DNA from: Bacillota bacterium | GTDB taxonomy: Bacteria; Bacillota; Negativicutes; CTSoil-072 | Assembly: GCA_017889545.1 (NCBI GenBank) | Contig: JAGFZV010000006.1 | Span: 1-64,000 of the forward strand | Length of the DNA: 64,000 nucleotides | Direction of reading: 5' to 3' | Shown: piece by piece, positions 1 to 64,000 of the stretch | Layout of the letters: each line of letters opens with the position of its first letter | Numbering within the stretch: the stretch's first letter is position 1 | Made by a program: the position numbers and the translations under genes | The notes under the pieces: model-generated | What the model was told of the DNA's origin: nothing | Database searches by the model: none | What the model saw: the letters and a program-made list of their open reading frames with translations, nothing else

Positions 1-12
1 AATTTTACACCG

Positions 13-40
13 AGAGGCAGGTTCTTCGGAACCCGCCTCT
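13..40. repeat. Inverted repeat with UUCG-like loop beyond rpsO
   Basis: Arms at 13-23 and 30-40 (AGAGGCAGGTT against AACCCGCCTCT) pair with one mismatch around a 6-base CTTCGG loop. On the plus strand a T-run follows at 45-50, so it would terminate plus-strand transcription. On the minus strand it lies just past the rpsO terminator, in front of whatever gene comes next outside the window (pnp is usual after rpsO). It could be a leader hairpin of that gene or a bidirectional terminator; the sequence does not decide. Confidence 0.5.
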
Positions 41-53
41 TGTATTTTTTTAC

Positions 54-92
54 AAAAAAAAGAAACTGTCCCAATTTTTCTTATTGAGACAG
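54..92 (-). terminator. Intrinsic terminator of rpsO
   Basis: Read on the minus strand, CTGTCTCAAT (83-92) pairs with ATTGGGACAG (66-75) around a 7-base loop, with one G-U pair, and is followed by a run of eight T at 54-61. It starts about 10 bases after the rpsO stop codon. Stem plus T-run is the classical Rho-independent form. Confidence 0.8.
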
Positions 93-100
93 CCCCTTTG

Positions 101-367
101 TTATTTTCTAAGATTCAGTTTTTCAAGGATAGAACGATAACGAGCAATATCATTATCGCGCAAATATCTCAATAAACGTCTACGTTGTCCGACCATTTTT
201 AACAATCCGCGACGAGAATGATGATCTTTTTTGTGTTCCTTCAGATGCTCGGTAAGGTAACCGATCCGCTGAGATAAAATTGCAATTTGCACTTCCGGTG
301 AACCGGTATCAGTTTCATGTGCGCGAAACTTTTCAATCAATTGCTGTTTGACTTCAGGAGTCAACAT
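101..367 (-). CDS. rpsO: 30S ribosomal protein S15
   Basis: The 88-residue product begins [14 protein letters not shown] and carries the S15 signature region [10 protein letters not shown] near residues 20-30, followed by [16 protein letters not shown]. It binds 16S rRNA helices at the platform of the small subunit early in assembly. I chose the ATG at 367 because AAGGAGGTGG lies just upstream and it gives the family length of 88-89 residues; a longer reading from 442 would add an unlikely N-terminal tail. The gene has its own promoter (476-504) and a leader of roughly 100 bases, long enough for the S15 autoregulation known in other bacteria, and it ends in a terminator. Confidence 0.97.
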
Positions 368-475
368 GAATATCCACCTCCTTTTGATTCTAATATCCCC
401 ACTAGCCAAGACAACCGTTGGAGATTCGGTAATCTGAGCCATGGTTCATAAAAAGAAACTATTTAAACCTACATC

Positions 476-504
476 ATTTTATCACATGCATAATTTGGTG
501 TAAA
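476..504 (-). promoter_or_regulatory. Sigma-A type promoter of rpsO
   Basis: Minus-strand TTTACA (499-504), 17-base spacer, TAAAAT (476-481). It sits between the end of ribF (546) and rpsO (367) and would give a leader of about 100 bases. Both hexamers are one mismatch from consensus with ideal spacing. Confidence 0.65.
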
Positions 505-545
505 CAGCAAATTAAAAAAATTGCTTAATCTGATGATCTATGATT

Positions 546-1472
546 TTATCTGGCCGAAAAAAAATCTTTTGCCTTTATAATATCATGAGCAATTTGAGTT
601 TGAAGTTCAGATGCAGATGAAAAAGTGATTTCTTTTCGTATTTGCTTTAAAAATAACACCGAAATAATGCAGCCATATAAATCAGCGGAAAAATCAAAAA
701 TAAACACTTCAATCCGACGATGCTGCCCTTTAAAGGTAGGGTTTTCGCCAACATTGGCTACCCCCTGATAAATACCGTGGCGTGTAAGAATTTCTACGGC
801 ATAGACGCCGTCACCCGGAGAAATAAGGCCTTCCTCAATTGATAAATTTGCAGTGGGATAACCCAAGTTCCGGCCACGACCGTCTCCGCTTACAACACGA
901 CCTTTTAATCGAAATGGACGGCCAAGATAAGCGGCGGCTTTTTCAACTTTTCCTTGCTGGATCAGCCGGCGAATGACTGTACTGCTAACCAAAACATCTT
1001 CGATATAAACGGCCGGATGGATCTCAACTGAAAATCCATATTGTTCACCAGCTTCACGCAGCATTTCCGGGTTGCCCCGGCCACGGTGACCAAAGCTGTA
1101 ATTTGGCCCGACTTCAATATGAACAGGGTGTAATGTATTGATCAGAAGCTGGACAAATTTTTCCGGTGAAAGTTGAAGAATTTCCGGTGTGAATGGAATT
1201 AAAATTAAGGCATCAACACCAATACTTCGCAATAGTCGAATTTTGTCTTGAGCAGTTAATAATAAAGGTGGAGACCTTTTGGGATCAATGAGTGAGATTG
1301 GATGATTGCTGAAGGTAAAGACAGCACTCGCAACGCCTTTTTGACGTGCCAGCCGAACGGCTCTCATAATTACACTTTGATGTCCAATATGCAATCCATC
1401 AAAATTACCTAATGCAATCGATGTTTTTGGAAAAAAGGAATGAACCTTATCTAATTCGGTGAAGACTCTCAT
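546..1472 (-). CDS. ribF: Bifunctional riboflavin kinase / FAD synthetase
   Basis: A 308-residue cytosolic enzyme that phosphorylates riboflavin to FMN and adenylylates FMN to FAD. The N-terminal adenylyltransferase half shows the nucleotidyl-transferase motif GNFDGLHIGHQ and a later SSTVIRRLI segment; the C-terminal kinase half has GDGRGRNLGYPTANL and GVYAV. The ATG at 1472 (MRVFTELDKV) is chosen because AGGAG precedes it; in-frame upstream starts lack this. It follows truB by 55 bases and is the last gene of the rimP-nusA-infB group before rpsO with its separate promoter. The truB-ribF-rpsO order is common in Firmicutes. Confidence 0.95.
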   Translation of the reverse strand: MRVFTELDKVHSFFPKTSIALGNFDGLHIGHQSVIMRAVRLARQKGVASAVFTFSNHPISLIDPKRSPPLLLTAQDKIRLLRSIGVDALILIPFTPEILQLSPEKFVQLLINTLHPVHIEVGPNYSFGHRGRGNPEMLREAGEQYGFSVEIHPAVYIEDVLVSSTVIRRLIQQGKVEKAAAYLGRPFRLKGRVVSGDGRGRNLGYPTANLSIEEGLISPGDGVYAVEILTRHGIYQGVANVGENPTFKGQHRRIEVFIFDFSADLYGCIISVLFLKQIRKEITFSSASELQTQIAHDIIKAKDFFSAR

Positions 1473-1527
1473 GACCATTCTCCTCATGAATGTAAATATA
1501 AGTAAATTTCCCAATAATAACTATATT

Positions 1528-2400
1528 TTATTCATTACTGTTCAATACTTTCAGTGGTTGATATTGTAGATTTTCAGCTGCTTTTTGAGCGATTCCCAGA
1601 AGTTGGTTTTTTGAATTGTAAAAACGAACCGGTATGTCTGCCGGACCTGTAATGTTAATTTGTTTGCCGTGGGAAAAATCCTGCTCTTGGGTTTCGCTTA
1701 ACGTGATTGAAGGCATAAATTGAATGGCGCTATCGATCGGCAATAACGCTTGATCGCCTTTAGCAACGATTTCTTCCAGTGTTTGAGTCTGGTTCAGATC
1801 AAAACATCCAACACGGGTTCGAACTAAAAAGGACATAACAACTGGGCAATTCAATTTTTCCCCAATATCACTGCAAAGGGTCCGAATATAGGTTCCCTTG
1901 GAACATGTTACATCAAATAAAAAAACAGTATCTGTCTGATGCAGCAAGGAAATGTCATAAATCGTAACCGATCTGGATTTCCGATCGATCACAATTCCTT
2001 CACGTGCATATTCGTATAGTTTTTTCCCGTCTATCTTGACTGCAGAATACATAGGCGGAATTTGCATGCTGTTCCCTTTAAATGATTGCAATATACTAAG
2101 CAATTGATCTGATTCTGGCAAAACACAGAGAGCAGATCGAATAAGATTACCCATGTCATCGCCGGTATCTGTTTCACGGCCTACGGTCAGTTCAACACGA
2201 TATGATTTGTCAAAGTTAGCGGCATATTCGATGAGACGCGTTGCCTGGCCGATATAGACAGGCAATACGCCGGCAGCTGCCGGATCCAAGGTTCCGGCAT
2301 GGCCTACCCGTTTAACCTTAAATTGACGCCGAATAAAAGCCACCACATCATGCGAAGTCATACCGGGTGGTTTCAATACATTAATAATCCCCTGCGTCAT
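1528..2400 (-). CDS. truB: tRNA pseudouridine(55) synthase
   Basis: This 290-residue enzyme isomerises U55 in the T-loop of tRNA. It shows the start GIINVLKPPGMTSHDVV, the catalytic segment VGHAGTLDPAAAGVLP with the nucleophilic Asp near residue 39, and the RNA-binding core SKGTYIRTLCSDIG. The C-terminal 60 residues look like the PUA-type tail found in longer family members. The start codon lies inside the end of nrnA (4-base ATGA overlap), with AAGG a suitable distance upstream, so translation is probably coupled. Confidence 0.95.
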   Translation of the reverse strand: MTQGIINVLKPPGMTSHDVVAFIRRQFKVKRVGHAGTLDPAAAGVLPVYIGQATRLIEYAANFDKSYRVELTVGRETDTGDDMGNLIRSALCVLPESDQLLSILQSFKGNSMQIPPMYSAVKIDGKKLYEYAREGIVIDRKSRSVTIYDISLLHQTDTVFLFDVTCSKGTYIRTLCSDIGEKLNCPVVMSFLVRTRVGCFDLNQTQTLEEIVAKGDQALLPIDSAIQFMPSITLSETQEQDFSHGKQINITGPADIPVRFYNSKNQLLGIAQKAAENLQYQPLKVLNSNE

Positions 2401-3362
2401 TGTTGTTTACCTTCTAACTGTATCGCTGCTGCCGTTAAAATCTGTTTTTTTACTTCGTCAATATTTCCATGGATCGAACAACCGGCAGCCCTTTGATGCC
2501 CGCCTCCGCCAAAAGTCTGCGCAACTTGATTTACATCAGCCCCATGCGAACGCAAACTGACTCTGATCATATCATGATCAGTAATTTTATACATGATAGC
2601 AATTTCAACGCCAGCGATACTGCGAATATAATTAATAAAAAGGTCTGTACTGCTAATGTTTTTGACTAATGTTTCCGTGGTAAGCGTAATAGAAGCTATT
2701 CGGCCGTCAGGCGATAATTCAAGAGTAGACAAAACATCGCGAAGAGCCGTCAAATCATCAAGTGTAATTTTTTCCAAGTTTTCAGAAATTTCATTCGGCC
2801 TTGCCCCACGTTCAACAAGCAGCGAGGCACGCTGCAAAGTATTGGGGGTTGTATTGGCATAACGAAAAAAACCGCAATCCGTAACAATAGCCGTATATAA
2901 ACATACGGCTATTTCGCAAGTAATTTCCGCATTTGCCAATATAAGCAATTGAAAAATTATTTCTCCGGTTGCTGCAGCTTGACTATCAATAAGACAAAAA
3001 TCAGCAGTCCTGTTATTGGACGAATGATGATCAATATTAAGGATTGGAACTTGCATCGAAGCCAAAGTTTCCCCAATACGGGAGAGATCTGGGTTGGTAT
3101 CCAAAACAATCAACAAATCGTAGTTCTTATCAAAAATGAACTCCTTTGCATAGACAATCGTTTGGATGCCTGGCAGAAAATAAAACAGCTTGGGGACTTC
3201 GTCTTCAATTGCAAGTACTACTTCTTTTCCTAACGAGATTAAATAATGGGATAATCCCAGCATGGATCCTAAACTGTCGCCGTCAGGACGAATGTGAGAT
3301 GTGATGATTATTTTATTTGCATCTGTGATTTTTCCCAGGGCTTGAATTGTAGAAACTTCCAT
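2397..3362 (-). CDS. nrnA: DHH-family bifunctional oligoribonuclease / PAP phosphatase
   Basis: A 321-residue DHH-DHHA1 phosphoesterase. The N-terminal domain has the metal-binding series HIRPDGDSLGS (near residue 22), VLDTNP (near 84) and the name-giving DHHSSN (near 112); the C-terminal DHHA1 domain ends in FGGGGHQRAAGC. Family members degrade short RNA oligonucleotides and 3'-phosphoadenosine 5'-phosphate. It lies 2 bases after rbfA and overlaps truB by 4 bases, the usual rbfA-nrnA-truB order of Firmicutes. The ribosome binding site (GGAAAAG) is weak, which fits coupling to rbfA. Confidence 0.93.
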   Translation of the reverse strand: MEVSTIQALGKITDANKIIITSHIRPDGDSLGSMLGLSHYLISLGKEVVLAIEDEVPKLFYFLPGIQTIVYAKEFIFDKNYDLLIVLDTNPDLSRIGETLASMQVPILNIDHHSSNNRTADFCLIDSQAAATGEIIFQLLILANAEITCEIAVCLYTAIVTDCGFFRYANTTPNTLQRASLLVERGARPNEISENLEKITLDDLTALRDVLSTLELSPDGRIASITLTTETLVKNISSTDLFINYIRSIAGVEIAIMYKITDHDMIRVSLRSHGADVNQVAQTFGGGGHQRAAGCSIHGNIDEVKKQILTAAAIQLEGKQQ

Positions 3363-3364
3363 CG

Positions 3365-3724
3365 TTATGATTTCTTTTCCTCTTCCTTGATTTGTTGCAG
3401 CAATTCTTGAATGCGCGCACTATAATTTAATGATTCATCCAAATGCAAGGTTAATTCTGGCGCGACCCTTAAACGTATTCGTCTGCTGATTTCCGAACGC
3501 ATAAAACCCAATGCGCTTTGCAATCCGGCCCAGGTAGCTTCTTTTTGATCATCTGATCCATAAAGGCTGATATAAATGGCAGCACTGCTTAAATCGCCGG
3601 TAACCTCAACATGCGTAACCGTCACGAAGCCAATACGAGGGTCTTTAATTTCACCGGTTACCAACATTTTACTAATTTCCTGTTTAATGAATTCTTGTAC
3701 TTTCTCTACCCGCAGCTGACTCAT
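3365..3724 (-). CDS. rbfA: 30S ribosome-binding factor A
   Basis: A 119-residue single KH-like domain protein needed for late 30S maturation and cold growth. Recognisable parts are the N-terminal RVEKVQEFIKQEIS, the central IGFVTVTHVEVTGDLSSA and the SEISRRIRLRVAPELTLHLDES segment. I use the ATG at 3724 (MSQLRVEKV) because TGGAGGGG lies at normal spacing; the 8 residues of the longer frame look like translated ribosome binding site. It follows infB by 20 bases and precedes nrnA by 2. Confidence 0.95.
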   Translation of the reverse strand: MSQLRVEKVQEFIKQEISKMLVTGEIKDPRIGFVTVTHVEVTGDLSSAAIYISLYGSDDQKEATWAGLQSALGFMRSEISRRIRLRVAPELTLHLDESLNYSARIQELLQQIKEEEKKS

Positions 3725-3744
3725 ATTCACCCCTCCACCAAGGA

Positions 3745-6306
3745 TCAACTACTCCTCTTGATTTCCTCCATTGTGAATGCTTCGATAATATCTCCTTCTT
3801 TGATATCACGGAACTTTTCAATGGTTATTCCGCATTCATATCCAGCGGCGACTTCCTTCACCTCGTCCTTAAAACGGCGCAATGATTCGATTTTTCCTTC
3901 TTGTATTACAATTCCATTACGAATGATCCGCAAATCAGAAGAATTTAAAATTTTTCCCTCTAATACATAAGAGCCAGCAACAATACCTTTAGGAATATTG
4001 ATAATTTGCCGAACTTCAACACGTCCTTGTATGACTTCCTTGAATTTTGGCGCCAGCATTCCGGTGATCGCTGCCTGTATATCATTGATCGCGTCATAAA
4101 TTACTCGATAGGTTCGAATATCAATGTTCTCTGCTTCTGACATTTTCCGCGCATTGGAATCCGGTCTTACATTAAAACCGATGATCAGAGCATTTGAAGC
4201 TGCTGCCAGCATTACGTCCGATTCATTGATTGCACCGGCACCGGAATGTACAATATTAACCCGAACTTCCTCGTTTTTCAAGTTCAGCAAGGATTGAGTC
4301 AATGCTTCGATCGAACCCTGTACGTCGGCTTTTAGTACGATATTGATTTCTTTCAGTTTACCTTCTTTGATTTGGCTAAAGATATCTTCAAGCGAAACCT
4401 TTTGTGAAGGTTTCATTTCATCAGTGCGTTTTTTTGCAACCCGTTTTTCAGCAACGGCCCGTGCGACTTTTTCATCTACGGCTTCCAAAATATCTCCGGC
4501 CATAGGCACATCAGAAAGACCCAGGACTTCAACCGGAGTAGATGGTTCCGCTTTTTTGACTTTATCGCCGCGTTCATTGATCATTGCTCTGACTTTGCCG
4601 AAAGCGGTGCCGGCAATGATGCTATCCCCAACCCGTAACGTTCCCTTCTGGACTAAAACAGTAGCTACAGGACCACGGCCTTTATCTAGCTGTGCTTCAA
4701 TGATTGTTCCAAATGCATGGCGATTAGGGTTAGCTTTTAATTCTTGCATTTCGGCAACCAGCAAAATCATTTCCAAAAGATCAGTAATACCAGTTTTTGC
4801 ATAAGCTGAAACCGGAACCATAATTGTATCGCCGCCCCAATCCTCGGGGAGCAGTCCATAATCGCCCAGTTGCTGTTTTACCCGGTCAGGATTGGCACCC
4901 GGTCGATCCATCTTATTAATAGCAACAATAATGGGGACTTTCGCAGATTTGGCATGATTTATTGCTTCTATCGTCTGCGGCATGACGCCATCATCGGCAG
5001 CAACAACTAATATGGCAATATCAGTTACTTGCGCTCCCCGGGCACGCATAGCAGTAAATGCTTCGTGGCCGGGAGTGTCAAGAAATACGATTTTTTTACC
5101 TTGATAATTCACTTGATAAGCGCCGATATGTTGTGTGATTCCACCAGCTTCATGAGACGTTACATTTGCTTGGCGAATTGCATCCAACAAAGATGTTTTA
5201 CCATGGTCAACATGTCCCATTACGGTAACAACCGGAGGACGGTAAATTAATGTTTTAGGATCGTCAACAATTTCCGGTATTTCAGTCGGATCTTCTTCTG
5301 GAGGAAGCTCTTCTACTGCCGTACCGAAATCATTGGCTAATATGGTTGCAGTATCGATATCTACTTCTTGGTTGATTGTAGCCATAATACCAAGGGCCAT
5401 AAGTTTTTTAATAATTTCACTGACTTCACGACAAAGCTTACTGGCCAAATCTTTAACAGTGATTGGTCCGCCTAGTTTAATGAGCTTTGGTTTTGCAGCA
5501 TCCATGGCGGCTGCTGACGACGGCGTATGTTGTCCACCGAAAGAACGGTGTCCTGGGCGTCCGGATGATGCTCCAGGACGGGCATTGCGATTTCCAGATC
5601 CTACATTTTTTGATCCTGAACCTGTCTGAGGGCGTTGTCGCGAATAATCTTTATTCGGACGCGATTTATCGGCTTGCGTACCGGATGGTGCAGTGCGAAC
5701 AAATTGATTGGGCCGTCCGCCGGTTGCCGTTTGAGCAGGTGCAGAAACAGGAGCAGGACCACGACCAACCGGTCGCGATTGCTGCGCTGCTGGTTGTCCA
5801 TTTCCTGCATTTCGGTAAGGTGGCCGAGATTGGAATGCAGGCTTTGCTGGTCCAGAACTTGTGGCTGGTCCAGAACTTGTGGCTGGTCCACGTTGAGCTG
5901 GTCTTGGTTGGTTTTGATTTGGACGTTGGGAAAAATTTCCCCGTTGTTGTTCCGGTTGCGAAAAAGGTTGGCGAGTCTGAGGTTGTTGACCCTGGGTGGA
6001 GACCGGTCCTCTCGGATAATGCTGTTGCGAACGATTTTGCTGACTTGGGGTCGATTGTTGCGGACGTGTTTCAGCAGGACGAACTTTCGGTTCATCCTGT
6101 GGTTTTATAGGCGAAGTTTTTGGAACCGCACTTTCTTCATTACCCGTTTTTCGTGCGAACGTTCGATCGATGATTGCTTTTTCCGGATCATCAATACTAC
6201 TCATATGATTTTTGGCAACAACGTTGTTACGCGCCAATATGTCAATAATCACCTTACTTGTTGTATTAAATTCTTTCGCTAACTCATATATTCTATATTT
6301 TGACAT
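3745..6306 (-). CDS. infB: Translation initiation factor IF-2
   Basis: An 853-residue GTPase that brings fMet-tRNA to the 30S subunit and promotes subunit joining. Residues 1-50 form the IF2-N helical domain ([12 protein letters not shown]), residues about 60-270 are a Gln/Pro/Gly/Asn-rich disordered linker, a second IF2-N-like domain follows near 275-330, and the G domain begins near 360 with [16 protein letters not shown] and NKMD. Domains II, III and IV follow. The start at 6306 has GGGGGTGG upstream. The linker contains an in-frame tandem repeat (PATSSG twice, DNA near 5860-5895), a likely replication-slippage product. Long open frames on both other readings of this linker are composition artefacts. 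Confidence 0.98.
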
Positions 6307-6345
6307 TGATCCACCCCCAAAATTCAATCTTGTTCAACATAATTC

Positions 6346-6654
6346 TTACATAGTTAATAGCTTAAGGATTGCTTTGTTAAATCCTGTATCTGTCACAGCC
6401 AAGGCAGCCCGGCTTATTTTTCCTATGCTCACTCCCAACTGGTCTTTTGTCAATAGAATGAAAATAGGAGTTGAATAATATGCTGCCATGTCTTGATAAT
6501 TTTTTTTTGTACTTTCCGAAGCATCAGCAGCAACTAGCAACAATTTGGCAGATCGGTTTCTAATCGCTTTTTCAACAGCCATTTCGCCCGAAACTATTTT
6601 CCCTGCTTTTTGCGCTAATCCCAGCAATGATAAAAGCCGTTCATCGTTCATCAT
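6346..6654 (-). CDS. ylxQ: YlxQ-type L7Ae-family RNA-binding protein
   Basis: A 102-residue member of the L7Ae/L30e/S12e family, whose members bind kink-turn RNA; YlxQ proteins have no settled cellular role. Typical segments are LLSLLGLAQKAGKIVSGE at the N-terminus, then SAKLLLVAADAS, and a C-terminal ISRAALAVTD. The start is placed at 6654, where ATGA overlaps the ylxR stop; the longer frame to 6753 runs inside ylxR and adds a tail not seen in the family. It sits between ylxR and infB as in most Firmicutes. Confidence 0.9.
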   Translation of the reverse strand: MMNDERLLSLLGLAQKAGKIVSGEMAVEKAIRNRSAKLLLVAADASESTKKNYQDMAAYYSTPIFILLTKDQLGVSIGKISRAALAVTDTGFNKAILKLLTM

Positions 6655-6917
6655 TTCATAATTGTAAGACGAAGTTGCTCGTAAACCGTGGAAGAAACGC
6701 TTTGCTTTAATGCACGCTCCAGCCTTTTTTCCTTGAAAGCTTTGGAAAAGCATTCAGGATCCCTGCATACATAAGCGCCACGGCCAGGTTGTTTTCCAAT
6801 CTGGTCCCATATAATTTCTCCGGCCGGCGTTCGAACAATTCGCAATAATTCCTTTTTGTTTTTCATTTCCTGGCATCCTACACACATACGTAATGGAATT
6901 TTTTTTTGCTTTACCAT
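6651..6917 (-). CDS. ylxR: YlxR (RnpM, DUF448) RNA-binding protein
   Basis: An 88-residue protein with the DUF448 hallmark PLRMCVGCQEMKNKKELLR and a C-terminal GRGAYVCRDPECF. In Bacillus and Clostridium relatives YlxR/RnpM binds RNase P RNA and modulates its activity; here that role is by family only. The ATG at 6917 follows AGGAG at good spacing. It sits 10 bases after nusA and overlaps ylxQ by 4 bases, so nusA-ylxR-ylxQ-infB reads as one translationally linked series. Confidence 0.93.
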   Translation of the reverse strand: MVKQKKIPLRMCVGCQEMKNKKELLRIVRTPAGEIIWDQIGKQPGRGAYVCRDPECFSKAFKEKRLERALKQSVSSTVYEQLRLTIMK

Positions 6918-6927
6918 GACATTTCTC

Positions 6928-7965
6928 CTATATTGCGGCTTGCGCTTGCGTTTCGCTCTTAATGTCAATTTTCCATCCTGTAAGTTTAGCCGCTAATCGG
7001 GCATTTTGGCCTTCTTTCCCAATAGCAAGAGATAACTGATAGTCAGGTACGATAACTTTCGATGTTTTATCAGTTTCGTTAATTGTTACCGAAACAACTT
7101 TAGCGGGGCTGAGTGCACCACCAATATATTTATCAGCATCCACGTTCCACTTAATGATATCAATTTTTTCCCCTTTGAGCTCGTTGACAATGGTCTGTAC
7201 CCGTGAGCCCTTATGGCCTACACAAGCTCCTACCGGGTCAACGTTTTCATCTTTTGAGTATACGGCTATTTTAGAGCGCAACCCTGGTTCCCGGGCAACT
7301 GATTTAATTTCGACAATTCCGTCATGGATTTCCGGAACTTCTAATTCAAATAGCCGCTTTAAAAGTCCGGGATGGGTCCGGGAAACTAAAATTTGCGGTC
7401 CTTTGGTAGTCTTTTTTACTTCGATTATATACGTTTTCAAACGATCGCCGAAGCGATACGTTTCTCCTGGAATTTGTTCGGAAGGCGTTAAAATCGCTTC
7501 CGCCTTTCCTAGATCAATATACACATTTTTTTGTTCAATTCTTTGTACTAATCCGGTCACAATATCACTTTCGCGGTTCGAGAATTCATCATAAATAATA
7601 CCTCGTTCCGCTTCGCGAATGCGTTGTACGACCACTTGTTTAGCAGTTTGTGCAGCGATACGTCCAAAATTCTTCGGAGTAACTTCTAAATCCACAACAT
7701 CGCCCAATTCGTAACGAATATCAATTTCACGCGCATCCTGCAAAGAAATTTCTGTACGAGTATCCTTTGGCGCTTCTACAATTGTTTTGCAAGCATAGAC
7801 ATGAATTTCTCCGGAATGCCTGTCGAGCGACACACGAACGTTTTGTGCAGAGCTAAAATTCCTTTTATAGGCGGAAATCAATGCCGCCTCAATGGCATCA
7901 TAGAGAACTTCAGGCGCAATCCCCTTTTCTTTGCCCAGTTGCTCAAATGCCTGTACAAATTCCAT
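6928..7965 (-). CDS. nusA: Transcription termination/antitermination factor NusA
   Basis: A 345-residue protein that binds RNA polymerase and nascent RNA and controls pausing and termination. The N-terminal polymerase-binding domain is residues 1-125, an S1 domain near 135-200 (DIVTGLVQRIEQKNVYIDLG), and two KH domains near 230-345 (GACVGHKGSRVQTIVNEL and LAIGKEGQNARLAAKLTGW). It lacks the acidic C-terminal repeats of the enterobacterial protein, as is normal in Firmicutes. The ATG at 7965 is preceded by AGGAGG. It lies 44 bases after rimP. Confidence 0.97.
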   Translation of the reverse strand: MEFVQAFEQLGKEKGIAPEVLYDAIEAALISAYKRNFSSAQNVRVSLDRHSGEIHVYACKTIVEAPKDTRTEISLQDAREIDIRYELGDVVDLEVTPKNFGRIAAQTAKQVVVQRIREAERGIIYDEFSNRESDIVTGLVQRIEQKNVYIDLGKAEAILTPSEQIPGETYRFGDRLKTYIIEVKKTTKGPQILVSRTHPGLLKRLFELEVPEIHDGIVEIKSVAREPGLRSKIAVYSKDENVDPVGACVGHKGSRVQTIVNELKGEKIDIIKWNVDADKYIGGALSPAKVVSVTINETDKTSKVIVPDYQLSLAIGKEGQNARLAAKLTGWKIDIKSETQAQAAI

Positions 7966-8009
7966 ATTCACTAACAATTCCTCCTATTTCATTTGTAACA
8001 AAGTTTATT

Positions 8010-8468
8010 TTAAAATTCCAGATATAAGCGCACTTGTGAAACGGTTTCCCTCGGAATGATTATTTTTTCACCGTTTTTCTCCAACAGTATCTGATTGTTT
8101 TCAAGGCCAAGTAATGTGCCCACAATCGATTTTTCTCCGTTGAATGCACTATAAAAGTGAACGGTTACTTTGTTGCCTATCTGTTGGTTGAAATCGCGAT
8201 CTTTTTTTAAAGGACGTTCAAGTCCTGGCGAAGAAACCTCCAAATAATAACTGTCTTTTATAGGATCAAGCTCGTCGAGCTTTTTTTCAAGTTTTGTGCT
8301 GACATCCTGACAATCTTCAATCTCTATGCCGCCTTCTTTATCCAAGAAAACCCTCAAATACCAGTCATGCTCTTTTACATATTCCACATCAACCAATACT
8401 AGATTTGTATTGGCAATAATTTCAGTAACTAATTTTTCAACCAGTAGCTCAATATCTTTTTTTAACAT
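8010..8468 (-). CDS. rimP: Ribosome maturation factor RimP
   Basis: A 152-residue protein required for 30S assembly around the central pseudoknot. The N-terminal alpha/beta domain contains LVLVDVEYVKEHDWYLRVFLD and the motif SSPGLERPLKKDRDF typical of the family; the C-terminal part is the small SH3-like domain. The ATG at 8468 follows AAAGGTGGT. It heads the rimP-nusA-ylxR-ylxQ-infB-rbfA-nrnA-truB-ribF series and is preceded by a promoter and a structured leader of about 185 bases. Confidence 0.95.
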   Translation of the reverse strand: MLKKDIELLVEKLVTEIIANTNLVLVDVEYVKEHDWYLRVFLDKEGGIEIEDCQDVSTKLEKKLDELDPIKDSYYLEVSSPGLERPLKKDRDFNQQIGNKVTVHFYSAFNGEKSIVGTLLGLENNQILLEKNGEKIIIPRETVSQVRLYLEF

Positions 8469-8522
8469 ATAAACACCACCTTTCATCACCATAAAATAAC
8501 TAGTTTAATAATAAGAGAATGA

Positions 8523-8650
8523 GCCTAGGTATATCGTTTCGCAACCTAGGCGTTCCTATCTGAATGCCCAAACCGATTGTATCGGCATGATTAGATTAAT
8601 AAGATGAAAGAGTGGGTTGTATACCCACTCTTAACCGCTAACACAATTCG
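8523..8650 (-). ncRNA. Structured leader upstream of rimP (candidate rimP-leader)
   Basis: The 303 bases between rimP and polC hold a promoter and, downstream of it, two perfect hairpins on the minus strand: AAGAGTGGGT/ACCCACTCTT (8608-8632, 5-base loop) followed by a pyrimidine-rich TTTCATCTTATT, and GCCTAGGT/ACCTAGGC (8523-8551, 13-base loop) close to the rimP ribosome binding site. A terminator-like stem with an AGTGGG/CCCACT core is what I recall of the Firmicutes rimP-leader family; that assignment is from memory. The first hairpin could act as an attenuator, although its T-run is interrupted. No other gene is visible here. Confidence 0.5.
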
Positions 8651-8659
8651 TCTTATAAC

Positions 8660-8688
8660 ATTGTAGCACGTTCAGCCATGCTTTACAA
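8660..8688 (-). promoter_or_regulatory. Sigma-A type promoter of the rimP-nusA-infB series
   Basis: Minus-strand TTGTAA (8683-8688), exactly 17 bases, then TACAAT (8660-8665). It lies 84 bases past the polC stop, so the rimP series can be transcribed independently of polC. The first transcribed base would be near 8653. Confidence 0.65.
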
Positions 8689-8771
8689 TAGAAAGAGGAT
8701 TGAAACCTACAGTAAAAAGTGCATGACAATAACATTCGTTTCGACTTTTGTTAAAGCTCGTGTCTTGGACG

Positions 8772-11700
8772 TCAGCCAAATAATTGCATTTGTGCAGTTT
8801 CCGGAAGATGGTCCAAACACCCGTGTCCTCTTAAAATATCGATTACTGTCTTGGAAGCGCGTCCCCGCATTCGCAGATCATCAATAGATGAAAAGGGATT
8901 TTCCTGGCGGGCGGCTACGATGTTTGCAGCGGCCGAAGCTCCTAATCCCTGCAATGAGGCCAATGGCGGCAAAAGAGAATTTTGCTCCGGCGTAATAATA
9001 AAACGGTTGGCATCCGAAGTATCCAGGTTAACACGTTGAAAGGTTAAACCCCGCAAATACATTTCTAACGCAACTTCGCAGATCGTCTGCAACGATTTTT
9101 CTTTTGCACTGAGAGTGTTTCCTCTTTGGTCAAACTCCTTGAGTTTTTCTTTAAGGACGTCGATGCCTTGGACAATAATATCAGCATCAAATTCAGTAGC
9201 CCGGATGCTGAAATAGGCGGCGTAAAAAGCCATTGGAAGATGAACTTTACAATACGCGATACGAAAAGCCATCATCACATATGCGACAGCGTGAGCTTTC
9301 GGAAACATATATTTAATTTTTTGACAGGAATCGATATACCATTCTGGAACTTGGTTTTCCCTCATTCTGGCGCAATCATCCGGTTTGATCCCTTTCCCTT
9401 TTCGAACACATTCCATGATTTTAAAAGCCAATTGAGGTTCCACACCTTTATGAATTAAATACATCATAATATCATCACGGGCAGAGATTGCTTCTGAAAG
9501 TTGAGCTGTTCCGTTTTTTATTAAATCCTGAGCATTATTCAACCATACATCCGTACCATGGGAAAAACCACTGATACGCACTAACTCACTAAATTTTGTT
9601 GGTTTAGTATCTTCCAGCATTTGTCTGACAAATTTTGTTCCGAATTCCGGTATCCCAAAGGTTCCGACCGGACTGCCAAGGTTTTTTGCGGAGATATTCA
9701 AGGCGTCAGGCGAAAGGAACAGACTCAATGTTGCCGGATCATCCAAGGGGATTGTTTTCGCATCAATACCGGTCAAATCTTCTAACATTTTAATAACTGT
9801 CGGATCATCGTGACCAAGAATGTCTAATTTAACCAATCTGCTGCTTATTGAGTGATAGTCAAAATGGGTTGTAATGGTTGCAGAATTTTTATCGTCAGCT
9901 GGACGTTGAATTGGTGTAAAATGATGGACATCCATATCCCGGGGAACAACCATGATTCCGCCAGGATGTTGGCCAGTCGTTCGTTTCACACCTGAACAGC
10001 CATTAATCAGTTTTGTGAACTGCGCATTCCTAGGCTCCTGCCCTTTATCCGCAAAATAGTTTTTTACAAATCCATAAGCCGTTTTGTCAGCAATCGTTGC
10101 GATCGTGCCGGCACGAAAAACATTATCTTTTCCAAATAATTCTTCAGTGTATTTATGTGCAGTCGGCTGATATTCGCCGGAAAAATTCAAATCAATATCA
10201 GGAACTTTATCACCGTGAAAGCCCATGAAGACGGCAAATGGAATATCATGGCCATCCTTAATTTGTTGTGTATGGCAATGAGGACACGCTTTATCAGGTA
10301 AATCAAAACCACTGCCATAACTGCCGTCGGTAACGAATTCGGTAGTTTTGCAGGCTGGACAGCGCCAATGGGGTGCCAATGGATTAACCTCGGTAATGCC
10401 AGTCATTGTCGCTACAAAAGAAGAGCCTACCGAACCACGGGATCCGACCAAAAAACCATCATCAAGAGATTTTTTGACCAATTTATGAGCAATGAGGTAC
10501 AACACAGCAAAACCATTATTAATGATGGAGTTTAATTCCATTTGCAAGCGGTCAGATACAATCTGCGGCAATGGATCTCCATATAAATGCTGAGCCCGTT
10601 CATTAGCCATAGTACGAATTTGATTTTCTGCACCTGGGATTTTAGGGGAATATAATTTTTCATCAGGAATTGGCTTAATCGACTCAATACGGTCATTGAT
10701 TTTACGCGAATTGGAAATAACAATTTCATGCGCTTTATTTGCGCCTAAATACGAAAACTCAGCAAGCATTTCTTCTGTTGTGCGAAAGTATAATGGCGGT
10801 TGATGGTCTGCATCCGCGAATCCTTTGCCAGCCATAAGTATGCGTCGGTATACTTCATCCTCCGGTTCTAAAAAATGAACATCACAGGTAGCAACAACTG
10901 GCTTATTAAGATGCTCGCCCAGTTCACACACTTTGCGGTTGATGTTGCGCAGAGCTTCTTCGTTCTCAACTTTTCCTTCGCGTACTAAAAATGCATTATT
11001 CGCGATAGGCTGAATTTCAAGATAATCATAAAAACTGGCTATTTGCAATAATTCTTCAGTCTTGTCACCTTGAAGAATTGCCTGAATTAATTCACCCGCT
11101 TCACAGGCAGACCCCAATAATAAACCTTCCCGATACTCAGCGACAACGTGTTTCGGCAACCTGGGCGTCCGGTGATAGTAATTCAGATGCGACAACGACA
11201 CCATTCGGTATAAATTACGCAGACCGACGTTGTTGCATGCTAAAAGAATAATATGCCGGGCATGATTAATGTCATCTGTAAAAAGATATGCTTCCATCCC
11301 ATAAATAATTTTAATGCCGGCTTTACAGGCCGTTTCGTGAGCTTCAGGAAATGCTTGAACTACTCCATGATCGGTAATTGCCACTGCTGGGTGTCCCCAC
11401 TTCGCTGCAGTGGTAATTAACTTTTTAACAGACGCGACTGAATCCATAGAACTCATTCGGGTGTGAGCGTGCAATTCCACTCGTGGCGTTTTTGCCGTAT
11501 CAATCCGTTCGTCTTTTTGCAAGCGGCATATGCTATCAGGGTACATCACGTATTCATTAGAAAACTTATCGTATTTTACAAGGCCTTTTACTTTTACAAA
11601 CATACCGATATTTATGGCTTCCGATAGTTTTTGGCAATCCTCTTTCTTATCAATAAACAATTTACAGCTAATCCCGTCTGTCGTATCTACAACATCGAAG

Positions 11701-12446
11701 GATAACAGTGAACGGCCTGAACGAAGATCTCGCGGTTCGATAGCAACAACTTCACCGGAAATCACTACATCACGATTTTCATCTTGCACCGTATTAATTA
11801 GCTGGGGGTCTGCTTTGATGTTTCGTCCAAAGATAACCGGCTTAACTGCAGGAGTTTTGGGAGTTTCCGCAGTACAGCCTTGCAGAGCTTCCAAATACTC
11901 GTCGGTTAAAAAATCATTACTTGAAATATCTTCAGGAACTGTTTTGGCAGTTGTAAAATAAACGTTACCCTCAAAGCCGTATTTTTCTTGCAATCGCGTT
12001 TTTATCGTATTGACAATTCCTTTTTGCGTTAATACTTCCAGTGAAAGATCGCTATGAGTTTCAATGATCAAATTTTGTTCCTCAAGACGGCGGCAGGAGC
12101 TCAGCAATATTTGTTTTGTCGTTTCATTATCGTTTGCAATGCATTGGACAAAGTTAGACCAATTTTCCTTAAGCAGAGTGGTAATATCATATACACAGGA
12201 AACAAAAGAAACAGCCGATAAGCCGCAATTAGTGCAAAGTTGCTGTTCGGCAATTTTCCATACTTGCGCCGGAACTGGTTGGCGAACCTCAATGAAGATT
12301 TCCCATGCAGCTTCAGTTGGATTAATCTGGACTTTCGTAACGGTCGCATTTTGAATGATTTCCTTGTATTCGTCCGCAATCGGCAGTTGAGCTGCAAAAG
12401 AACAAAAGTTATCTGTAGTTGTCGGTATAATACAATATTTGTGCAT
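8772..12446 (-). CDS. polC: DNA polymerase III alpha subunit, PolC type, without exonuclease insertion
   Basis: The replicative polymerase of Firmicutes, 1224 residues. In order: N-terminal domain (about 1-215), OB-fold (about 225-310), PHP domain from about 322 (VELHAHTRMSSMDS, AITDHG, YGMEAYLF, CDVHFL near 521), zinc motif CPAC...CPHC near 696-725, catalytic PDIDLNFSG near 749, and a C-terminal helix-hairpin region. In Bacillus PolC (about 1437 residues) a DnaQ-like 3'-5' exonuclease of roughly 190 residues is inserted inside the PHP domain after GMEA; here GMEAYLF runs after five residues straight into HARHIILLACNN, so it is missing. The ATG at 12446 is chosen for 8-base spacing from GGGGAG. 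It follows proS by 92 bases. Confidence 0.97.
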   Translation of the reverse strand: MHKYCIIPTTTDNFCSFAAQLPIADEYKEIIQNATVTKVQINPTEAAWEIFIEVRQPVPAQVWKIAEQQLCTNCGLSAVSFVSCVYDITTLLKENWSNFVQCIANDNETTKQILLSSCRRLEEQNLIIETHSDLSLEVLTQKGIVNTIKTRLQEKYGFEGNVYFTTAKTVPEDISSNDFLTDEYLEALQGCTAETPKTPAVKPVIFGRNIKADPQLINTVQDENRDVVISGEVVAIEPRDLRSGRSLLSFDVVDTTDGISCKLFIDKKEDCQKLSEAINIGMFVKVKGLVKYDKFSNEYVMYPDSICRLQKDERIDTAKTPRVELHAHTRMSSMDSVASVKKLITTAAKWGHPAVAITDHGVVQAFPEAHETACKAGIKIIYGMEAYLFTDDINHARHIILLACNNVGLRNLYRMVSLSHLNYYHRTPRLPKHVVAEYREGLLLGSACEAGELIQAILQGDKTEELLQIASFYDYLEIQPIANNAFLVREGKVENEEALRNINRKVCELGEHLNKPVVATCDVHFLEPEDEVYRRILMAGKGFADADHQPPLYFRTTEEMLAEFSYLGANKAHEIVISNSRKINDRIESIKPIPDEKLYSPKIPGAENQIRTMANERAQHLYGDPLPQIVSDRLQMELNSIINNGFAVLYLIAHKLVKKSLDDGFLVGSRGSVGSSFVATMTGITEVNPLAPHWRCPACKTTEFVTDGSYGSGFDLPDKACPHCHTQQIKDGHDIPFAVFMGFHGDKVPDIDLNFSGEYQPTAHKYTEELFGKDNVFRAGTIATIADKTAYGFVKNYFADKGQEPRNAQFTKLINGCSGVKRTTGQHPGGIMVVPRDMDVHHFTPIQRPADDKNSATITTHFDYHSISSRLVKLDILGHDDPTVIKMLEDLTGIDAKTIPLDDPATLSLFLSPDALNISAKNLGSPVGTFGIPEFGTKFVRQMLEDTKPTKFSELVRISGFSHGTDVWLNNAQDLIKNGTAQLSEAISARDDIMMYLIHKGVEPQLAFKIMECVRKGKGIKPDDCARMRENQVPEWYIDSCQKIKYMFPKAHAVAYVMMAFRIAYCKVHLPMAFYAAYFSIRATEFDADIIVQGIDVLKEKLKEFDQRGNTLSAKEKSLQTICEVALEMYLRGLTFQRVNLDTSDANRFIITPEQNSLLPPLASLQGLGASAAANIVAARQENPFSSIDDLRMRGRASKTVIDILRGHGCLDHLPETAQMQLFG

Positions 12447-12468
12447 GTTCATTTCTCCCCAAAACAGC

Positions 12469-12502
12469 ATTGGATAAATTTTTTAAAAAAATTTATCCAA
12501 TG
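12469..12502. repeat. AT-rich perfect inverted repeat between proS and polC
   Basis: CATTGGATAAATTTTTT against AAAAAAATTTATCCAATG forms a near-perfect palindrome directly in front of the polC ribosome binding site (GGGGAG) and about 36 bases after the proS stop. It has a T/A-rich centre rather than a GC stem with a T tail, so it is a poor terminator. It could be a protein-binding site or a leader hairpin affecting polC translation; the sequence does not decide. Confidence 0.55.
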
Positions 12503-12538
12503 ACCATAACGAAAACTCCATTTGAATTAAGTCTTACT

Positions 12539-14245
12539 TTATAATGATTTCAGCAGATTTTGAATTTCAGAAACATAGTTCTCCAGGCTAAGGAAAATGA
12601 CTTCACCTGTACGGCGAACTTTCACTTCAAAAACTTGTTCTTGTAATGTTTTCGGGCCGATTACAATTTTCAATGGATAACCAATAAGGTCAGCATCTTT
12701 GAATTTTACCCCGGCGCGTTCATTCCGATCATCCAGGATCGCTTCTACATTTTCCTGGTTTAACGCCTTACAGACTGTCTCCGCTAACTGCATTTGGGCT
12801 TCATCTTTCGAGTTAATTGGGATAATGACGGTATGATAAGGCGCAATCGGCACCGGCCAAATAATGCCATGTTCATCATTATGCTGTTCAATTGCAGCTG
12901 CCATTGTACGGCTGACACCAATTCCATAACAACCCATGACCATCGGAGTTTCTTTTCCTTTTTCGTCCAGATAAGTGGCCTGCAATGCCTGGCTATATTT
13001 TGTATGCAGCTTGAAAACTTGACCTACTTCAATGCCCCGTGCCATTTTAACGGGATGACCGCAATGCGGACAAGGGTCATTTTCCTGGATTAATCGAATG
13101 TCAATAACCTTGTTAGGCTTAAAATCCCGGCTGGGGTTGACATGAATATAATGCTTGTCAGGGAGATTTGCGCCGCAAACCGCATTATACATTTCCATTA
13201 CAGTGCTATCCGCAACAATCATGACCTCCTGTAATCCAATGGGACCAATAAACCCAGCAGCACTCTGCATTGCTTCTGCTATCGCCTCTTCATTAGCCAA
13301 TGTTAAGTCTATACATCCAAGTGCATTAATCAGTTTAATTTCGTTGACTTCATGATCACCCCGGACTAAGGCAATAACTAATCCATTTTCATTTTGATAA
13401 GCCATCGCTTTAATTGTTTTTTGCGGAGCAATGTTCAAGTAAGCGCTTATCGCCTCAATTGTCTTCATTTTAGGGGTGTCTATTATATCCAGGGGCAACA
13501 TTTCTTCTTGTTGTGGGACAATAGTGTGAAGCTCAGCTTTTTCAACATTTGCGCCGTAATCACAAGCTGGGCAATAGACAATAGAAGCTTCGCCCGATTC
13601 AGCAATCACCATAAACTCATGAGATCCGCTTCCGCCTATGGCGCCAGAATCGGCTTCGACCGGACGGAAATTTAGGCCGCAACGCGTAAAGACATTAGTA
13701 TACGCAGTATACATTTTGTTATAATTGGCCGTAAGGCCAGCTTCGTCACGATCAAAAGAATAAGCGTCTTTCATAATGAATTCTCTGCCGCGCATTAGAC
13801 CAAACCGTGGGCGTATTTCATCGCGATATTTGTTTTGAATTTGATAAAGCGTCAATGGAAGCTGCCTGTAGGAACGAACATCACCGCGCACAAGAGTGGT
13901 GATCATTTCTTCATGCGTAGGCCCTAAACAGAAATTTCGTTTATGCCGGTCACAAAGACGAAACATTTCATCCCCATATACATCCCAACGGCCAGTTTCC
14001 TGCCAAATTTCCGCAGGTTGAATAATTGGCATGAGCAATTCTTGTGCATCTATTTCATTCATTTCTTCACGAACAATCGCTTCGATTTTTTTTAAAATCC
14101 GTAAAGCAAGAGGCAAATAGGAGTAAATTCCTCCTGCAGCCTTGCGTATCATACCAGCACGAAGCATTAACTGATGACTGGGAATTTCGGCTTCAGCAGG
14201 TGTTTCGCGTAGTGTAGGCGCATACAAACGTGATACTCGCATCAT
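12539..14245 (-). CDS. proS: Prolyl-tRNA synthetase, bacterial type
   Basis: A 568-residue class II synthetase that charges tRNA-Pro. It has motif 1 and 2 regions ([20 protein letters not shown] near residue 30; [17 protein letters not shown]-like segment near 140), a long editing insertion (about 225-400) that deacylates Ala-tRNA-Pro, motif 3 ([17 protein letters not shown] near 445) and a C-terminal anticodon-binding domain ([18 protein letters not shown]). The ATG at 14245 follows AGGAGG with 9-base spacing. It begins 1 base after the ispG stop, so translation is probably coupled. No T-box leader is seen because the gene lies inside an operon. Confidence 0.96.
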
Positions 14246-14246
14246 A

Positions 14247-15314
14247 TTAATTGTCCTCCTCAGACAGTTTATCTATTTCAGATAGCAATAACGGTAATAG
14301 TTCATTTTCAGGCACTTTACAAATAACTTCACCTTTGCGAAATAGCAGACCTTCCCCTTTGCCGCCGGCAATACCGATATCTGCTTCCCGGGCTTCCCCC
14401 GGTCCATTTACAACACAACCCATTACGGCTACTTGGATCGGTTTGTGTACCGTAGCAAGTTTTTTCTCCACCTCGGCAGCTAACGACGGTAAATCAATAT
14501 TGCAACGTCCGCAGGTTGGACAGGAAATAATTGTTGGACCATATTCTTTCAAACCCAATGCTTTTAATATCTGGTTTCCAACTTTTACTTCTTCGACGGG
14601 ATCGCCGGTTAAGGAAACACGTATTGTATCACCAATACCTTGCGCTAAAAGCGCGCCGATGCCAACTGCTGACTTAATGGTGCCGGAACTGACCGTTCCT
14701 GCTTCCGTAATCCCCAAATGAAGCGGATAATCAACTGTAGAAGACATGAGGCGGTAAGAAGCGATTGTTAATGGCACGTTATGAGCTTTTAAAGAAATTT
14801 TGATATCATAAAAATTTAGTTTTTCCAGCAAGCGTACGTGTCCAAGTGCGCTTTCCACCAATGCTTCCGGAGTCGGATGGCCTCCGTGTTTGGCTAATAT
14901 ATGTTTATCTAAGGATCCGGCATTAACGCCTATTCGGATTGGAATGGATTTCTTTTTTGCTGCGCGAACAACAGCGGCTACCTGATCCGGATCCCCAATA
15001 TTTCCAGGATTTAGCCGCAAGCCATCGACTCCGCGTTCCAGGGCTTCAAGAGCCAATCGATAGTCGAAGTGAATATCTGCAATAAGCGGAATGGAAATTC
15101 CGTCCTTAATTTTGTCAATAGCTTGTGCAGAAGTCATATCCGGCACTGCCACCCGGACGATGTCGCAGCCAACCGCCTCTAATCGTTTAATTTGGGCAAT
15201 GGTTGCCTGGATTTCATCCGTTTTTGTATTGGTCATCGACTGTACGGTGATGGCCGATAAACCGCCTACAGCCATCGCACCAAGGTGCAGCAACCGTGTC
15301 TTCTTTCTCTCCAT
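14247..15314 (-). CDS. ispG: 4-hydroxy-3-methylbut-2-enyl diphosphate synthase (IspG/GcpE)
   Basis: A 355-residue iron-sulfur enzyme converting MEcPP to HMBPP in the MEP isoprenoid pathway. The TIM-barrel part contains [10 protein letters not shown] and [10 protein letters not shown]; the C-terminal part has the 4Fe-4S ligands in [12 protein letters not shown] and [11 protein letters not shown]. The start at 15314 ([12 protein letters not shown]) follows AGGTGG; the longer frame to 15356 overlaps rseP and is less likely. It is adjacent to rseP and in the same group as dxr and uppS, so MEP-pathway and polyprenyl genes are clustered. Confidence 0.96.
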
Positions 15315-15333
15315 TATTATTTTCCACCTGCTT

Positions 15334-16365
15334 TTATAATAGTTTAAGCCTCGCAATATCTTTAAATGTCGCTAAAAACATGAGTAACATCAGCAAAATA
15401 AAACCAATCATCTGTATGATCCTCATTTTTTGCGCACTCATTGGTTTGCCACGAACTCCTTCAATAGCAAGTGCAACAAGATGACCGCCATCAAGCATGG
15501 GAACTGGTAGAAGATTGATAATTCCCAAGTTCAGACTAAGAAAAGCCGCAAATTGAAATAAAGGAACTAAGCCCATTTGCGCTACTTCCCCGGTCATTTG
15601 CGCCACCCCTATTGGTCCGGCCACATCAGCGGCGATTTTGCCAGTGATCATTTGTCCAAGACTGACGACCATCCCGCCCATTATTGAAATGGTTCTGTTG
15701 ACAGCCAGGCTTATCGATTCAAAAGCACCTGGATCATAATGATCAATTTTCGGCATTACACCAATAATTGCTTTATTCGCTTTTTCATCAAATTCAGGTA
15801 CGACTGTCGTTTCTACTATGACGCCATTCCGTAAAATACGAACGGCAAGTTGCTTGTCCGGGTTATTTTGAATAGTGCTCACAAAGTCCTTCCAACTCTC
15901 TGTTGAATTTCCGTTTATGGTTAGGACCTGATCACCAGTTAAAAGACCTGCACGAGCTGCCGGTTTATCCGCAAATATTTTCCCCAATATTGGTTCTTGG
16001 GATGGGGTATCTATTCCCGCTGCAAAAAAAATAGAAGCAAACAATATAATCGGGAGTAAGAAATTCATTACTGATCCAGCAACAATAACTGCCATTCGTG
16101 CCCAAATTGGTTTCACACAAAATGATTTTTCGTCGTGTTCCTCTTCGGGGTCCATTCCGGCAATCTTGTTGAAGCCTCCTAATGGAACTGCACGGAGCGA
16201 ATAAAGAGTTTCACCGTATTTTCGCCCGACAACCTTAGGACCAAAACCAATAGCAAATTCATCGACACGCATACCTACCATTTTTGCAACAATAAAATGT
16301 CCGAACTCATGTACAAAGACTAATAAACCAAAAACAAGAATGGTCGCCACGATTGTTATTGACAA
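15334..16365 (-). CDS. rseP: RIP (site-2) zinc metalloprotease RseP
   Basis: A 343-residue multi-pass membrane protease that cuts transmembrane segments of anti-sigma factors and signal peptides. The zinc motif HEFGH is near residue 19 in the first membrane helix; a single PDZ domain lies near 115-190 ([20 protein letters not shown]), and the third zinc ligand is in the MLDGGHL motif near 294. Four membrane helices are visible. The start is a TTG at 16365, supported by CAGGTG 8 bases upstream; no ATG fits the conserved N-terminus. It lies between dxr and ispG as is usual. Confidence 0.95.
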
Positions 16366-16403
16366 AGAGAGTTCACCTGCCTGTTATTTTTCTTTACATC
16401 CAA

Positions 16404-17561
16404 TTAGGAATGCATATCATGGATTAGTTCTTCAGCATATTTTCGGGCCCACGCATCAGCAGCAATAATGTCCCCAAAAGTAGGGCGACTTATTGTTGTA
16501 TGCTTTTCCATTGTAACATGAATTAAGCTGGTAATATCTAAAAAACGTATTTTATCGGCCAAAAAACTTGCGACGGCAACTTCATTGGCCGCATTGAAAA
16601 CACAAGGCAGTGTGCCACCGGTTCTCCCTGCGCGAAAAGCCATTTGCAAAGCCGGAAAAGCAATATTATCCGGAGGATAAAACGAGAGTGGCTGCATTTG
16701 TGTCAAATCCAGTCTTGGAAATGTCGAAGGATTACGATCCGGAAACGTAAATGCATATTGTATAGGGAGTCTCATATCCGGCATGCCGAGTTGAGCTATG
16801 ATCGCACCATCCGAGTATTCAACCATGGAATGAACAATGCTTTGTGGATGAATAACTACGTCAATTTGGTCATAATCAACTGAAAACAACCATTTAGCCT
16901 CAATTACTTCCAAACCTTTATTAACCATTGTTGAGGAATCAATTGTAATTTTTTTTCCCATGGACCAATTCGGGTGTTTTAGACAGTCAATGACTGTAAC
17001 TTTTTCTAATTGTTCTCTGGTAAAACCCTTAAAAGGGCCTCCAGAAGCAGTCAGGATAATACGGCTTATATTTTGCCGACGCTCGCCTTGCAAGCATTGT
17101 AAAATCGCACTGTGTTCGCTGTCTACCGGCAGAATGGACACATTCTTTTCAGCTGCTAGCGAAGTGACCAATTCTCCGGCGGCAACCAGAGTTTCTTTGT
17201 TGGCTAATGCGATCGTTTTTCCTGCATTTATTGCGGCCAAAGTTGGTTCCAAACCGGCAAATCCTACAAGAGATGTCAATACTGTATTCGTTTTCGTTTG
17301 CGTAGCAGCAGCCAGCAAACCTTCCTGTCCACATAAAATGGTTGTCTGCCCTTTATAACGCCGCACGAGTCTGTCTGCAGATTGTTTATCAACAAGAACA
17401 GCAATTTGTGGTTTGAAAAATTCAATTTGTTCCTCTAACAAAACATCATTTTGATAAGCAGCTAAGGCACTAACTGAAAATTGATGTTGATTTGCAGCAA
17501 TCACTTCGAGGGCCTGAGTACCAATAGAACCGGTACTACCGAGAATTGCTATGTTTTGCAT
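16404..17561 (-). CDS. dxr: 1-deoxy-D-xylulose 5-phosphate reductoisomerase
   Basis: A 385-residue NADPH enzyme for the second step of the MEP pathway (DXP to MEP). The Rossmann motif GSTGSIGTQALEV is at the N-terminus; catalytic segments are PVDSEHSAI near 150, TASGGPF near 184, and SSTMVNKGLEVIEAKWLF near 218-236. The C-terminal helical domain is complete. It follows cdsA by 29 bases and has GGAGGAGGG in front. With ispG, and with uppS upstream, it forms an isoprenoid/undecaprenol group. Confidence 0.97.
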   Translation of the reverse strand: MQNIAILGSTGSIGTQALEVIAANQHQFSVSALAAYQNDVLLEEQIEFFKPQIAVLVDKQSADRLVRRYKGQTTILCGQEGLLAAATQTKTNTVLTSLVGFAGLEPTLAAINAGKTIALANKETLVAAGELVTSLAAEKNVSILPVDSEHSAILQCLQGERRQNISRIILTASGGPFKGFTREQLEKVTVIDCLKHPNWSMGKKITIDSSTMVNKGLEVIEAKWLFSVDYDQIDVVIHPQSIVHSMVEYSDGAIIAQLGMPDMRLPIQYAFTFPDRNPSTFPRLDLTQMQPLSFYPPDNIAFPALQMAFRAGRTGGTLPCVFNAANEVAVASFLADKIRFLDITSLIHVTMEKHTTISRPTFGDIIAADAWARKYAEELIHDMHS

Positions 17562-17590
17562 CTTGATTTCCCTCCTCCGTGCATCAAAAA

Positions 17591-18418
17591 CTATAAAAGC
17601 ACATTGAAATAAATGTAATAATAGACCACAGGTACTGCAAACATAACGCTGTCAAAGCGATCCAATACGCCGCCATGGCCTGGTAAAAGGCGGCCTGAGT
17701 CTTTTACCCCGGTAAATCGTTTAAGAGCTGATTCTACAAGGTCACCAGCCGGAGCAGCTATCCCTACTAATACTCCAACAATAAACAGATGAAAAAGCGG
17801 CAGATGGAATAGTAAGCCAATACAAATAACCCCGCAAATACTGCCAATTAAGCCGCCTGCTGCGCCCTCAACTGTTTTTGCCGGACTAATAACCGGACAT
17901 AATTTGTGTTTGCCCAAAAATGTACCGACGAAATAGCCAAAAGTATCGCTGGCCCATGTACCGATAAAAGGCAGCCAAAGATAAGCAGCACCTTGCGGAA
18001 TAAACCCAAAGAATGTTGCTATTTGTTGATTTTGATCCAATATGCGCAGCATCAAGAAATGTGAAAAGGGTAAGCCGATATAAAGAAAACCCATAATTGT
18101 ATATGCAGCGCTTGCTATCGTAAAAGAGCCGCTGCCAAATACAACACGCGCCATCACAGACAGAATGACTGCCGTGATGATCATTGTAAATTCCTGAACA
18201 TTTCCTTGCCAAGCACAGCCAAGAAGAAAAACAATGCCAATAATTCCGATATAATGCGATACCGGAATTTGTTTGCGTTTTAACATTGCTGAAAACTCTT
18301 TCCATGCAATAAGAGCCAATAATAAAATCATAACGAAAAATAACCATTGGCCATAGTTAATGACATAAACAGCTAACGGCACGCCTAAAACAGCCGTTAA
18401 TACACGTTTTCCCAGCAT
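17591..18418 (-). CDS. cdsA: Phosphatidate cytidylyltransferase
   Basis: A 275-residue integral membrane enzyme that makes CDP-diacylglycerol from phosphatidate and CTP. The protein has about eight hydrophobic segments, and the C-terminal CDP-DAG synthase signature is clear: SALKRFTGVKDSGRLLPGHG followed by GVLDRFDS near residues 225-255. It starts 7 bases after uppS with AGGTG upstream. The uppS-cdsA-dxr-rseP order is typical of many bacteria. Confidence 0.96.
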   Translation of the reverse strand: MLGKRVLTAVLGVPLAVYVINYGQWLFFVMILLLALIAWKEFSAMLKRKQIPVSHYIGIIGIVFLLGCAWQGNVQEFTMIITAVILSVMARVVFGSGSFTIASAAYTIMGFLYIGLPFSHFLMLRILDQNQQIATFFGFIPQGAAYLWLPFIGTWASDTFGYFVGTFLGKHKLCPVISPAKTVEGAAGGLIGSICGVICIGLLFHLPLFHLFIVGVLVGIAAPAGDLVESALKRFTGVKDSGRLLPGHGGVLDRFDSVMFAVPVVYYYIYFNVLL

Positions 18419-18425
18419 AAAACAC

Positions 18426-19211
18426 CTACTTTGATTTTTTCAATCCGCCAAACCGTCTTTCACGATGTTGAAAATCGCGGACTGCCTGAATAAAAAGTTC
18501 TGAGGTAAAATCGGGCCAATTTGTTGTGGTAAACCAAAATTCCGTGTACGCCAATTGCCACAATAAAAAATTGCTAATTCGCAAATCTCCGCTAGGGCGA
18601 ATTAAAAGATCAGGGTCGGGTAGATCAGCGGTGTACAAGTTTCTGGCAATCGTTTGGTCGGAAATATCTTCCATTTTAATTTGACCGTCAATAACGTCTT
18701 GTGCTATCAATTTCACAGCACGCGTGATTTCAGCCCGGCTTCCATAATTAATAGCCAAGTTCAGAACAAGACCGGTGTTATCTTTTGTACGTTGTGTAGC
18801 TTTGGCAATCGTAGTTTGTAGTTCTGGCGCTAGAACGCCGGTTTCTCCGCTAAAACGAATCAGAACATTGTTACTCTGAAGATTTGCAATCTCATTTTCC
18901 AATGCTTCTATAAATAATCTCATGAGAAAACTAACTTCGTCAGAAGGCCGATTCCAATTTTCTGTGGAAAATGCATAGGCTGTTAAAACTTTAACGCCAA
19001 TATCTGAAGCTGTTTTTACTATTTTTTTTAACGACTCCACACCGGCTCTATGTCCCATAGTACGAGGAAGTCCGCGTTTTTGCGCCCATCGCCCATTTCC
19101 GTCCATAATAATTGCCACGTGCTGAGGTATTTTTGCCGGATCCAGGCCGTCATTGTTTTGAATTGTACCAGAGGACTTCGGTTGCTTATTACCGAACAAC
19201 TTTTTCCACAT
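18426..19211 (-). CDS. uppS: Isoprenyl transferase (undecaprenyl diphosphate synthase family)
   Basis: A 261-residue cis-prenyltransferase that extends farnesyl diphosphate with IPP to the C55 lipid carrier of the cell wall. Signature segments are the catalytic IIMDGNGRWAQKRGLPR near residues 34-50, GHRAGVE, TAYAFSTENWNRP near 85, and DLLIRPSGDLRISNFLLWQ near 205. The ATG at 19211 has GGGAGGT upstream. A strong terminator-like hairpin lies only about 35 bases before the start, so transcription either reads through it or begins in the short gap. Confidence 0.96.
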   Translation of the reverse strand: MWKKLFGNKQPKSSGTIQNNDGLDPAKIPQHVAIIMDGNGRWAQKRGLPRTMGHRAGVESLKKIVKTASDIGVKVLTAYAFSTENWNRPSDEVSFLMRLFIEALENEIANLQSNNVLIRFSGETGVLAPELQTTIAKATQRTKDNTGLVLNLAINYGSRAEITRAVKLIAQDVIDGQIKMEDISDQTIARNLYTADLPDPDLLIRPSGDLRISNFLLWQLAYTEFWFTTTNWPDFTSELFIQAVRDFQHRERRFGGLKKSK

Positions 19212-19243
19212 TGCCAGACCTCCCGCTACTTCAGTTGGAAAAG

Positions 19244-19268
19244 CAAACCCCCTCTCGCGAGGGGGTTC
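19244..19268 (-). terminator. GC-rich terminator-like hairpin ahead of uppS
   Basis: AACCCCCTC (19259-19267 read on minus) pairs perfectly with GAGGGGGTT (19246-19254) around a GCGA loop; the following minus-strand bases are TGCTTTTCC, a short T-rich tail. It separates the pyrH-frr group from uppS and would act as terminator or attenuator. Confidence 0.6.
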
Positions 19269-19271
19269 CGT

Positions 19272-19334
19272 TTATGGAGCTTTAATAGCACCAACAGGGC
19301 AAACCGCCGCACAGGCACTGCATGAACATATTCG
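19272..19334 (-). pseudogene. C-terminal remnant of a 4Fe-4S ferredoxin-type protein
   Basis: Read on the minus strand in one frame, these bases encode about 20 residues ending at a TAA: CSCSACAAVCPVGAIKAP. The last three cysteines and the CPVGAI tail are the hallmark of the second cluster of bacterial 2[4Fe-4S] ferredoxins (C-x2-C-x3-C-P); the first cysteine is out of register by two positions. No start codon or N-terminal half can be found: only about 40 bases separate it from the stop of the preceding small gene, and these form a hairpin. It is best read as a decayed gene end. A chance match is unlikely but possible because the fragment is so short. Confidence 0.55.
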
Positions 19335-19335
19335 T

Positions 19336-19367
19336 CTTCGAAAACACGAATTTTGAAGTTTTCGAAG
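19336..19367. repeat. Perfect 10-bp inverted repeat before the ferredoxin remnant
   Basis: CTTCGAAAAC (19336-19345) and GTTTTCGAAG (19358-19367) are perfect complements around a 12-base loop, starting 4 bases past the stop of the 66-residue gene. There is no T-run on the minus strand, so it is not a standard terminator. It may mark the junction at which the ferredoxin N-terminal part was lost. Confidence 0.6.
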
Positions 19368-19370
19368 CCT

Positions 19371-19571
19371 TCATGATATTTTTTTCATTTTAGATGCCGC
19401 AATAAGATGATAAACACCATCATCTGAAATTAACTGTCTAATTACATAAAGGCAGGAATTACTTTCCGGTTGCAGGCCGCGTGCAGGTCGCGTCAGTACC
19501 ACGTTATATTGGTATTGTAAAGCGTTCAACTGTTGAATAACCATTTCCAGCGGATGTCCAATTGTATCCAA
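19371..19571 (-). CDS. Small protein of unknown function downstream of frr
   Basis: A 66-residue frame starting at a TTG (19571) with GGAAG 8 bases upstream, 3 bases after the frr stop. I do not recognise a named family. The pattern is PLEMVIQQLNALQYQYNVVL, TRPARG, then a strand YVIRQLISDDGVYHLIAASK, which looks like a compact alpha/beta fold, not a random frame; it is neutral in charge with no membrane segment or signal. An in-frame ATG at residue 10 is an alternative start. Its tight spacing after frr suggests co-transcription. Its reality rests on spacing, ribosome binding site and protein-like composition. Confidence 0.6.
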   Translation of the reverse strand: MDTIGHPLEMVIQQLNALQYQYNVVLTRPARGLQPESNSCLYVIRQLISDDGVYHLIAASKMKKIS

Positions 19572-19574
19572 ATA

Positions 19575-20871
<1,297 letters not shown>

Positions 20872-20906
20872 CTAGCCTATCCATAATGTTCCGTTCATTC
20901 TTTTAT

Positions 20907-20970
20907 TTTAAGGTTCGAAGAAGATTGCCTTTTCCGAACCTTAAAGCTTCTGTAGAAAACATTTTCTACA
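20907..20970. repeat. Two inverted repeats in the pyrH upstream region
   Basis: The 316 bases between pyrH and tsf contain, nearest to pyrH, TTTAAGGTTCG (20907-20917) paired with CGAACCTTAAA (20935-20945), 11-base perfect arms, and next to it a 20-base palindrome TGTAGAAAA-CA-TTTTCTACA (20951-20970). I see no convincing promoter hexamer pair with both boxes. The structures could form a pyrH leader; the remainder of the gap is the tsf terminator and a dispersed repeat. Confidence 0.6.
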
Positions 20971-21020
20971 ATTCATTCTTTAAATCCTTTTGGAACTGTA
21001 AATTTTCACAGTCTTGCCTT

Positions 21021-21063
21021 ATTAAAATAAAAAGAACACAAAAGGTGTTCTTTTTATTTTAAT
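21021..21063. terminator. Strong bidirectional terminator after tsf
   Basis: Arms of 18 bases (21021-21038 and 21046-21063) are perfect complements around a 7-base CAAAAGG loop, with a GAACA/TGTTC core flanked by A-run and T-run on both sides. On the minus strand it lies about 100 bases after the tsf stop, beyond the dispersed repeat copy, and would end the rpsB-tsf unit. Confidence 0.85.
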
Positions 21064-21065
21064 AG

Positions 21066-21158
21066 TCTTACAGAAAGTAAAATTACTTTCTGTGACATAA
21101 GTGCAACCCGCGTCTTGTGCCGTCGCTAGCAAAGCTTGGCGTAAACCGGGTCTTCTAA
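21066..21158. repeat. Dispersed intergenic repeat, copy 1
   Basis: About 93 bases with a terminal hairpin ACAGAAAGTA/TACTTTCTGT (21070-21093), then ACATAAGTGCAA, TTGTGCCGTCGCT and CCGGGTCTTCTA. It matches copy 3 (45134-45231) in two 13-base blocks (GACATAAGTGCAA and TTGTGCCGTCGCT) plus the end block, and copy 2 (21890-21956) more weakly. It sits between the tsf stop and its terminator. Nature unknown; REP- or MITE-like is an inference. Confidence 0.7.
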
Positions 21159-21166
21159 TCACAATG

Positions 21167-21823
21167 TCATGGACATGGTTGTTTGGTTATGGAGGCGACT
21201 TCTGCAGCAAAGTCATCCGATTTCTTTTCTAACCCCTCACCCATTTGATAACGTGTAAACCTTCGAACTGAGATTTGTTCGCCAATTTTAGCGATTTTTT
21301 CTGTAATCAATTGGCTGATTGTTTTATCCGTATCTTTGATGAAAGCTTGATCCAAAAGACAAGCTTCTTTATAGAATTTTTCTATACGTCCCTCAATCAT
21401 TTTATCTACAATATGGGGCGGTTTCCCTTCATTCAGGGCTTGTGCACGAAGTATTTCTTTTTCGTGCTCCAATGTTTCCGCCGGCACTTCCGTCCGCTTT
21501 ACGTATAGTGGATTAGCTGCTGCTATTTGCATTGCAATGTCTTTTACAAGCGCTTTAAAATCATCTGTTTTTGCAACAAAGTCGGTTTCGCAGTTTATTT
21601 CCAGCAATACGCCAATCCGACCGCCACCATGAATGTAAGCTTCCACTAAACCTTCACTGGCAATCCTGCCGGCTTTTTTTGCTGCTGCAGCCAGACCTTT
21701 TTCACGCAAATGATCGATCGATTTTTCCATATCGCCATTCATTTCTACCAATGCCTTCTTGCAGTCCATCATCCCTGCACCAGTGCGTTCCCGTAATTCT
21801 TTTACCATATCAGCTGTAATCAT
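21167..21823 (-). CDS. tsf: Elongation factor Ts
   Basis: A 218-residue guanine nucleotide exchange factor for EF-Tu. The N-terminal UBA-like domain has [20 protein letters not shown]; the core contains the [13 protein letters not shown] signature near residue 80, and the C-terminus retains the short dimerisation region typical of Firmicutes and cyanobacteria-type short EF-Ts. The ATG at 21823 is chosen over the one at 21826 because AGGAGG is 6 bases away instead of 3. It lies 175 bases after rpsB, separated by three structured elements. Confidence 0.97.
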
Positions 21824-21844
21824 CATAATCCTCCTGTCTGCTAT

Positions 21845-21884
21845 TAAAGGTAAGGGCGGCGTAGTACACAAGCCCTTACCTTTA
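21845..21884. repeat. Hairpin just ahead of tsf
   Basis: TAAAGGTAAGGGC (21845-21857) and GCCCTTACCTTTA (21872-21884) are perfect 13-base complements around a 14-base loop, ending some 12 bases before the tsf ribosome binding site. With the stem-loop after rpsB it makes the rpsB-tsf spacer highly structured, which could set the S2 to EF-Ts ratio. Confidence 0.7.
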
Positions 21885-21889
21885 CCAGT

Positions 21890-21956
21890 CTAACGGAAAG
21901 TACATTATTATACTTTCTGACCACATAAGAACGATCAAGGCTTGTGCCTGCGTCCT
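21890..21956. repeat. Dispersed intergenic repeat, copy 2 (divergent)
   Basis: A weaker copy of the element at 21066-21158: hairpin CGGAAAGTA/TACTTTCTG, then CACATAAGAACGA, then CTTGTGCCTGCGTC. The order and spacing of blocks are the same as in copies 1 and 3, but individual blocks are diverged and the distal part is replaced by the rpsB terminator. Confidence 0.5.
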
Positions 21957-21983
21957 AAAAACTTAGCATAAAAACTAAGTTTT
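21957..21983 (-). terminator. Terminator or attenuator after rpsB
   Basis: AAACTTAG (read from 21982 on minus) pairs with CTAAGTTT around an 8-base loop, followed on the minus strand by TT and AGG. The stem has few GC pairs and the T-run is short, so partial termination between rpsB and tsf is more likely than a full stop. Confidence 0.5.
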
Positions 21984-21998
21984 ATTTCAGTGAAATCT

Positions 21999-22697
21999 TT
22001 ATTCTTCGACTTGTTCTCCTTGACGCCCTTCTAACATTGCATCAGCCATCTTACCGCAAAGCAACTTAACTGCACGGATTGCATCATCATTAGCAGGGAT
22101 AACATAATCAATCTCGTCCGGATCGCAGTTTGTATCAACAATACCAACGATCGGAATAGACAATTTACGTGCTTCAGCTACTGCAATTCGTTCTTTACGC
22201 GGATCAACTATGAATAACGCTCCCGGTAATTTACCCATGGTTTTGATACCGCCCAAAAACTTTTGCAAACGTTCCATTTCATGGCGTAAAGTCAAAACTT
22301 CTTTTTTAGAAAGAACATCAAATATACCATTAGTTTCCATATTTTCCAACTCACGCAGTCGACCAATTCGTTTTTGAATGGTCTGAAAATTGGTTAGCAT
22401 GCCACCGAGCCAACGCTCATTAACATAATACATATTACAACGCACTGCTTCATCTTTCACTGCTTCTTGAGCCTGTTTTTTGGTGCCAACGAATAAAATT
22501 GTTTTGCCTTCTTCGGCCACCTGGCGAACAAAATTATAGGCTTCTTCAACTTTTTTCACAGTTTTTTGCAAGTCGATAATATAGATACCATTGCGTTCTG
22601 TGAAAATGTAAGGAGCCATTTTGGGGTTCCACCTTCTGGTTTGATGTCCAAAATGAACACCCGCTTCCAAAAGTTGTTTCATTGAGATAACTGCCAT
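21999..22697 (-). CDS. rpsB: 30S ribosomal protein S2
   Basis: A 232-residue protein of the 30S subunit, added late in assembly. Typical parts are the start [20 protein letters not shown], then [30 protein letters not shown] near residue 97, and [20 protein letters not shown] near 185. AGGAGG precedes the ATG at 22697. It heads the rpsB-tsf unit with its own strong promoter and a leader of about 100 bases, which may host the S2 feedback known in other bacteria. Confidence 0.98.
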
Positions 22698-22804
22698 TTT
22701 TCATAACCTCCTGTTTTTCCGCCGCATTCCGCGTTTTTCAGCTTAACCGGTGACCCGGAACAGTCGTTGAAATTGGAATACGTGTGTATTTTACACCGGA
22801 ACAA

Positions 22805-22833
22805 ATTATATCATAACTATCGTGATAAAACAA
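22805..22833 (-). promoter_or_regulatory. Strong sigma-A promoter of rpsB-tsf
   Basis: Minus-strand TTGTTT (22828-22833), 17-base spacer, perfect TATAAT (22805-22810). It lies only about 25 bases past the last gene of the motility block, so it cleanly separates the motility operon from the ribosomal protein unit. The leader to the rpsB ATG is about 100 bases. Confidence 0.85.
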
Positions 22834-22856
22834 GAGATGCCATTATTTATGAGCGA

Positions 22857-23384
22857 TTACTTTTTATTCAATTGCAGCAACAGCATTATTTCGCCTTTAC
22901 CGATGGCCGTCGCTTTGGCAATTTCTGTAATTGTATATCCTTGTTCCGCTAATCCTAACACCAATTGGCGGCGATTTTTTTCTTCAATTAAGTCTTGTTT
23001 ATTCAAATTTTCCGTATTCTTAGCTTCTGATACGATTTCCTTCGATAATGCGCTTTCATTACTGACTTCGCGTTCAACAGAATAATCCGGTTCGGTTCGA
23101 GATGAACCTCCCGGATTATTGGTACAGTGTTTGGCCTCTTGAAGTTGTTGATTAAGAATGTCAATGCGTTTATCCGCTTCTTCCAATAAATATTCCAATT
23201 GTGTTATTTGCGTCTCAAGACGATCAATTATTGTATTGGCTGTATCTTGTAATTGGTTTTGAAGTTGCAGGGTTGGATCTTCAATTCTCAGTGAAAATAG
23301 GCGGATCAACATATCTCGCTTATAATAAATGAAAAAAATGACAAAAAGGGTAATAAGCAGAGTTACAATCAAACCAGTAAACAT
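22857..23384 (-). CDS. Membrane-anchored coiled-coil protein with C-terminal helix-turn-helix (DUF6115-like)
   Basis: A 175-residue protein with one N-terminal membrane helix (about residues 2-22), a long heptad-rich coiled coil (about 40-90, LQNQLQDTANTIIDRLETQI), a polar linker, and a C-terminal short helical motif LAEQGYTITEIAKATAIGKG that looks like a DNA- or protein-binding HTH. This architecture resembles DUF6115 proteins found at the end of flagellar operons in Firmicutes; no function is settled. The ATG at 23384 is preferred (GAGGTG at 8 bases). It is the last gene of the motility block. Confidence 0.75.
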   Translation of the reverse strand: MFTGLIVTLLITLFVIFFIYYKRDMLIRLFSLRIEDPTLQLQNQLQDTANTIIDRLETQITQLEYLLEEADKRIDILNQQLQEAKHCTNNPGGSSRTEPDYSVEREVSNESALSKEIVSEAKNTENLNKQDLIEEKNRRQLVLGLAEQGYTITEIAKATAIGKGEIMLLLQLNKK

Positions 23385-23399
23385 AGTCATGGCACCTCG

Positions 23400-23744
23400 T
23401 CATGTTTTAATGTCAACAATATGACCACGAATCGGATCGTCAGTTGAAGGATGATTACAAACCACTAACCTGTCAGAATCTTCATCTTTAGCTGGGTGAT
23501 CGTTTTCATAATGTTGCTCCGAATTTGCAAAAGATTTCTCATTTTGGTTCTCAACATGCACTTTTTTTGCTTCAGGTTTATGAACATTTTGCACTTGGCT
23601 GCTGCGAAGATCGGCAATATGAATCCAGTGATCAGCAAATTGCTGTTGTTGCAGCAACATTTGCCGATCACTAATCTGTTGAACTTTGCCAATCTCTGCC
23701 ACTCGCGGAATCAGCACCTGCAGATCAATGGGACGAATGCTCAT
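23400..23744 (-). CDS. Hypothetical protein of the motility operon
   Basis: A 114-residue soluble protein, start at 23744 with AGGTG 7 bases away. The first 50 residues (MSIRPIDLQVLIPRVAEIGK and a Gln-rich helix) and the last 10 (IRGHIVDIKT) look structured, with a charged, variable middle of about 55 residues. I do not recognise a named domain. The two ordered ends joined by a disordered linker, and its place between the FapA-type and coiled-coil genes, suggest an accessory motility or envelope role, but this is inference from position only. Confidence 0.7.
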   Translation of the reverse strand: MSIRPIDLQVLIPRVAEIGKVQQISDRQMLLQQQQFADHWIHIADLRSSQVQNVHKPEAKKVHVENQNEKSFANSEQHYENDHPAKDEDSDRLVVCNHPSTDDPIRGHIVDIKT

Positions 23745-23815
23745 TTGTTTTCACCTGCAATTATCTTTGTTAACAGTTTGTAAAACCTGAGCGTATCCTC
23801 AACAATCAAAACTAT

Positions 23816-25441
23816 TTAGTGGTAAGGCCCCGATTGTATTTCTCCGTCCTCAGAATAGAATGTAACGTAACGTATTGTTTCCCTAATCGGTTTAACAAGT
23901 GTGCCAACAACAATTTTCACACCCGGATGTACGGTATCGGATACTCGTATACGACCATTGCGCATTTCCATAAAACTTTGCTCAATTTCTTTAATTCTGT
24001 TTTGCATAGTATCGACTTGTCCCATAAGTTGAAAATTTGTTTTTGTAAGTCGGAGTGACATTTCGCGTTTTTCCGGTGTCAATGCTGCTTGGTCAAACGA
24101 CTTAAGGATAGCTAGCGCCTTTTGCGTTTGATCTAAGTTTGCTTGTTTTATTTTCAAATTTTTGCGCAGATGAGCATACTCTTCCCGTTGCAGTGGATTT
24201 ACTCCTACTTGCAAGTCCGTATTGGATGCGGTAGACGTACCCGCGATTTTTGCTTGAATTTCTTCTCCTGCAGATACCTCACCGCCAATAATCAACCCTC
24301 GCCTCTCATTTACAACAATCTTTCGTGCTGCACTGGCGTGACTATGTAAAATTACATCACTGACAAATATATCCCGTCCGGCAAATACAGTGGCATTTTC
24401 AATAAAGTGTGTTGATAGATCCACAGCGGCACGAATATAACCTTGCTGCATCCCCTGTATTCCCATCCGGATCTTGACATTATTCCCTTCGATGGTTCCT
24501 CCGCTGACTGTGCCGGTAATGTCGACATCTCCTTCTGCTTTAACGCTAAAACCGGGTTGTACAGAACCATGAATGATCACATTGCCGCTAAAATGAATGT
24601 TGCCGGTTGATAAATCGACATCACCATTGACCTCAATGATAGGAATGACATGGATTTTATTGTTTTTCAGCAGAAGTTGGCCGGCTAGTGCTGAAACTAT
24701 TTGCGTATTATTTTTAATGAGCACATTTTTCCCCAAAGGAAATGGAATATCTTTCCCGGGTTTTGCATGTACAATTTGTCCAAGAACATCTAAGCCGCTG
24801 ATACCGGGTGTTGGGGGCAGCTTTTCGGCAATGAGTTCGCCTTCCTTAACAGTCGTAAACAGGTTCAAATTTTTAAAATCTACCCGCCCGTGTTCGATTT
24901 CGACTGGCTTTCCTTTGGTTGCTAAATCAATGAAATACTTGATTTGTGCATCATTACCATTTTGGGGAGGAGTACCTCTTGCACAGACTACAGTTATTCC
25001 GGGACGTTGAAAGGCTTTGTGTATCGCATCTTCATCCAAATTACAAATAACGCCTGATTGACGGATCTTTTCAAAGACCTCTTCAATGAATAGCGGACGA
25101 CAGCGTTGAGGTAAAAAGATATGTAAAGATGCTTCCATGCGATCACGAGTTACAAGAACATGAATATCAGGGTTACCTGGAGATTGTGGCGCTTCGGCAA
25201 TCTTAACCGGGATACCCTTGGCTTCCCGGACAGTCTTAATAATCAAAGGATATTGATAATCATCGATATCGCGATTTTTCAAATCCATAATGATCATGCT
25301 GTCTTTTACCGGCGATCCATTCGCTTCAGGCGGATGTACCATTAAATAAACACCTGCATCGCTTAATGCTATTGTATAATACCCATCGCGAGAAATATCG
25401 TTTTCATCGGCACCTTCAACCGGACTATCATTGTTTACCAT
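23816..25441 (-). CDS. FapA-family (DUF342) polymer-forming protein
   Basis: A 541-residue protein of the FapA/DUF342 family. The N-terminal third is an alpha/beta region; the middle (about 230-400) is a run of right-handed beta-helix turns of the bactofilin-like type (GNIHFSGNVIIHGSVQPGFS, AEGDVDITGTVSGGTIEG, VVNERRGLIIGGEVSAGEEI); a coiled coil follows (about 430-500), then a small beta domain. Members are often next to sigD and cheD in Firmicutes. Function is not established; roles in polar or envelope organisation are suggested. The ATG at 25441 is 17 bases past the sigma factor stop, with GGAGG upstream. Confidence 0.85.
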   Translation of the reverse strand: MVNNDSPVEGADENDISRDGYYTIALSDAGVYLMVHPPEANGSPVKDSMIIMDLKNRDIDDYQYPLIIKTVREAKGIPVKIAEAPQSPGNPDIHVLVTRDRMEASLHIFLPQRCRPLFIEEVFEKIRQSGVICNLDEDAIHKAFQRPGITVVCARGTPPQNGNDAQIKYFIDLATKGKPVEIEHGRVDFKNLNLFTTVKEGELIAEKLPPTPGISGLDVLGQIVHAKPGKDIPFPLGKNVLIKNNTQIVSALAGQLLLKNNKIHVIPIIEVNGDVDLSTGNIHFSGNVIIHGSVQPGFSVKAEGDVDITGTVSGGTIEGNNVKIRMGIQGMQQGYIRAAVDLSTHFIENATVFAGRDIFVSDVILHSHASAARKIVVNERRGLIIGGEVSAGEEIQAKIAGTSTASNTDLQVGVNPLQREEYAHLRKNLKIKQANLDQTQKALAILKSFDQAALTPEKREMSLRLTKTNFQLMGQVDTMQNRIKEIEQSFMEMRNGRIRVSDTVHPGVKIVVGTLVKPIRETIRYVTFYSEDGEIQSGPYH

Positions 25442-25458
25442 AGAACCTCCAAACACAA

Positions 25459-26217
25459 TTATAGTAAACTTGTTTTCATATGAGCCAAGGAACCGCGCAA
25501 GCGGAAAAGTGCTTTGGTGTGTAATTGAGAAATACGCGCCTCCGACAAATGGAGTATCAAACTGATCTCTTTTAAAGTTAATTCCTCGTAATAATAAAGT
25601 GAAATAACAGTTCGTTCTTTTTCGGGCAATTTACTAATTGAATGTGCCAAAGTAGTTTTTACTTCTTGTTCTTCAGTCAATTGCAAAGGCCCGGGTGTTT
25701 GGTGAGGTAAAACTGTTGACTGTACGAATTCGTCTAAAGAAATGACTGTGCACGCATTGAGTTGGTTGATTAACGCTCGCAATTCCGCAGGATTCAAATA
25801 CAGAGCAGCTCCAATTTCATCGTCAGTCGCTGAACGTCCTAATTGATTCTCCAGTTTACCTAGTGTTTCTTCAAAGGCTCGCGCTTTTTGACGCAATGAC
25901 GTCGGAATCCAATCCTGAGCACGGATAGCATCTAAAATAGAACCTCTAATTCTAGTGGCTGCATAGGTTTCAAATTTTACTCCTCTTTCGATATCAAATC
26001 GCTCAATAGCATTAAGTAAACCAAAAAAACCATTATTGATTAAATCATCTTTATCGACGTGGTGAGGCAATCCAATGGCAATACGGCCAGCTACAATTCT
26101 AACAAGCGGCAAATAATATTCGATTAACTTTTCTTTCAAATCCATATTGTTGGTCTGCCGATATTGATACCATAAAACACTCGGGTCTAATTCCATGCAT
26201 TCTGTTTTTTCCATCAT
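25459..26217 (-). CDS. fliA: RNA polymerase sigma factor for flagellar genes (FliA/SigD, sigma-28)
   Basis: A 252-residue sigma-70 family factor of the FliA/WhiG type. Region 2 contains DLINNGFFGLLNAIERFD (residues 58-75) and GVKFETYAATRIRGSILDAI; region 3 has SLRQKARAFEETLGKLENQL; region 4 ends with LTLKEISLILHLSEARISQL. It directs late flagellar and chemotaxis promoters. Start codons ATG ATG at 26217/26214 lack a strong ribosome binding site. An anti-sigma gene (flgM) is not in the window. Position near the end of the operon means that the factor is made only after the hook-basal-body genes are transcribed. Confidence 0.95.
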   Translation of the reverse strand: MMEKTECMELDPSVLWYQYRQTNNMDLKEKLIEYYLPLVRIVAGRIAIGLPHHVDKDDLINNGFFGLLNAIERFDIERGVKFETYAATRIRGSILDAIRAQDWIPTSLRQKARAFEETLGKLENQLGRSATDDEIGAALYLNPAELRALINQLNACTVISLDEFVQSTVLPHQTPGPLQLTEEQEVKTTLAHSISKLPEKERTVISLYYYEELTLKEISLILHLSEARISQLHTKALFRLRGSLAHMKTSLL

Positions 26218-26247
26218 TATATCTTAACACCCGGCTCCCTCAAGAAA

Positions 26248-26571
26248 TTAATTTTTCGGTCGGAAAACTTGTTTCACATTTCCTGGAGAAAGTGGAGTAA
26301 ATTCAGAGGATAAGTGAGGAGCGTCAGTATTCAAACTCTCTCCCGCTGTCACGTCTACCTGTGTACCTTTCGTTTGACAGTTGTCCAGCAGATAACGAAA
26401 AAAACGATTTAATAAAATTGCAATCAAAAACCCGGCTATTGAAAAAATGCATACGGAAACAATTGTTCTAAAAAAAAGAGTTTCCAGCCTGGTTTGCTGA
26501 AATATCCCGAATAAACAAGTTAGAATCCCGGCGAGACCTGCAACAGCCAGGGAAAAGCGCCATTTAAACAT
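26248..26571 (-). CDS. Small two-helix membrane protein between cheD and fliA
   Basis: A 107-residue protein with two hydrophobic helices (about residues 5-25 and 37-58) and a polar C-terminal tail rich in Ser/Thr/Pro that ends FRPKN. I recognise no named family. The ATG at 26571 has GGGAG 8 bases upstream; the gene lies 15 bases after cheD, so it is co-transcribed with chemotaxis genes. Similar small membrane proteins at this place are known as uncharacterised in related operons, by my recollection only. Confidence 0.7.
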   Translation of the reverse strand: MFKWRFSLAVAGLAGILTCLFGIFQQTRLETLFFRTIVSVCIFSIAGFLIAILLNRFFRYLLDNCQTKGTQVDVTAGESLNTDAPHLSSEFTPLSPGNVKQVFRPKN

Positions 26572-26586
26572 TGCACCCACTCCCTA

Positions 26587-27072
26587 TTACAAATCTTTTT
26601 CACCTTTGGCGATCGTTTTCACTCTGAAAATTCCTATGTCTAATTTTAATTCTACTGTCCTACCGTAATTTCCTCCTGTATCTCTGCCCAGCAAAGGAAT
26701 GTTCAATTCTCTAAGAATGGAAATAACCGCATCCGTATTTCGATCGCCAATCCGCATGATTTCCATAGTGTTTGCAAATGTAAACATTTGCGCACCACCG
26801 GCAATTTTTGCCCAAAGACGTGTTTTGTTTCCACCTAAGCGAAGAATATCATTTAGCATCAAGGGAATGGCACTGTCAGCAAATTTGGCCGGATTTTCGA
26901 CTAAGCGCGCTGAGGAACTATCTGGCAGCATGATATGAGACAAGCCTCCCACTTTGGCTATCGGATCAAACAATGCAATCCCAACGCATGATCCCAAACC
27001 ATAGCTGATTAAGGTATCGGGGCTGCTGCCGACCTTATAATCCGCCATTCCAACTTTTATTAATTCTGCCAT
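26587..27072 (-). CDS. cheD: Chemoreceptor glutamine deamidase CheD
   Basis: A 161-residue enzyme that deamidates glutamines of chemoreceptors and forms a complex with CheC. The catalytic Cys lies in ISYGLGSCVGIALFDP near residue 30 and the His in GGLSHIMLPDS near 47, with the conserved Thr in the later RDTGG region plausible. The ATG at 27072 shares its A with the TGA of cheC, with GAGGAG upstream; the pair is translationally coupled as in Bacillus and Thermotoga. Confidence 0.95.
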   Translation of the reverse strand: MAELIKVGMADYKVGSSPDTLISYGLGSCVGIALFDPIAKVGGLSHIMLPDSSSARLVENPAKFADSAIPLMLNDILRLGGNKTRLWAKIAGGAQMFTFANTMEIMRIGDRNTDAVISILRELNIPLLGRDTGGNYGRTVELKLDIGIFRVKTIAKGEKDL

Positions 27073-27692
27073 CAACTCCTCACCCCAATTGCCGTGAGAA
27101 TTGTTCCCAAAGAGCCGGGATCGGGAACAAGAAAGAAATGACCTTTGACTCCGCTGGATTCTGTGCTAAATTCGGTTTCAATTACCAACGCATGATCCCC
27201 CACTTGTCCCAATTGTATTAGCATTACGCTCAGCAGTGCACCTGCCATATCAACAGCCAATGCCGGAATTGATGGCAACAGAGTCATATGAGTAAAATGA
27301 CATAAAGCATTTAAATATGAACCTGCTAAAATATTGCCGATCTCCATTAACGCAGATTCATCCATAGCGCTTAAGGTTTTAGTTTCTCCGTGTTTTCGTC
27401 CCATCAGCATATCGACAAGATAAAATGCACTGTCATACGGCAGAAGAAAAAGAATACTTCCCGGAGCCAAACCATATACTTTTAAGTATACACCAGCCAC
27501 CATAACTTCCGCTCCGCCAACTACGTCGGGAACATCGCCAAGGGGTAAAATAGCTACGCGGGGAACAGTCATATCAATTTTATGATTGATAATTTGCGAT
27601 AGTGCCGTCGCTGCATTGCCAGCGCCTATATTTCCGACTTCACGCAAAGCATCCAACTGCATTGCCGACAAGTTTAAAATATCCTCACACAA
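27072..27692 (-). CDS. cheC: CheY-P phosphatase CheC
   Basis: A 206-residue phosphatase for CheY-P that is stimulated by CheD. It carries both active-site helices: LREVGNIGAGNAATAL (E-x2-N) and the second MDESALMEIGNILAGSY near residue 120, so two catalytic centres look intact. The start is uncertain: no ATG precedes the conserved N-terminus. A TTG at 27692 with GAGGTG 6 bases upstream fits best (MCEDILNLSAMQ); a TTG at 27710 is the alternative. It follows cheW by 41 bases. Confidence 0.93.
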   Translation of the reverse strand: MCEDILNLSAMQLDALREVGNIGAGNAATALSQIINHKIDMTVPRVAILPLGDVPDVVGGAEVMVAGVYLKVYGLAPGSILFLLPYDSAFYLVDMLMGRKHGETKTLSAMDESALMEIGNILAGSYLNALCHFTHMTLLPSIPALAVDMAGALLSVMLIQLGQVGDHALVIETEFSTESSGVKGHFFLVPDPGSLGTILTAIGVRS

Positions 27693-27733
27693 TATATTCA
27701 CCTCAGTCAAAAGTTATATTTACATAACATGAA

Positions 27734-28180
27734 TTAAACTACGTCAACGATGCTTTGAGGATTCAGTATGATAAGCAATCGATCGCCCAATTTTCCAATG
27801 CCCTTAACGTAATTTTCTGTCACTATAGAACCGCTTCCCTGCGGTGGTTCTATTTCTGAACATTTCATTGAAACAACTTCCGAAACAGCATCTACCAGTA
27901 TGCCTACGAATACCTGCTCGGTTTTTATGATAATGATGCGTGTATCTTCCGTAATTGGAGTTGGTAGTAAATTCATCCTTGTTTTTAAATCTAAAACAGG
28001 CAAGACACTGCCGCGAAGATTAATAACTCCTTTTATGTATTCAGGAGTATGCGGAACTCTTGTTATGTCGGTCATGCGTTTTATTTCTTGAACTGTAAGA
28101 ATATCAAACGCATATTCTTCCGAGCCCAAACGAAAGATCACCAACTGGATTTCCTCATTAGAATCATTATTTTGTGACAT
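27734..28180 (-). CDS. cheW: Chemotaxis coupling protein CheW
   Basis: A 148-residue adaptor that links chemoreceptors to CheA. It is a single CheW domain: VIFRLGSEEYAFDILTVQEI at the N-terminus, then ITRVPHTPEYIKGVINLRGS near 40-65 and GIGKLGDRLLIILNP at the end. The ATG at 28180 follows GGGGGTG. It lies 25 bases after cheA. No methyl-accepting receptor gene lies in the window. Confidence 0.96.
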   Translation of the reverse strand: MSQNNDSNEEIQLVIFRLGSEEYAFDILTVQEIKRMTDITRVPHTPEYIKGVINLRGSVLPVLDLKTRMNLLPTPITEDTRIIIIKTEQVFVGILVDAVSEVVSMKCSEIEPPQGSGSIVTENYVKGIGKLGDRLLIILNPQSIVDVV

Positions 28181-28205
28181 ACTAACACCCCCATTTAAGT
28201 CGGTT

Positions 28206-30236
28206 TTATTTCATTACAGAACCTACATCAAGAATCAGGGCAACCTGTCCATTTCCAAGGATCGTTGCTCCAGCAATCACTTTAATACTTTTCAAAAGAC
28301 TGCCAAGAGATTTAATCACGATTTCCTGTTGTCCGATTAAATCGTCAACAATGATTCCTGCCTTTTGTTGTCCTACATGAACAATAACAATAAATAAATC
28401 ACTTTGTTCTTTATTGTCGGGAGGAACGTTCAATACTGCATCTAAGCGAATGATCGGTATGATTTGTCCGCGCAGCAAGATTACTTCTTTGCCTTGCACC
28501 GTTTTAATATCTTCCGGTTTAAGATGGATCGTACTGTCGATAGAACTAAGCGGTATCGCATATATTTCCTTGCAGACACGAACCAATAACGCTTGAATAA
28601 TTGCTAATGTAAGAGGCAATTTAATGATAAATTTGCTTCCACGGCCAACTTTTGTTTCAATTTCTACTGTACCGCCAAGAGTCTCAATTTTTGTTTTTAC
28701 CGCATCCATTCCAACACCACGGCCAGATACATCAGTGACAGCTGCTGCGGTGGAAAATCCAGGTAAAAATAAAAGATTAATCAGTTCTTGGTCATCCATT
28801 TTATCTGCATCTGTTTTGGCGATAAAACCGCCTTTCAAGGCCTTTTCTTTGATTGAAGCAGCATCAATTCCTTTGCCATCATCTTCAACCAGAATAATGA
28901 CGTTATTGCCTTCATGCCTTGCGATCAGACGGACTTCGCCAACAGCTTCTTTACCGCTGGATCTCCGTTCGGGAAGACGTTCTATTCCATGATCAACCGC
29001 ATTGCGCAACAAATGGACAAGCGGATCACCAATTTCATCAATAACCGTCCGGTCTAATTCTGTGTCTTCGCCCTGAATGATTAAATTAATCTCTTTGCCT
29101 AATTCATGCGATAAGTCCCTTACCATGCGCGGAAACCGGTTAAAAACTTGACCTACAGGAACCATGCGAACTTTCATAACAACACTTTGCAAATCCGTAG
29201 TCACACGGTCAATTTGTTCAATTGTTTCCGTCAAGTCACCAAGTTTATGCGAAGTGCCAATTTGTTCTAACCTTGTTTTGTTAATGACTAATTCTCCCAC
29301 TAAATTCAACAAACTATCTAATTTATCAATATCAACACGAACCGATTGTCCCCCTCTTATTCGCTTTTCGTTTAATGCTGGATTGCTGCGAAGCGGTGTT
29401 GACGAAGATGTCAATTTTTCTGCAATATTGTTTTCCTGAACAGTTTCCGGTTCCATGAATTGTTCGATTGCCGCATCTTCCGAAATAATGCAAGGCAAGA
29501 CAGTTACTGTTTCAATTTCGGATATAGATAAGATCTCGTCTTTAATTTTTTCAGAGTCGACTGAGGAAAGAAGGATAAATTGAAATTGCTGGTCAAAATG
29601 ACCATTTTCCAAATCCTCTGTCAAAGGAACTGTTTTGATGATATCACCTAATTCCTCGGCGGCATTCATAACCATATAAGCTCTAGCCGATTTCAACAAA
29701 CAATCAGCCCGCAACACAACTTGAACCTCAAAAGCGCATAATCCTTGTCGTTGCGCACTTGTAATAAGGCTGATCTCTGTACTGGTCAGGTTCGTTTCGT
29801 TGAAAGTGGCGATAAGAATTGGTTTTTCAATTGTGGATGGATATGCCGGCGAAGGATTTTCTGCCAGGGAAGATAACTTTTTTATAAGACTTTGAATATC
29901 GGCGTTTGAAGTTTCATTATTCGCAACATCTTCAACTAGTCGTTCCAAAGTATCCACGCATTGGAACAAAGTATCTATAATTGAATGATTCGCTTTTAAG
30001 ATCGCTTTACGCAATAAATCCAATATATTTTCCATTTCATGGGTTAACTCAGCAATATCAGCATACCCCATGGTTGCCGACATTCCTTTTATTGTATGAG
30101 CACTACGAAATATTTCATCCAAAACGGATAAATCAGCCGGGTCATTTTCAAGATCCAGCAGGCATCGATTTAAGCTTTGCAAATGTTCACGAGCTTCTTC
30201 AAGGAACAATACCATATATTGACTCACATCCATCAT
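28206..30236 (-). CDS. cheA: Chemotaxis histidine kinase CheA
   Basis: A 676-residue kinase. Domains in order: P1/Hpt with the phospho-accepting His47 in FRSAHTIKGMSATMGY; a P2-like CheY-binding segment (about 140-240); P3 dimerisation (about 295-365, SVRVDIDKLDSLLNLVGELV); P4 ATPase with the N box HLLRNAVDHGIE, G1 ILVEDDGKGID, and G2 VSGRGVGMDAVK; and P5 CheW-like domain at the C-terminus. It phosphorylates CheY and CheB, both encoded here. Start at 30236 with GGGGGTG upstream, 14 bases past cheB. Confidence 0.97.
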   Translation of the reverse strand: MMDVSQYMVLFLEEAREHLQSLNRCLLDLENDPADLSVLDEIFRSAHTIKGMSATMGYADIAELTHEMENILDLLRKAILKANHSIIDTLFQCVDTLERLVEDVANNETSNADIQSLIKKLSSLAENPSPAYPSTIEKPILIATFNETNLTSTEISLITSAQRQGLCAFEVQVVLRADCLLKSARAYMVMNAAEELGDIIKTVPLTEDLENGHFDQQFQFILLSSVDSEKIKDEILSISEIETVTVLPCIISEDAAIEQFMEPETVQENNIAEKLTSSSTPLRSNPALNEKRIRGGQSVRVDIDKLDSLLNLVGELVINKTRLEQIGTSHKLGDLTETIEQIDRVTTDLQSVVMKVRMVPVGQVFNRFPRMVRDLSHELGKEINLIIQGEDTELDRTVIDEIGDPLVHLLRNAVDHGIERLPERRSSGKEAVGEVRLIARHEGNNVIILVEDDGKGIDAASIKEKALKGGFIAKTDADKMDDQELINLLFLPGFSTAAAVTDVSGRGVGMDAVKTKIETLGGTVEIETKVGRGSKFIIKLPLTLAIIQALLVRVCKEIYAIPLSSIDSTIHLKPEDIKTVQGKEVILLRGQIIPIIRLDAVLNVPPDNKEQSDLFIVIVHVGQQKAGIIVDDLIGQQEIVIKSLGSLLKSIKVIAGATILGNGQVALILDVGSVMK

Positions 30237-30250
30237 TGTGCACCCCCAAG

Positions 30251-31297
30251 TTATTTAATTACTGCTTTGACTATTTCTGCCGCTACTTCAGAAATAGGAA
30301 GCACCATATTCACTGCGTTCAACTCAATCGCTGCCTTTGGCATACCGAATACAACTGCGGTTGACTTATCTTCTGCAATCGTATACCCGTTCCGTTGCCG
30401 GATCATCTGCAGACCTTTAGCGCCATCCCGGCCCATGCCGGTAAGAAGCACACCGACAGTGCGCGCTCCATATAGCTGAACTGCGGACTCCATCATCGGA
30501 TCCACTGCTGGTCTATGACCTCCCACTGGAGGTTGTTGGTTTAAACGAGTAACAATTTTTCCGCCAAGACGCTCAAGTGTCATATGATAATCTCCCGGAG
30601 CAAGTAAAACGACCCCCGGAGAAACAGGATCATTTTGCTCTGCTTCTTTCACTTTAAGAGAAGACAAAGAGTTTAACCGGTCTGCCAACGACTTGGTGAA
30701 CCCAGGCGGCATATGCTGGACAATAAGGATGCCGCAAGGCAGATTGCCGGGAAGTTTTGTAATCACTTCCTGTAATGCTCTTGGACCGCCGGTTGACGTT
30801 CCGATTACAACAATTTTTTCGTTGCTTATGCTGGAACTACCGAATACAGGTGCAGGTTTAGCAACAATAGACGGTACCGTAAAGGGCAGACAGAGCTGCT
30901 TTACATTAACATTCGCTGCCATACGGCATTTTTGAAGGATATCATCGCGTATTCCGTCAATATTTCCAATTGGTCCGGATGTTTTCGCAATAAAATCTAC
31001 AGCACCTAGGCTTAATGCACGAATCGTCGCTTCAGCTCCATCGCGTGTTTGGCTGCTTACCATTACAACCGGCGTCGGGGTTTCTCTCATGATCGCTTCG
31101 AGTGCCTGTATTCCATCCATGATCGGCATTTCAACATCCATTGTAATGACGTCCGGCTTATATTTTTTTGTTTTTTCCAGTGCGTCTTTTCCGTTACGTG
31201 CAGCATCAACGACAGTAAAATCGTCCTCAGCTGCAAATAAGTCAGATAATATTTTTCGCATAAAAGCGGAATCGTCAACAACCAATACCTTAATCAA
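30251..31297 (-). CDS. cheB: Chemotaxis response regulator glutamate methylesterase CheB
   Basis: A 348-residue enzyme that demethylates (and can deamidate) chemoreceptors when phosphorylated. The receiver domain (1-120) has Asp8/Asp9 and the phospho-acceptor Asp54 in ITMDVEMPIMDG; the methylesterase domain has the serine in IGTSTGGP, the histidine in IVQHMPPGFT and the aspartate in LLTGMGRDGAKG. The start is a TTG at 31297 with AAAGGA 8 bases upstream. The partner methyltransferase gene cheR is not in this window. Confidence 0.96.
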   Translation of the reverse strand: MIKVLVVDDSAFMRKILSDLFAAEDDFTVVDAARNGKDALEKTKKYKPDVITMDVEMPIMDGIQALEAIMRETPTPVVMVSSQTRDGAEATIRALSLGAVDFIAKTSGPIGNIDGIRDDILQKCRMAANVNVKQLCLPFTVPSIVAKPAPVFGSSSISNEKIVVIGTSTGGPRALQEVITKLPGNLPCGILIVQHMPPGFTKSLADRLNSLSSLKVKEAEQNDPVSPGVVLLAPGDYHMTLERLGGKIVTRLNQQPPVGGHRPAVDPMMESAVQLYGARTVGVLLTGMGRDGAKGLQMIRQRNGYTIAEDKSTAVVFGMPKAAIELNAVNMVLPISEVAAEIVKAVIK

Positions 31298-31322
31298 GCG
31301 ATCAGTCCTTTCTATATTTAAA

Positions 31323-31964
31323 TCAATAGCCTCGTTGACGTCGCTCCAATTGTTTTTTGAAAATGTATTGAATAATTTTACTCCGGTCGTTTTCCAGAAT
31401 ATCCGTAAAGCGAATTGCTATCCAGTAAACCATAAGATCTTCTTGCGGTTTTTCTACCCTTACAATTTGACCGTGGCAACGAATAAGTTGATACGTCGGA
31501 AGATCAATCGAAAGTTTTACGTGATCTCCTGTATATAATCTGTTTTTCACCACCAGCAATATCCCGCCGCCACTGATATCTTTAGAAATAACTGTCATCA
31601 TTTCTGCAGTATCATTTGGCTGAATAACCTGCAGGCCTACAGACAAGCGCGCATCAATGCGAACGAAATTTCGCTGTTGAATTTGTTTTATATTGCTTGG
31701 TGGAGAAATAATCCAGACAGGTAAAGGGTGCACTTTTTTCTCAATAAGGGTGCTGGAAAATTGGTAGGCGGATCCTTTATAGGTTACTCTGCCATAAAAC
31801 GTAGTGCCCTTCGAAAGCATGACGGGATATCCTTTGCTCATTGGCATGGCTATCACCAATGAATCAGGATAAATTTCTTCAATACGGCTATGATATTGTT
31901 CCCCTGCCATTTCAGGAGTAAGTCCGACGATAAAAAGTTGGTTGATCGATAGTATACTGTTAAT
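31323..31964 (-). CDS. PilZ-domain flagellar brake protein (YcgR type)
   Basis: About 213 residues: an N-terminal YcgR-like domain followed by a PilZ domain that binds c-di-GMP. The two PilZ motifs are intact: RNFVR near the domain start and DISGGG (D-x-S-x2-G) about 37 residues later. YcgR-type proteins slow or block the flagellar motor when c-di-GMP is high. The first ATG (31910) would cut off the beginning of the N-terminal domain and has no ribosome binding site. The frame stays open upstream with no ATG, GTG or TTG back to a TAA; an ATT at 31964 with AGGGG about 10 bases away gives a family-like start (NSILSINQLFIVG). The start is therefore unusual or uncertain. Confidence 0.85.
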   Translation of the reverse strand: MNSILSINQLFIVGLTPEMAGEQYHSRIEEIYPDSLVIAMPMSKGYPVMLSKGTTFYGRVTYKGSAYQFSSTLIEKKVHPLPVWIISPPSNIKQIQQRNFVRIDARLSVGLQVIQPNDTAEMMTVISKDISGGGILLVVKNRLYTGDHVKLSIDLPTYQLIRCHGQIVRVEKPQEDLMVYWIAIRFTDILENDRSKIIQYIFKKQLERRQRGY

Positions 31965-31991
31965 AACGAATTCGCCCCTTTACAGCGATTT

Positions 31992-32882
31992 TCACCATTT
32001 CATGTCTAAAAATTTATGAAAGAAACCACGGATTCCCCGGGGTTGCGCCACTGGATTTCCATACAACATAAGGTGAGCAATATTTTCAATGCAGCGAGTG
32101 GAAATAGTATCAGGGTAAGACAGCACTAATGGATTTTGTTGCTTAACTGCATGGCGCATATTGCGATCTTCATATACCATTCCCAAGCTCTTCACTTGTT
32201 GACCTAAAAAGCGTGAAGCGACTTTTGTCAGTTTATCAACTACAAGCTGTCCTTCCTCATTATCCATTACCCGGTTAATGACAAGATTAACCGGAGCTAT
32301 GCCCTGGTTCCCTGCATAAGCCTTAATCATCGCATAAGCATCTGTAATCGCTGTAGGTTCAGGAGTTGTTATTACGATCACTTCATCCGCTGCCATAACA
32401 AAATTCAGCACATTTCTGCTCAAACCCGCACCGGTGTCCACTAGAATAAAATCAGCCCAGTTATCGAATAATGCAATTTGTTTAATGATATACTGCAGTT
32501 CCAAATTCGAAAGATTCGCCAATTCATAGATACCGGAACCGCCCGACATAAATTTGATGCCTCGGGGGCCTTCTGTAATGATATCCGGTAAAGATACCTT
32601 ATCTTCCAGCAAATTAAGCATATTGTATCTGGTGGAACATCCTAGCACAACATCAACATTTGCCATACCTAAATCAGCATCAATCAACAATACGTTTTGT
32701 GCAATATTTGCTAATGACAAAGCCAAGTTAACAGTGAAATTGGTTTTTCCAACCCCGCCTTTTCCGCTGGTTACCGTGATGACTCTTGCTTTATGCGAAT
32801 TGCTTTTAATGATGCTTCCCGTATTACTCCGTGAGGAGTTTTTTACCATTTGTCTTAATTTATCAGCCTGATCGCGCATCAT
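31992..32882 (-). CDS. flhG: MinD-like flagellar number regulator FlhG (FleN/YlxH)
   Basis: A 296-residue ParA/MinD-type ATPase that controls flagellar number and placement with FlhF and activates its GTPase. A basic N-terminal helix of 30 residues (QADKLRQMVKNSS, containing the Gln-rich FlhF-activator type segment) precedes the deviant Walker A SGKGGVGKTNF near 40-50; LLIDADLGMANVD and FILVDTGAG follow. The ATG at 32882 overlaps the flhF stop (ATGA). A hydrophobic/basic C-terminal helix (FFHKFLDMKW) could bind membrane as in MinD. Confidence 0.95.
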   Translation of the reverse strand: MMRDQADKLRQMVKNSSRSNTGSIIKSNSHKARVITVTSGKGGVGKTNFTVNLALSLANIAQNVLLIDADLGMANVDVVLGCSTRYNMLNLLEDKVSLPDIITEGPRGIKFMSGGSGIYELANLSNLELQYIIKQIALFDNWADFILVDTGAGLSRNVLNFVMAADEVIVITTPEPTAITDAYAMIKAYAGNQGIAPVNLVINRVMDNEEGQLVVDKLTKVASRFLGQQVKSLGMVYEDRNMRHAVKQQNPLVLSYPDTISTRCIENIAHLMLYGNPVAQPRGIRGFFHKFLDMKW

Positions 32883-33940
32883 GATCCTCTCAAAATTAGA
32901 TTTGCCAGCTTTTGAGGATTTGCCAACTCTATGTCATCAGGTACATTTTGACCAGTTGTTACATAAGATAGTGTAGTTGGAAACTGGTACAACAGATTTA
33001 AAATTGTACCCATGCTGGCAGCCTCGTCAATTTTAGTAAACAAAAGTTTTTGTGGCGAACAAGGCGAAAATTTATTGACAATTTCCAACGCATCCCTATA
33101 TTTTGTCGTCATGCTCAAAACCAGGTGAGTCTCAATATAAGGATCAACACTCAGCAGAGACTGTAGTTCTGTTATTTGGTTTTGATTGCGCGGACTACGC
33201 CCTGCCGTATCAATTAATACCAAATTTTTATCTTGGTGGCGAAAGAGCGCCGCTTTGAGTTCATCAGGGTCGTAAACAATTTCAACTGGAATTCCAATGA
33301 TATCTCCATAAGTCTTCAATTGTTCCACAGCAGCAATACGGTAGGTGTCAGCGGTAATAAGCGCGACCTTATGTCCCTCTTTGATTGCAAAGGTGGCCGC
33401 TAATTTTGCAATAGTGGTTGTTTTGCCAACTCCAGTTGGACCAATTAAAGCAACTGTTTTGCAGCCGGATTTAGAGACGGTAATTCCATCGACTTTTTGC
33501 AAATAACTATGAATTTTTTTTAACAGCACGCGGCGCAAAAAATCAGATTCTTGTCCAGCAGTTAATTGATCCTCCGGCAGACCTTGAAGTAAATTTTCTG
33601 CGATCTGCAAATCTATATCATTTTGGAGCAAAAATTCTAAAGCTGTTGATGTTTGGTTTTCTTTAACCGGCATTTTTGTTAATACTTGCTCCAAGGTTTT
33701 TCGCATACTAGCCATTTCCAATTGTAAAGATGTAATGCTAGGATGTTGTTTTTCAACAGATTGGGGCCGCACAGTCTCAATCGCTGCTAATACTTCAGCC
33801 ATCTCCTTAGAGAAAAAGCCAAGAAACCCTCCTTTACGAAAACGCCGGGTATGAAGAATAACGGCATCCCGTCCTAATTCATTCTTGGCTTGCAGCATTG
33901 CTTCCTGTAACGTTGCAGCAGTAAACAATTTTACATTCAT
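32879..33940 (-). CDS. flhF: Flagellar biosynthesis GTPase FlhF
   Basis: A 353-residue SRP-type GTPase that sets the site of flagellar assembly. The N-terminal B domain (about 1-80) has DAVILHTRRFRKGG; the NG domain carries G1 [15 protein letters not shown] near 165, G2 TADTYRIAAVEQL, G3 LIDTAGRSPRN and G4-like FTKIDEA. It begins 1 base before the flhA 3' neighbour region and overlaps flhG by 4 bases. GGTGAG precedes the ATG at 33940. Confidence 0.96.
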   Translation of the reverse strand: MNVKLFTAATLQEAMLQAKNELGRDAVILHTRRFRKGGFLGFFSKEMAEVLAAIETVRPQSVEKQHPSITSLQLEMASMRKTLEQVLTKMPVKENQTSTALEFLLQNDIDLQIAENLLQGLPEDQLTAGQESDFLRRVLLKKIHSYLQKVDGITVSKSGCKTVALIGPTGVGKTTTIAKLAATFAIKEGHKVALITADTYRIAAVEQLKTYGDIIGIPVEIVYDPDELKAALFRHQDKNLVLIDTAGRSPRNQNQITELQSLLSVDPYIETHLVLSMTTKYRDALEIVNKFSPCSPQKLLFTKIDEAASMGTILNLLYQFPTTLSYVTTGQNVPDDIELANPQKLANLILRGS

Positions 33941-36004
33941 TTATATACTCACCATCCCTACCGCCTGAACTTCAACTTTTGCTTCCACTTCCGCATAGGA
34001 TAAGACAACCAGATTTGATACAATGCGTTCCGTCAATTTTCTAAAATATAAACGAACGGCGGGGCTGGTCAAAACAATTGGCTGATAACCCAAGTTGGTT
34101 AACTTTGATAATTCAATATTTAGATTGGCAATTAACTTTTGCATTAAAATTGGTTCGAACGCAACGTATGAACCATGCTCAGTACGTTGAACTGAAGCTG
34201 AAATTTTATTTTCCAGTTGTGGATCGACAGTGATACAAGTTAAGGTGTTATTCATGGCATATTGCTGAGAAATCTGTCTTACTAAACCCTGCCGAACATA
34301 TTCGGTTAGTATTTCCTGATCTTTTGTGACTGGAGCATAGTCAGCCAGTGTTTCGAGTATAGACTTCATATCTCGAATAGAAATTCGTTCCCGTAATAGA
34401 TTGGCAAGTACTTTTTGAATATCGCCCAACGACAGGAGATGCGGGATAAGTTCATCAACAACAGCTGGATTGTGTTGTTTGATCGCATCAACTAATGTTT
34501 GAACTTCTTGTCTGCCGATAATTTCTGCAGCATGAGTTTTAATGACTTCGGTTAAATGCGTGGCTAATACGGATACGGGATCCACGACAGTATAGCCGTT
34601 CATCTCCGCCTGTTCCCGATCGATTTCCTTTATCCAAATAGCTGGCAATCCAAATGCTGGCTCATTGGTCGATATTCCAGATATTTCCTCACTTGCATTG
34701 CCAGAATTCATAGCTAAGTAATGATCAAGTAATAGTTCCCCGCGGGCAATCTCTACGCCTTTCAGTTTTATCAAATACACATTCGGTTTTAATTGAATAT
34801 TATCCCGTATTCGAATTGTAGGTACAATTAAACCCAATTCCAACGCACATTGTCTGCGGATCATTACAATTCGATCCAATAAATCACCGCCTTGACTGGC
34901 GTTCACGATCGGGATCAAACTATATCCTATTTCCAGTTCCATTGGATCAACCTGCAACAAAGAGATAATATTTTCCGGCTTGCGAACCTCTTCTTTTTCC
35001 TGCTGTTCCTGTTGATTCACTTGGGTTGCGGCTGCAGAACGGGCTGTTTTCCGCAAAATAAATGCAATAGTAAAGGCCAAAACACTTAATACAATAAAAG
35101 GAATCCCCGGAAGACCAGGAACCAAGCCAAGAATAAGAAGTACAGCAGAAACAGTAAAAAATATTCTAGGGTTAGTAAACAATTGATTGACAATATCCTG
35201 CCCAAGGTTTGATTCAGAAGCGGCACGGGTTACCACAATACCAGTCGCTGTGGATATGAGTAAAGCCGGAATCTGGTTCACCAAACCTTCGCCGACCGTA
35301 AGCAATGTGTACGTTTGCAAAGCCTGAAGAACATCCATATTGCGGCTGACCATACCAATGAAAAATCCGCCAACAATGTTGATGAGAATAATGACAATGG
35401 CTGCAATAGCGTCCCCTTTGACAAATTTACTGGCGCCATCCATAGCGCCATAAAAATCCGCCTCGCGTTGGATATTTTTTCGACGCTGCCGGGCTTCGTT
35501 ATCGGTAATTAAACCGGCATTCAAGTCAGCATCGATACTCATCTGCTTACCAGGCATAGCATCCAAGGTAAAACGCGCCGCAACTTCGGCTACACGTTCA
35601 GCACCTTTGGTAATAACAATAAATTGAATAATAATTAAGATAACAAAAACAATAAATCCAACAACTGCATTTCCGCCAACGACAAAATTGCCAAATGACA
35701 TAATTACTTCGCCTGCATATCCGTCTAATAATATGAGGCGTGTAGAAGATACATTTAATGCCAGACGAAAAAGCGTTGTCACCAACAATAAAGACGGAAA
35801 GACAGAGAATTGCAATGGTTCCATATTATAAATGGCAACCATAACAATAACCAGTGCTACTGTTATATTCAACGTCAAAAGCAAATCCAGCAAAAAAGTC
35901 GGCAGAGGAATAATCATCATGATTACAATGGTAATTACACCAACAGCTGCCATCACATCACTATATTGTAATATTTTTGTAAATGGAGATGAACTAGCAG
36001 CCAT
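33941..36004 (-). CDS. flhA: Flagellar type III export gate protein FlhA
   Basis: A 687-residue core protein of the flagellar export gate. The N-terminal half has eight membrane helices and the FHIPEP-family loop (ARFTLDAMPGKQMSIDADLN near 140-165); the C-terminal cytosolic half forms the nonameric ring that docks substrates and chaperones (LVDAIKQHNPAVVDELIP). The ATG at 36004 has GAGGG 8 bases upstream; an ATG five codons earlier has none. It directly follows flhB by 49 bases. Confidence 0.97.
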   Translation of the reverse strand: MAASSSPFTKILQYSDVMAAVGVITIVIMMIIPLPTFLLDLLLTLNITVALVIVMVAIYNMEPLQFSVFPSLLLVTTLFRLALNVSSTRLILLDGYAGEVIMSFGNFVVGGNAVVGFIVFVILIIIQFIVITKGAERVAEVAARFTLDAMPGKQMSIDADLNAGLITDNEARQRRKNIQREADFYGAMDGASKFVKGDAIAAIVIILINIVGGFFIGMVSRNMDVLQALQTYTLLTVGEGLVNQIPALLISTATGIVVTRAASESNLGQDIVNQLFTNPRIFFTVSAVLLILGLVPGLPGIPFIVLSVLAFTIAFILRKTARSAAATQVNQQEQQEKEEVRKPENIISLLQVDPMELEIGYSLIPIVNASQGGDLLDRIVMIRRQCALELGLIVPTIRIRDNIQLKPNVYLIKLKGVEIARGELLLDHYLAMNSGNASEEISGISTNEPAFGLPAIWIKEIDREQAEMNGYTVVDPVSVLATHLTEVIKTHAAEIIGRQEVQTLVDAIKQHNPAVVDELIPHLLSLGDIQKVLANLLRERISIRDMKSILETLADYAPVTKDQEILTEYVRQGLVRQISQQYAMNNTLTCITVDPQLENKISASVQRTEHGSYVAFEPILMQKLIANLNIELSKLTNLGYQPIVLTSPAVRLYFRKLTERIVSNLVVLSYAEVEAKVEVQAVGMVSI

Positions 36005-36053
36005 GCATGACGCCCTCATTTCTACTCATAAAACTATTATGAAAAGTAAGATA

Positions 36054-37199
36054 CTATCGTTTTTTCAACCGGTATACGTATGCTAAAACTTCTGCGACAG
36101 CTTGGTATAAATCGGCAGGAATGCTTTTGCCAATGTCTACAGATTTATATAAAGCGCGGGCTAAGGGTTTATTTTCAACTACGGCAATTCGATGCTCACG
36201 TGCAGTCTCTTTGATGCGTTCAGCAATAAAATCCTGGCCCTTTGCCAACAAAATCGGCGCCACTAAGCTCTTATCGTATTTTAATGCCACGGCAAAGTGT
36301 GTTGGATTTGTAACAATAACATCGGCTTTTGGAATTTCTTGCATCATACGACGCATTGCCATTGCTCTCTGGCGTTCTTTAATCTTACCTTTTAGTTCTG
36401 GGTTTCCCTCTGTTTGTTTATACTCTTGCTTAATATCTTCTTTGCTCATCTTCAAACTTTGTTTGTGTTCCCACCATTGATAAAAATAATCCATTGCCGC
36501 CATCACAAGAATGACAGCCCCAACCTGAAAAGCCAAATCTAACGTCAAGACGGAAGTAAATGCCATAGCTTCAGAAAGTTCCGCAGTGATTAATGCAGGC
36601 ATTTGTATCGTTTCTTTTATAATAAAACGATAAATAAAATAAGAAATAATACATACTTTGAACAAAGCTTTGAATAATTCTTCTAATGAGCGTTTGGAGA
36701 AAAGCCGGCCAAAACCGCTAAGAGGATTTATTCTATTCAATTGCGGCATAATTGGTTCCCAGGAAAATAAAAAACCAACCTGCAAAAAATTCACAATTAG
36801 CGAGCTGAAAAATAATATTACCATAATCGGAAGCATTGTTTTTAATAAAACTAGGCCGATATTTAAAAAAATTACATAAATGGACTGCATAGTAAAGTCC
36901 GCTGTGGATAAGTTGGAAAAAGTTAAACGCATAAATCCAAGCAATTCAGAATAAATATAAGGACCGATCAATTTGAGAGCGAAAAATGCCGCTAAAATAA
37001 TAAAGGCTGTATTGATCTCTACGCTTTTGGCTACTTGCCCTTTTTTACGAGCTTCCTCCTTGTGTTTAGGAGTTGCTTCTTCTGTTTTTTCACCCGCGAA
37101 AAGCTGCAGGTCAAATTTTTGCAGTTTGAAAGGCGGATCAACTACCAATTTTTTAGCGAAGGAGATCGAGGAGATGGTAAAGATCCCGATACATGGCAT
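36054..37199 (-). CDS. flhB: Flagellar export switch protein FlhB
   Basis: A 381-residue membrane protein that, after self-cleavage, switches export from hook to filament substrates. It has four membrane helices and the autocleavage motif NPTH in DVIVTNPTHFAVALKYD near residue 280. The start at 37199 has a strong GGAGGT 8 bases upstream inside the 3' end of fliR, so the two genes overlap by 47 bases and FlhB gains about 28 residues before the common FDLQLFAGEKTEEATPK start. No start with a ribosome binding site is visible nearer to FDLQLF. Confidence 0.93.
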   Translation of the reverse strand: MPCIGIFTISSISFAKKLVVDPPFKLQKFDLQLFAGEKTEEATPKHKEEARKKGQVAKSVEINTAFIILAAFFALKLIGPYIYSELLGFMRLTFSNLSTADFTMQSIYVIFLNIGLVLLKTMLPIMVILFFSSLIVNFLQVGFLFSWEPIMPQLNRINPLSGFGRLFSKRSLEELFKALFKVCIISYFIYRFIIKETIQMPALITAELSEAMAFTSVLTLDLAFQVGAVILVMAAMDYFYQWWEHKQSLKMSKEDIKQEYKQTEGNPELKGKIKERQRAMAMRRMMQEIPKADVIVTNPTHFAVALKYDKSLVAPILLAKGQDFIAERIKETAREHRIAVVENKPLARALYKSVDIGKSIPADLYQAVAEVLAYVYRLKKR

Positions 37200-37935
37200 T
37201 AAAACTGACCTCCAGAAAAATAATAAAAAAAGGCAGCGCAGTAGATAGAACAAAAACTCCTACAGCAATTTTAATAGGAATACCCACAACAAAAATATTC
37301 ATTTGAGGCATAGTTCTGGCTAAAATGCCAAGTGCAATATCAGTAAGGAAAAGTGCGATAAGCACCGGAACTGTTATTTTGAAGGCAAAGATAAATGCAC
37401 CTGAAATGAGATCCACAAATAATTCTGCCAGCGGTATGGCATGGAATACTGCCGTGGTAATCGGAGTTGATTTGAAGCTGTCAAATAGAGCTGACAAAAA
37501 AAAATGGTGTCCATTTGTAGAAAGATAAACCAATAAAGCCAATATATATTTAAAATTACCAAGTAATGGGACCTGTTGTCCGGATTGCGGATCAAAGATA
37601 TTCACAATTCCAAAGCCAATTTGCATATCAAGCAAATGTCCGGCCATTTGTACAGCCGTAAAAACTAATGAAGCGGCAAATCCAAGCAATAATCCTAAAA
37701 CAAATTCACTAATCACGATCAATAGATAGAATAACATGGAAGACCCTACTGTTATTTGGCTATCGATCAGTAAAGGCATAACTAATGCAGTACACAATAA
37801 TGACAAAGCAGCTTTTAACTGCACAGGAATATTGTGACTGCCGAAAATAGGAGCAGATGTAAATATCCCTGTGATACGGGCAAAAACCAGCATAAAAATA
37901 CCGATTTGGTTCTGCGCCATAGCAAATATGTCCAA
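37153..37935 (-). CDS. fliR: Flagellar export apparatus protein FliR
   Basis: A 260-residue membrane component of the export gate, with six hydrophobic segments. The conserved interior VQMAGHLLDMQIGFGIVNIFDPQ near residues 95-117 is the FliR hallmark. The start is a TTG at 37935 with GGTGG 9 bases upstream; the next in-frame ATG would lose five residues of the N-terminus and has no ribosome binding site. It overlaps flhB by 47 bases at its end and lies 19 bases after fliQ. Confidence 0.94.
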   Translation of the reverse strand: MDIFAMAQNQIGIFMLVFARITGIFTSAPIFGSHNIPVQLKAALSLLCTALVMPLLIDSQITVGSSMLFYLLIVISEFVLGLLLGFAASLVFTAVQMAGHLLDMQIGFGIVNIFDPQSGQQVPLLGNFKYILALLVYLSTNGHHFFLSALFDSFKSTPITTAVFHAIPLAELFVDLISGAFIFAFKITVPVLIALFLTDIALGILARTMPQMNIFVVGIPIKIAVGVFVLSTALPFFIIFLEVSFNAMYRDLYHLLDLLR

Positions 37936-37954
37936 TACAAGTTACCACCTTATG

Positions 37955-38224
37955 TCAGCGTATCAATTGCGGTATGTTCATAAAAATTTCCCGCGTGTAA
38001 TTGACTACTAAGCTTAGCATCCATGGACCAAACAGTAAAACCGCCACAAAAACGGCAATGATTTTAGGGACAAAAGCTAATGTCTGCTCTTGTATTTGAG
38101 TCGTCGCCTGAAAAATGCTGACTGCAATACCAACAAAAAGAGCCAATCCCAGCATTGGGGCGGATATCAGCATCACCATCATCAGTGCATCGCGACCAAT
38201 TTGAATTGCCATGTCAGATGACAC
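37955..38224 (-). CDS. fliQ: Flagellar export apparatus protein FliQ
   Basis: An 89-residue protein with two membrane helices, part of the FliPQR helical export gate. The conserved SIFQATTQIQEQTLAFVPKI lies between the helices. The start is a GTG at 38224 supported by GGGAGGT; an in-frame ATG four codons later is too far from it. It lies 12 bases past fliP. Confidence 0.95.
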   Translation of the reverse strand: MSSDMAIQIGRDALMMVMLISAPMLGLALFVGIAVSIFQATTQIQEQTLAFVPKIIAVFVAVLLFGPWMLSLVVNYTREIFMNIPQLIR

Positions 38225-38236
38225 AATATACCTCCC

Positions 38237-38992
38237 TTAATTAAAACTGACAAGCAATGAACGAACTATTAAATGCCAGCCGTCAACCAAAATAAACAAT
38301 AGTATTTTGAACGGCAGCGAGATCATGACTGGCGGAACCATCATCATACCCATTGACATGAGCGTACTGGCTACAACCATATCAATAACAATAAAAGGAA
38401 TATAGATCAAAAAACCAATCTGAAATGCCGTTTTTAATTCACTAATTACAAAAGCCGGTATAAGGACCATTGAGGATACTTCCTCAGGAGAATTAGGCCG
38501 CGGGCCTTCTGAAATATTAACGAACAATGCGATATCGTTTTCACGCGTTTGTTTAAACATGAATTCCCGCATAGGTTTCATTGCTTCAGTCATCGCCGCA
38601 TCCTGACTAATTGTTCCAGAAAAATAAGGTTGAAGTGCATTTTTATTTACTTGATCAATATACGGTGACATTGTAAAGAAGGTCAAGAATAACGCCAGCC
38701 CGATCAAAACCTGATTTGGCGGCATTTGCTGCGTTGCTAAAGCACTGCGCAAAAAAGACAACACAACGATAATGCGAGTAAATGAAGTCATCATAATTAA
38801 AATAGACGGTGCCAATGTTAATATGGTTAATGCAAATAAAATTTGTAAACTTACTGCAACTTCCTGCGGATTTCCAGCTACACCCATTCCAATATTGATA
38901 CTGGGAAACGGAACCGGCGGTGCGGACAATGCCACAGACGGAAACATAAGCAGACAAGCAGCAGCCGGAAAAACGACTTTTATAATATTCAT
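38237..38992 (-). CDS. fliP: Flagellar export apparatus protein FliP
   Basis: A 251-residue export gate protein with a cleavable-type N-terminal signal (about residues 1-23, ending ALSAPP) and four further membrane segments. Family signatures: MMTSFTRIIVVLSFLRSAL and QQMPPNQVLIGLALFLTFF near 65-105, and the later AFVISELKTAFQIGF near 180. It starts 6 bases after fliO, with AGGT upstream. Confidence 0.96.
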   Translation of the reverse strand: MNIIKVVFPAAACLLMFPSVALSAPPVPFPSINIGMGVAGNPQEVAVSLQILFALTILTLAPSILIMMTSFTRIIVVLSFLRSALATQQMPPNQVLIGLALFLTFFTMSPYIDQVNKNALQPYFSGTISQDAAMTEAMKPMREFMFKQTRENDIALFVNISEGPRPNSPEEVSSMVLIPAFVISELKTAFQIGFLIYIPFIVIDMVVASTLMSMGMMMVPPVMISLPFKILLFILVDGWHLIVRSLLVSFN

Positions 38993-38998
38993 TCCAGT

Positions 38999-39562
38999 CT
39001 ACCTCTTCTCCTCATCTATAGAGGATCTGTCTTTGTCTTGCCGGTCAGAGCCGAAAACTCCTGGAAACTTACTGGACATTTTTTGTAATGATACTAACTG
39101 TTTTTGAAAAATCACACTAAATTGGTCGTTTATCGAATGGTTAGATTGGTTTTTAATTTTTTCTATATCTGCTGCCGAAGTAATTTCCTGCAGTAGATTG
39201 ATGGCATGATCCGTAACGCCCAACACTAAAACCCGTCCCGCTATTTCCACAACATAAACGGCACGGTTTGATCCAAAGGATAAATGGGCCAGTATTTTGT
39301 TTTCGCCAGTGGAATGAACTGATCCCATTTTTTGTCCTACTAAACGGGAGGTGAAATACGCCAATCCAATCACCAAAACAAAAACAATGATTAAAAACAG
39401 TAAATAACCAACAGTTAATAACAATGAAGATGAACCGCTTTGCGGTTCATTGTATTTCAGATACTCAGAACTTTGTTCCGCGCCAAAGCTTTGTCCGGTC
39501 AATGCATGTAGTAGAAATACACACAATATAATAATGACGGGTAATAACTTAATTTTATTCAT
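38999..39562 (-). CDS. fliO: Flagellar assembly protein FliO
   Basis: A 187-residue protein with an N-terminal signal-like segment (1-28), a periplasmic/extracellular stretch, one membrane helix (about 47-70) and a cytosolic domain with the FliO-type beta region RAVYVVEIAGRVLVLGVTDH. FliO assists assembly of FliP rings. It begins 2 bases after cheY, with a weak ribosome binding site, and is followed by fliP by 6 bases. Confidence 0.9.
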   Translation of the reverse strand: MNKIKLLPVIIILCVFLLHALTGQSFGAEQSSEYLKYNEPQSGSSSLLLTVGYLLFLIIVFVLVIGLAYFTSRLVGQKMGSVHSTGENKILAHLSFGSNRAVYVVEIAGRVLVLGVTDHAINLLQEITSAADIEKIKNQSNHSINDQFSVIFQKQLVSLQKMSSKFPGVFGSDRQDKDRSSIDEEKR

Positions 39563-39564
39563 TC

Positions 39565-39927
39565 TCAGCCAGCAGCTTTGCGGATCGCTTCTAAAACACG
39601 ATCTGGTTGAAAAGGCTTAACGATAAAATCGCGGGCGCCAGATTGAATAGCTTCAATGACCATCGACTGCTGACCCATTGCGCTGCACATGATAACTTTT
39701 GCACTAGGATCTATTTTGCGAATTTCCTTCACGGCAGAAATTCCATCCATTTCCGGCATCGTAATATCCATTGTTATTAGATCAGGACGCAATTCTTGAA
39801 ATTTTTCGATAGCTCGCAATCCGTTTTCCGCCTCGCCTACAATCTCATACCCATTTTTTGTCAAAATATCCTTAATCATCATTCTCATGAAAGCAGCGTC
39901 GTCCACAACTAAAATACGTGTTCCCAT
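39565..39927 (-). CDS. cheY: Chemotaxis response regulator CheY
   Basis: A 120-residue single receiver domain that carries the signal from CheA to the flagellar switch. Acidic pocket Asp9/Asp10 (LVVDDAAFM), phospho-acceptor Asp54 in LITMDITMPEMDG, Thr/Ser in IMCSAMGQ and Lys in DFIVKPFQ. The ATG at 39927 follows GGGAG at 8 bases. It lies between fliY and fliO as in Bacillus, so the signal and its switch target are co-expressed. Confidence 0.97.
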   Translation of the reverse strand: MGTRILVVDDAAFMRMMIKDILTKNGYEIVGEAENGLRAIEKFQELRPDLITMDITMPEMDGISAVKEIRKIDPSAKVIMCSAMGQQSMVIEAIQSGARDFIVKPFQPDRVLEAIRKAAG

Positions 39928-39967
39928 CAACATATCTCCCTTAACTTGAAATTTTTAAAATTATTTC

Positions 39968-41104
39968 TTATTGCAAATTGTTGGTACGTTCAAGTTGGCT
40001 GACTATCTCAGTAATTCTGACACCAAAATTTTCGTCTATAACTACAACCTCTCCTTTTGCAATTAGTTTTCCATTGACTAAAACATCTACAGGTTCGCCA
40101 GCTAATTTATCTAATTCAATAATCGAGCCTGGGACTAATTCCAATATATCACGAATTAGTTTTCTTGTTCTCCCAAGTTCAACCGTAACTTGCAAAGGCA
40201 CATCCATAATCAAGCTAATATTGGGATCAGAAACAGGCAAAGAATTAACAGTCAGCGGTGCAAATTGAACCGGCTGAACAGTAATATTTTGTTGATACTG
40301 AGCTTTGGATGGCATGTTTTCAGCAGGAAAAGAAGAATTTGGAATTTTGTATTTTGGGTTAGAAATTTCTTCTTTCACCTCGACAGCTTCCTTCATTAAC
40401 GGTTTCGGCGTAGGTTTCGGTGCAAGTGCAGGCGCTTGAATGGAACCCATCAGACCTGAAACCATTTCGCGTGCGAAATCAATTGACAACACCTGCATAA
40501 TTTCACCGTCAATCAAACCCTCAACTTCCATACGAAATGAAACTCGAACAACGGATTGATCATCTGATGTCAAATTTGTAATAGACGGATTATCGGCAAA
40601 ATTCATTACGTTAACTTTGGGTGGTGAAATATCTACCTTTTTTTTAAATACTGTTGACATTGCGGTCGCCGTTGATCCCATCATCTGATTCATTGCTTCT
40701 GTAACTGCACTCATATACAATTCATTCAATTCAGACGGGGGATTAGATCCATCTCCACCCATCATCAAGTCTGCGATGATCGCTGTATCCCGCTCCTGCA
40801 TGGCCAGTAAGTTCCCACCATGAAGTCCATGCGTATAACCTACCTCAATCACAACATACGGGAGCGGATACTGTTCTTTAATTTCTCTTAAATTTGATAT
40901 TGAAACTTTTGGCGTAGTAATCGATACCCGTCTATCAAGGAGAATCGATAACGTGGTGGCAGCGCTGCCCATGGATATATTTCCGATTTCCCCCATTGCA
41001 TCTCTTTCAATATCTGTTAATTCGATTGCCGGTGAAGCCATTACCGGATCTGCCCGCAACAAGGCATCAATTTCTTCTTGTGAGAGGAAACCATCACTCA
41101 CCAT
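39968..41104 (-). CDS. fliY: Flagellar switch protein and CheY-P phosphatase FliY
   Basis: A 378-residue fusion. The N-terminus has the CheY-binding peptide LSQEEIDALL, followed by a CheC-like phosphatase domain with both E-x2-N helices (DAMGEIGNISMGSAATTL near 40 and VTEAMNQMMGSTATAM near 135), a Pro/Lys-rich linker (about 230-285) and a C-terminal FliN domain (MDVPLQVTVELGRTRKLIRD). It forms the C-ring with FliM and FliG and removes phosphate from CheY-P. The ATG at 41104 follows AAGGAG and overlaps the fliM end by 11 bases. Confidence 0.96.
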   Translation of the reverse strand: MVSDGFLSQEEIDALLRADPVMASPAIELTDIERDAMGEIGNISMGSAATTLSILLDRRVSITTPKVSISNLREIKEQYPLPYVVIEVGYTHGLHGGNLLAMQERDTAIIADLMMGGDGSNPPSELNELYMSAVTEAMNQMMGSTATAMSTVFKKKVDISPPKVNVMNFADNPSITNLTSDDQSVVRVSFRMEVEGLIDGEIMQVLSIDFAREMVSGLMGSIQAPALAPKPTPKPLMKEAVEVKEEISNPKYKIPNSSFPAENMPSKAQYQQNITVQPVQFAPLTVNSLPVSDPNISLIMDVPLQVTVELGRTRKLIRDILELVPGSIIELDKLAGEPVDVLVNGKLIAKGEVVVIDENFGVRITEIVSQLERTNNLQ

Positions 41105-42098
41105 CTTCATCTCCTTCAAGCCAAACTTGTGTTATCTGGATCGCAGTATTTTTCCCTGAAACGCCTGGTTTGCATTTGAATTTTTCACCTTTGCCGATTC
41201 GAACTTTTAGTTCATCGGTAACCTTTGTGTCCAACCGTAATACATCATCAATTGCTAAATCCAATAATTCATGAACGGAAACCGAAGCATGCCCCAACTC
41301 TACGGATATCGGAATAAATGAACGTTCTAATTTTCGTTGCAGAGAAGTGATGTTTTCCGGCGATGTTTGTTTAGCGACTGAAGAAGCAACCCAAAAAGTC
41401 GTTGTTAATTTCGACATGATTGGTTCCAGAACAAGATAAGGGATACAGATGTTAATTAATCCTTCAGTCTGCATAATTTTTGCTTGCAAAGTGATGATAA
41501 CAACCATATCGTTCGGAGCAACGATTTGCGTAAATTGAGGGTTAGTTTCAATTGCTTCCAACGAAGGTTCGATATGTAAAACCTGTTTCCAAGCTTCCTG
41601 AAATCCATCCAAGGACTTTGACATAACGCGGCGAACAATAGCCTCCTCGATGTCCGTCAAACTTCTTGATTTCATAGGAGCAGACCCAGTTCCGCCAAAT
41701 AACCGGTCAATAATTGCAAATATTAAGTTCGGGTGCCAGTCAAAGATAACATTCCCTTTTAGCGGGTTCATGGCAAAAATGCTGATCACACTTGGATTTG
41801 GCAATGAACGAATAAATTCTTCATATGTCAGCTGATCAACAGAAACTACGTTGATATGCACTATGCTTCGCAGATGCCCAGACAAAAAAGTGTTCAGCAG
41901 ACGGGCAAAATTTTCATGCAACATATATAAAGTTCGAATTTGGTCTTTGGAGAATTTATCAGGGCGTTTAAAATCATATACTTTGATTTTTCGCTGTTTT
42001 TGCTCAAGGTTCATTTCTTCAGCCGAAACAACGCCAGTCGACAATGCTGAAAGTAGTTCGTCTATTTCTGTTTGCGATAGAATATCTGGCACTGACAA
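41094..42098 (-). CDS. fliM: Flagellar motor switch protein FliM
   Basis: A 334-residue C-ring protein. The N-terminal CheY-P-binding peptide is DILSQTEIDELLSAL; the middle CheC-like domain lacks catalytic E-x2-N residues, as expected; the C-terminus is a FliN-like domain (ISVELGHASVSVHELLDLA). The start is not ATG: a TTG at 42098 lies 5 bases after AAGGAG and gives MSVPDILSQ; a GTG two codons later is the alternative. The end overlaps fliY. Confidence 0.95.
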   Translation of the reverse strand: MSVPDILSQTEIDELLSALSTGVVSAEEMNLEQKQRKIKVYDFKRPDKFSKDQIRTLYMLHENFARLLNTFLSGHLRSIVHINVVSVDQLTYEEFIRSLPNPSVISIFAMNPLKGNVIFDWHPNLIFAIIDRLFGGTGSAPMKSRSLTDIEEAIVRRVMSKSLDGFQEAWKQVLHIEPSLEAIETNPQFTQIVAPNDMVVIITLQAKIMQTEGLINICIPYLVLEPIMSKLTTTFWVASSVAKQTSPENITSLQRKLERSFIPISVELGHASVSVHELLDLAIDDVLRLDTKVTDELKVRIGKGEKFKCKPGVSGKNTAIQITQVWLEGDEDGE

Positions 42099-42151
42099 AC
42101 GCTCTCCTTTCTGTATCATTAGATTCGATGGTATGTCAACGTGAATATTGC

Positions 42152-42616
42152 CTATTGAAGCAAAAATGTCGTTATATACACTTGATAAACACGTTCCCGC
42201 CCAAGAGCTGAATTAATTTCGTTTTTCAATAACGTCTTTAAGTGTTCCTGCTTGCTAGGATCAAAATCTTCCGCTTTTTGCGAACGCAAGACATGAAGAA
42301 CCGTGTCTTGAATTTTTACTTCCTCAGGTGAAAGTGTTTTTCCTTCTTTCGGCGGACTATTTTTGTCAGGATTTAATTCCAAAATGAGTCCAATTTTCAA
42401 ATAACGTCCGCTGTTCACACTGCCAATATTTAAAATAAGACCGTCTTTCGCATCCCCCAATTTAAGAAAAGTACCCGGTTCGCGTTGAACAGTTTTAGAA
42501 TTATCCATAAAATAATGTGTTACAACATAATATGCAATTCCACTACATAAGATTAATGCGCCAATAACTGCACCCGCAATCAATTTCAGTGACAACGTTT
42601 TCGTTGGCTCAGCCAT
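42152..42616 (-). CDS. fliL: Flagellar basal body-associated protein FliL
   Basis: A 154-residue single-pass membrane protein (helix about residues 11-32) with an extracytoplasmic stomatin-like FliL domain (GRYLKIGLILELNPDK and a C-terminal RVYQVYITTFLLQ). It surrounds the stator near the motor and raises torque or stability. GGAAGGGG precedes the ATG at 42616. It directly follows motA by 44 bases, where motB would be expected. Confidence 0.94.
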   Translation of the reverse strand: MAEPTKTLSLKLIAGAVIGALILCSGIAYYVVTHYFMDNSKTVQREPGTFLKLGDAKDGLILNIGSVNSGRYLKIGLILELNPDKNSPPKEGKTLSPEEVKIQDTVLHVLRSQKAEDFDPSKQEHLKTLLKNEINSALGRERVYQVYITTFLLQ

Positions 42617-42660
42617 ATAAATACCCCTTCCGGATACTGTCTTGATAACACTTCATTCAA

Positions 42661-43443
42661 TCAATCCGAATTATTTTGTTCTTTTACGGTTCCTCGCGCT
42701 TTCGGCGCAAGGAAGGCTAAAAGCTTTTCTTCCACAATGCGAGGGTTGTCACCAGCTTGTACAGACAAAATTCCTTCTAATGTAACTTCATGCAGAAGAA
42801 CTTGTTGAGAACTGCGATTCTTCAGTTTAGAAGCAATAGGCAGAAAAAATACATTTGCGCTGCCAACACCGTACAAGGTTGCAATAAATGCGGTTGCAAT
42901 GGATGGACCAAGAGTTTCCGCCTCACTAAGATTCCCTAAGACATGAACGAGACCCATTACAGTTCCGATAATCCCCATTGTTGGTCCAAATCCGCCGGCG
43001 GCTTCAAAAATAGCCACCCCTTTATGATGCCTTTCCTGAATAAAAGTCAGTTCTGTTTCCATAATGCTGCGAACTAATTCTGCATCAGTACCATCAATTA
43101 CTAATTGCATTCCTTTTTTCAAGAATGGATCTTCAATCTCAGACAAATTTTCTTCCAAGGCCAGCAATCCTTCTCGCCTGGCTTTTTCAGCAAAACCTAC
43201 TAAAATCACAATTAAATTTGTCGCATCATATTTTTTTTCTTTAAAAGCTATGCCTAAAAGTTGTGGAATCGTTTTTAACTCCGCCAACGTAAAGCCAATA
43301 GCGGTAGCACCGGCAGTTCCGCCAAAAACCGTAACAAATGCCGGTATACTAAAAAGACTGCTTATGTGGCCGCCTTCGAGAACGACTGACGCCATCAGAG
43401 CACCGACACCAAGCACAAGTCCTGCAACAGTTACAAAATCCAT
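42661..43443 (-). CDS. motA: Flagellar motor stator protein MotA
   Basis: A 260-residue stator subunit with four membrane helices. The conserved cytosolic loop includes EARKEG-like AEKARREGLLALEENL near 85-100, and the channel-lining prolines lie in GGFGPTMGIIGTVMGLVHVL near 152-171. It forms the ion channel with MotB, but no motB is adjacent: the next gene is fliL. The start at 43443 has GAGGTG upstream. Sodium or proton use cannot be told from this subunit alone. Confidence 0.94.
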   Translation of the reverse strand: MDFVTVAGLVLGVGALMASVVLEGGHISSLFSIPAFVTVFGGTAGATAIGFTLAELKTIPQLLGIAFKEKKYDATNLIVILVGFAEKARREGLLALEENLSEIEDPFLKKGMQLVIDGTDAELVRSIMETELTFIQERHHKGVAIFEAAGGFGPTMGIIGTVMGLVHVLGNLSEAETLGPSIATAFIATLYGVGSANVFFLPIASKLKNRSSQQVLLHEVTLEGILSVQAGDNPRIVEEKLLAFLAPKARGTVKEQNNSD

Positions 43444-43457
43444 TCATTACACCTCAA

Positions 43458-43655
43458 CTAACGTAAGTTGGCCAACATTGCCCGGCGATATTCTAAAACC
43501 CGGTGAATAATCTCAGAAGAAGACTCTTCTACGATGATCTTTTTGCCAGTTGTTAACGTAATAACCGTATCAGGAGTTTCTTCAATTGTTTCAATAAGAT
43601 CGGCATTCAGGACGAATTCATGATCATGGCTCTTCAAACGCGTCAATTTAATCAC
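43458..43655 (-). CDS. flbD: Flagellar protein FlbD (SwrD type)
   Basis: A 65-residue protein of the FlbD family (MIKLTRLKSHDHEFVLNADL, then IETIEETPDTVITLTTGKKI). In Bacillus the homologue SwrD raises stator torque. The start is a GTG at 43655 with AAAGGAG 8 bases away; the longer frame to 43712 adds translated leader. It lies 14 bases before motA. This family always neighbours flgE and motA in Firmicutes operons. Confidence 0.92.
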   Translation of the reverse strand: MIKLTRLKSHDHEFVLNADLIETIEETPDTVITLTTGKKIIVEESSSEIIHRVLEYRRAMLANLR

Positions 43656-43790
43656 ACCGCCATCTCCTTTGCTGTAAAGTAAGACCATATTTGGGGAAGA
43701 TACATTCCGCAAAACATTAGTCGAACTTGTTTTGAATAACAGCCTGATAATCTACAACTTTTTAAATCGAGGTTTTACTGCTGAGTTACG

Positions 43791-43833
43791 GATAAACATT
43801 GTGGAGGATATTTTCTCCCCCACAATGTTTATC
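43791..43833 (-). repeat. Terminator-like hairpin between flgE and flbD
   Basis: GATAAACATTGTGG (43791-43804) and CCACAATGTTTATC (43820-43833) are perfect 14-base complements with extra pairing toward the loop. It starts about 10 bases past the flgE stop. On the minus strand no T-run follows, so it is not a classical terminator; an mRNA-processing or stabilising stem within the operon is as likely. The remaining 130 bases to flbD show no clear promoter. Confidence 0.65.
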
Positions 43834-43843
43834 AAGAAGTCCG

Positions 43844-45109
43844 TCAGCGTTTCAGACTTGCCAGTTCTTGCAGCATTTCATCAGTAGTAGAAATGATCTT
43901 CGAATTGGCCTGAAAACCACGCTGAGTAATAATCATGTTGCTGAACTCCCGGGCAAGGTCGACATTAGACATCTCTAGAGTTCCTGCATTCAGTGTACCG
44001 CTTCCCTGTGCTCCCGGAATATACATTGTCCCTTCACCGGAGTTGCTGCTGGAAATATACATGCTATCACCTACTTTTGTCAACCCGCCAACATTAGGGA
44101 ACATCGCTATCGCAATTTGGGCCAAATTGCGGGTTAACCCATTGCTGTAGCGGCCTACGACCATACCTTTGGAATCAATGGTTGTCCCCTGCAATTCACC
44201 AGCGGCCAAACCATTCTGATTAGCGGCAACAACTGTCGTATCACCGCCGTATTGTGTTACTTGAGAAAAATCAGGAATAATCGACACTAGTGCGCCACCG
44301 GTAACCGGCATAAAGGTGAATGAAGGATAAGGCGCAGCCGGAGCAATAAATTTGCCATTTGAATCAAAATTTACTTCATATGCTCCTGATGTAATAGCTA
44401 ACCCATCTTCTGTCGTTGCAGACGGTGTAAAACTCCAGGCAGAAGTGGCGGCAGCAGGCGCTGTTGCGCTTGGCGCTGCAAGCTTTGTGAAAGTCCCGCT
44501 CACCCGATGTTCTGTTCCGTTGCTGTCATATACAGTTATGGCGCTTTGAGCACTAGTTCCAACTGCAGCGCCGGCCGATATGTTATTTTCATAGCTTATC
44601 GAAGTTGTAGCAACTCCACCAATACCGCCTAAATCAACAGTAATACCTTTCACTTGTGTATTGGGATCCGGGTCGGTTTCTGTAGCAGGATCGCCAATCC
44701 AGCCAACAACTTGCTTTCCATCCGCAGAAAGAAGCTTGCCTTGTTTATCAAAATCAAAATTTCCATTACGAGTATATAAGTAAGTATTGTCTCCGCCGTC
44801 CAATGCAAACAGACCTTGTCCCTGGATCGCTAAATCCGTTGCTTTACCGGTCGGTTGAAGACTGCCATCAGTAAAATTTGTGTTGATAGCGGCAACACCC
44901 ATTCCAAGCCCTATTTGAACAGGATTGGTTCCACCCTGGCTTCCACTCCCAGCTGTGGCGTTTTCCAAGGTTTGACTCATCACATCTTTAAAAGAAACAC
45001 TGCTGGATTTAAAGCCAATCGTATTGACATTAGCGATATTATTACCGATGACATCCATCATCGTTTGATGATTCCTAAGTCCGGAGACGCCTGAGTAAAG
45101 TGAACGCAT
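43844..45109 (-). CDS. flgE: Flagellar hook protein FlgE
   Basis: A 421-residue rod/hook family protein. The N-terminal rod motif is MRSLYSGVSGLRNHQTMMDV with GNNIANVNTIGFK, the centre is a variable Ala/Gly/Thr-rich hook domain, and the C-terminus is NVDLAREFSNMIITQRGFQA followed by STTDEMLQELASL. It polymerises into the hook, with FlgD as cap and FliK as ruler. The ATG at 45109 follows AAAGGAGGT by 8 bases. A 180-base structured spacer precedes it. Confidence 0.96.
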   Translation of the reverse strand: MRSLYSGVSGLRNHQTMMDVIGNNIANVNTIGFKSSSVSFKDVMSQTLENATAGSGSQGGTNPVQIGLGMGVAAINTNFTDGSLQPTGKATDLAIQGQGLFALDGGDNTYLYTRNGNFDFDKQGKLLSADGKQVVGWIGDPATETDPDPNTQVKGITVDLGGIGGVATTSISYENNISAGAAVGTSAQSAITVYDSNGTEHRVSGTFTKLAAPSATAPAAATSAWSFTPSATTEDGLAITSGAYEVNFDSNGKFIAPAAPYPSFTFMPVTGGALVSIIPDFSQVTQYGGDTTVVAANQNGLAAGELQGTTIDSKGMVVGRYSNGLTRNLAQIAIAMFPNVGGLTKVGDSMYISSSNSGEGTMYIPGAQGSGTLNAGTLEMSNVDLAREFSNMIITQRGFQANSKIISTTDEMLQELASLKR

Positions 45110-45133
45110 AATCAATGACCTCCTTTTTTTTGG

Positions 45134-45231
45134 TCCATCAGAAAGTATAAATTTTGTCTGATGGACATAAGTGCAATCAGCAGTTTGTGCCGTCGCTTTA
45201 AAGCTCGGTGCAAGCCGGGTTTTCTAGTATC
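45134..45231. repeat. Dispersed intergenic repeat, copy 3
   Basis: About 98 bases with hairpin CCATCAGA/TCTGATGG, then GACATAAGTGCAA, TTGTGCCGTCGCT and CCGGGTTTTCTA. It matches copy 1 at 21066-21158 block by block. The stem sequence differs from copy 1, yet pairing is kept, which points to selection on structure. It lies in the spacer upstream of flgE, 25 bases from the ribosome binding site. Confidence 0.7.
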
Positions 45232-45241
45232 CTTGCAAGAT

Positions 45242-45291
45242 GACTGCCTCAATCAGTCAGCAGTCAGGGCTTCCTCAAGAGGTCCAGCCCT
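45242..45291. repeat. Two adjacent short hairpins upstream of flgE
   Basis: GACTGC (45242-45247) pairs with GCAGTC (45260-45265), and AGGGCT (45266-45271) with AGCCCT (45286-45291), the latter with a further CCTC/GAGG pairing inside. The second overlaps the stop codon of the TIGR02530-type gene. With the repeat copy next to it, the whole spacer before flgE is structured. No T-run follows. Confidence 0.5.
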
Positions 45292-45691
45292 AAATAATAA
45301 TTGCACTATCAATATTGGTAAATAAATTATTCTTCATACTGGCGCCGTCCATGGCTGTAATTACGGTCTTGTTTTTTATGCTCACAACCAACGCTAGATC
45401 ATTGTTCATTAAAACTAATGATTCTTTTGCCCCTTTTTGTGCTGCTTTATCAACTGCACCGTTTAATCTTGCCATTCCCGCTTGGTCGATCATAATATTT
45501 CGGCTTTGTAAACGTTGAATAGCATGTTGGGAAAATTTAACATCGGATAGTTCACGTTCAAGGATTTGACTAAACTGAGAATTGCTGTTTCCCAATTGTG
45601 TCGGATTGTTTGTTATTGATTTTGAATTGGAATTTTTATTAATAGCGGGCAATAATGATTGCTGCGACAAGGAAAAGCGATTGTCAATCAC
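45290..45691 (-). CDS. TIGR02530-type flagellar operon protein
   Basis: A 133-residue protein with a Ser/Asn-rich disordered N-terminus (1-45) and a conserved C-terminal domain: VKFSQHAIQRLQSRNIMID, then GVDKAAQKGAKESLVLMNN-like text and SIKNKTVITAMDG. This matches the small flagellar operon protein family found between flgD and flgE in Firmicutes; role unproven, perhaps as a hook-assembly factor. Start is a GTG at 45691, AAGGAG 11 bases upstream. 6 bases after flgD. Confidence 0.88.
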   Translation of the reverse strand: MIDNRFSLSQQSLLPAINKNSNSKSITNNPTQLGNSNSQFSQILERELSDVKFSQHAIQRLQSRNIMIDQAGMARLNGAVDKAAQKGAKESLVLMNNDLALVVSIKNKTVITAMDGASMKNNLFTNIDSAIII

Positions 45692-45697
45692 AAAGAA

Positions 45698-46114
45698 TCA
45701 GGCTCCTTCCATTGGATTTGTTATGGTGGTCACTTCGTTTAAGTCAACTTTCTGACTGCCTACCAACAACTGAGTTTGTCCACCAGATACAAAAACTGAT
45801 TTTACAGTACCTATGTTTTCGGTTCCATCATCGGAATTCCAGGTTATCACCATACCAATCATTGACGTGGCCTGAGTCGTCTGCATAGCCGTTGTCATAT
45901 TTTGCATTTGCTCCAGACTGGAAAATTGAGCCATTTGAGAAATAAATTGAGTATCATCCATTGGTTCGGTAGGATCTTGGTACCGTAACTGAGTCACTAA
46001 TAATTTCAAAAAATCATTTTTACCTAAAGCTTGGTTATTTGTACTAGAAGTTGTTGTCTGGTTTGAATTTGCTGCAGTCTGGGTAACTGCATTGGAAGAA
46101 GTGATAGTCGCCAT
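45698..46114 (-). CDS. flgD: Flagellar hook capping protein FlgD
   Basis: A 138-residue scaffold that caps the growing hook. The N-terminal export and capping part has [20 protein letters not shown] and [19 protein letters not shown]; the C-terminus is short compared with enterobacterial FlgD (about 230 residues) and lacks most of the tudor/FnIII domains, which is common in Firmicutes. AGGAGG-type site precedes the ATG at 46114. Encoded between fliK and the TIGR02530 gene, with flgE next. Confidence 0.94.
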
Positions 46115-46134
46115 TATTTCACCTCCTGTCGAAT

Positions 46135-47589
46135 TTAAATACGATAGTCCACTCCGTTCGTTTGAATATCCGTGATCTGTGATACAGTCCAGGCCTCGAC
46201 TTCTTTAATAGCATCACCGTCTATCTTTTGGCGATACGACGACTGTAGTTGTTGTCCGGAATTACCATGCTGTCCTCCGGAAAAAAACTGGTCTAACCCC
46301 GCGTAAACTCCGACATAATTTACTTTTATTCCAGCGTTTACCATTTCTTGTTTTAATTGAAGAAGGGATGCTTCCAGAACAGTTCTCACATCACTATTAT
46401 TGGAATGAAACGTCGCCGTTACTAAGCCATTGTTTACAGCGACCTTTAGGGTTAACTCGCCGAGATGCTCAGGGTTCAGCTTAATCACCATTTCTGAGTT
46501 TTGTGCGCTGTTTGTCAAACGTGCTTGATCCACAATTTGGGTAACAATATTTTGAGGATCGATATCTGAAGCCGCTTGCATGGTTTCGGGGGCAGTCGCC
46601 ATTAATTTGCCAGACGATAAAATATCATGGTAACCGATTGCATCCCGGGTCGATATAATGTCACTGTCTCCATTGTCCTTAAACAATAAAGTTTTGGGAT
46701 CAGTAGGAGCATCACCAGAGAAAGTATTGTTAGCTTGTTGAGAAGTTTGCTTTAAAGAAATCGGAAAAGTAAATTTTGTCTCCAGCAATGAAGGTTCCGC
46801 TGAAGGCTCTTCGGAAATTAAAAGCCCTTCAGATTTTGCTGCACTTTGAAACGGTTCATTCTTTTGGGCGGATATGTTGTTCATTTGTATTGCCATGCCC
46901 TTAAATGATAATGGGACTTGATCTCCTTCTTGTATAGCGTTTGCCGTTGCCTGAAACGAAAATTTCGTCTGATTTTGCTGGTTGATTTGAACAAGGCTGG
47001 CATCATCCATGTAGCTTTTGGGAAAACCTGAAGCTACTTGACCGTTTCCGGATAACAAGGTCATTTGTGGAAAATGAGCATTGATTGAAGAAGAAGCTTC
47101 TCCACCTACTTTGGATTGTTTTGTCAGGATGTAATCATTTGGTACTGAAGAAAGCGTGAAATTATCCATAGAAACTGGCTGGATTGCCAAGTTATTTTGA
47201 ATGATCATTGGCTGTAATAGTTGATCTTTCGCGTGAAATAAAGGAACAGTTAATCCCAACGGGAGATTTGCTATAGAGAGTAGATTTTGTGTTTGATTCT
47301 GTTGTGGCATATTTGATGAATTTGGCAATGATGGTGACTCAGTTTCCAAGTCTTCAGCAGATTTTTCTTCATTTGGAGTACTTTCATTACGTATACATTG
47401 AGTTTTATCTTCATCAATATGTTCATTTTTTTTATTCAATGGTTTTACGTTTTCTGATTTTTCTTGAACGGTATTTAATATATTCTTAAATTGACAGCTT
47501 GTTTTTTCCGCTTTTTCCGGCATTGCCTGAGATGAATATAACTCTGCATTCAAACTTGTGACATCATTGATTATTGGAACAGTTTGCAT
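46135..47589 (-). CDS. fliK: Flagellar hook-length control protein FliK
   Basis: A 484-residue secreted molecular ruler. The first 350 residues are low-complexity and Gln/Asn/Ser-rich, as expected for an unfolded ruler; the C-terminal Flg_hook domain is clear ([20 protein letters not shown], then [20 protein letters not shown] near 400-440). It contacts FlhB to switch export to filament proteins. The ATG at 47589 follows AAGGAGGT; the longer frame starts inside this site. Confidence 0.92.
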
Positions 47590-47671
47590 TTTTTCACCTC
47601 CTTTCACATATATATTGATGTTTTTTTAAAAAACAATCATCTGCGTAATGCAGAACATTGCAAACGTTCAT

Positions 47672-48262
47672 TTAACGGTTTATATTCCCTTTGAGCATCA
47701 TCTGTGTCAAACTCGCCGCTTTTTGTGCGTCAAACAATGGCAGTAATTTTGCAACTTGTTCCTCTTCCATTTTTCCTAAGATTGATAAAATTATTTCATC
47801 ATCTAACTTGCTCAATATAGGAACTGCTTCCTCCGGTTTCATGCTGCCGTAGAGACGAGCTAATTTGCTAATTCGTTTTGCAGATTCGATTTGCAACGCT
47901 TTTTGTTGTTTTGCCAATTCAGCATCTTGTGGCAGGATAGGTGTTTTGAGAGGTTCAGTCTGAGTATTGGGTAAAGCAGCCGTTACTGAAGGCATTATGA
48001 GCGGAGCCGCGTCCTTGGTATTATCCGGTATTATTTCGATCGTATCAAAATTCGTCTTTGGCCGGGGGAAAAACTGGCCAACCAATGGATAATCATAAAG
48101 CTTGTACTTAGCAACTAATTCGGGCGTTTTTCCAAGGCCATAAAACACGCCTGCACCAATTCCCAATATCATTAAAAAAATCATTAAAATAATAATAATA
48201 ATAATTTTCATGGTACTTGTTGGAACTTTCTTTGTTTGAGAAGGGACTGCTTTTTCTGCCAT
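47672..48262 (-). CDS. MotE/YlxF-like flagellar protein (MgtE-N superfamily domain)
   Basis: A 196-residue protein with one N-terminal membrane helix (about residues 18-42), a proline-rich extracytoplasmic linker and a C-terminal helical domain with the repeated pattern YGSMKPEEAVPILSKLDDEI and GKMEEEQVAKLLPLFDAQKA. This helical repeat is like the N-domain of MgtE and the MotE/YlxF proteins encoded after fliJ. Predicted to act as a chaperone or stator-associated factor. The ATG at 48262 follows GGAAGG. Name is by family and context. Confidence 0.85.
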   Translation of the reverse strand: MAEKAVPSQTKKVPTSTMKIIIIIILMIFLMILGIGAGVFYGLGKTPELVAKYKLYDYPLVGQFFPRPKTNFDTIEIIPDNTKDAAPLIMPSVTAALPNTQTEPLKTPILPQDAELAKQQKALQIESAKRISKLARLYGSMKPEEAVPILSKLDDEIILSILGKMEEEQVAKLLPLFDAQKAASLTQMMLKGNINR

Positions 48263-48284
48263 AAATTTGCCTTCCTGCAATTAA

Positions 48285-48803
48285 TCAATACAATGTTTTC
48301 ACTCGAGCGACATAATCTTGGGTTTCTTTATATGGAGGAACGTTCCCATAGCGAATAACTGCATCTGGTCCGGCATTATATGCTGCCATTGCTTTTTCCG
48401 TATCGCCGCCAAATGCATCAAGCATCTGTCGAAGATATCGGACTCCACCATCGATATTTTGGCGTAGATCGTAAATGTTTTTTACACCCATAGCCGCCGC
48501 AGTTTCCGGCATTAATTGCATAACACCAACTGCACCGGCAGGGGATATAGCGGTTGCAGATAATCCAGATTCTGCTTTGGCCACTGCAACTGCCAAACAA
48601 GGATCCACACCATGTTGACGTGCTGCATCTTGAATAACACCGATCATTTTATTTGCATCTGTTGTTTGTTGCAAGTTCTTTTCAGCTTGCTCTTGAGCCA
48701 TGGATAGCTGTGAAGAAAAATCTGATCCTTTGCCAGTTTTCAACCCAAAACGATGCTCAATGGTTCCGATCCTTTGGAATACGCTGTTAATGCTATTCGT
48801 CAT
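48285..48803 (-). CDS. Lytic transglycosylase of the flagellar operon
   Basis: A 172-residue soluble-lytic-transglycosylase-domain protein. The catalytic Glu is in AVAVAKAESGLSATAISPAG near 80, followed by VGVMQLMPETAAAMGV and MAAYNAGPDAVIRYG. No signal peptide is visible, so it may be exported by the flagellar system or act as FlgJ-like muramidase to open the cell wall for the rod. It starts next to the fliJ stop without a strong ribosome binding site, so coupling is likely. Confidence 0.92.
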   Translation of the reverse strand: MTNSINSVFQRIGTIEHRFGLKTGKGSDFSSQLSMAQEQAEKNLQQTTDANKMIGVIQDAARQHGVDPCLAVAVAKAESGLSATAISPAGAVGVMQLMPETAAAMGVKNIYDLRQNIDGGVRYLRQMLDAFGGDTEKAMAAYNAGPDAVIRYGNVPPYKETQDYVARVKTLY

Positions 48804-49259
48804 CTAACTATTACCTGCTTTCTGGCGGATGAAAACTTGCGTACCAACTTCATCAATCATTTTTTGTTCTTCTTGCAGTTGTTCAGCATAGTACTGGATA
48901 AAACGTTTTTCTTTAAATTTTTCGACTATCTTGCTCTTTTTTGCAGCTTCCAGCAATAATTCTTGTCGTTCATGATAAACACTTCGCGTTTTCTCTACTG
49001 TATGGGATTGCTTTTGTATATCTCCATTCAATTTATCGAGATAATTCTGAAATAACTTAAATTCTTCTATTGTCAACCCATGTTTCTGGTTTTGGCGTAA
49101 TAAATCCATTGCTGTATCACGGGTATTTACCATCCGTTGCATTTCTTCCAAGGAATGATTATATTCTGCTAGTGCACAGGCAAGTTCCAACTGGAACTGC
49201 TCTTCCTGCAGTTTACGATATTCCAACAATGCTTTCAAACGAAACTTAAATGGTTTCAT
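48804..49259 (-). CDS. fliJ: Flagellar export chaperone FliJ
   Basis: A 151-residue, highly charged, almost entirely helical coiled-coil protein (KPFKFRLKALLEYRKLQEEQ at the N-terminus). FliJ binds the FliI hexamer and FlhA and helps use of proton motive force. Weak sequence conservation is normal in the family; context after fliI secures it. Start at 49259 follows GAGG; 11 bases past fliI. Confidence 0.92.
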   Translation of the reverse strand: MKPFKFRLKALLEYRKLQEEQFQLELACALAEYNHSLEEMQRMVNTRDTAMDLLRQNQKHGLTIEEFKLFQNYLDKLNGDIQKQSHTVEKTRSVYHERQELLLEAAKKSKIVEKFKEKRFIQYYAEQLQEEQKMIDEVGTQVFIRQKAGNS

Positions 49260-49270
49260 AAAACCTCACT

Positions 49271-50599
49271 TTAAGAAGCCGAATGACATCCGCTAATCGC
49301 TTTCACCGCAGATACTGTGTCTTGTAAAGAATTTTTTTCAAAAACCGTTTGCTGCAAAAACGAATTAATTCCTGCTGACATTTTTATTGCCTGATCAATG
49401 GAAGGATTGCTGCCGGCCATATACGCACCAATATTAATCAAATCCTCCGCTTCCCGATAAGTTGATAGTAGAGCGCGGGTTTTCTGTGCAGCTAAGCAAT
49501 GATTTTCATCCGCCAATTCAAGCATAAGACGACTGACACTCTGAAGCACATCAATCGCCGGATAATGATTTTGCGATGCCAAATCACGCGACAATACAAT
49601 ATGTCCGTCAAGAACACTGCGAACGCAATCGGCAATCGGCTCATTCATGTCATCACCATCAACAAGAACTGTATATATACCGGTGATCGAACCTTGCGAT
49701 CCCGTTCCAGAACGTTCCAAAAGTTTAGGTAACATAGAAAAGACAGACGGCGTATAACCACGAGTTGCAGGCGGTTCACCAATTGTTAACCCAACCTCGC
49801 GCTGAGCCATAGCAAAACGCGTGACTGAATCCATCATTAACATCACGTTTTTCCCTTGGTCACGGAAATATTCCGCAATCGCTGTTGCCGCCATTGCTCC
49901 TTTAATGCGCAATAGCGCCGGTTGATCAGATGTAGCCACGACCACAACAGAACGTTTCAGTCCCTCTTCACCTAAATCACGTTCGATGAATTCTCTTACT
50001 TCGCGTCCTCGTTCACCAACTAAAGCAATTACATTAATATCTGCGTCAGTATTGCGGGCGATCATCCCCAACAACGTGCTCTTACCTACCCCGCTTCCAG
50101 CCATGATCCCAATTCGTTGTCCGAGTCCTAATGTCATTAATCCATCAATCGCCCGCACACCGACTGACAATTTTTCCGTGATACGTGGTCTTGTAAGCGG
50201 CGGCGGCGGCGCAGCATGTAAGGGATAATCTGTGTTGGTGATCAAGGGTCCTTTTTCGTCTACCGGTTGTCCTAAACCGTTTAAAATACGTCCTAACAAT
50301 GCCGGTCCAACGGAAACTTTTAGTGTTTTGTATGCGGAAATAACATTACATCCGGGACCAATTCCCTGCATTTCACCTATCGGCATTAGTAAAACCCTAT
50401 TTTGCCGAAAACCAACCACTTCCGCCGGAATTGGATCGACAAGGTCACGAGGGATGATATGGCAAAGATCTCCCAAATTCACGTTTGGACCTTGAGATTC
50501 AATCACCAAACCAATTACTTGGGTAATTTTACCGTTCAAATTCATGGTGCGCGTATTCCTAATCGTTTCCAAATAAGTTTCTATAGAAAATGTTTTCAT
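49271..50599 (-). CDS. fliI: Flagellar export ATPase FliI
   Basis: A 442-residue F1-beta-like ATPase that energises loading of export substrates. Walker A is MAGSGVGKSTLLG near residue 170; Walker B NVMLMMDSVTRFA near 250; the type III ATPase signature is PPATRGYTPSVFSMLPKL. It forms a hexamer below FlhA with FliH and FliJ. The ATG at 50599 overlaps fliH by 4 bases. Confidence 0.97.
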   Translation of the reverse strand: MKTFSIETYLETIRNTRTMNLNGKITQVIGLVIESQGPNVNLGDLCHIIPRDLVDPIPAEVVGFRQNRVLLMPIGEMQGIGPGCNVISAYKTLKVSVGPALLGRILNGLGQPVDEKGPLITNTDYPLHAAPPPPLTRPRITEKLSVGVRAIDGLMTLGLGQRIGIMAGSGVGKSTLLGMIARNTDADINVIALVGERGREVREFIERDLGEEGLKRSVVVVATSDQPALLRIKGAMAATAIAEYFRDQGKNVMLMMDSVTRFAMAQREVGLTIGEPPATRGYTPSVFSMLPKLLERSGTGSQGSITGIYTVLVDGDDMNEPIADCVRSVLDGHIVLSRDLASQNHYPAIDVLQSVSRLMLELADENHCLAAQKTRALLSTYREAEDLINIGAYMAGSNPSIDQAIKMSAGINSFLQQTVFEKNSLQDTVSAVKAISGCHSAS

Positions 50600-51321
50600 G
50601 ATAATACATCTTGCAACGTCTTTTTCAATATTGCGAGTTGAGTATCAATGCGCGCATCTAATTTGCCATTCATTGTTTCTACAAAACAGCTCCCTCTCGT
50701 AAGAGTTGCATCAGGAGTAATGATTAAAGATTTTTCGCCCCCGATAATTATTTGCAAATCCCGTTTTGATTGTAAAATCATTTCATAATCCTCTGGAGCA
50801 ACCATAACAGTGATTTTGTCTTGATCACGCACTTCTTGCAACGCTGCGATTATAATCGGCAAGGTTGCCTCCTGGTTTTTTTCGATTTCCTGAGCTAAAA
50901 TTTTTTCAGCAATTGCAAATGCTAATTTCATAATATCTTGCTGTGAAGATTGAACAATTATTTCTGCCTCTTGTTTCGCTGCGGCTAATACTGTCTGGGC
51001 CTGTAAAACAGCATCTTCCAAGAAAAGTTGCACCTCTTGACGTCCTTGTTTTTTCCCTTCTTCATAGCCTTGCAAAAAACCAATATCCTGCGCTTGTTGT
51101 TTTATTTTTTCGCTTTGAAAATTAGCGTCAATAATCATTTGATTTGCTTGATGTTGCGCTTTGCTAATGATTTCAGATCCAATTTCATTTATAATGTTTT
51201 CAACTTCTTCCGGCGGTACAATTTCAAAAGCATTTGCTGTCGTCGTAGCGTCATATAAAGAAGCGTTATAAATTAATTTTGGCTTATCATGCAAATATAC
51301 GCATTTAATTACACTAGACAA
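50596..51321 (-). CDS. fliH: Flagellar assembly protein FliH
   Basis: A 241-residue stalk protein that binds and regulates FliI. The centre is a long helix with QAQTVLAAAKQEAEI and the C-terminal domain is V-type ATPase subunit E-like (KLAFAIAEKILAQEIEKNQE, then DARIDTQLAILKKTL). The start is a TTG at 51321 with AAAGGAG 9 bases upstream, overlapping the fliG stop by 8 bases; no ATG is near the expected N-terminus. Confidence 0.92.
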   Translation of the reverse strand: MSSVIKCVYLHDKPKLIYNASLYDATTTANAFEIVPPEEVENIINEIGSEIISKAQHQANQMIIDANFQSEKIKQQAQDIGFLQGYEEGKKQGRQEVQLFLEDAVLQAQTVLAAAKQEAEIIVQSSQQDIMKLAFAIAEKILAQEIEKNQEATLPIIIAALQEVRDQDKITVMVAPEDYEMILQSKRDLQIIIGGEKSLIITPDATLTRGSCFVETMNGKLDARIDTQLAILKKTLQDVLS

Positions 51322-52324
51322 TCAACTCGTCTCCTTTTCCGCGTGAAACTATAATTTCACCTGATTCTTCAAGTCGACGAATTACGTTGACGATTTTTTG
51401 CTGAGCTTCCTCTACATCACGAATTCGTACAGGTCCCATAAATTCAATCTCTTCGCGCAACATATCGGAAGCTCGTTTCGACATGTTTTTATAGATTTTT
51501 TCGGCAACCTCACTCGAGGCAGCTTTTAAAGCCAAGCCCAATTCTTTACTGTCAATTTCACGTAACACCAGTTGCAAAGAACGATCATCAATACCAACAA
51601 TATCTTCAAAGACAAACATCCGCTTCTTGATTTCTTCAGCCAAATCAGGATTCTGTATCTCAAGATTTTCTATAATTGTTCGCTCTGTGGTGCGGTCAAC
51701 TTTATTGAGTACCTCGACAATGGAATCAATACCGCCAGCGGCTGTAAAATCTTGTGTGACCAATGATGATAATTTTCGCTCCAGAATACGCTCAACGTCT
51801 TTGATAACATCAGGTGATGTTCGATCCATTGTAGCAATTCGACGGGCTACGTCTACTTGCCGGTCCGGTGGTAATGCTGAAATAATAGAAGCTGCTTGAT
51901 CCGACTGTAAATAAGCAGTGATAAGGGCAATGGTTTGCGGATGTTCATTCTGAATAAAATTCAAAAGTTGTGCAGGATCTGTTTTACGAGCAAAATCAAA
52001 AGGTCGTATTTGTAAACTTGTTGTGAGTTTGTTAATAATATAAAAAGCCTTGTCCGCACCTAATGCTTTTTCTAGTATCTCCCGTGCGTAGTCAAGGCCG
52101 CCACTGGAAATATACTCTTTCGCCATGCACATTTGATGAAATTCCGCAAGAATTTTATCTTTTTGATCTTGAGAAATTTTGCGTTGATTGGCAATTTCAA
52201 GAGTTAGTTTATCAATCTCATCTTCACGCAGGTGTTTGAGAATAGCTGCGGAAACATCCGGACCTAACGTAATCATCAAAACTGCTGCTTTTTGTTTGCC
52301 ATCTAACTCATTGCCTTGAAACAT
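51314..52324 (-). CDS. fliG: Flagellar motor switch protein FliG
   Basis: A 336-residue C-ring protein that contacts MotA. N-terminal domain binds FliF (GKQKAAVLMITLGPDVSAAI); the middle domain has the conserved EHPQTIALITAYL motif near 125; the C-terminal torque helix has the charged residues in MSKRASDMLREEIEFMGPVR near 285. The ATG at 52324 is preferred (AAGGAG at 8 bases). It follows fliF by 22 bases. Confidence 0.97.
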   Translation of the reverse strand: MFQGNELDGKQKAAVLMITLGPDVSAAILKHLREDEIDKLTLEIANQRKISQDQKDKILAEFHQMCMAKEYISSGGLDYAREILEKALGADKAFYIINKLTTSLQIRPFDFARKTDPAQLLNFIQNEHPQTIALITAYLQSDQAASIISALPPDRQVDVARRIATMDRTSPDVIKDVERILERKLSSLVTQDFTAAGGIDSIVEVLNKVDRTTERTIIENLEIQNPDLAEEIKKRMFVFEDIVGIDDRSLQLVLREIDSKELGLALKAASSEVAEKIYKNMSKRASDMLREEIEFMGPVRIRDVEEAQQKIVNVIRRLEESGEIIVSRGKGDELIV

Positions 52325-52346
52325 TACCATATCTCCTTTAAGGATC

Positions 52347-53888
52347 TCATTCTTCTCCTAGCCAGGCTTTAATAATCTGGGCCATGTCTTCCGGTTTTGT
52401 TTTTGCCATTCGAACAATTGCTTCATGCTGTTGAACACGTTCTTTTTCCTGTGGTGTCATCTCTTTTTTTTGTGGAGAAACCGCATTGGAAGTTTGTGAA
52501 GACGGCATAGTAACAAGTTCGATATCTTCCTCTTCGTGTCTGCGAATAAACCGCCGGACCAAAAAGAATATGATAATAGCCCCAATAATTGCTCCGGCAA
52601 TTTTCAGCCAGTTATATTGCTGTTGTTGCTTCTCATATGCCTGCTCTTCTTTACGTTGTTTATCAGCCGCTTCAGTATTAAAAGATATACTTTCCACCGA
52701 TATATTATCGCCTCGGGCAGGATTTAATCCTATAGTTGAGGCGACCGTTTTAGCGAGACTGTCTTGCTGTGTTTTATCGACACTGTTATCAATCAAAACA
52801 GCTACCGTTAATCGTTTGACAGTTCCGGGAGCTTGAATTATTTTTTCTTTTGTCTCATTAATTTCATAGTTGCGAGTTGATTCTTTTTTCTCGTAATTGG
52901 AATTTGATGAGTTTCCAGTGCCAGCGACGTAACCTGGGATATTTGATGCTGAGCCAGGAATACCACCTGTTGTCGGCGCACTGCCTTTGTAACTTTCATT
53001 TGAATCCTGTGAGCTGCGAATAATTCCTTTATCATCAACCACTGGTTCAAAAATTTGACGATCAAGAGTTCGTTGATCAAAATTCAATTCAACATTTACT
53101 CTTGCCGCCGCTTTGCCTGGCCCTAGTACTTGTTCCAATAATGACTGAACTCTTTTTTGATAATCGTCTTGCACTTTTTTAGTGAGTTCCAGTTGACTCA
53201 TCGTTCCTGCACCAGAAAAACCATTCGAATCCGACTGATCATTGAGTACATTTGCATAACTGTCGACGACAGTGATATTCTCTGGTTTTAACCCTTGGAT
53301 ACTATGGGATGTTAAATTAACAATCCCTTTAATCTGTTCACGCGATAATTGAGCCGCCGGTCGAAGTTTGAGCATAATGGAAGCTGTTGCCGGTTTTTCG
53401 TTTTTTTTGTACAAACTATCTTCTGCTAAAACAATATGTACTCTAGCTTTTTCCACTTCCGACATTTGTTCAATCGTGCGTGTCAACTCACCTTGCAAAG
53501 CCTGCAATAAATAAACTTTATTTTGAAACTCCGTAGCGCCAAATTTATTTTGGTCAAAGACTTCAAAACCTTTATTACCACGCGGTAAGCCTTGATTAGC
53601 CATTTCAAGACGAATACGATACACATCTTTTGAAGAAACCAAGATCGCTGTCCCATTTCCGCCGATTTCGTAAGGTATTTTCGCTTCCTTAAGTTTAGCA
53701 GCAACCTCCCCTGCATCTTTTGAATCCATCGCCGTAAACAAAGGAACATAATCAGCGCGGCCTCCCCACCAATAACTCCATCCCAACAAACCAACAGTAA
53801 GAAGTACAGCCATCGCCATAATCATATATCGTTGTCTTACTTCAAGTCCTTGCCATAGACGTATTATTTGTTCTTTCAGTTCGGCCAT
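52347..53888 (-). CDS. fliF: Flagellar MS-ring protein FliF
   Basis: A 513-residue membrane protein that forms the MS ring. Two membrane helices (about 22-42 and 430-450) flank the ring-building motifs and the large extracytoplasmic domain (YKKNEKPATASIMLKLRP near 150; a Ser/Asn-rich loop near 285-340); the C-terminal tail (PEDMAQIIKAWLGEE) binds FliG. The ATG at 53888 follows AAAGG. 79 bases after fliE. Confidence 0.96.
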   Translation of the reverse strand: MAELKEQIIRLWQGLEVRQRYMIMAMAVLLTVGLLGWSYWWGGRADYVPLFTAMDSKDAGEVAAKLKEAKIPYEIGGNGTAILVSSKDVYRIRLEMANQGLPRGNKGFEVFDQNKFGATEFQNKVYLLQALQGELTRTIEQMSEVEKARVHIVLAEDSLYKKNEKPATASIMLKLRPAAQLSREQIKGIVNLTSHSIQGLKPENITVVDSYANVLNDQSDSNGFSGAGTMSQLELTKKVQDDYQKRVQSLLEQVLGPGKAAARVNVELNFDQRTLDRQIFEPVVDDKGIIRSSQDSNESYKGSAPTTGGIPGSASNIPGYVAGTGNSSNSNYEKKESTRNYEINETKEKIIQAPGTVKRLTVAVLIDNSVDKTQQDSLAKTVASTIGLNPARGDNISVESISFNTEAADKQRKEEQAYEKQQQQYNWLKIAGAIIGAIIIFFLVRRFIRRHEEEDIELVTMPSSQTSNAVSPQKKEMTPQEKERVQQHEAIVRMAKTKPEDMAQIIKAWLGEE

Positions 53889-53967
53889 GGTTTCCAACCT
53901 TTCAAATAAGCAATACTGTCACTACAATGCAGCGATAGTATTTTGCCACTCCGCAAACTTACATGTA

Positions 53968-54276
53968 TCAAACCTGCATTCTCATAACTTCCTGATATGC
54001 ATCAACGATTTTGTTACGAACCTGCATCGTCAATTGTAATGCAATCGTTGCTTTTTCAGTTGCGATCACTGCCTCTGATATATCTTGGACCTTGCCGGCT
54101 GCCAAATCAACTGAACTGTGATTGGCTTTTAACTGCAATTGGTTCACATCGCTCAAAACATTGGACAATACATCGCTAAATTTCAAATTTTGCTCATCGG
54201 TATTTGTTGCATTATTAGAATTTACCATTGTATTTTGCAACTTGACAGGGGAAAGGTACAATGAGTCAACCTTCAT
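53968..54276 (-). CDS. fliE: Flagellar hook-basal body protein FliE
   Basis: A 102-residue helical protein that links the MS ring with the rod and initiates export. Typical C-terminal pattern: AVIATEKATIALQLTMQVRN and VDAYQEVMRMQV. It follows flgC by 25 bases, and its length equals that of the family (about 100). Start at 54276. Confidence 0.95.
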   Translation of the reverse strand: MKVDSLYLSPVKLQNTMVNSNNATNTDEQNLKFSDVLSNVLSDVNQLQLKANHSSVDLAAGKVQDISEAVIATEKATIALQLTMQVRNKIVDAYQEVMRMQV

Positions 54277-54301
54277 TCATAAACTTCCCTTCATTTTTTG
54301 T

Positions 54302-54736
54302 TTATTGACCGATCTCCAAAGCCTTTAACGCCATGTTTTTAGCCGCATTAACTGCTGTAACATTTGCTTCGTAAGCACGAGTAGCGGTCATCATATCCAC
54401 CATTTCACTGATGATATTAATATTGGGCATTTCTCTGTATCCTTGTTTATTGGCATCAGGGTGACTCGGATCATACACCAAGCGTGGCGCGCTTTGATCC
54501 TTTAATATCCCAGTTACCCGTACACCATCTCCGGCACTTTGCTGTTGTGCCATGATCTGTGCAAAACTTGAAGCATTGGCTCTCGGCTCAAAAACAACCA
54601 TTTGACGGCGATATGGGCCTCCTTCTGCCGTACGACTCGAATTTGCATTTGCAATATTATTGGAAATAACATCCATTCTCAAACGTTCCGCCGACATTCC
54701 TGATGCGGCCGCGTCGATTGCATTAAAAATGCCCAT
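54302..54736 (-). CDS. flgC: Proximal rod protein FlgC
   Basis: A 144-residue rod protein. The N-terminal motif is GIFNAIDAAASGMSAERLR with MDVISNNIANANS, and the C-terminal motif INIISEMVDMMTATRAYEAN. The ATG at 54736 follows GGAAGGG, 5 bases past the flgB stop; a longer frame overlapping flgB is less likely. Confidence 0.96.
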   Translation of the reverse strand: MGIFNAIDAAASGMSAERLRMDVISNNIANANSSRTAEGGPYRRQMVVFEPRANASSFAQIMAQQQSAGDGVRVTGILKDQSAPRLVYDPSHPDANKQGYREMPNINIISEMVDMMTATRAYEANVTAVNAAKNMALKALEIGQ

Positions 54737-54741
54737 AACAA

Positions 54742-55155
54742 TCATTTCCCTTCCCTAATAGCTGATTTGAGGTTCGAAAAATAACGACTCAATTGGTGCG
54801 CGATTGCATTATAATAAATTGTATTTTTAGCTATATTTGCCATTTCGGCATCAATATCTACATTATTTCCATCGATACGCATTGTATTTTCACTCGAAGT
54901 AAAAATGGTGGGAGTCGTCCCGATTGTGCCGCCATTGCCTGCAAAATGTTGAACATTTGTCGATGTTAACGAAAGTTTATTCTTTTTCTCCAATGCCTGT
55001 GCCAGAACTCCTTCAAATTCAACATCGCTGCGTTTAAAACCAGGCGTATTAACATTAGCAATATTATTGCTAATGACTTGGTTACGTAGAGCAGATGTAC
55101 CCAACGCTTTTTCCATGACCTTTTGATAGGAAGAAGAAACGACAGTATCCAGCAT
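54742..55155 (-). CDS. flgB: Proximal rod protein FlgB
   Basis: A 137-residue rod protein: SYQKVMEKALGTSALRNQVI, NNIANVNTPGFKRSDVEFEG, and a C-terminal NNVDIDAEMANIAKNTIYY. First gene of the motility operon. The ATG at 55155 has AAGGTG upstream. Its 5' region contains a promoter, a c-di-GMP riboswitch and a terminator, so expression of the operon head depends on whether transcription passes the terminator. Confidence 0.96.
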   Translation of the reverse strand: MLDTVVSSSYQKVMEKALGTSALRNQVISNNIANVNTPGFKRSDVEFEGVLAQALEKKNKLSLTSTNVQHFAGNGGTIGTTPTIFTSSENTMRIDGNNVDIDAEMANIAKNTIYYNAIAHQLSRYFSNLKSAIREGK

Positions 55156-55277
55156 GAAATCACCTTCGCCTTCGTCGTAATATAAGTGGTATATTGGTAT
55201 ATGCAACAATGTTTTCTAATTCTACAAAGTTTTAGAAACTCCTTGCTTATAAATGCCTTGGCTATAATATAATTTCA

Positions 55278-55316
55278 AAAATCATCAGGCGCTATACTAA
55301 ATAAAATAGCACCTGG
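55278..55316 (-). terminator. Riboswitch-controlled terminator ahead of flgB
   Basis: On the minus strand CAGGTGCTAT (55306-55315) pairs with ATAGCGCCTG (55286-55295), 10 pairs with one G-U, loop of 10, then ATGATTTTT. It lies about 120 bases before flgB. Its 5' arm (GCCAGGTGC, 55309-55317) is complementary to an upstream segment GCGCCGGC (55329-55336), giving a mutually exclusive antiterminator. Confidence 0.8.
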
Positions 55317-55354
55317 CTCTTCATAAATGCCGGCGCAAAACTACGCTTTATTAA

Positions 55355-55432
55355 GCGGCAACCTGGCAATCGTAGACAATCGTCTTTAGATCCATAGCTT
55401 TGCGTCCTTACCTTTCGATAAGTTTGCCCAAT
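55355..55432 (-). promoter_or_regulatory. Cyclic-di-GMP-I (GEMM-I) riboswitch of the flagellar operon
   Basis: Minus strand: GGGCAAAC, stem CUUAUC-GAAA-GGUAAG with GAAA tetraloop, the invariant GGACGCAAAGCUA, a second stem containing the receptor-like UCUAAAG...UACGA, and the closing GCCAGGUUGCC. These are the conserved features of the GEMM-I aptamer, in the right order and spacing. It is followed by a terminator at 55278-55316. In Clostridioides difficile the same class precedes flgB and turns it off when c-di-GMP is high; here the polarity cannot be read with certainty (see findings). Confidence 0.92.
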
Positions 55433-55457
55433 ATTCTAGTAGAAAATATTGATTATA

Positions 55458-55486
55458 ATTTAACCATCAGCAAGAGAAATTGTCAA
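55458..55486 (-). promoter_or_regulatory. Sigma-A type promoter of the flagellar operon
   Basis: Minus-strand consensus TTGACA (55481-55486), 17-base spacer, TTAAAT (55458-55463); a TATAAT lies 6 bases further but with 23-base spacing. Transcription would start near 55450, about 20 bases before the aptamer. The box is typical of sigma-A, not of the TAAA/GCCGATAA sigma-28 type, consistent with an early operon. Confidence 0.7.
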
Positions 55487-55502
55487 CTGCAATTTCGGAT
55501 TA

Positions 55503-55539
55503 GAAAAATAACCCATCTTGCTTTACAAGATGGGTTATT
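55503..55539 (-). terminator. Intrinsic terminator of codY
   Basis: AATAACCCATCTTG (read from 55539 on minus) pairs perfectly, 14 bases, with CAAGATGGGTTATT around a 5-base loop, followed by TTTTTCT. It is 30 bases past the codY stop and isolates codY from the flagellar operon. The 415 bases between codY and flgB hold, in order of transcription, this terminator, the operon promoter, the riboswitch and its terminator. Confidence 0.92.
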
Positions 55540-55570
55540 CAAAAATTCACACAAGAAATGTAACCATTTC

Positions 55571-56347
55571 TTATTTCTTCAACTTCTTCAATTCGTCCAG
55601 CAAACGTTCATTCAACACGCGGATGTATGTTCCCTTCATACCTAACGATTTCGATTCAATTACACCAGCGCTTTCAAATTTCCGCAGTGCATTTACAATA
55701 ACGGAACGAGTGATACCCACTCGATCAGCAATTTTACTAGCTACTAATAAACCTTCATTGCCGTCTAACTCGTTCAGTATGTGCATCACAGCTTCCAACT
55801 CGGAATAAGAAAGAGTGCCAATAGCGACTTGAACGGTTGCTTTTTTTCGAGCTTCCTCTTCAATCTTATCAGACCGGTCACGAAGGATTTCCATACCAAC
55901 CACAGTAGCTCCGTACTCAGCCAAAATCATATCTTCATCGGTAAATTGCTGTTCAAAACGAGCAATGATCAGCGTTCCAATCCGTTCGCCGCAACCGTGA
56001 ATAGGGATAATTGTCGTTAATTTTTCATTGAACATGCATTCTGTTCCCTCACGAAACGCACACATACCATCTTGCAATGTAAGATTTGGCGATGTTTCAG
56101 TGATTTTTTGCAACCATTCAACATAATGCTCCGGGAAACGGCCTTCCTGCAAGACCAGATCCTTCATCAATTCACATTCGAAGTTGTCTAATAACGCATA
56201 CCCTAATACATTTCCATTCTTGCTGACAATGTAAACATTGGCATTGATTACATTACTTAGCAATGCCGAAATCTCATTGTACTCCACCTTTTCTGATTTT
56301 TGCAATAGTTTGTTGATTTTGCGAGTTCGTTCCAAAATAGAAACCAT
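55571..56347 (-). CDS. codY: GTP- and isoleucine-sensing transcriptional repressor CodY
   Basis: A 258-residue pleiotropic regulator. N-terminal GAF-like effector domain (residues 1-155, [36 protein letters not shown]) binds branched-chain amino acids; a linker helix and the C-terminal winged HTH ([20 protein letters not shown] near 205-225) follow. It also contains the GTP-related segments of the family. CodY represses nitrogen, motility and amino acid genes when nutrients are plentiful. The ATG at 56347 follows GGAGA. It has its own promoter and terminator. Confidence 0.96.
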
Positions 56348-56389
56348 TTATCTCTCCTACCCTTCGTTTTTTATATATATTTTAAATTA

Positions 56390-56418
56390 ATAATACTAGA
56401 TTGTTCTTGTTTTCACAA
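56390..56418 (-). promoter_or_regulatory. Candidate promoter of codY overlapping the hslU stop
   Basis: Minus-strand TTGTGA (56413-56418), 17 bases, TATTAT (56390-56395). The TGA of the -35 box is the hslU stop codon. Strength is moderate; read-through from hslU is also possible because no terminator separates the genes. Confidence 0.55.
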
Positions 56419-57807
56419 GATAAATCTACTTAAATCTTGGCTGATTACAATATGTCCAAGTTTATCCTTAACGTATTGCCGGTCAATTACAATATGGTCA
56501 ATTTCAAGCTCCGGAGCCTCAAAAGACAAATCTTCCAACAGCTTTTCCAAAACCGTATGAAGACGACGGGCGCCGATATTTTCGGTTTGTTCATTCACTT
56601 GGCAAGCAATGTCGGCCAATTCATCAATTGCATCGGCAGTAAATTCAATCTTTACCCCTTCGGCACTCAGCAAACTGACGTATTGCTTAATCAGCGAATT
56701 GGCCGGTTCAATCAGAATTTTACGAAAATCATCTTTCGACAGCGTTGTAAGTTCCACTCGAATGGGAAAACGTCCCTGAAGCTCAGGAATCAAATCCGAA
56801 GGCTTTGAAACGTGAAAAGCTCCGGCAGAAATGAACAATACATGATCCGTTTTCACCGGTCCATATTTCGTCATTACCGTAGACCCTTCTACAATGGGCA
56901 ATATGTCGCGCTGTACTCCTTCCCGTGAAACATCAGGGCCGGTGGAATTACCACGCCCGGCAATTTTATCAATTTCATCCAGAAAAATAATCCCAGCATT
57001 TTCTGCCAAGTCAACTGCAAGAGCAGTTGCTTCATCCATATCAATCAATTTTTGAGCTTCTTCCTGCGTAAAAATTTTGCGGGCGTTTGCTACCGTAACC
57101 TTTCGTTTTCTTTGTTTTTTTGGCAATAGGCTGCCAAGCATGTCCTGAATGTTCATTCCCATTTCTTCAATGCCGGCTCCAGAAAACATACCCGCCATAG
57201 GTGAACTATTCTCTTCCACCGTGATTTCAATCGTCTCATTTTCCATTTCGCCATTGTTCAGGCGGTTTAACCAATATTGCCGGTTCGTTTTCTGAACATC
57301 TATGGAAATTTCCGGCGACGAAGCGGTTTTTTCTGTTCCCCCATTATTCGAAAAAAACATTTCAAATGGGTTTATGGACGGTTCTTTCTTGGCAGAGGGG
57401 CAAAAATGATTGAGTAAACGCTCGTTGGCCGCTTCCAAAGCCTTATCATGTACTGCCAGCATTTTATCACGTTTAACCATTCGCAATGCAGTTTCAACCA
57501 GATCCCTAACAATCGATTCTACATCCCGGCCTACATAGCCAACTTCGGTAAATTTTGTTGCTTCTACCTTTATAAAAGGAGCATTAACAAGTTTTGCCAA
57601 GCGTCGGGCGATTTCTGTTTTACCGACGCCAGTAGGCCCAATCATCAATATGTTCTTGGGAATAATTTCTTCTCTCAAATCTTCTCGCAATTGTTTACTT
57701 CGCCAACGGTTGCGCAGTGCTACGGCAACAGATTTTTTGGCTTGTTCCTGGCCAACAATATATTTGTCAAGCTCTGCGACAATCTTTTTTGGCGTCATTT
57801 CAGTCAA
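56413..57807 (-). CDS. hslU: ATP-dependent protease ATPase subunit HslU (ClpY)
   Basis: A 464-residue AAA+ unfoldase that feeds HslV. N-terminal part has the pore and Walker [17 protein letters not shown] near residue 60 and the GYVGRDVES motif of the pore loop; an inserted I-domain (about 110-240) is followed by Walker [13 protein letters not shown] near 270, sensor 1, and the C-terminal [20 protein letters not shown]-like text and final SRFIL, which inserts into HslV. The start is a TTG at 57807 (GGAGG 7 bases upstream). Confidence 0.96.
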
Positions 57808-57834
57808 CGTTATTCCTCCTTCGTTCTGACATCA

Positions 57835-58365
57835 TCATAATTCTTCTACCGTAATATGATCATTGGTATAAATACAAATTGAAGATGCAATTAATAACGC
57901 TTCACGGGCTATTTCTGGCGCGGAAAGTGAAGAGTGCTGTACCATTGCTCTTGCAGCAGCCAGCGCATAAGGTCCCCCGGAACCGATTGCAGTCACTCCG
58001 TCATCTGGTTCGATCACCTCTCCATTGCCGGAGATGATCAGTAAATGATCGATGTTAGTCACAATCAACAATGCTTCCAACCGTCGTAGAACACGATCCA
58101 TTCTCCATTCTTTCGCTAACTCGACCGCAGCACGCATCATATTCCCATTATACTCTTCTAATTTGGCTTCAAATTTAGCAAATAAGGTAAACGCGTCGGC
58201 AACTGAGCCGGCAAAACCGGCAAGCACCTTGTTATGATATATTCGGCGTACTTTCTTCGCGTTATGTTTCATAATCGTATTGCCGCCAAAAGTAACCTGT
58301 CCATCGCCGGCAATCGCTATTTTACCTTGGTGCCTCACAGCAACAATCGTTGTGGCATCAAACAT
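57835..58365 (-). CDS. hslV: ATP-dependent protease subunit HslV (ClpQ)
   Basis: A 176-residue proteasome-like peptidase. The sequence begins [15 protein letters not shown], so the N-terminal nucleophile would be the first Thr after a 4-residue propeptide; the family has Thr1 (or Ser1 in some Bacilli). Conserved [10 protein letters not shown] and [15 protein letters not shown] follow. It forms the HslVU complex with the following gene. AGGAGG precedes the ATG at 58365; 10 bases past xerC. Confidence 0.96.
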
Positions 58366-58375
58366 ATTTCCCCTC

Positions 58376-59287
58376 CTAAGCCCTTGGGTGACTCTTATGG
58401 TAAACCGATTTTAATTTTTCCTTCGAAATATGAGTATAAATTTGAGTTGTTGATAAGCTGACATGGCCTAACAGTTCCTGAACGCATCGGAGATCAGCGC
58501 CATTATCAAGCAGGTGAGTTGCGAAAGAATGACGAATGGTGTGCGGACTAACATGCTTAGTTAAAGCCATAATATCGACATATTTTTCCAAAATCCTCCG
58601 CACGCTTCGATCCGTTAGTGGTCCTCCCCGGTGATTAACAAACAAAACCTGATGCATCGGTTCTATATTCGCGCATAATCGCGGCCGTGAAAAATGAAGA
58701 TATTTTTGCAATGCTTCCACTGCTTTACAGCCAATTGGCACGATCCTTTCTTTTGAACCTTTGCCATAAACTAAAATACAGCGATTGGGGAAGTCTACGT
58801 CATGGATTTGGAGTCTGGTTAGTTCCCCCACCCGCGAGCCGGAAGCGTAAAGTAATTCTAATATTGCTCTATCGCGATCTCCTAGCAAACTATTGTCAGG
58901 CAGTTGCAACAAATTTTCGATTTCACCCTGATCAAAAAATGATGGCAGCCGTTTTTCTAGTTTTGGCGTTCTTAGTCCTGTAAAAGGATTTTCCAGGATA
59001 ATATTTTCCCGGCATAAATAACGAAAAAAGGAACGTAACGCCGCAATTTTTCGTGCGATCGTCCGGCGGGAATATTCCTTTTGCTTAAGATGATTCAAAT
59101 AAGCTCTCAACATTATTGAGTTAACAGTCCCTGGAACTACCGCCAAGATTTCGTTATTAGCAATAAATTCGATAAAATTCTTTATATCAGTAGTATAGTC
59201 TCGAATGGTATGAAGTGAAGCATTTTTTTCAATACTTAAGTAATGCAAAAATTCGCTGGTGTACTGATTAAAATTTACCATAACCAT
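58376..59287 (-). CDS. xerC: Site-specific tyrosine recombinase of the XerC type
   Basis: A 303-residue recombinase that resolves chromosome dimers at dif. N-terminal SAM-like domain ([15 protein letters not shown]), C-terminal catalytic domain with Arg in [14 protein letters not shown] near 155, Lys in [13 protein letters not shown], the H-x2-R in [14 protein letters not shown], His in [13 protein letters not shown] and the nucleophilic Tyr in [13 protein letters not shown] choice (59287 or 59281) is open: neither has a clear ribosome binding site. Whether the cell uses XerC/XerD or a single Xer cannot be said here. Confidence 0.93.
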
Positions 59288-59335
59288 TCCATTCTTTTTA
59301 CTAAATTTACCTTATAATTACACTATTTCATACTA

Positions 59336-59356
59336 GCATAATAAATCTTATTATGC
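59336..59356. repeat. Palindrome overlapping the trmFO stop
   Basis: GCATAATAA-atc-TTATTATGC, 9-base perfect arms, overlaps the last codons of trmFO and lies 50 bases ahead of xerC. It has no GC-rich stem or T-run. Minus-strand TTGCAT and TAGTAT 17 bases apart span this site and could be a weak xerC promoter, which would make the palindrome an operator; this is inference. Confidence 0.45.
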
Positions 59357-60670
59357 AATAACGTTGTCGGATTTTTCAATAAATTTTCGCAAACTATGCA
59401 AAGCTCGTTCAGCGATCGCTTTGTTTTTTTGTTTTTTGTCGCGAATTCTGTCTTGCAGTGGCGGAAGCAAGCCAAAATTAATATTCATTGGTTGAAAATG
59501 CTTGTGGCGGTTATCGGATACATAAGCGCATAAAGCTCCATGCGCCGTATCTTCCGGAAATATGAGCAGTTCTGCACCTTTACAATAACGTGAAGCATTT
59601 TTTCCGGCTACCAGACCGTTGGCAGCTGATTCAACATATCCTTCTACACCGGTGATCTGACCGGCAAAAAAAACACCCGGCTCTTTTTTCATTTGCATCG
59701 TTGGCTGTAAAATGCACGGAGAATGAATATATGTATTTCGATGCATCACTCCGAGTCGGGCAAATTCAGCCTGTTCCAATCCAGGAATCATGCGAAAGAC
59801 ACGCACTTGTTCCGGCCATTTCAGATGAGTTTGAAATCCGACAATATTATATAATGTTGCGGAAAAATTGTCTTGCCGCAGTTGTATTACCGCATAAGGC
59901 GTCTTTCCTGTTCGCGGGTCTCTCAGACCAACTGGTTTGAGCGGTCCGAAACGCATCGTATCGATCCCGCGCCGGGCCATTTCTTCAATGGGCATACACC
60001 CTTCAAAAAAAATAGCTTTTTCAAAACCTCGTGTTACTGTTGTATCCGCATTCGTTAAAGCTTCCCAAAATTCCTTGTATTCCTGTTCGGTCATTGGACA
60101 GTTTAAATAATCTTCTGTTCCTTTGTCATAACGGGATCCTGCATAAATTTTTTCATGATTTATAGAATCCTCAATAACAATAGGAGCAGCTGCATCATAA
60201 AAATACAAGTGTTCTTGCCCGGTTAATGCCACTATCGCTGCTGCCAATGGAGCAGAAGTTAGCGGACCGCTGGCAATAATGCAAGGACGGTCACTAGGGA
60301 TTTCCCCAACTTCTTCGTGAACTACTGAAACCAGAGGATGTGAGCAAAGTTTCTCAGTAATAAAATTCGCAAACGCCGTCCGGTCTACCGCATGTGCTCC
60401 CCCCGCAGGAATACGTGCAGCATCGGCTGCCAACATGATGAGTGAACCCATTTGCCGCATTTCTTCTTTCAATAGACCAACCGCATTTTCGATTGCAGCG
60501 GCTCTAAGTGAATTACTGCAAACTAATTCTGCAAAAAGGTTCGAATGATGAGCAGGCGTAGAACAGTGCGGACGCATTTCGATCAATTTTACTTTAATTC
60601 CGGATTGAGCTACTTGCCATGCGGCTTCACTGCCAGCGAGACCAGCGCCAATGATGCATACTTCAGACAC
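59351..60670 (-). CDS. trmFO: Folate/FAD-dependent tRNA uracil-54 methyltransferase TrmFO
   Basis: A 439-residue flavoenzyme that makes m5U54 in the tRNA T-loop using methylene-THF. N-terminal FAD-binding [17 protein letters not shown]; central [21 protein letters not shown]-terminal [20 protein letters not shown]. The start is a GTG at 60670 with ACGGAGG upstream; it overlaps the topA end by 8 bases. The dprA-topA-trmFO order is common in Firmicutes. Confidence 0.96.
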
Positions 60671-62807
60671 TTTTTTTCCTCCGTTTCGGTGAGGTCTTTT
60701 TTTCTAAATCCGGTGACTTTTCCGAATCTTTTTTTTGCAACGTCGGACATTCGCCATTGCTGCAACGAACCACGAAGCGACCGCGTTGGAAGTTATGCCG
60801 GACAAGAAAAGCTCCGCACTCTTTGCATAACTCTTTCAGCGGCATATCCCAAGTAACGAAATCACACTCTGGATATTTATTGCAGCCATAAAAAACTTTG
60901 CCCCGTTTTGTTTTCCGTTCCACAATTTCGCCGGAACATTTGGGGCATTTTACCCCGGTATCTTTAACAATCGGCTTCGTATTTTTACATGCAGGATATC
61001 CCGGGCAAGCCAAAAATGTCCCATAGCGGCCATGCTTTACTACAAGATTGCGACCGCATAATTCGCATATGACATCTGAGACTTCTACAGGAATTTCGAC
61101 TTCGCCAATTTCTTCTTCAGCTGCAGCCAAAGTAACGGCGAATGGATCATAAAATTCTCTTAATACTGTAATCCTAGATCCATCTCCATCTGCAATCTCG
61201 TCTAACTGGTTTTCCAGTTTTGCAGTAAAAGCAACATCAACAATATCTTTAAAGTATTGTTTTAGCAAATCCGTCACAAGAAATCCCAAGTCGGTAGGAC
61301 GAAACTTCTTTTCACTGCGTAATACATAACCGCGTCCAACGATCGTTTCAATAATTGGCGAATAGGTACTGGGACGTCCAATACCTTGTTCTTCCAATAA
61401 TTTAATCAATGATGCCTCCGAATAATAAGGCAGTGGCTCTGTAAAATGTTGTTTCGGGAGGATTTTCATCAACAACAGTTTCTGATCTATTTGTAAATCC
61501 GGCAAAAATGTTTCTTCTTCCTTTGCATTCCCTTCCTGGCCTTCTGAATATAAACGTAAAAACCCGGCGAATTTTAACTGTGAGCCATTGGAACGCAGGC
61601 GGAAACGTCCGGATTCAATATCTACCGTGACGGTATTATATAATGCTGGAGCCATTTGGCTGGCAATAAAGCGATCCCATATCAATTTATAAATACGGAA
61701 TTGTTCATGGGATAATTGTTTTTCAATCTTTTCCGACGGTAATTCAATATAGGTGGGCCGGATGGCCTCATGAGCGTCTTGCGCTTTTTTGTTAGGATAA
61801 ACTGGTGGCTTAGCAGGCAAATGATGTTTATCGTATATTTGCTCAATATAAGCACGGGCTTCTTCCTGCGCAGACTGAGCAATCCGAGTTGAGTCTGTTC
61901 GCATATAGGTGATTAAACCAACCAACCCTTTGCCTGCGATCTCTAATCCCTCATATAATTGTTGCGCGATGAGCATCGTTTTACGGGAAGTGTAACCAAA
62001 TTTACGGGCTGCATCTTGCTGGAGGCTGCTGGTAGTAAAAGGTGGTGACGGATTACGGCGTCGTTCACGATGCTTGACATCCAAGACACGAAATTCATTC
62101 TTCTCCAATTCCGTTTGAATTATCAAAGCTTCTTGTTCCGTTTTTACCTGGCTTTTCTTCCCATCAATCATCATTAATTCGGCATTAAATGCGGCAGCTT
62201 TAGCATTCTCACGCAGTTTCAAGGTAACTGACCAATATTCTTCCGGGACGAAGGCCTCAATCTCCCGTTCACGATCGCAAATTAGCCGGACAACAACCGA
62301 TTGCACCCGGCCGGCGCTCAATCCTTTGCGAACTTTACGCCACAACAAAGGACTTAATTTATACCCAACGATACGATCTAATATACGTCGAGCCTGTTGC
62401 GCTTCGACTTGCGGTAGATTAATACGACGTGGTTGTTTTATTGCGTTCTTCACTGCGGTTTTGGTGATCTCATTAAATTCTATACGACAGTCTTTTTCTT
62501 CAGAAACATTCAATAGATTAGCCAAATGCCATGCAATCGCCTCGCCCTCACGGTCCGGGTCCGTTGCAAGTAAAACAGTATCTGCTTTTTTGGCTGCAGA
62601 TTTTAATGTTTTGATCAGATCCCCTTTTCCTCGTATATTAATATATTTGGGTGCGAAATTGTTCTCAATATCCACCCCAAACTGGCTTTTGGGTAGATCG
62701 CGCAAATGGCCCATTGATGCTTTTACGGTATATTTTCCGGCACCCAAAAACTTTTCAATTGTTTTTGCCTTTGCCGGTGATTCAACTACAACTAATACTT
62801 TATTCAT
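60663..62807 (-). CDS. topA: DNA topoisomerase I
   Basis: A 714-residue type IA topoisomerase that relaxes negative supercoils. N-terminal TOPRIM ([30 protein letters not shown]); catalytic Tyr in [14 protein letters not shown] near residue 300; the C-terminus has three four-Cys zinc ribbons (CELCGRNLV...[16 protein letters not shown]...[16 protein letters not shown]...CSNGEC), so at least two are typical and the last deviates slightly. ATGA overlap with dprA at 62807. Confidence 0.97.
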
Positions 62808-63886
62808 AATGCTCCTTCCATGGCGCTTCGAACATACCGTTGTCCGGAATGTTCGATCACTAAACCTCTTAACTCCATCTGCAACAATAAATATGTAACA
62901 GTTGGTAATGGCAAAGATGATTGAAGAACCAATGTTTCAACGTCTCGTGGCACATCATATGCCAAGCAATTAAATAATATGGTTTCTTCATCCGACAATA
63001 TTGGATTATGCACATTTGTTCGCGGCGAAAATGAATATTCTTCCATGATGTCTTGGGCTGCAGTCACCAGTTTGGCCCCTTGTTGGATCAAATGGTGTGT
63101 TCCTTTGCTTCCGGAAGAAAAAATACTCCCTGGAACTGCAAAAACATCTCTGCCTTCTTCAAGAGCAAAATCAGCGGTTATCAAAGAGCCGCTTCGTTCC
63201 GCCGCTTCGACGACAACTACGCCGCGAGACAAGCCGCTAATAATACGATTGCGGGCCGGAAAATGACCGGAATGAGGCGGGGTCCCTGGCGGATACTCAG
63301 AAATAATAGCGCCTTGTTCTGCAATTGCCGAAAGCAAACGAGAATTTTCCGGTGGATACACAATATCAACCCCCGAACCTAAGACCGCAATTGTTCTTCC
63401 TCCATTAAGAGCTCCTTGATGGGCAGCCGTATCAATCCCCCTGGCTGCTCCGCTTACGATACATATTCCATTAGCAGATAACTCCGCAGCAAACATGGTG
63501 GCTGTATTTTTTCCATATGCAGAAGCTTTGCGGGAGCCAACTATAGCTATATTATTACTGGTGACCGGCAATTTACCCTTATAATAAAGAAGAACAGGCG
63601 GATTAAATGTATCACGCAATAAGGCCGGGTATTCGGGTTCATCCCAATTGCATGTGCAAATCTTTTTTTTATCCCACTGAATTTTTAACCCTGGAAGATC
63701 AAGTTGTTTTCGTAAATTTAATAATTGATCGCAATGTTTTTCATCCAAACATTGCGATAGCAACAGATCATGTTTATCAGCTTTCCAAACATCCAATGCG
63801 CTGCCAAAGTAGCTTAAAAGTGTTTTTATACGAACGTTTCCAACTCCTGGTATCCTTTGTAAAGCCGCTATATACATGTTATTCAT
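62804..63886 (-). CDS. dprA: DNA-processing protein DprA (Smf)
   Basis: A 360-residue protein that binds single-stranded DNA and loads RecA during transformation. N-terminal SAM-like/HhH region (IPGVGNVRIKTLLSYFG), the Rossmann-like Smf domain (AIVGSRKASAYGK, SGAARGIDTAAHQGAL, GSGVDIVYPPEN, AGRRDVFAVPGS-like text) and a C-terminal winged helix of about 60 residues. The ATG at 63886 has GGAGG upstream. First gene of the dprA-topA-trmFO group, with a promoter just upstream. Confidence 0.95.
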   Translation of the reverse strand: MNNMYIAALQRIPGVGNVRIKTLLSYFGSALDVWKADKHDLLLSQCLDEKHCDQLLNLRKQLDLPGLKIQWDKKKICTCNWDEPEYPALLRDTFNPPVLLYYKGKLPVTSNNIAIVGSRKASAYGKNTATMFAAELSANGICIVSGAARGIDTAAHQGALNGGRTIAVLGSGVDIVYPPENSRLLSAIAEQGAIISEYPPGTPPHSGHFPARNRIISGLSRGVVVVEAAERSGSLITADFALEEGRDVFAVPGSIFSSGSKGTHHLIQQGAKLVTAAQDIMEEYSFSPRTNVHNPILSDEETILFNCLAYDVPRDVETLVLQSSLPLPTVTYLLLQMELRGLVIEHSGQRYVRSAMEGAL

Positions 63887-63949
63887 AATGTCCTCCGGAA
63901 AAAGGTCCCTTGATTTCTACAATTACCCACTTGTATTCATATTGAAATA

Positions 63950-63978
63950 ATTATAGCCGTCCTTTACCACATGGTCAA
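63950..63978 (-). promoter_or_regulatory. Sigma-A promoter of dprA-topA-trmFO
   Basis: Minus-strand TTGACC (63973-63978), 17-base spacer, perfect TATAAT (63950-63955), 64 bases before the dprA ATG. Strong match. The 114 bases from dprA to the window edge show nothing else. Confidence 0.8.
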
Positions 63979-64000
63979 GAATATATTATGAATTAGCCTT

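Follow-up and report, generated by a model that had tools for sequence, protein, structure and literature searches.

The leader of a large flagellar and chemotaxis gene cluster in this genome is a genuine c-di-GMP-I riboswitch, ordinary in kind and carrying one unusual strand. It is probably a transcriptional OFF switch, like the Cd1 riboswitch (Cdi-1-3) on the flgB operon of Clostridioides difficile, for which OFF behavior has been established experimentally (PMC9262584; PMC6366702). The argument for this polarity is carried by comparison with relatives of the leader, the folding numbers being soft. The unusual part is an extra fourth strand, termed D, placed behind an expression platform that other members of the bacterial class share.

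Aptamer, candidate promoter and flagellar cluster

A scan of the whole window, i.e., the complete stretch of 64,000 nucleotides that was analyzed, gave c-di-GMP-I as its sole Rfam match. The model RF01051 matched positions 55438-55354 of the minus strand with 77.8 bits (gathering score 35; E 1.4e-13), along its full length (1-87 of 87) and with standard pairs at 21 of 21 modelled pairs. This bears out the GEMM-I aptamer claimed in an earlier note on this DNA; passing such a covariance-model check has no bearing on polarity. The aptamer residue equivalent to Vc2 G20 is likewise a G; an A there favors cGAMP, and c-di-GMP rather than cGAMP is therefore the expected ligand, judging from this residue. 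A crystal structure of Vc2 G20A with cGAMP is cited in PMC6274999.

Downstream of the aptamer, a co-oriented flagellar and chemotaxis cluster (25459-55155, minus strand) extends from flgB to a sigma-70-family factor, as delimited by Pfam on selected genes and the list of open reading frames. Its first gene is flgB (54742-55155, ATG at 55155; Pfam PF00460), and the genes identified by Pfam, all on the minus strand, are flgB, flgC, fliE, fliF, fliG, fliH, fliI, fliK, flgD, flgE, flhB, flhA, cheB, cheA and the sigma factor (25459-26217), which is fliA-like by position. Upstream of the riboswitch lies codY. The RF01051 match and the Pfam-checked genes together confirm that a c-di-GMP-I riboswitch stands ahead of a flagellar cluster. 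The aptamer had further been said to head the whole motility operon; it does lie upstream of the co-oriented cluster, but a single transcript is only putative. A candidate sigma-70-type promoter, TTGACA and TAAATT separated by 18 nt (55457-55486, minus strand), matches the consensus, in a search that found as many promoters as the mean of shuffled sequences. A TATAAT overlaps its TAAATT, 3 nt further on.

Architecture of the expression platform

All elements of the platform lie on the minus strand. Strand A (GCCAGGTTGC/GCCAGGUUGC; 55358-55367) is the 3' strand of the base of aptamer helix P3 and the proposed antiterminator arm of the ligand-free RNA. It is followed by a small hairpin, Px (CGCUUAAUAAAGCG; 55344-55357), which is common to the platform subfamily, and by strand B (GCGCCGGC; 55329-55336), which is complementary to A and at the same time forms the 5' arm of a hairpin with strand C (GCCAGGTGC/GCCAGGUGC; 55309-55317). 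The earlier note had placed A, B and C at these positions and had claimed that B can pair with either A or C; both statements held. The A:B duplex amounts to -8.0 to -8.8 kcal/mol, and a bare match of A to the platform is common by chance (788 of 5000 shuffles).

The hairpin B.C (55336-55309) has a stability of -12.2 kcal/mol with its flanks, an 11-nt loop and one bulge. Directly 3' of it lies a U-rich tail, TATTTTATTT/UAUUUUAUUU (55308-55299), which the earlier note had missed and which is proposed here as termination zone T1. This tail is interrupted by an A and scores 3.17, within the range of 0.9-5.0 found for relatives. B.C with its tail has a d'Aubenton-Carafa score of -21, which is under the cut-off; several relatives also fall short of that cut-off.

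A second helix could also oppose the aptamer. The strand GUAGUUUUGCG (55334-55344), just upstream of B and overlapping it, forms an 11-pair match with CGCAAAGCUAU in the aptamer core (55404-55394), and this helix is part of the lowest-energy fold computed for the ligand-free RNA up to the end of B. It is a possible second anti-aptamer helix; the pairing is absent from the aligned relatives.

Relatives point to B.C as the terminator

Five sites of the genome, including the one in the window, have a common platform. It runs from A (UGCCAGGUUGCCG) through a small hairpin to B (GGCACCGGC or a close variant) and C (GGUGC or a close variant), and it ends in a U-rich tail. The same-platform relatives are four paralogs in the genome and 14 loci in the class; for example, two class relatives read GCACC...GGUGCUAUAUUUUUA (L205) and AGCACC...GGUGCUCUAUUUUUAUUUU (L165). 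When the window was aligned with 20 platforms of the same type, B.C fell on the terminator hairpin, with C in line with its 3' arm, and the tail UAUUUUAUUU fell on the U-tracts.

Across 18 relatives, with the window left out, the hairpins B.C and Px covary. Of their cells, 88.8% were paired (88% for Px by itself), whereas slid controls reached 32-49%; changes on both sides occurred in 25 cells, compared with 8.1 after shuffling (0 of 500). The A.B pairing displayed no covariation in this pair counting because A is nearly invariant. A covariance model built from the same 18 relatives, which were picked by hand for similarity, matched the left-out window with 45 bits (E 1.1e-9), a score to which Px and the aptamer strand, being shared, contribute in part. 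The model also recognizes such platforms in 49 out of 151 genomes from the class.

Read from these alignments, B.C is the likely terminator by descent and A.B the corresponding antiterminator, which is the usual layout of an OFF switch. The earlier claim that B.C is itself an antiterminator runs counter to the alignment, which puts B.C on the relatives' terminator. A direct repeat flanking its own complement had moreover been read as a three-state switch. This arrangement is indeed present, but it is not special; any OFF switch of this type has it, since B has to be complementary to A as well as to C.

The additional strand D

Strand D (AUAGCGCCUG; 55286-55295) combines with C and the first part of the tail into a hairpin of 10 pairs between CAGGTGCTAT (55315-55306) and ATAGCGCCTG (55295-55286), with a stability of -15.2 kcal/mol. 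When the 48 nt after C were shuffled with dinucleotides preserved, a partner for C as good as D arose in 2 of 5000 cases. When the downstream partner of C was assessed in the same way across 20 leaders, it was equalled in 0 of 1000 shuffles for the window and in 59-942 of 1000 for the 19 relatives; a D strand above chance was found in none of these 19. The C.D hairpin is a real feature and not a product of chance.

Its function is another matter. The earlier note had called this hairpin a terminator, and the 10 pairs exist and exceed chance, but a run of five T starts only 4 nt beyond the stem (ATGATTTTTG), so that the terminator role is an interpretation. The corresponding five-U run (55277-55281) is a possible weak second termination zone, T2. 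The tail of C.D is poor, opening with AUGA and scoring 1.28, below both the tail of B.C and the best riboswitch terminators of this genome (3.0-5.5). C.D may have been acquired recently, or it may serve as another terminator. Possible roles for D include a weak second terminator, a recent change of polarity and a structure formed only after read-through.

Polarity of the switch

In the proposed OFF mechanism, B would pair with aptamer strand A or with the neighboring aptamer core when ligand is absent, delaying the B.C hairpin such that polymerase would pass the U-rich tail and continue into flgB. When c-di-GMP is present, A would be locked in the aptamer and B would pair with C; B.C and the tail UAUUUUAUUU would then stop transcription, so that flagella would be repressed at high c-di-GMP. 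D would pair anew with C once polymerase is past, acting as a weak backup terminator or having no effect on polarity. We infer actual termination at B.C, as well as a response of the switch in the cell.

Equilibrium folding was compared between free RNA and RNA in which the aptamer was held and its ligand-contacting residues were blocked, the range for free RNA depending on the assumed 5' end. For a transcript ending at the C stem, the computed probability of B.C rises from 0.27-0.68 to 0.97 upon holding the aptamer, and for a transcript reaching the end of D, that of C.D rises from 0.29-0.77 to 0.85-0.87. Both values shift in the OFF direction. However, paralogs of the OFF type exhibited no ligand effect at equilibrium, their terminator forming with or without ligand; therefore, thermodynamics alone does not decide polarity. 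A coarse cotranscriptional simulation, in which one helix was misindexed, did not reproduce the switch. With the aptamer held, it stayed caught in a helix between B and the tail GCCG that uses ligand-contacting C residues, and the simulation is not counted as evidence for OFF.

Two competing terminators, B.C at T1 and C.D at T2, could instead render the leader leaky or only slightly sensitive to ligand. The two hairpins are present and have C in common, and there is a precedent in riboswitch Bc1 of Bacillus thuringiensis, where the response to ligand is masked by T2, the second of two terminators spaced by 28 bp (PMC11218506). Like Bc1, the window has a c-di-GMP-I riboswitch with two successive terminators, here as candidates. 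The Bc1 terminators, however, are described as separate sequences with no shared strand, whereas the window hairpins share C and are mutually exclusive. The tail at T2 is also weak, and a retained aptamer would be useless in such a leader, leaving this explanation unlikely.

The earlier note had proposed an ON switch, in which C.D is the terminator and a ligand-locked aptamer frees B to hold C; such a switch would represent an inversion of polarity through the gain of D. The order A, B, C, D (x, x', x, x') is that of a classical attenuator, and C.D surpasses B.C in stability (-15.2 against -12.2 kcal/mol) and exceeds chance in shuffles. In the coarse simulation without ligand, moreover, B.C persisted once formed and seldom gave way to C.D. 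Nevertheless, such a switch needs C.D to drop when the aptamer is constrained, and in the partition-function comparison described above it rises. In addition, conversion of B.C to C.D has an estimated barrier of 6.5 kcal/mol and a half-time of 0.03-0.13 s, which makes B.C a poor lasting antiterminator; polymerase needs an estimated ~0.3 s for ~14 nt at 50 nt/s. Together with the poor tail of C.D and the homology of B.C to the relatives' terminators, these results argue against the ON reading, which we regard as improbable. Equally doubtful is the evolutionary form of the idea, namely that an ancestral OFF platform became an ON switch (or a three-state one, with two terminators sharing one strand) when D was gained, so that the flagellar operon of this lineage is activated by c-di-GMP. 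If D does change polarity, the leader would show one added strand inverting a riboswitch.

Control without termination, through RNA stability or through a promoter downstream of the leader that bypasses the switch, is very improbable: the best-scoring leader hairpin fails the d'Aubenton-Carafa cut-off and the ~120 nt between C.D and flgB leave room for another promoter, but hairpin and U-rich tail are kept over the subfamily.

Relation to known riboswitches

The proposed OFF switch resembles Cd1 in aptamer class, in target operon and in proposed logic, with an antiterminator built from the 3' strand of the aptamer and the 5' arm of the terminator. It differs in belonging to another bacterial class and in possessing the extra strand D. 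A review warns that riboswitch polarity is not transferable between species without a test (PMC6366702). Platforms of the same type in this genome and class (for example, C26:41894, C23:297003, L165, L187 and L205) share with the window the order A, Px, B, C and the U-rich tail; in contrast to the window, they precede other genes and have no D above chance. The pilM riboswitch of Geobacter metallireducens (cGAMP, ON) and 11-12 paralogs in the present genome likewise use a GEMM-I aptamer to control termination, but there the aptamer strand is part of the terminator, giving ON. A pilM-type ON platform was considered for the window and rejected, as the aptamer 3' strand is not a terminator arm and the best terminator starts 31 nt after the start of A.

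Within the library searched, no publication dealt with this leader or with riboswitches of this kind from Negativicutes. Among the best 30 flgB matches in class relatives, none had a c-di-GMP-I aptamer. A scan of GTDB contigs for flgB returned only distant loci, two of which, both from Bacillaceae, carry the aptamer: in a Bacillus MAG (L088) and in Neobacillus soli (L093), a c-di-GMP-I riboswitch directly precedes flgB. In N. soli, pairing between the 5' arm of the terminator and the aptamer strand reaches -11.6, an OFF layout; in the Bacillus MAG, this pairing is weak, at -4.7. With no aptamer at the best flgB loci of class relatives and two Bacillaceae loci possessing it, the association of c-di-GMP-I with flgB appears scattered. 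The leader would nonetheless provide a second bacterial class in which a flagellar operon is probably under the control of a class I c-di-GMP riboswitch.

Other c-di-GMP-I riboswitches in the genome and class

The genome (3.27 Mb) contains 25 c-di-GMP-I aptamers, the platforms of which follow at least two layouts. At 11-12 sites, the aptamer strand CUGCCAG doubles as the 5' arm of a strong terminator, pairing with a CUGGCAG that runs into Us. As the terminator incorporates the aptamer strand and excludes the aptamer, ON behavior is predicted for these sites, as for pilM of Geobacter. Where the terminator lies wholly downstream and its 5' arm is complementary to the aptamer strand, OFF behavior is predicted, as for Cd1. 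Automatic sorting over genome and class, a rough procedure that applied energy thresholds to 127 sites before duplicate removal, found both layouts to be numerous.

Several sites depart from these layouts or carry features of their own. At L034 and L040 (C31:108587 and C31:137090), the aptamer strand recurs as the 5' arm of the terminator (UUGCCAGG). This arm could pair with UUGGCAA, the 5' strand of the aptamer, which may amount to another kind of antiterminator layout. In the class relative L165, the U-tract CUCUAUUUUUA is followed, past the terminator, by its full complement UAAAAAUAGAG, and the resulting hairpin could sequester the tail. L031 and L024 (C31:224048 and C13:15) are near-duplicate pairs of leader and gene, each with a riboswitch, and the genes encode short proteins of ~90 aa (MDKRNI...RECNQIPFAI...). 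Finally, five of the 25 aptamers (C27:5713, C8:28160, C42:3032, C8:13169 and C8:15984) have A at the position of Vc2 G20. This change is tied to cGAMP binding (GEMM-Ib), and cGAMP or mixed sensing is thus possible in this genome.
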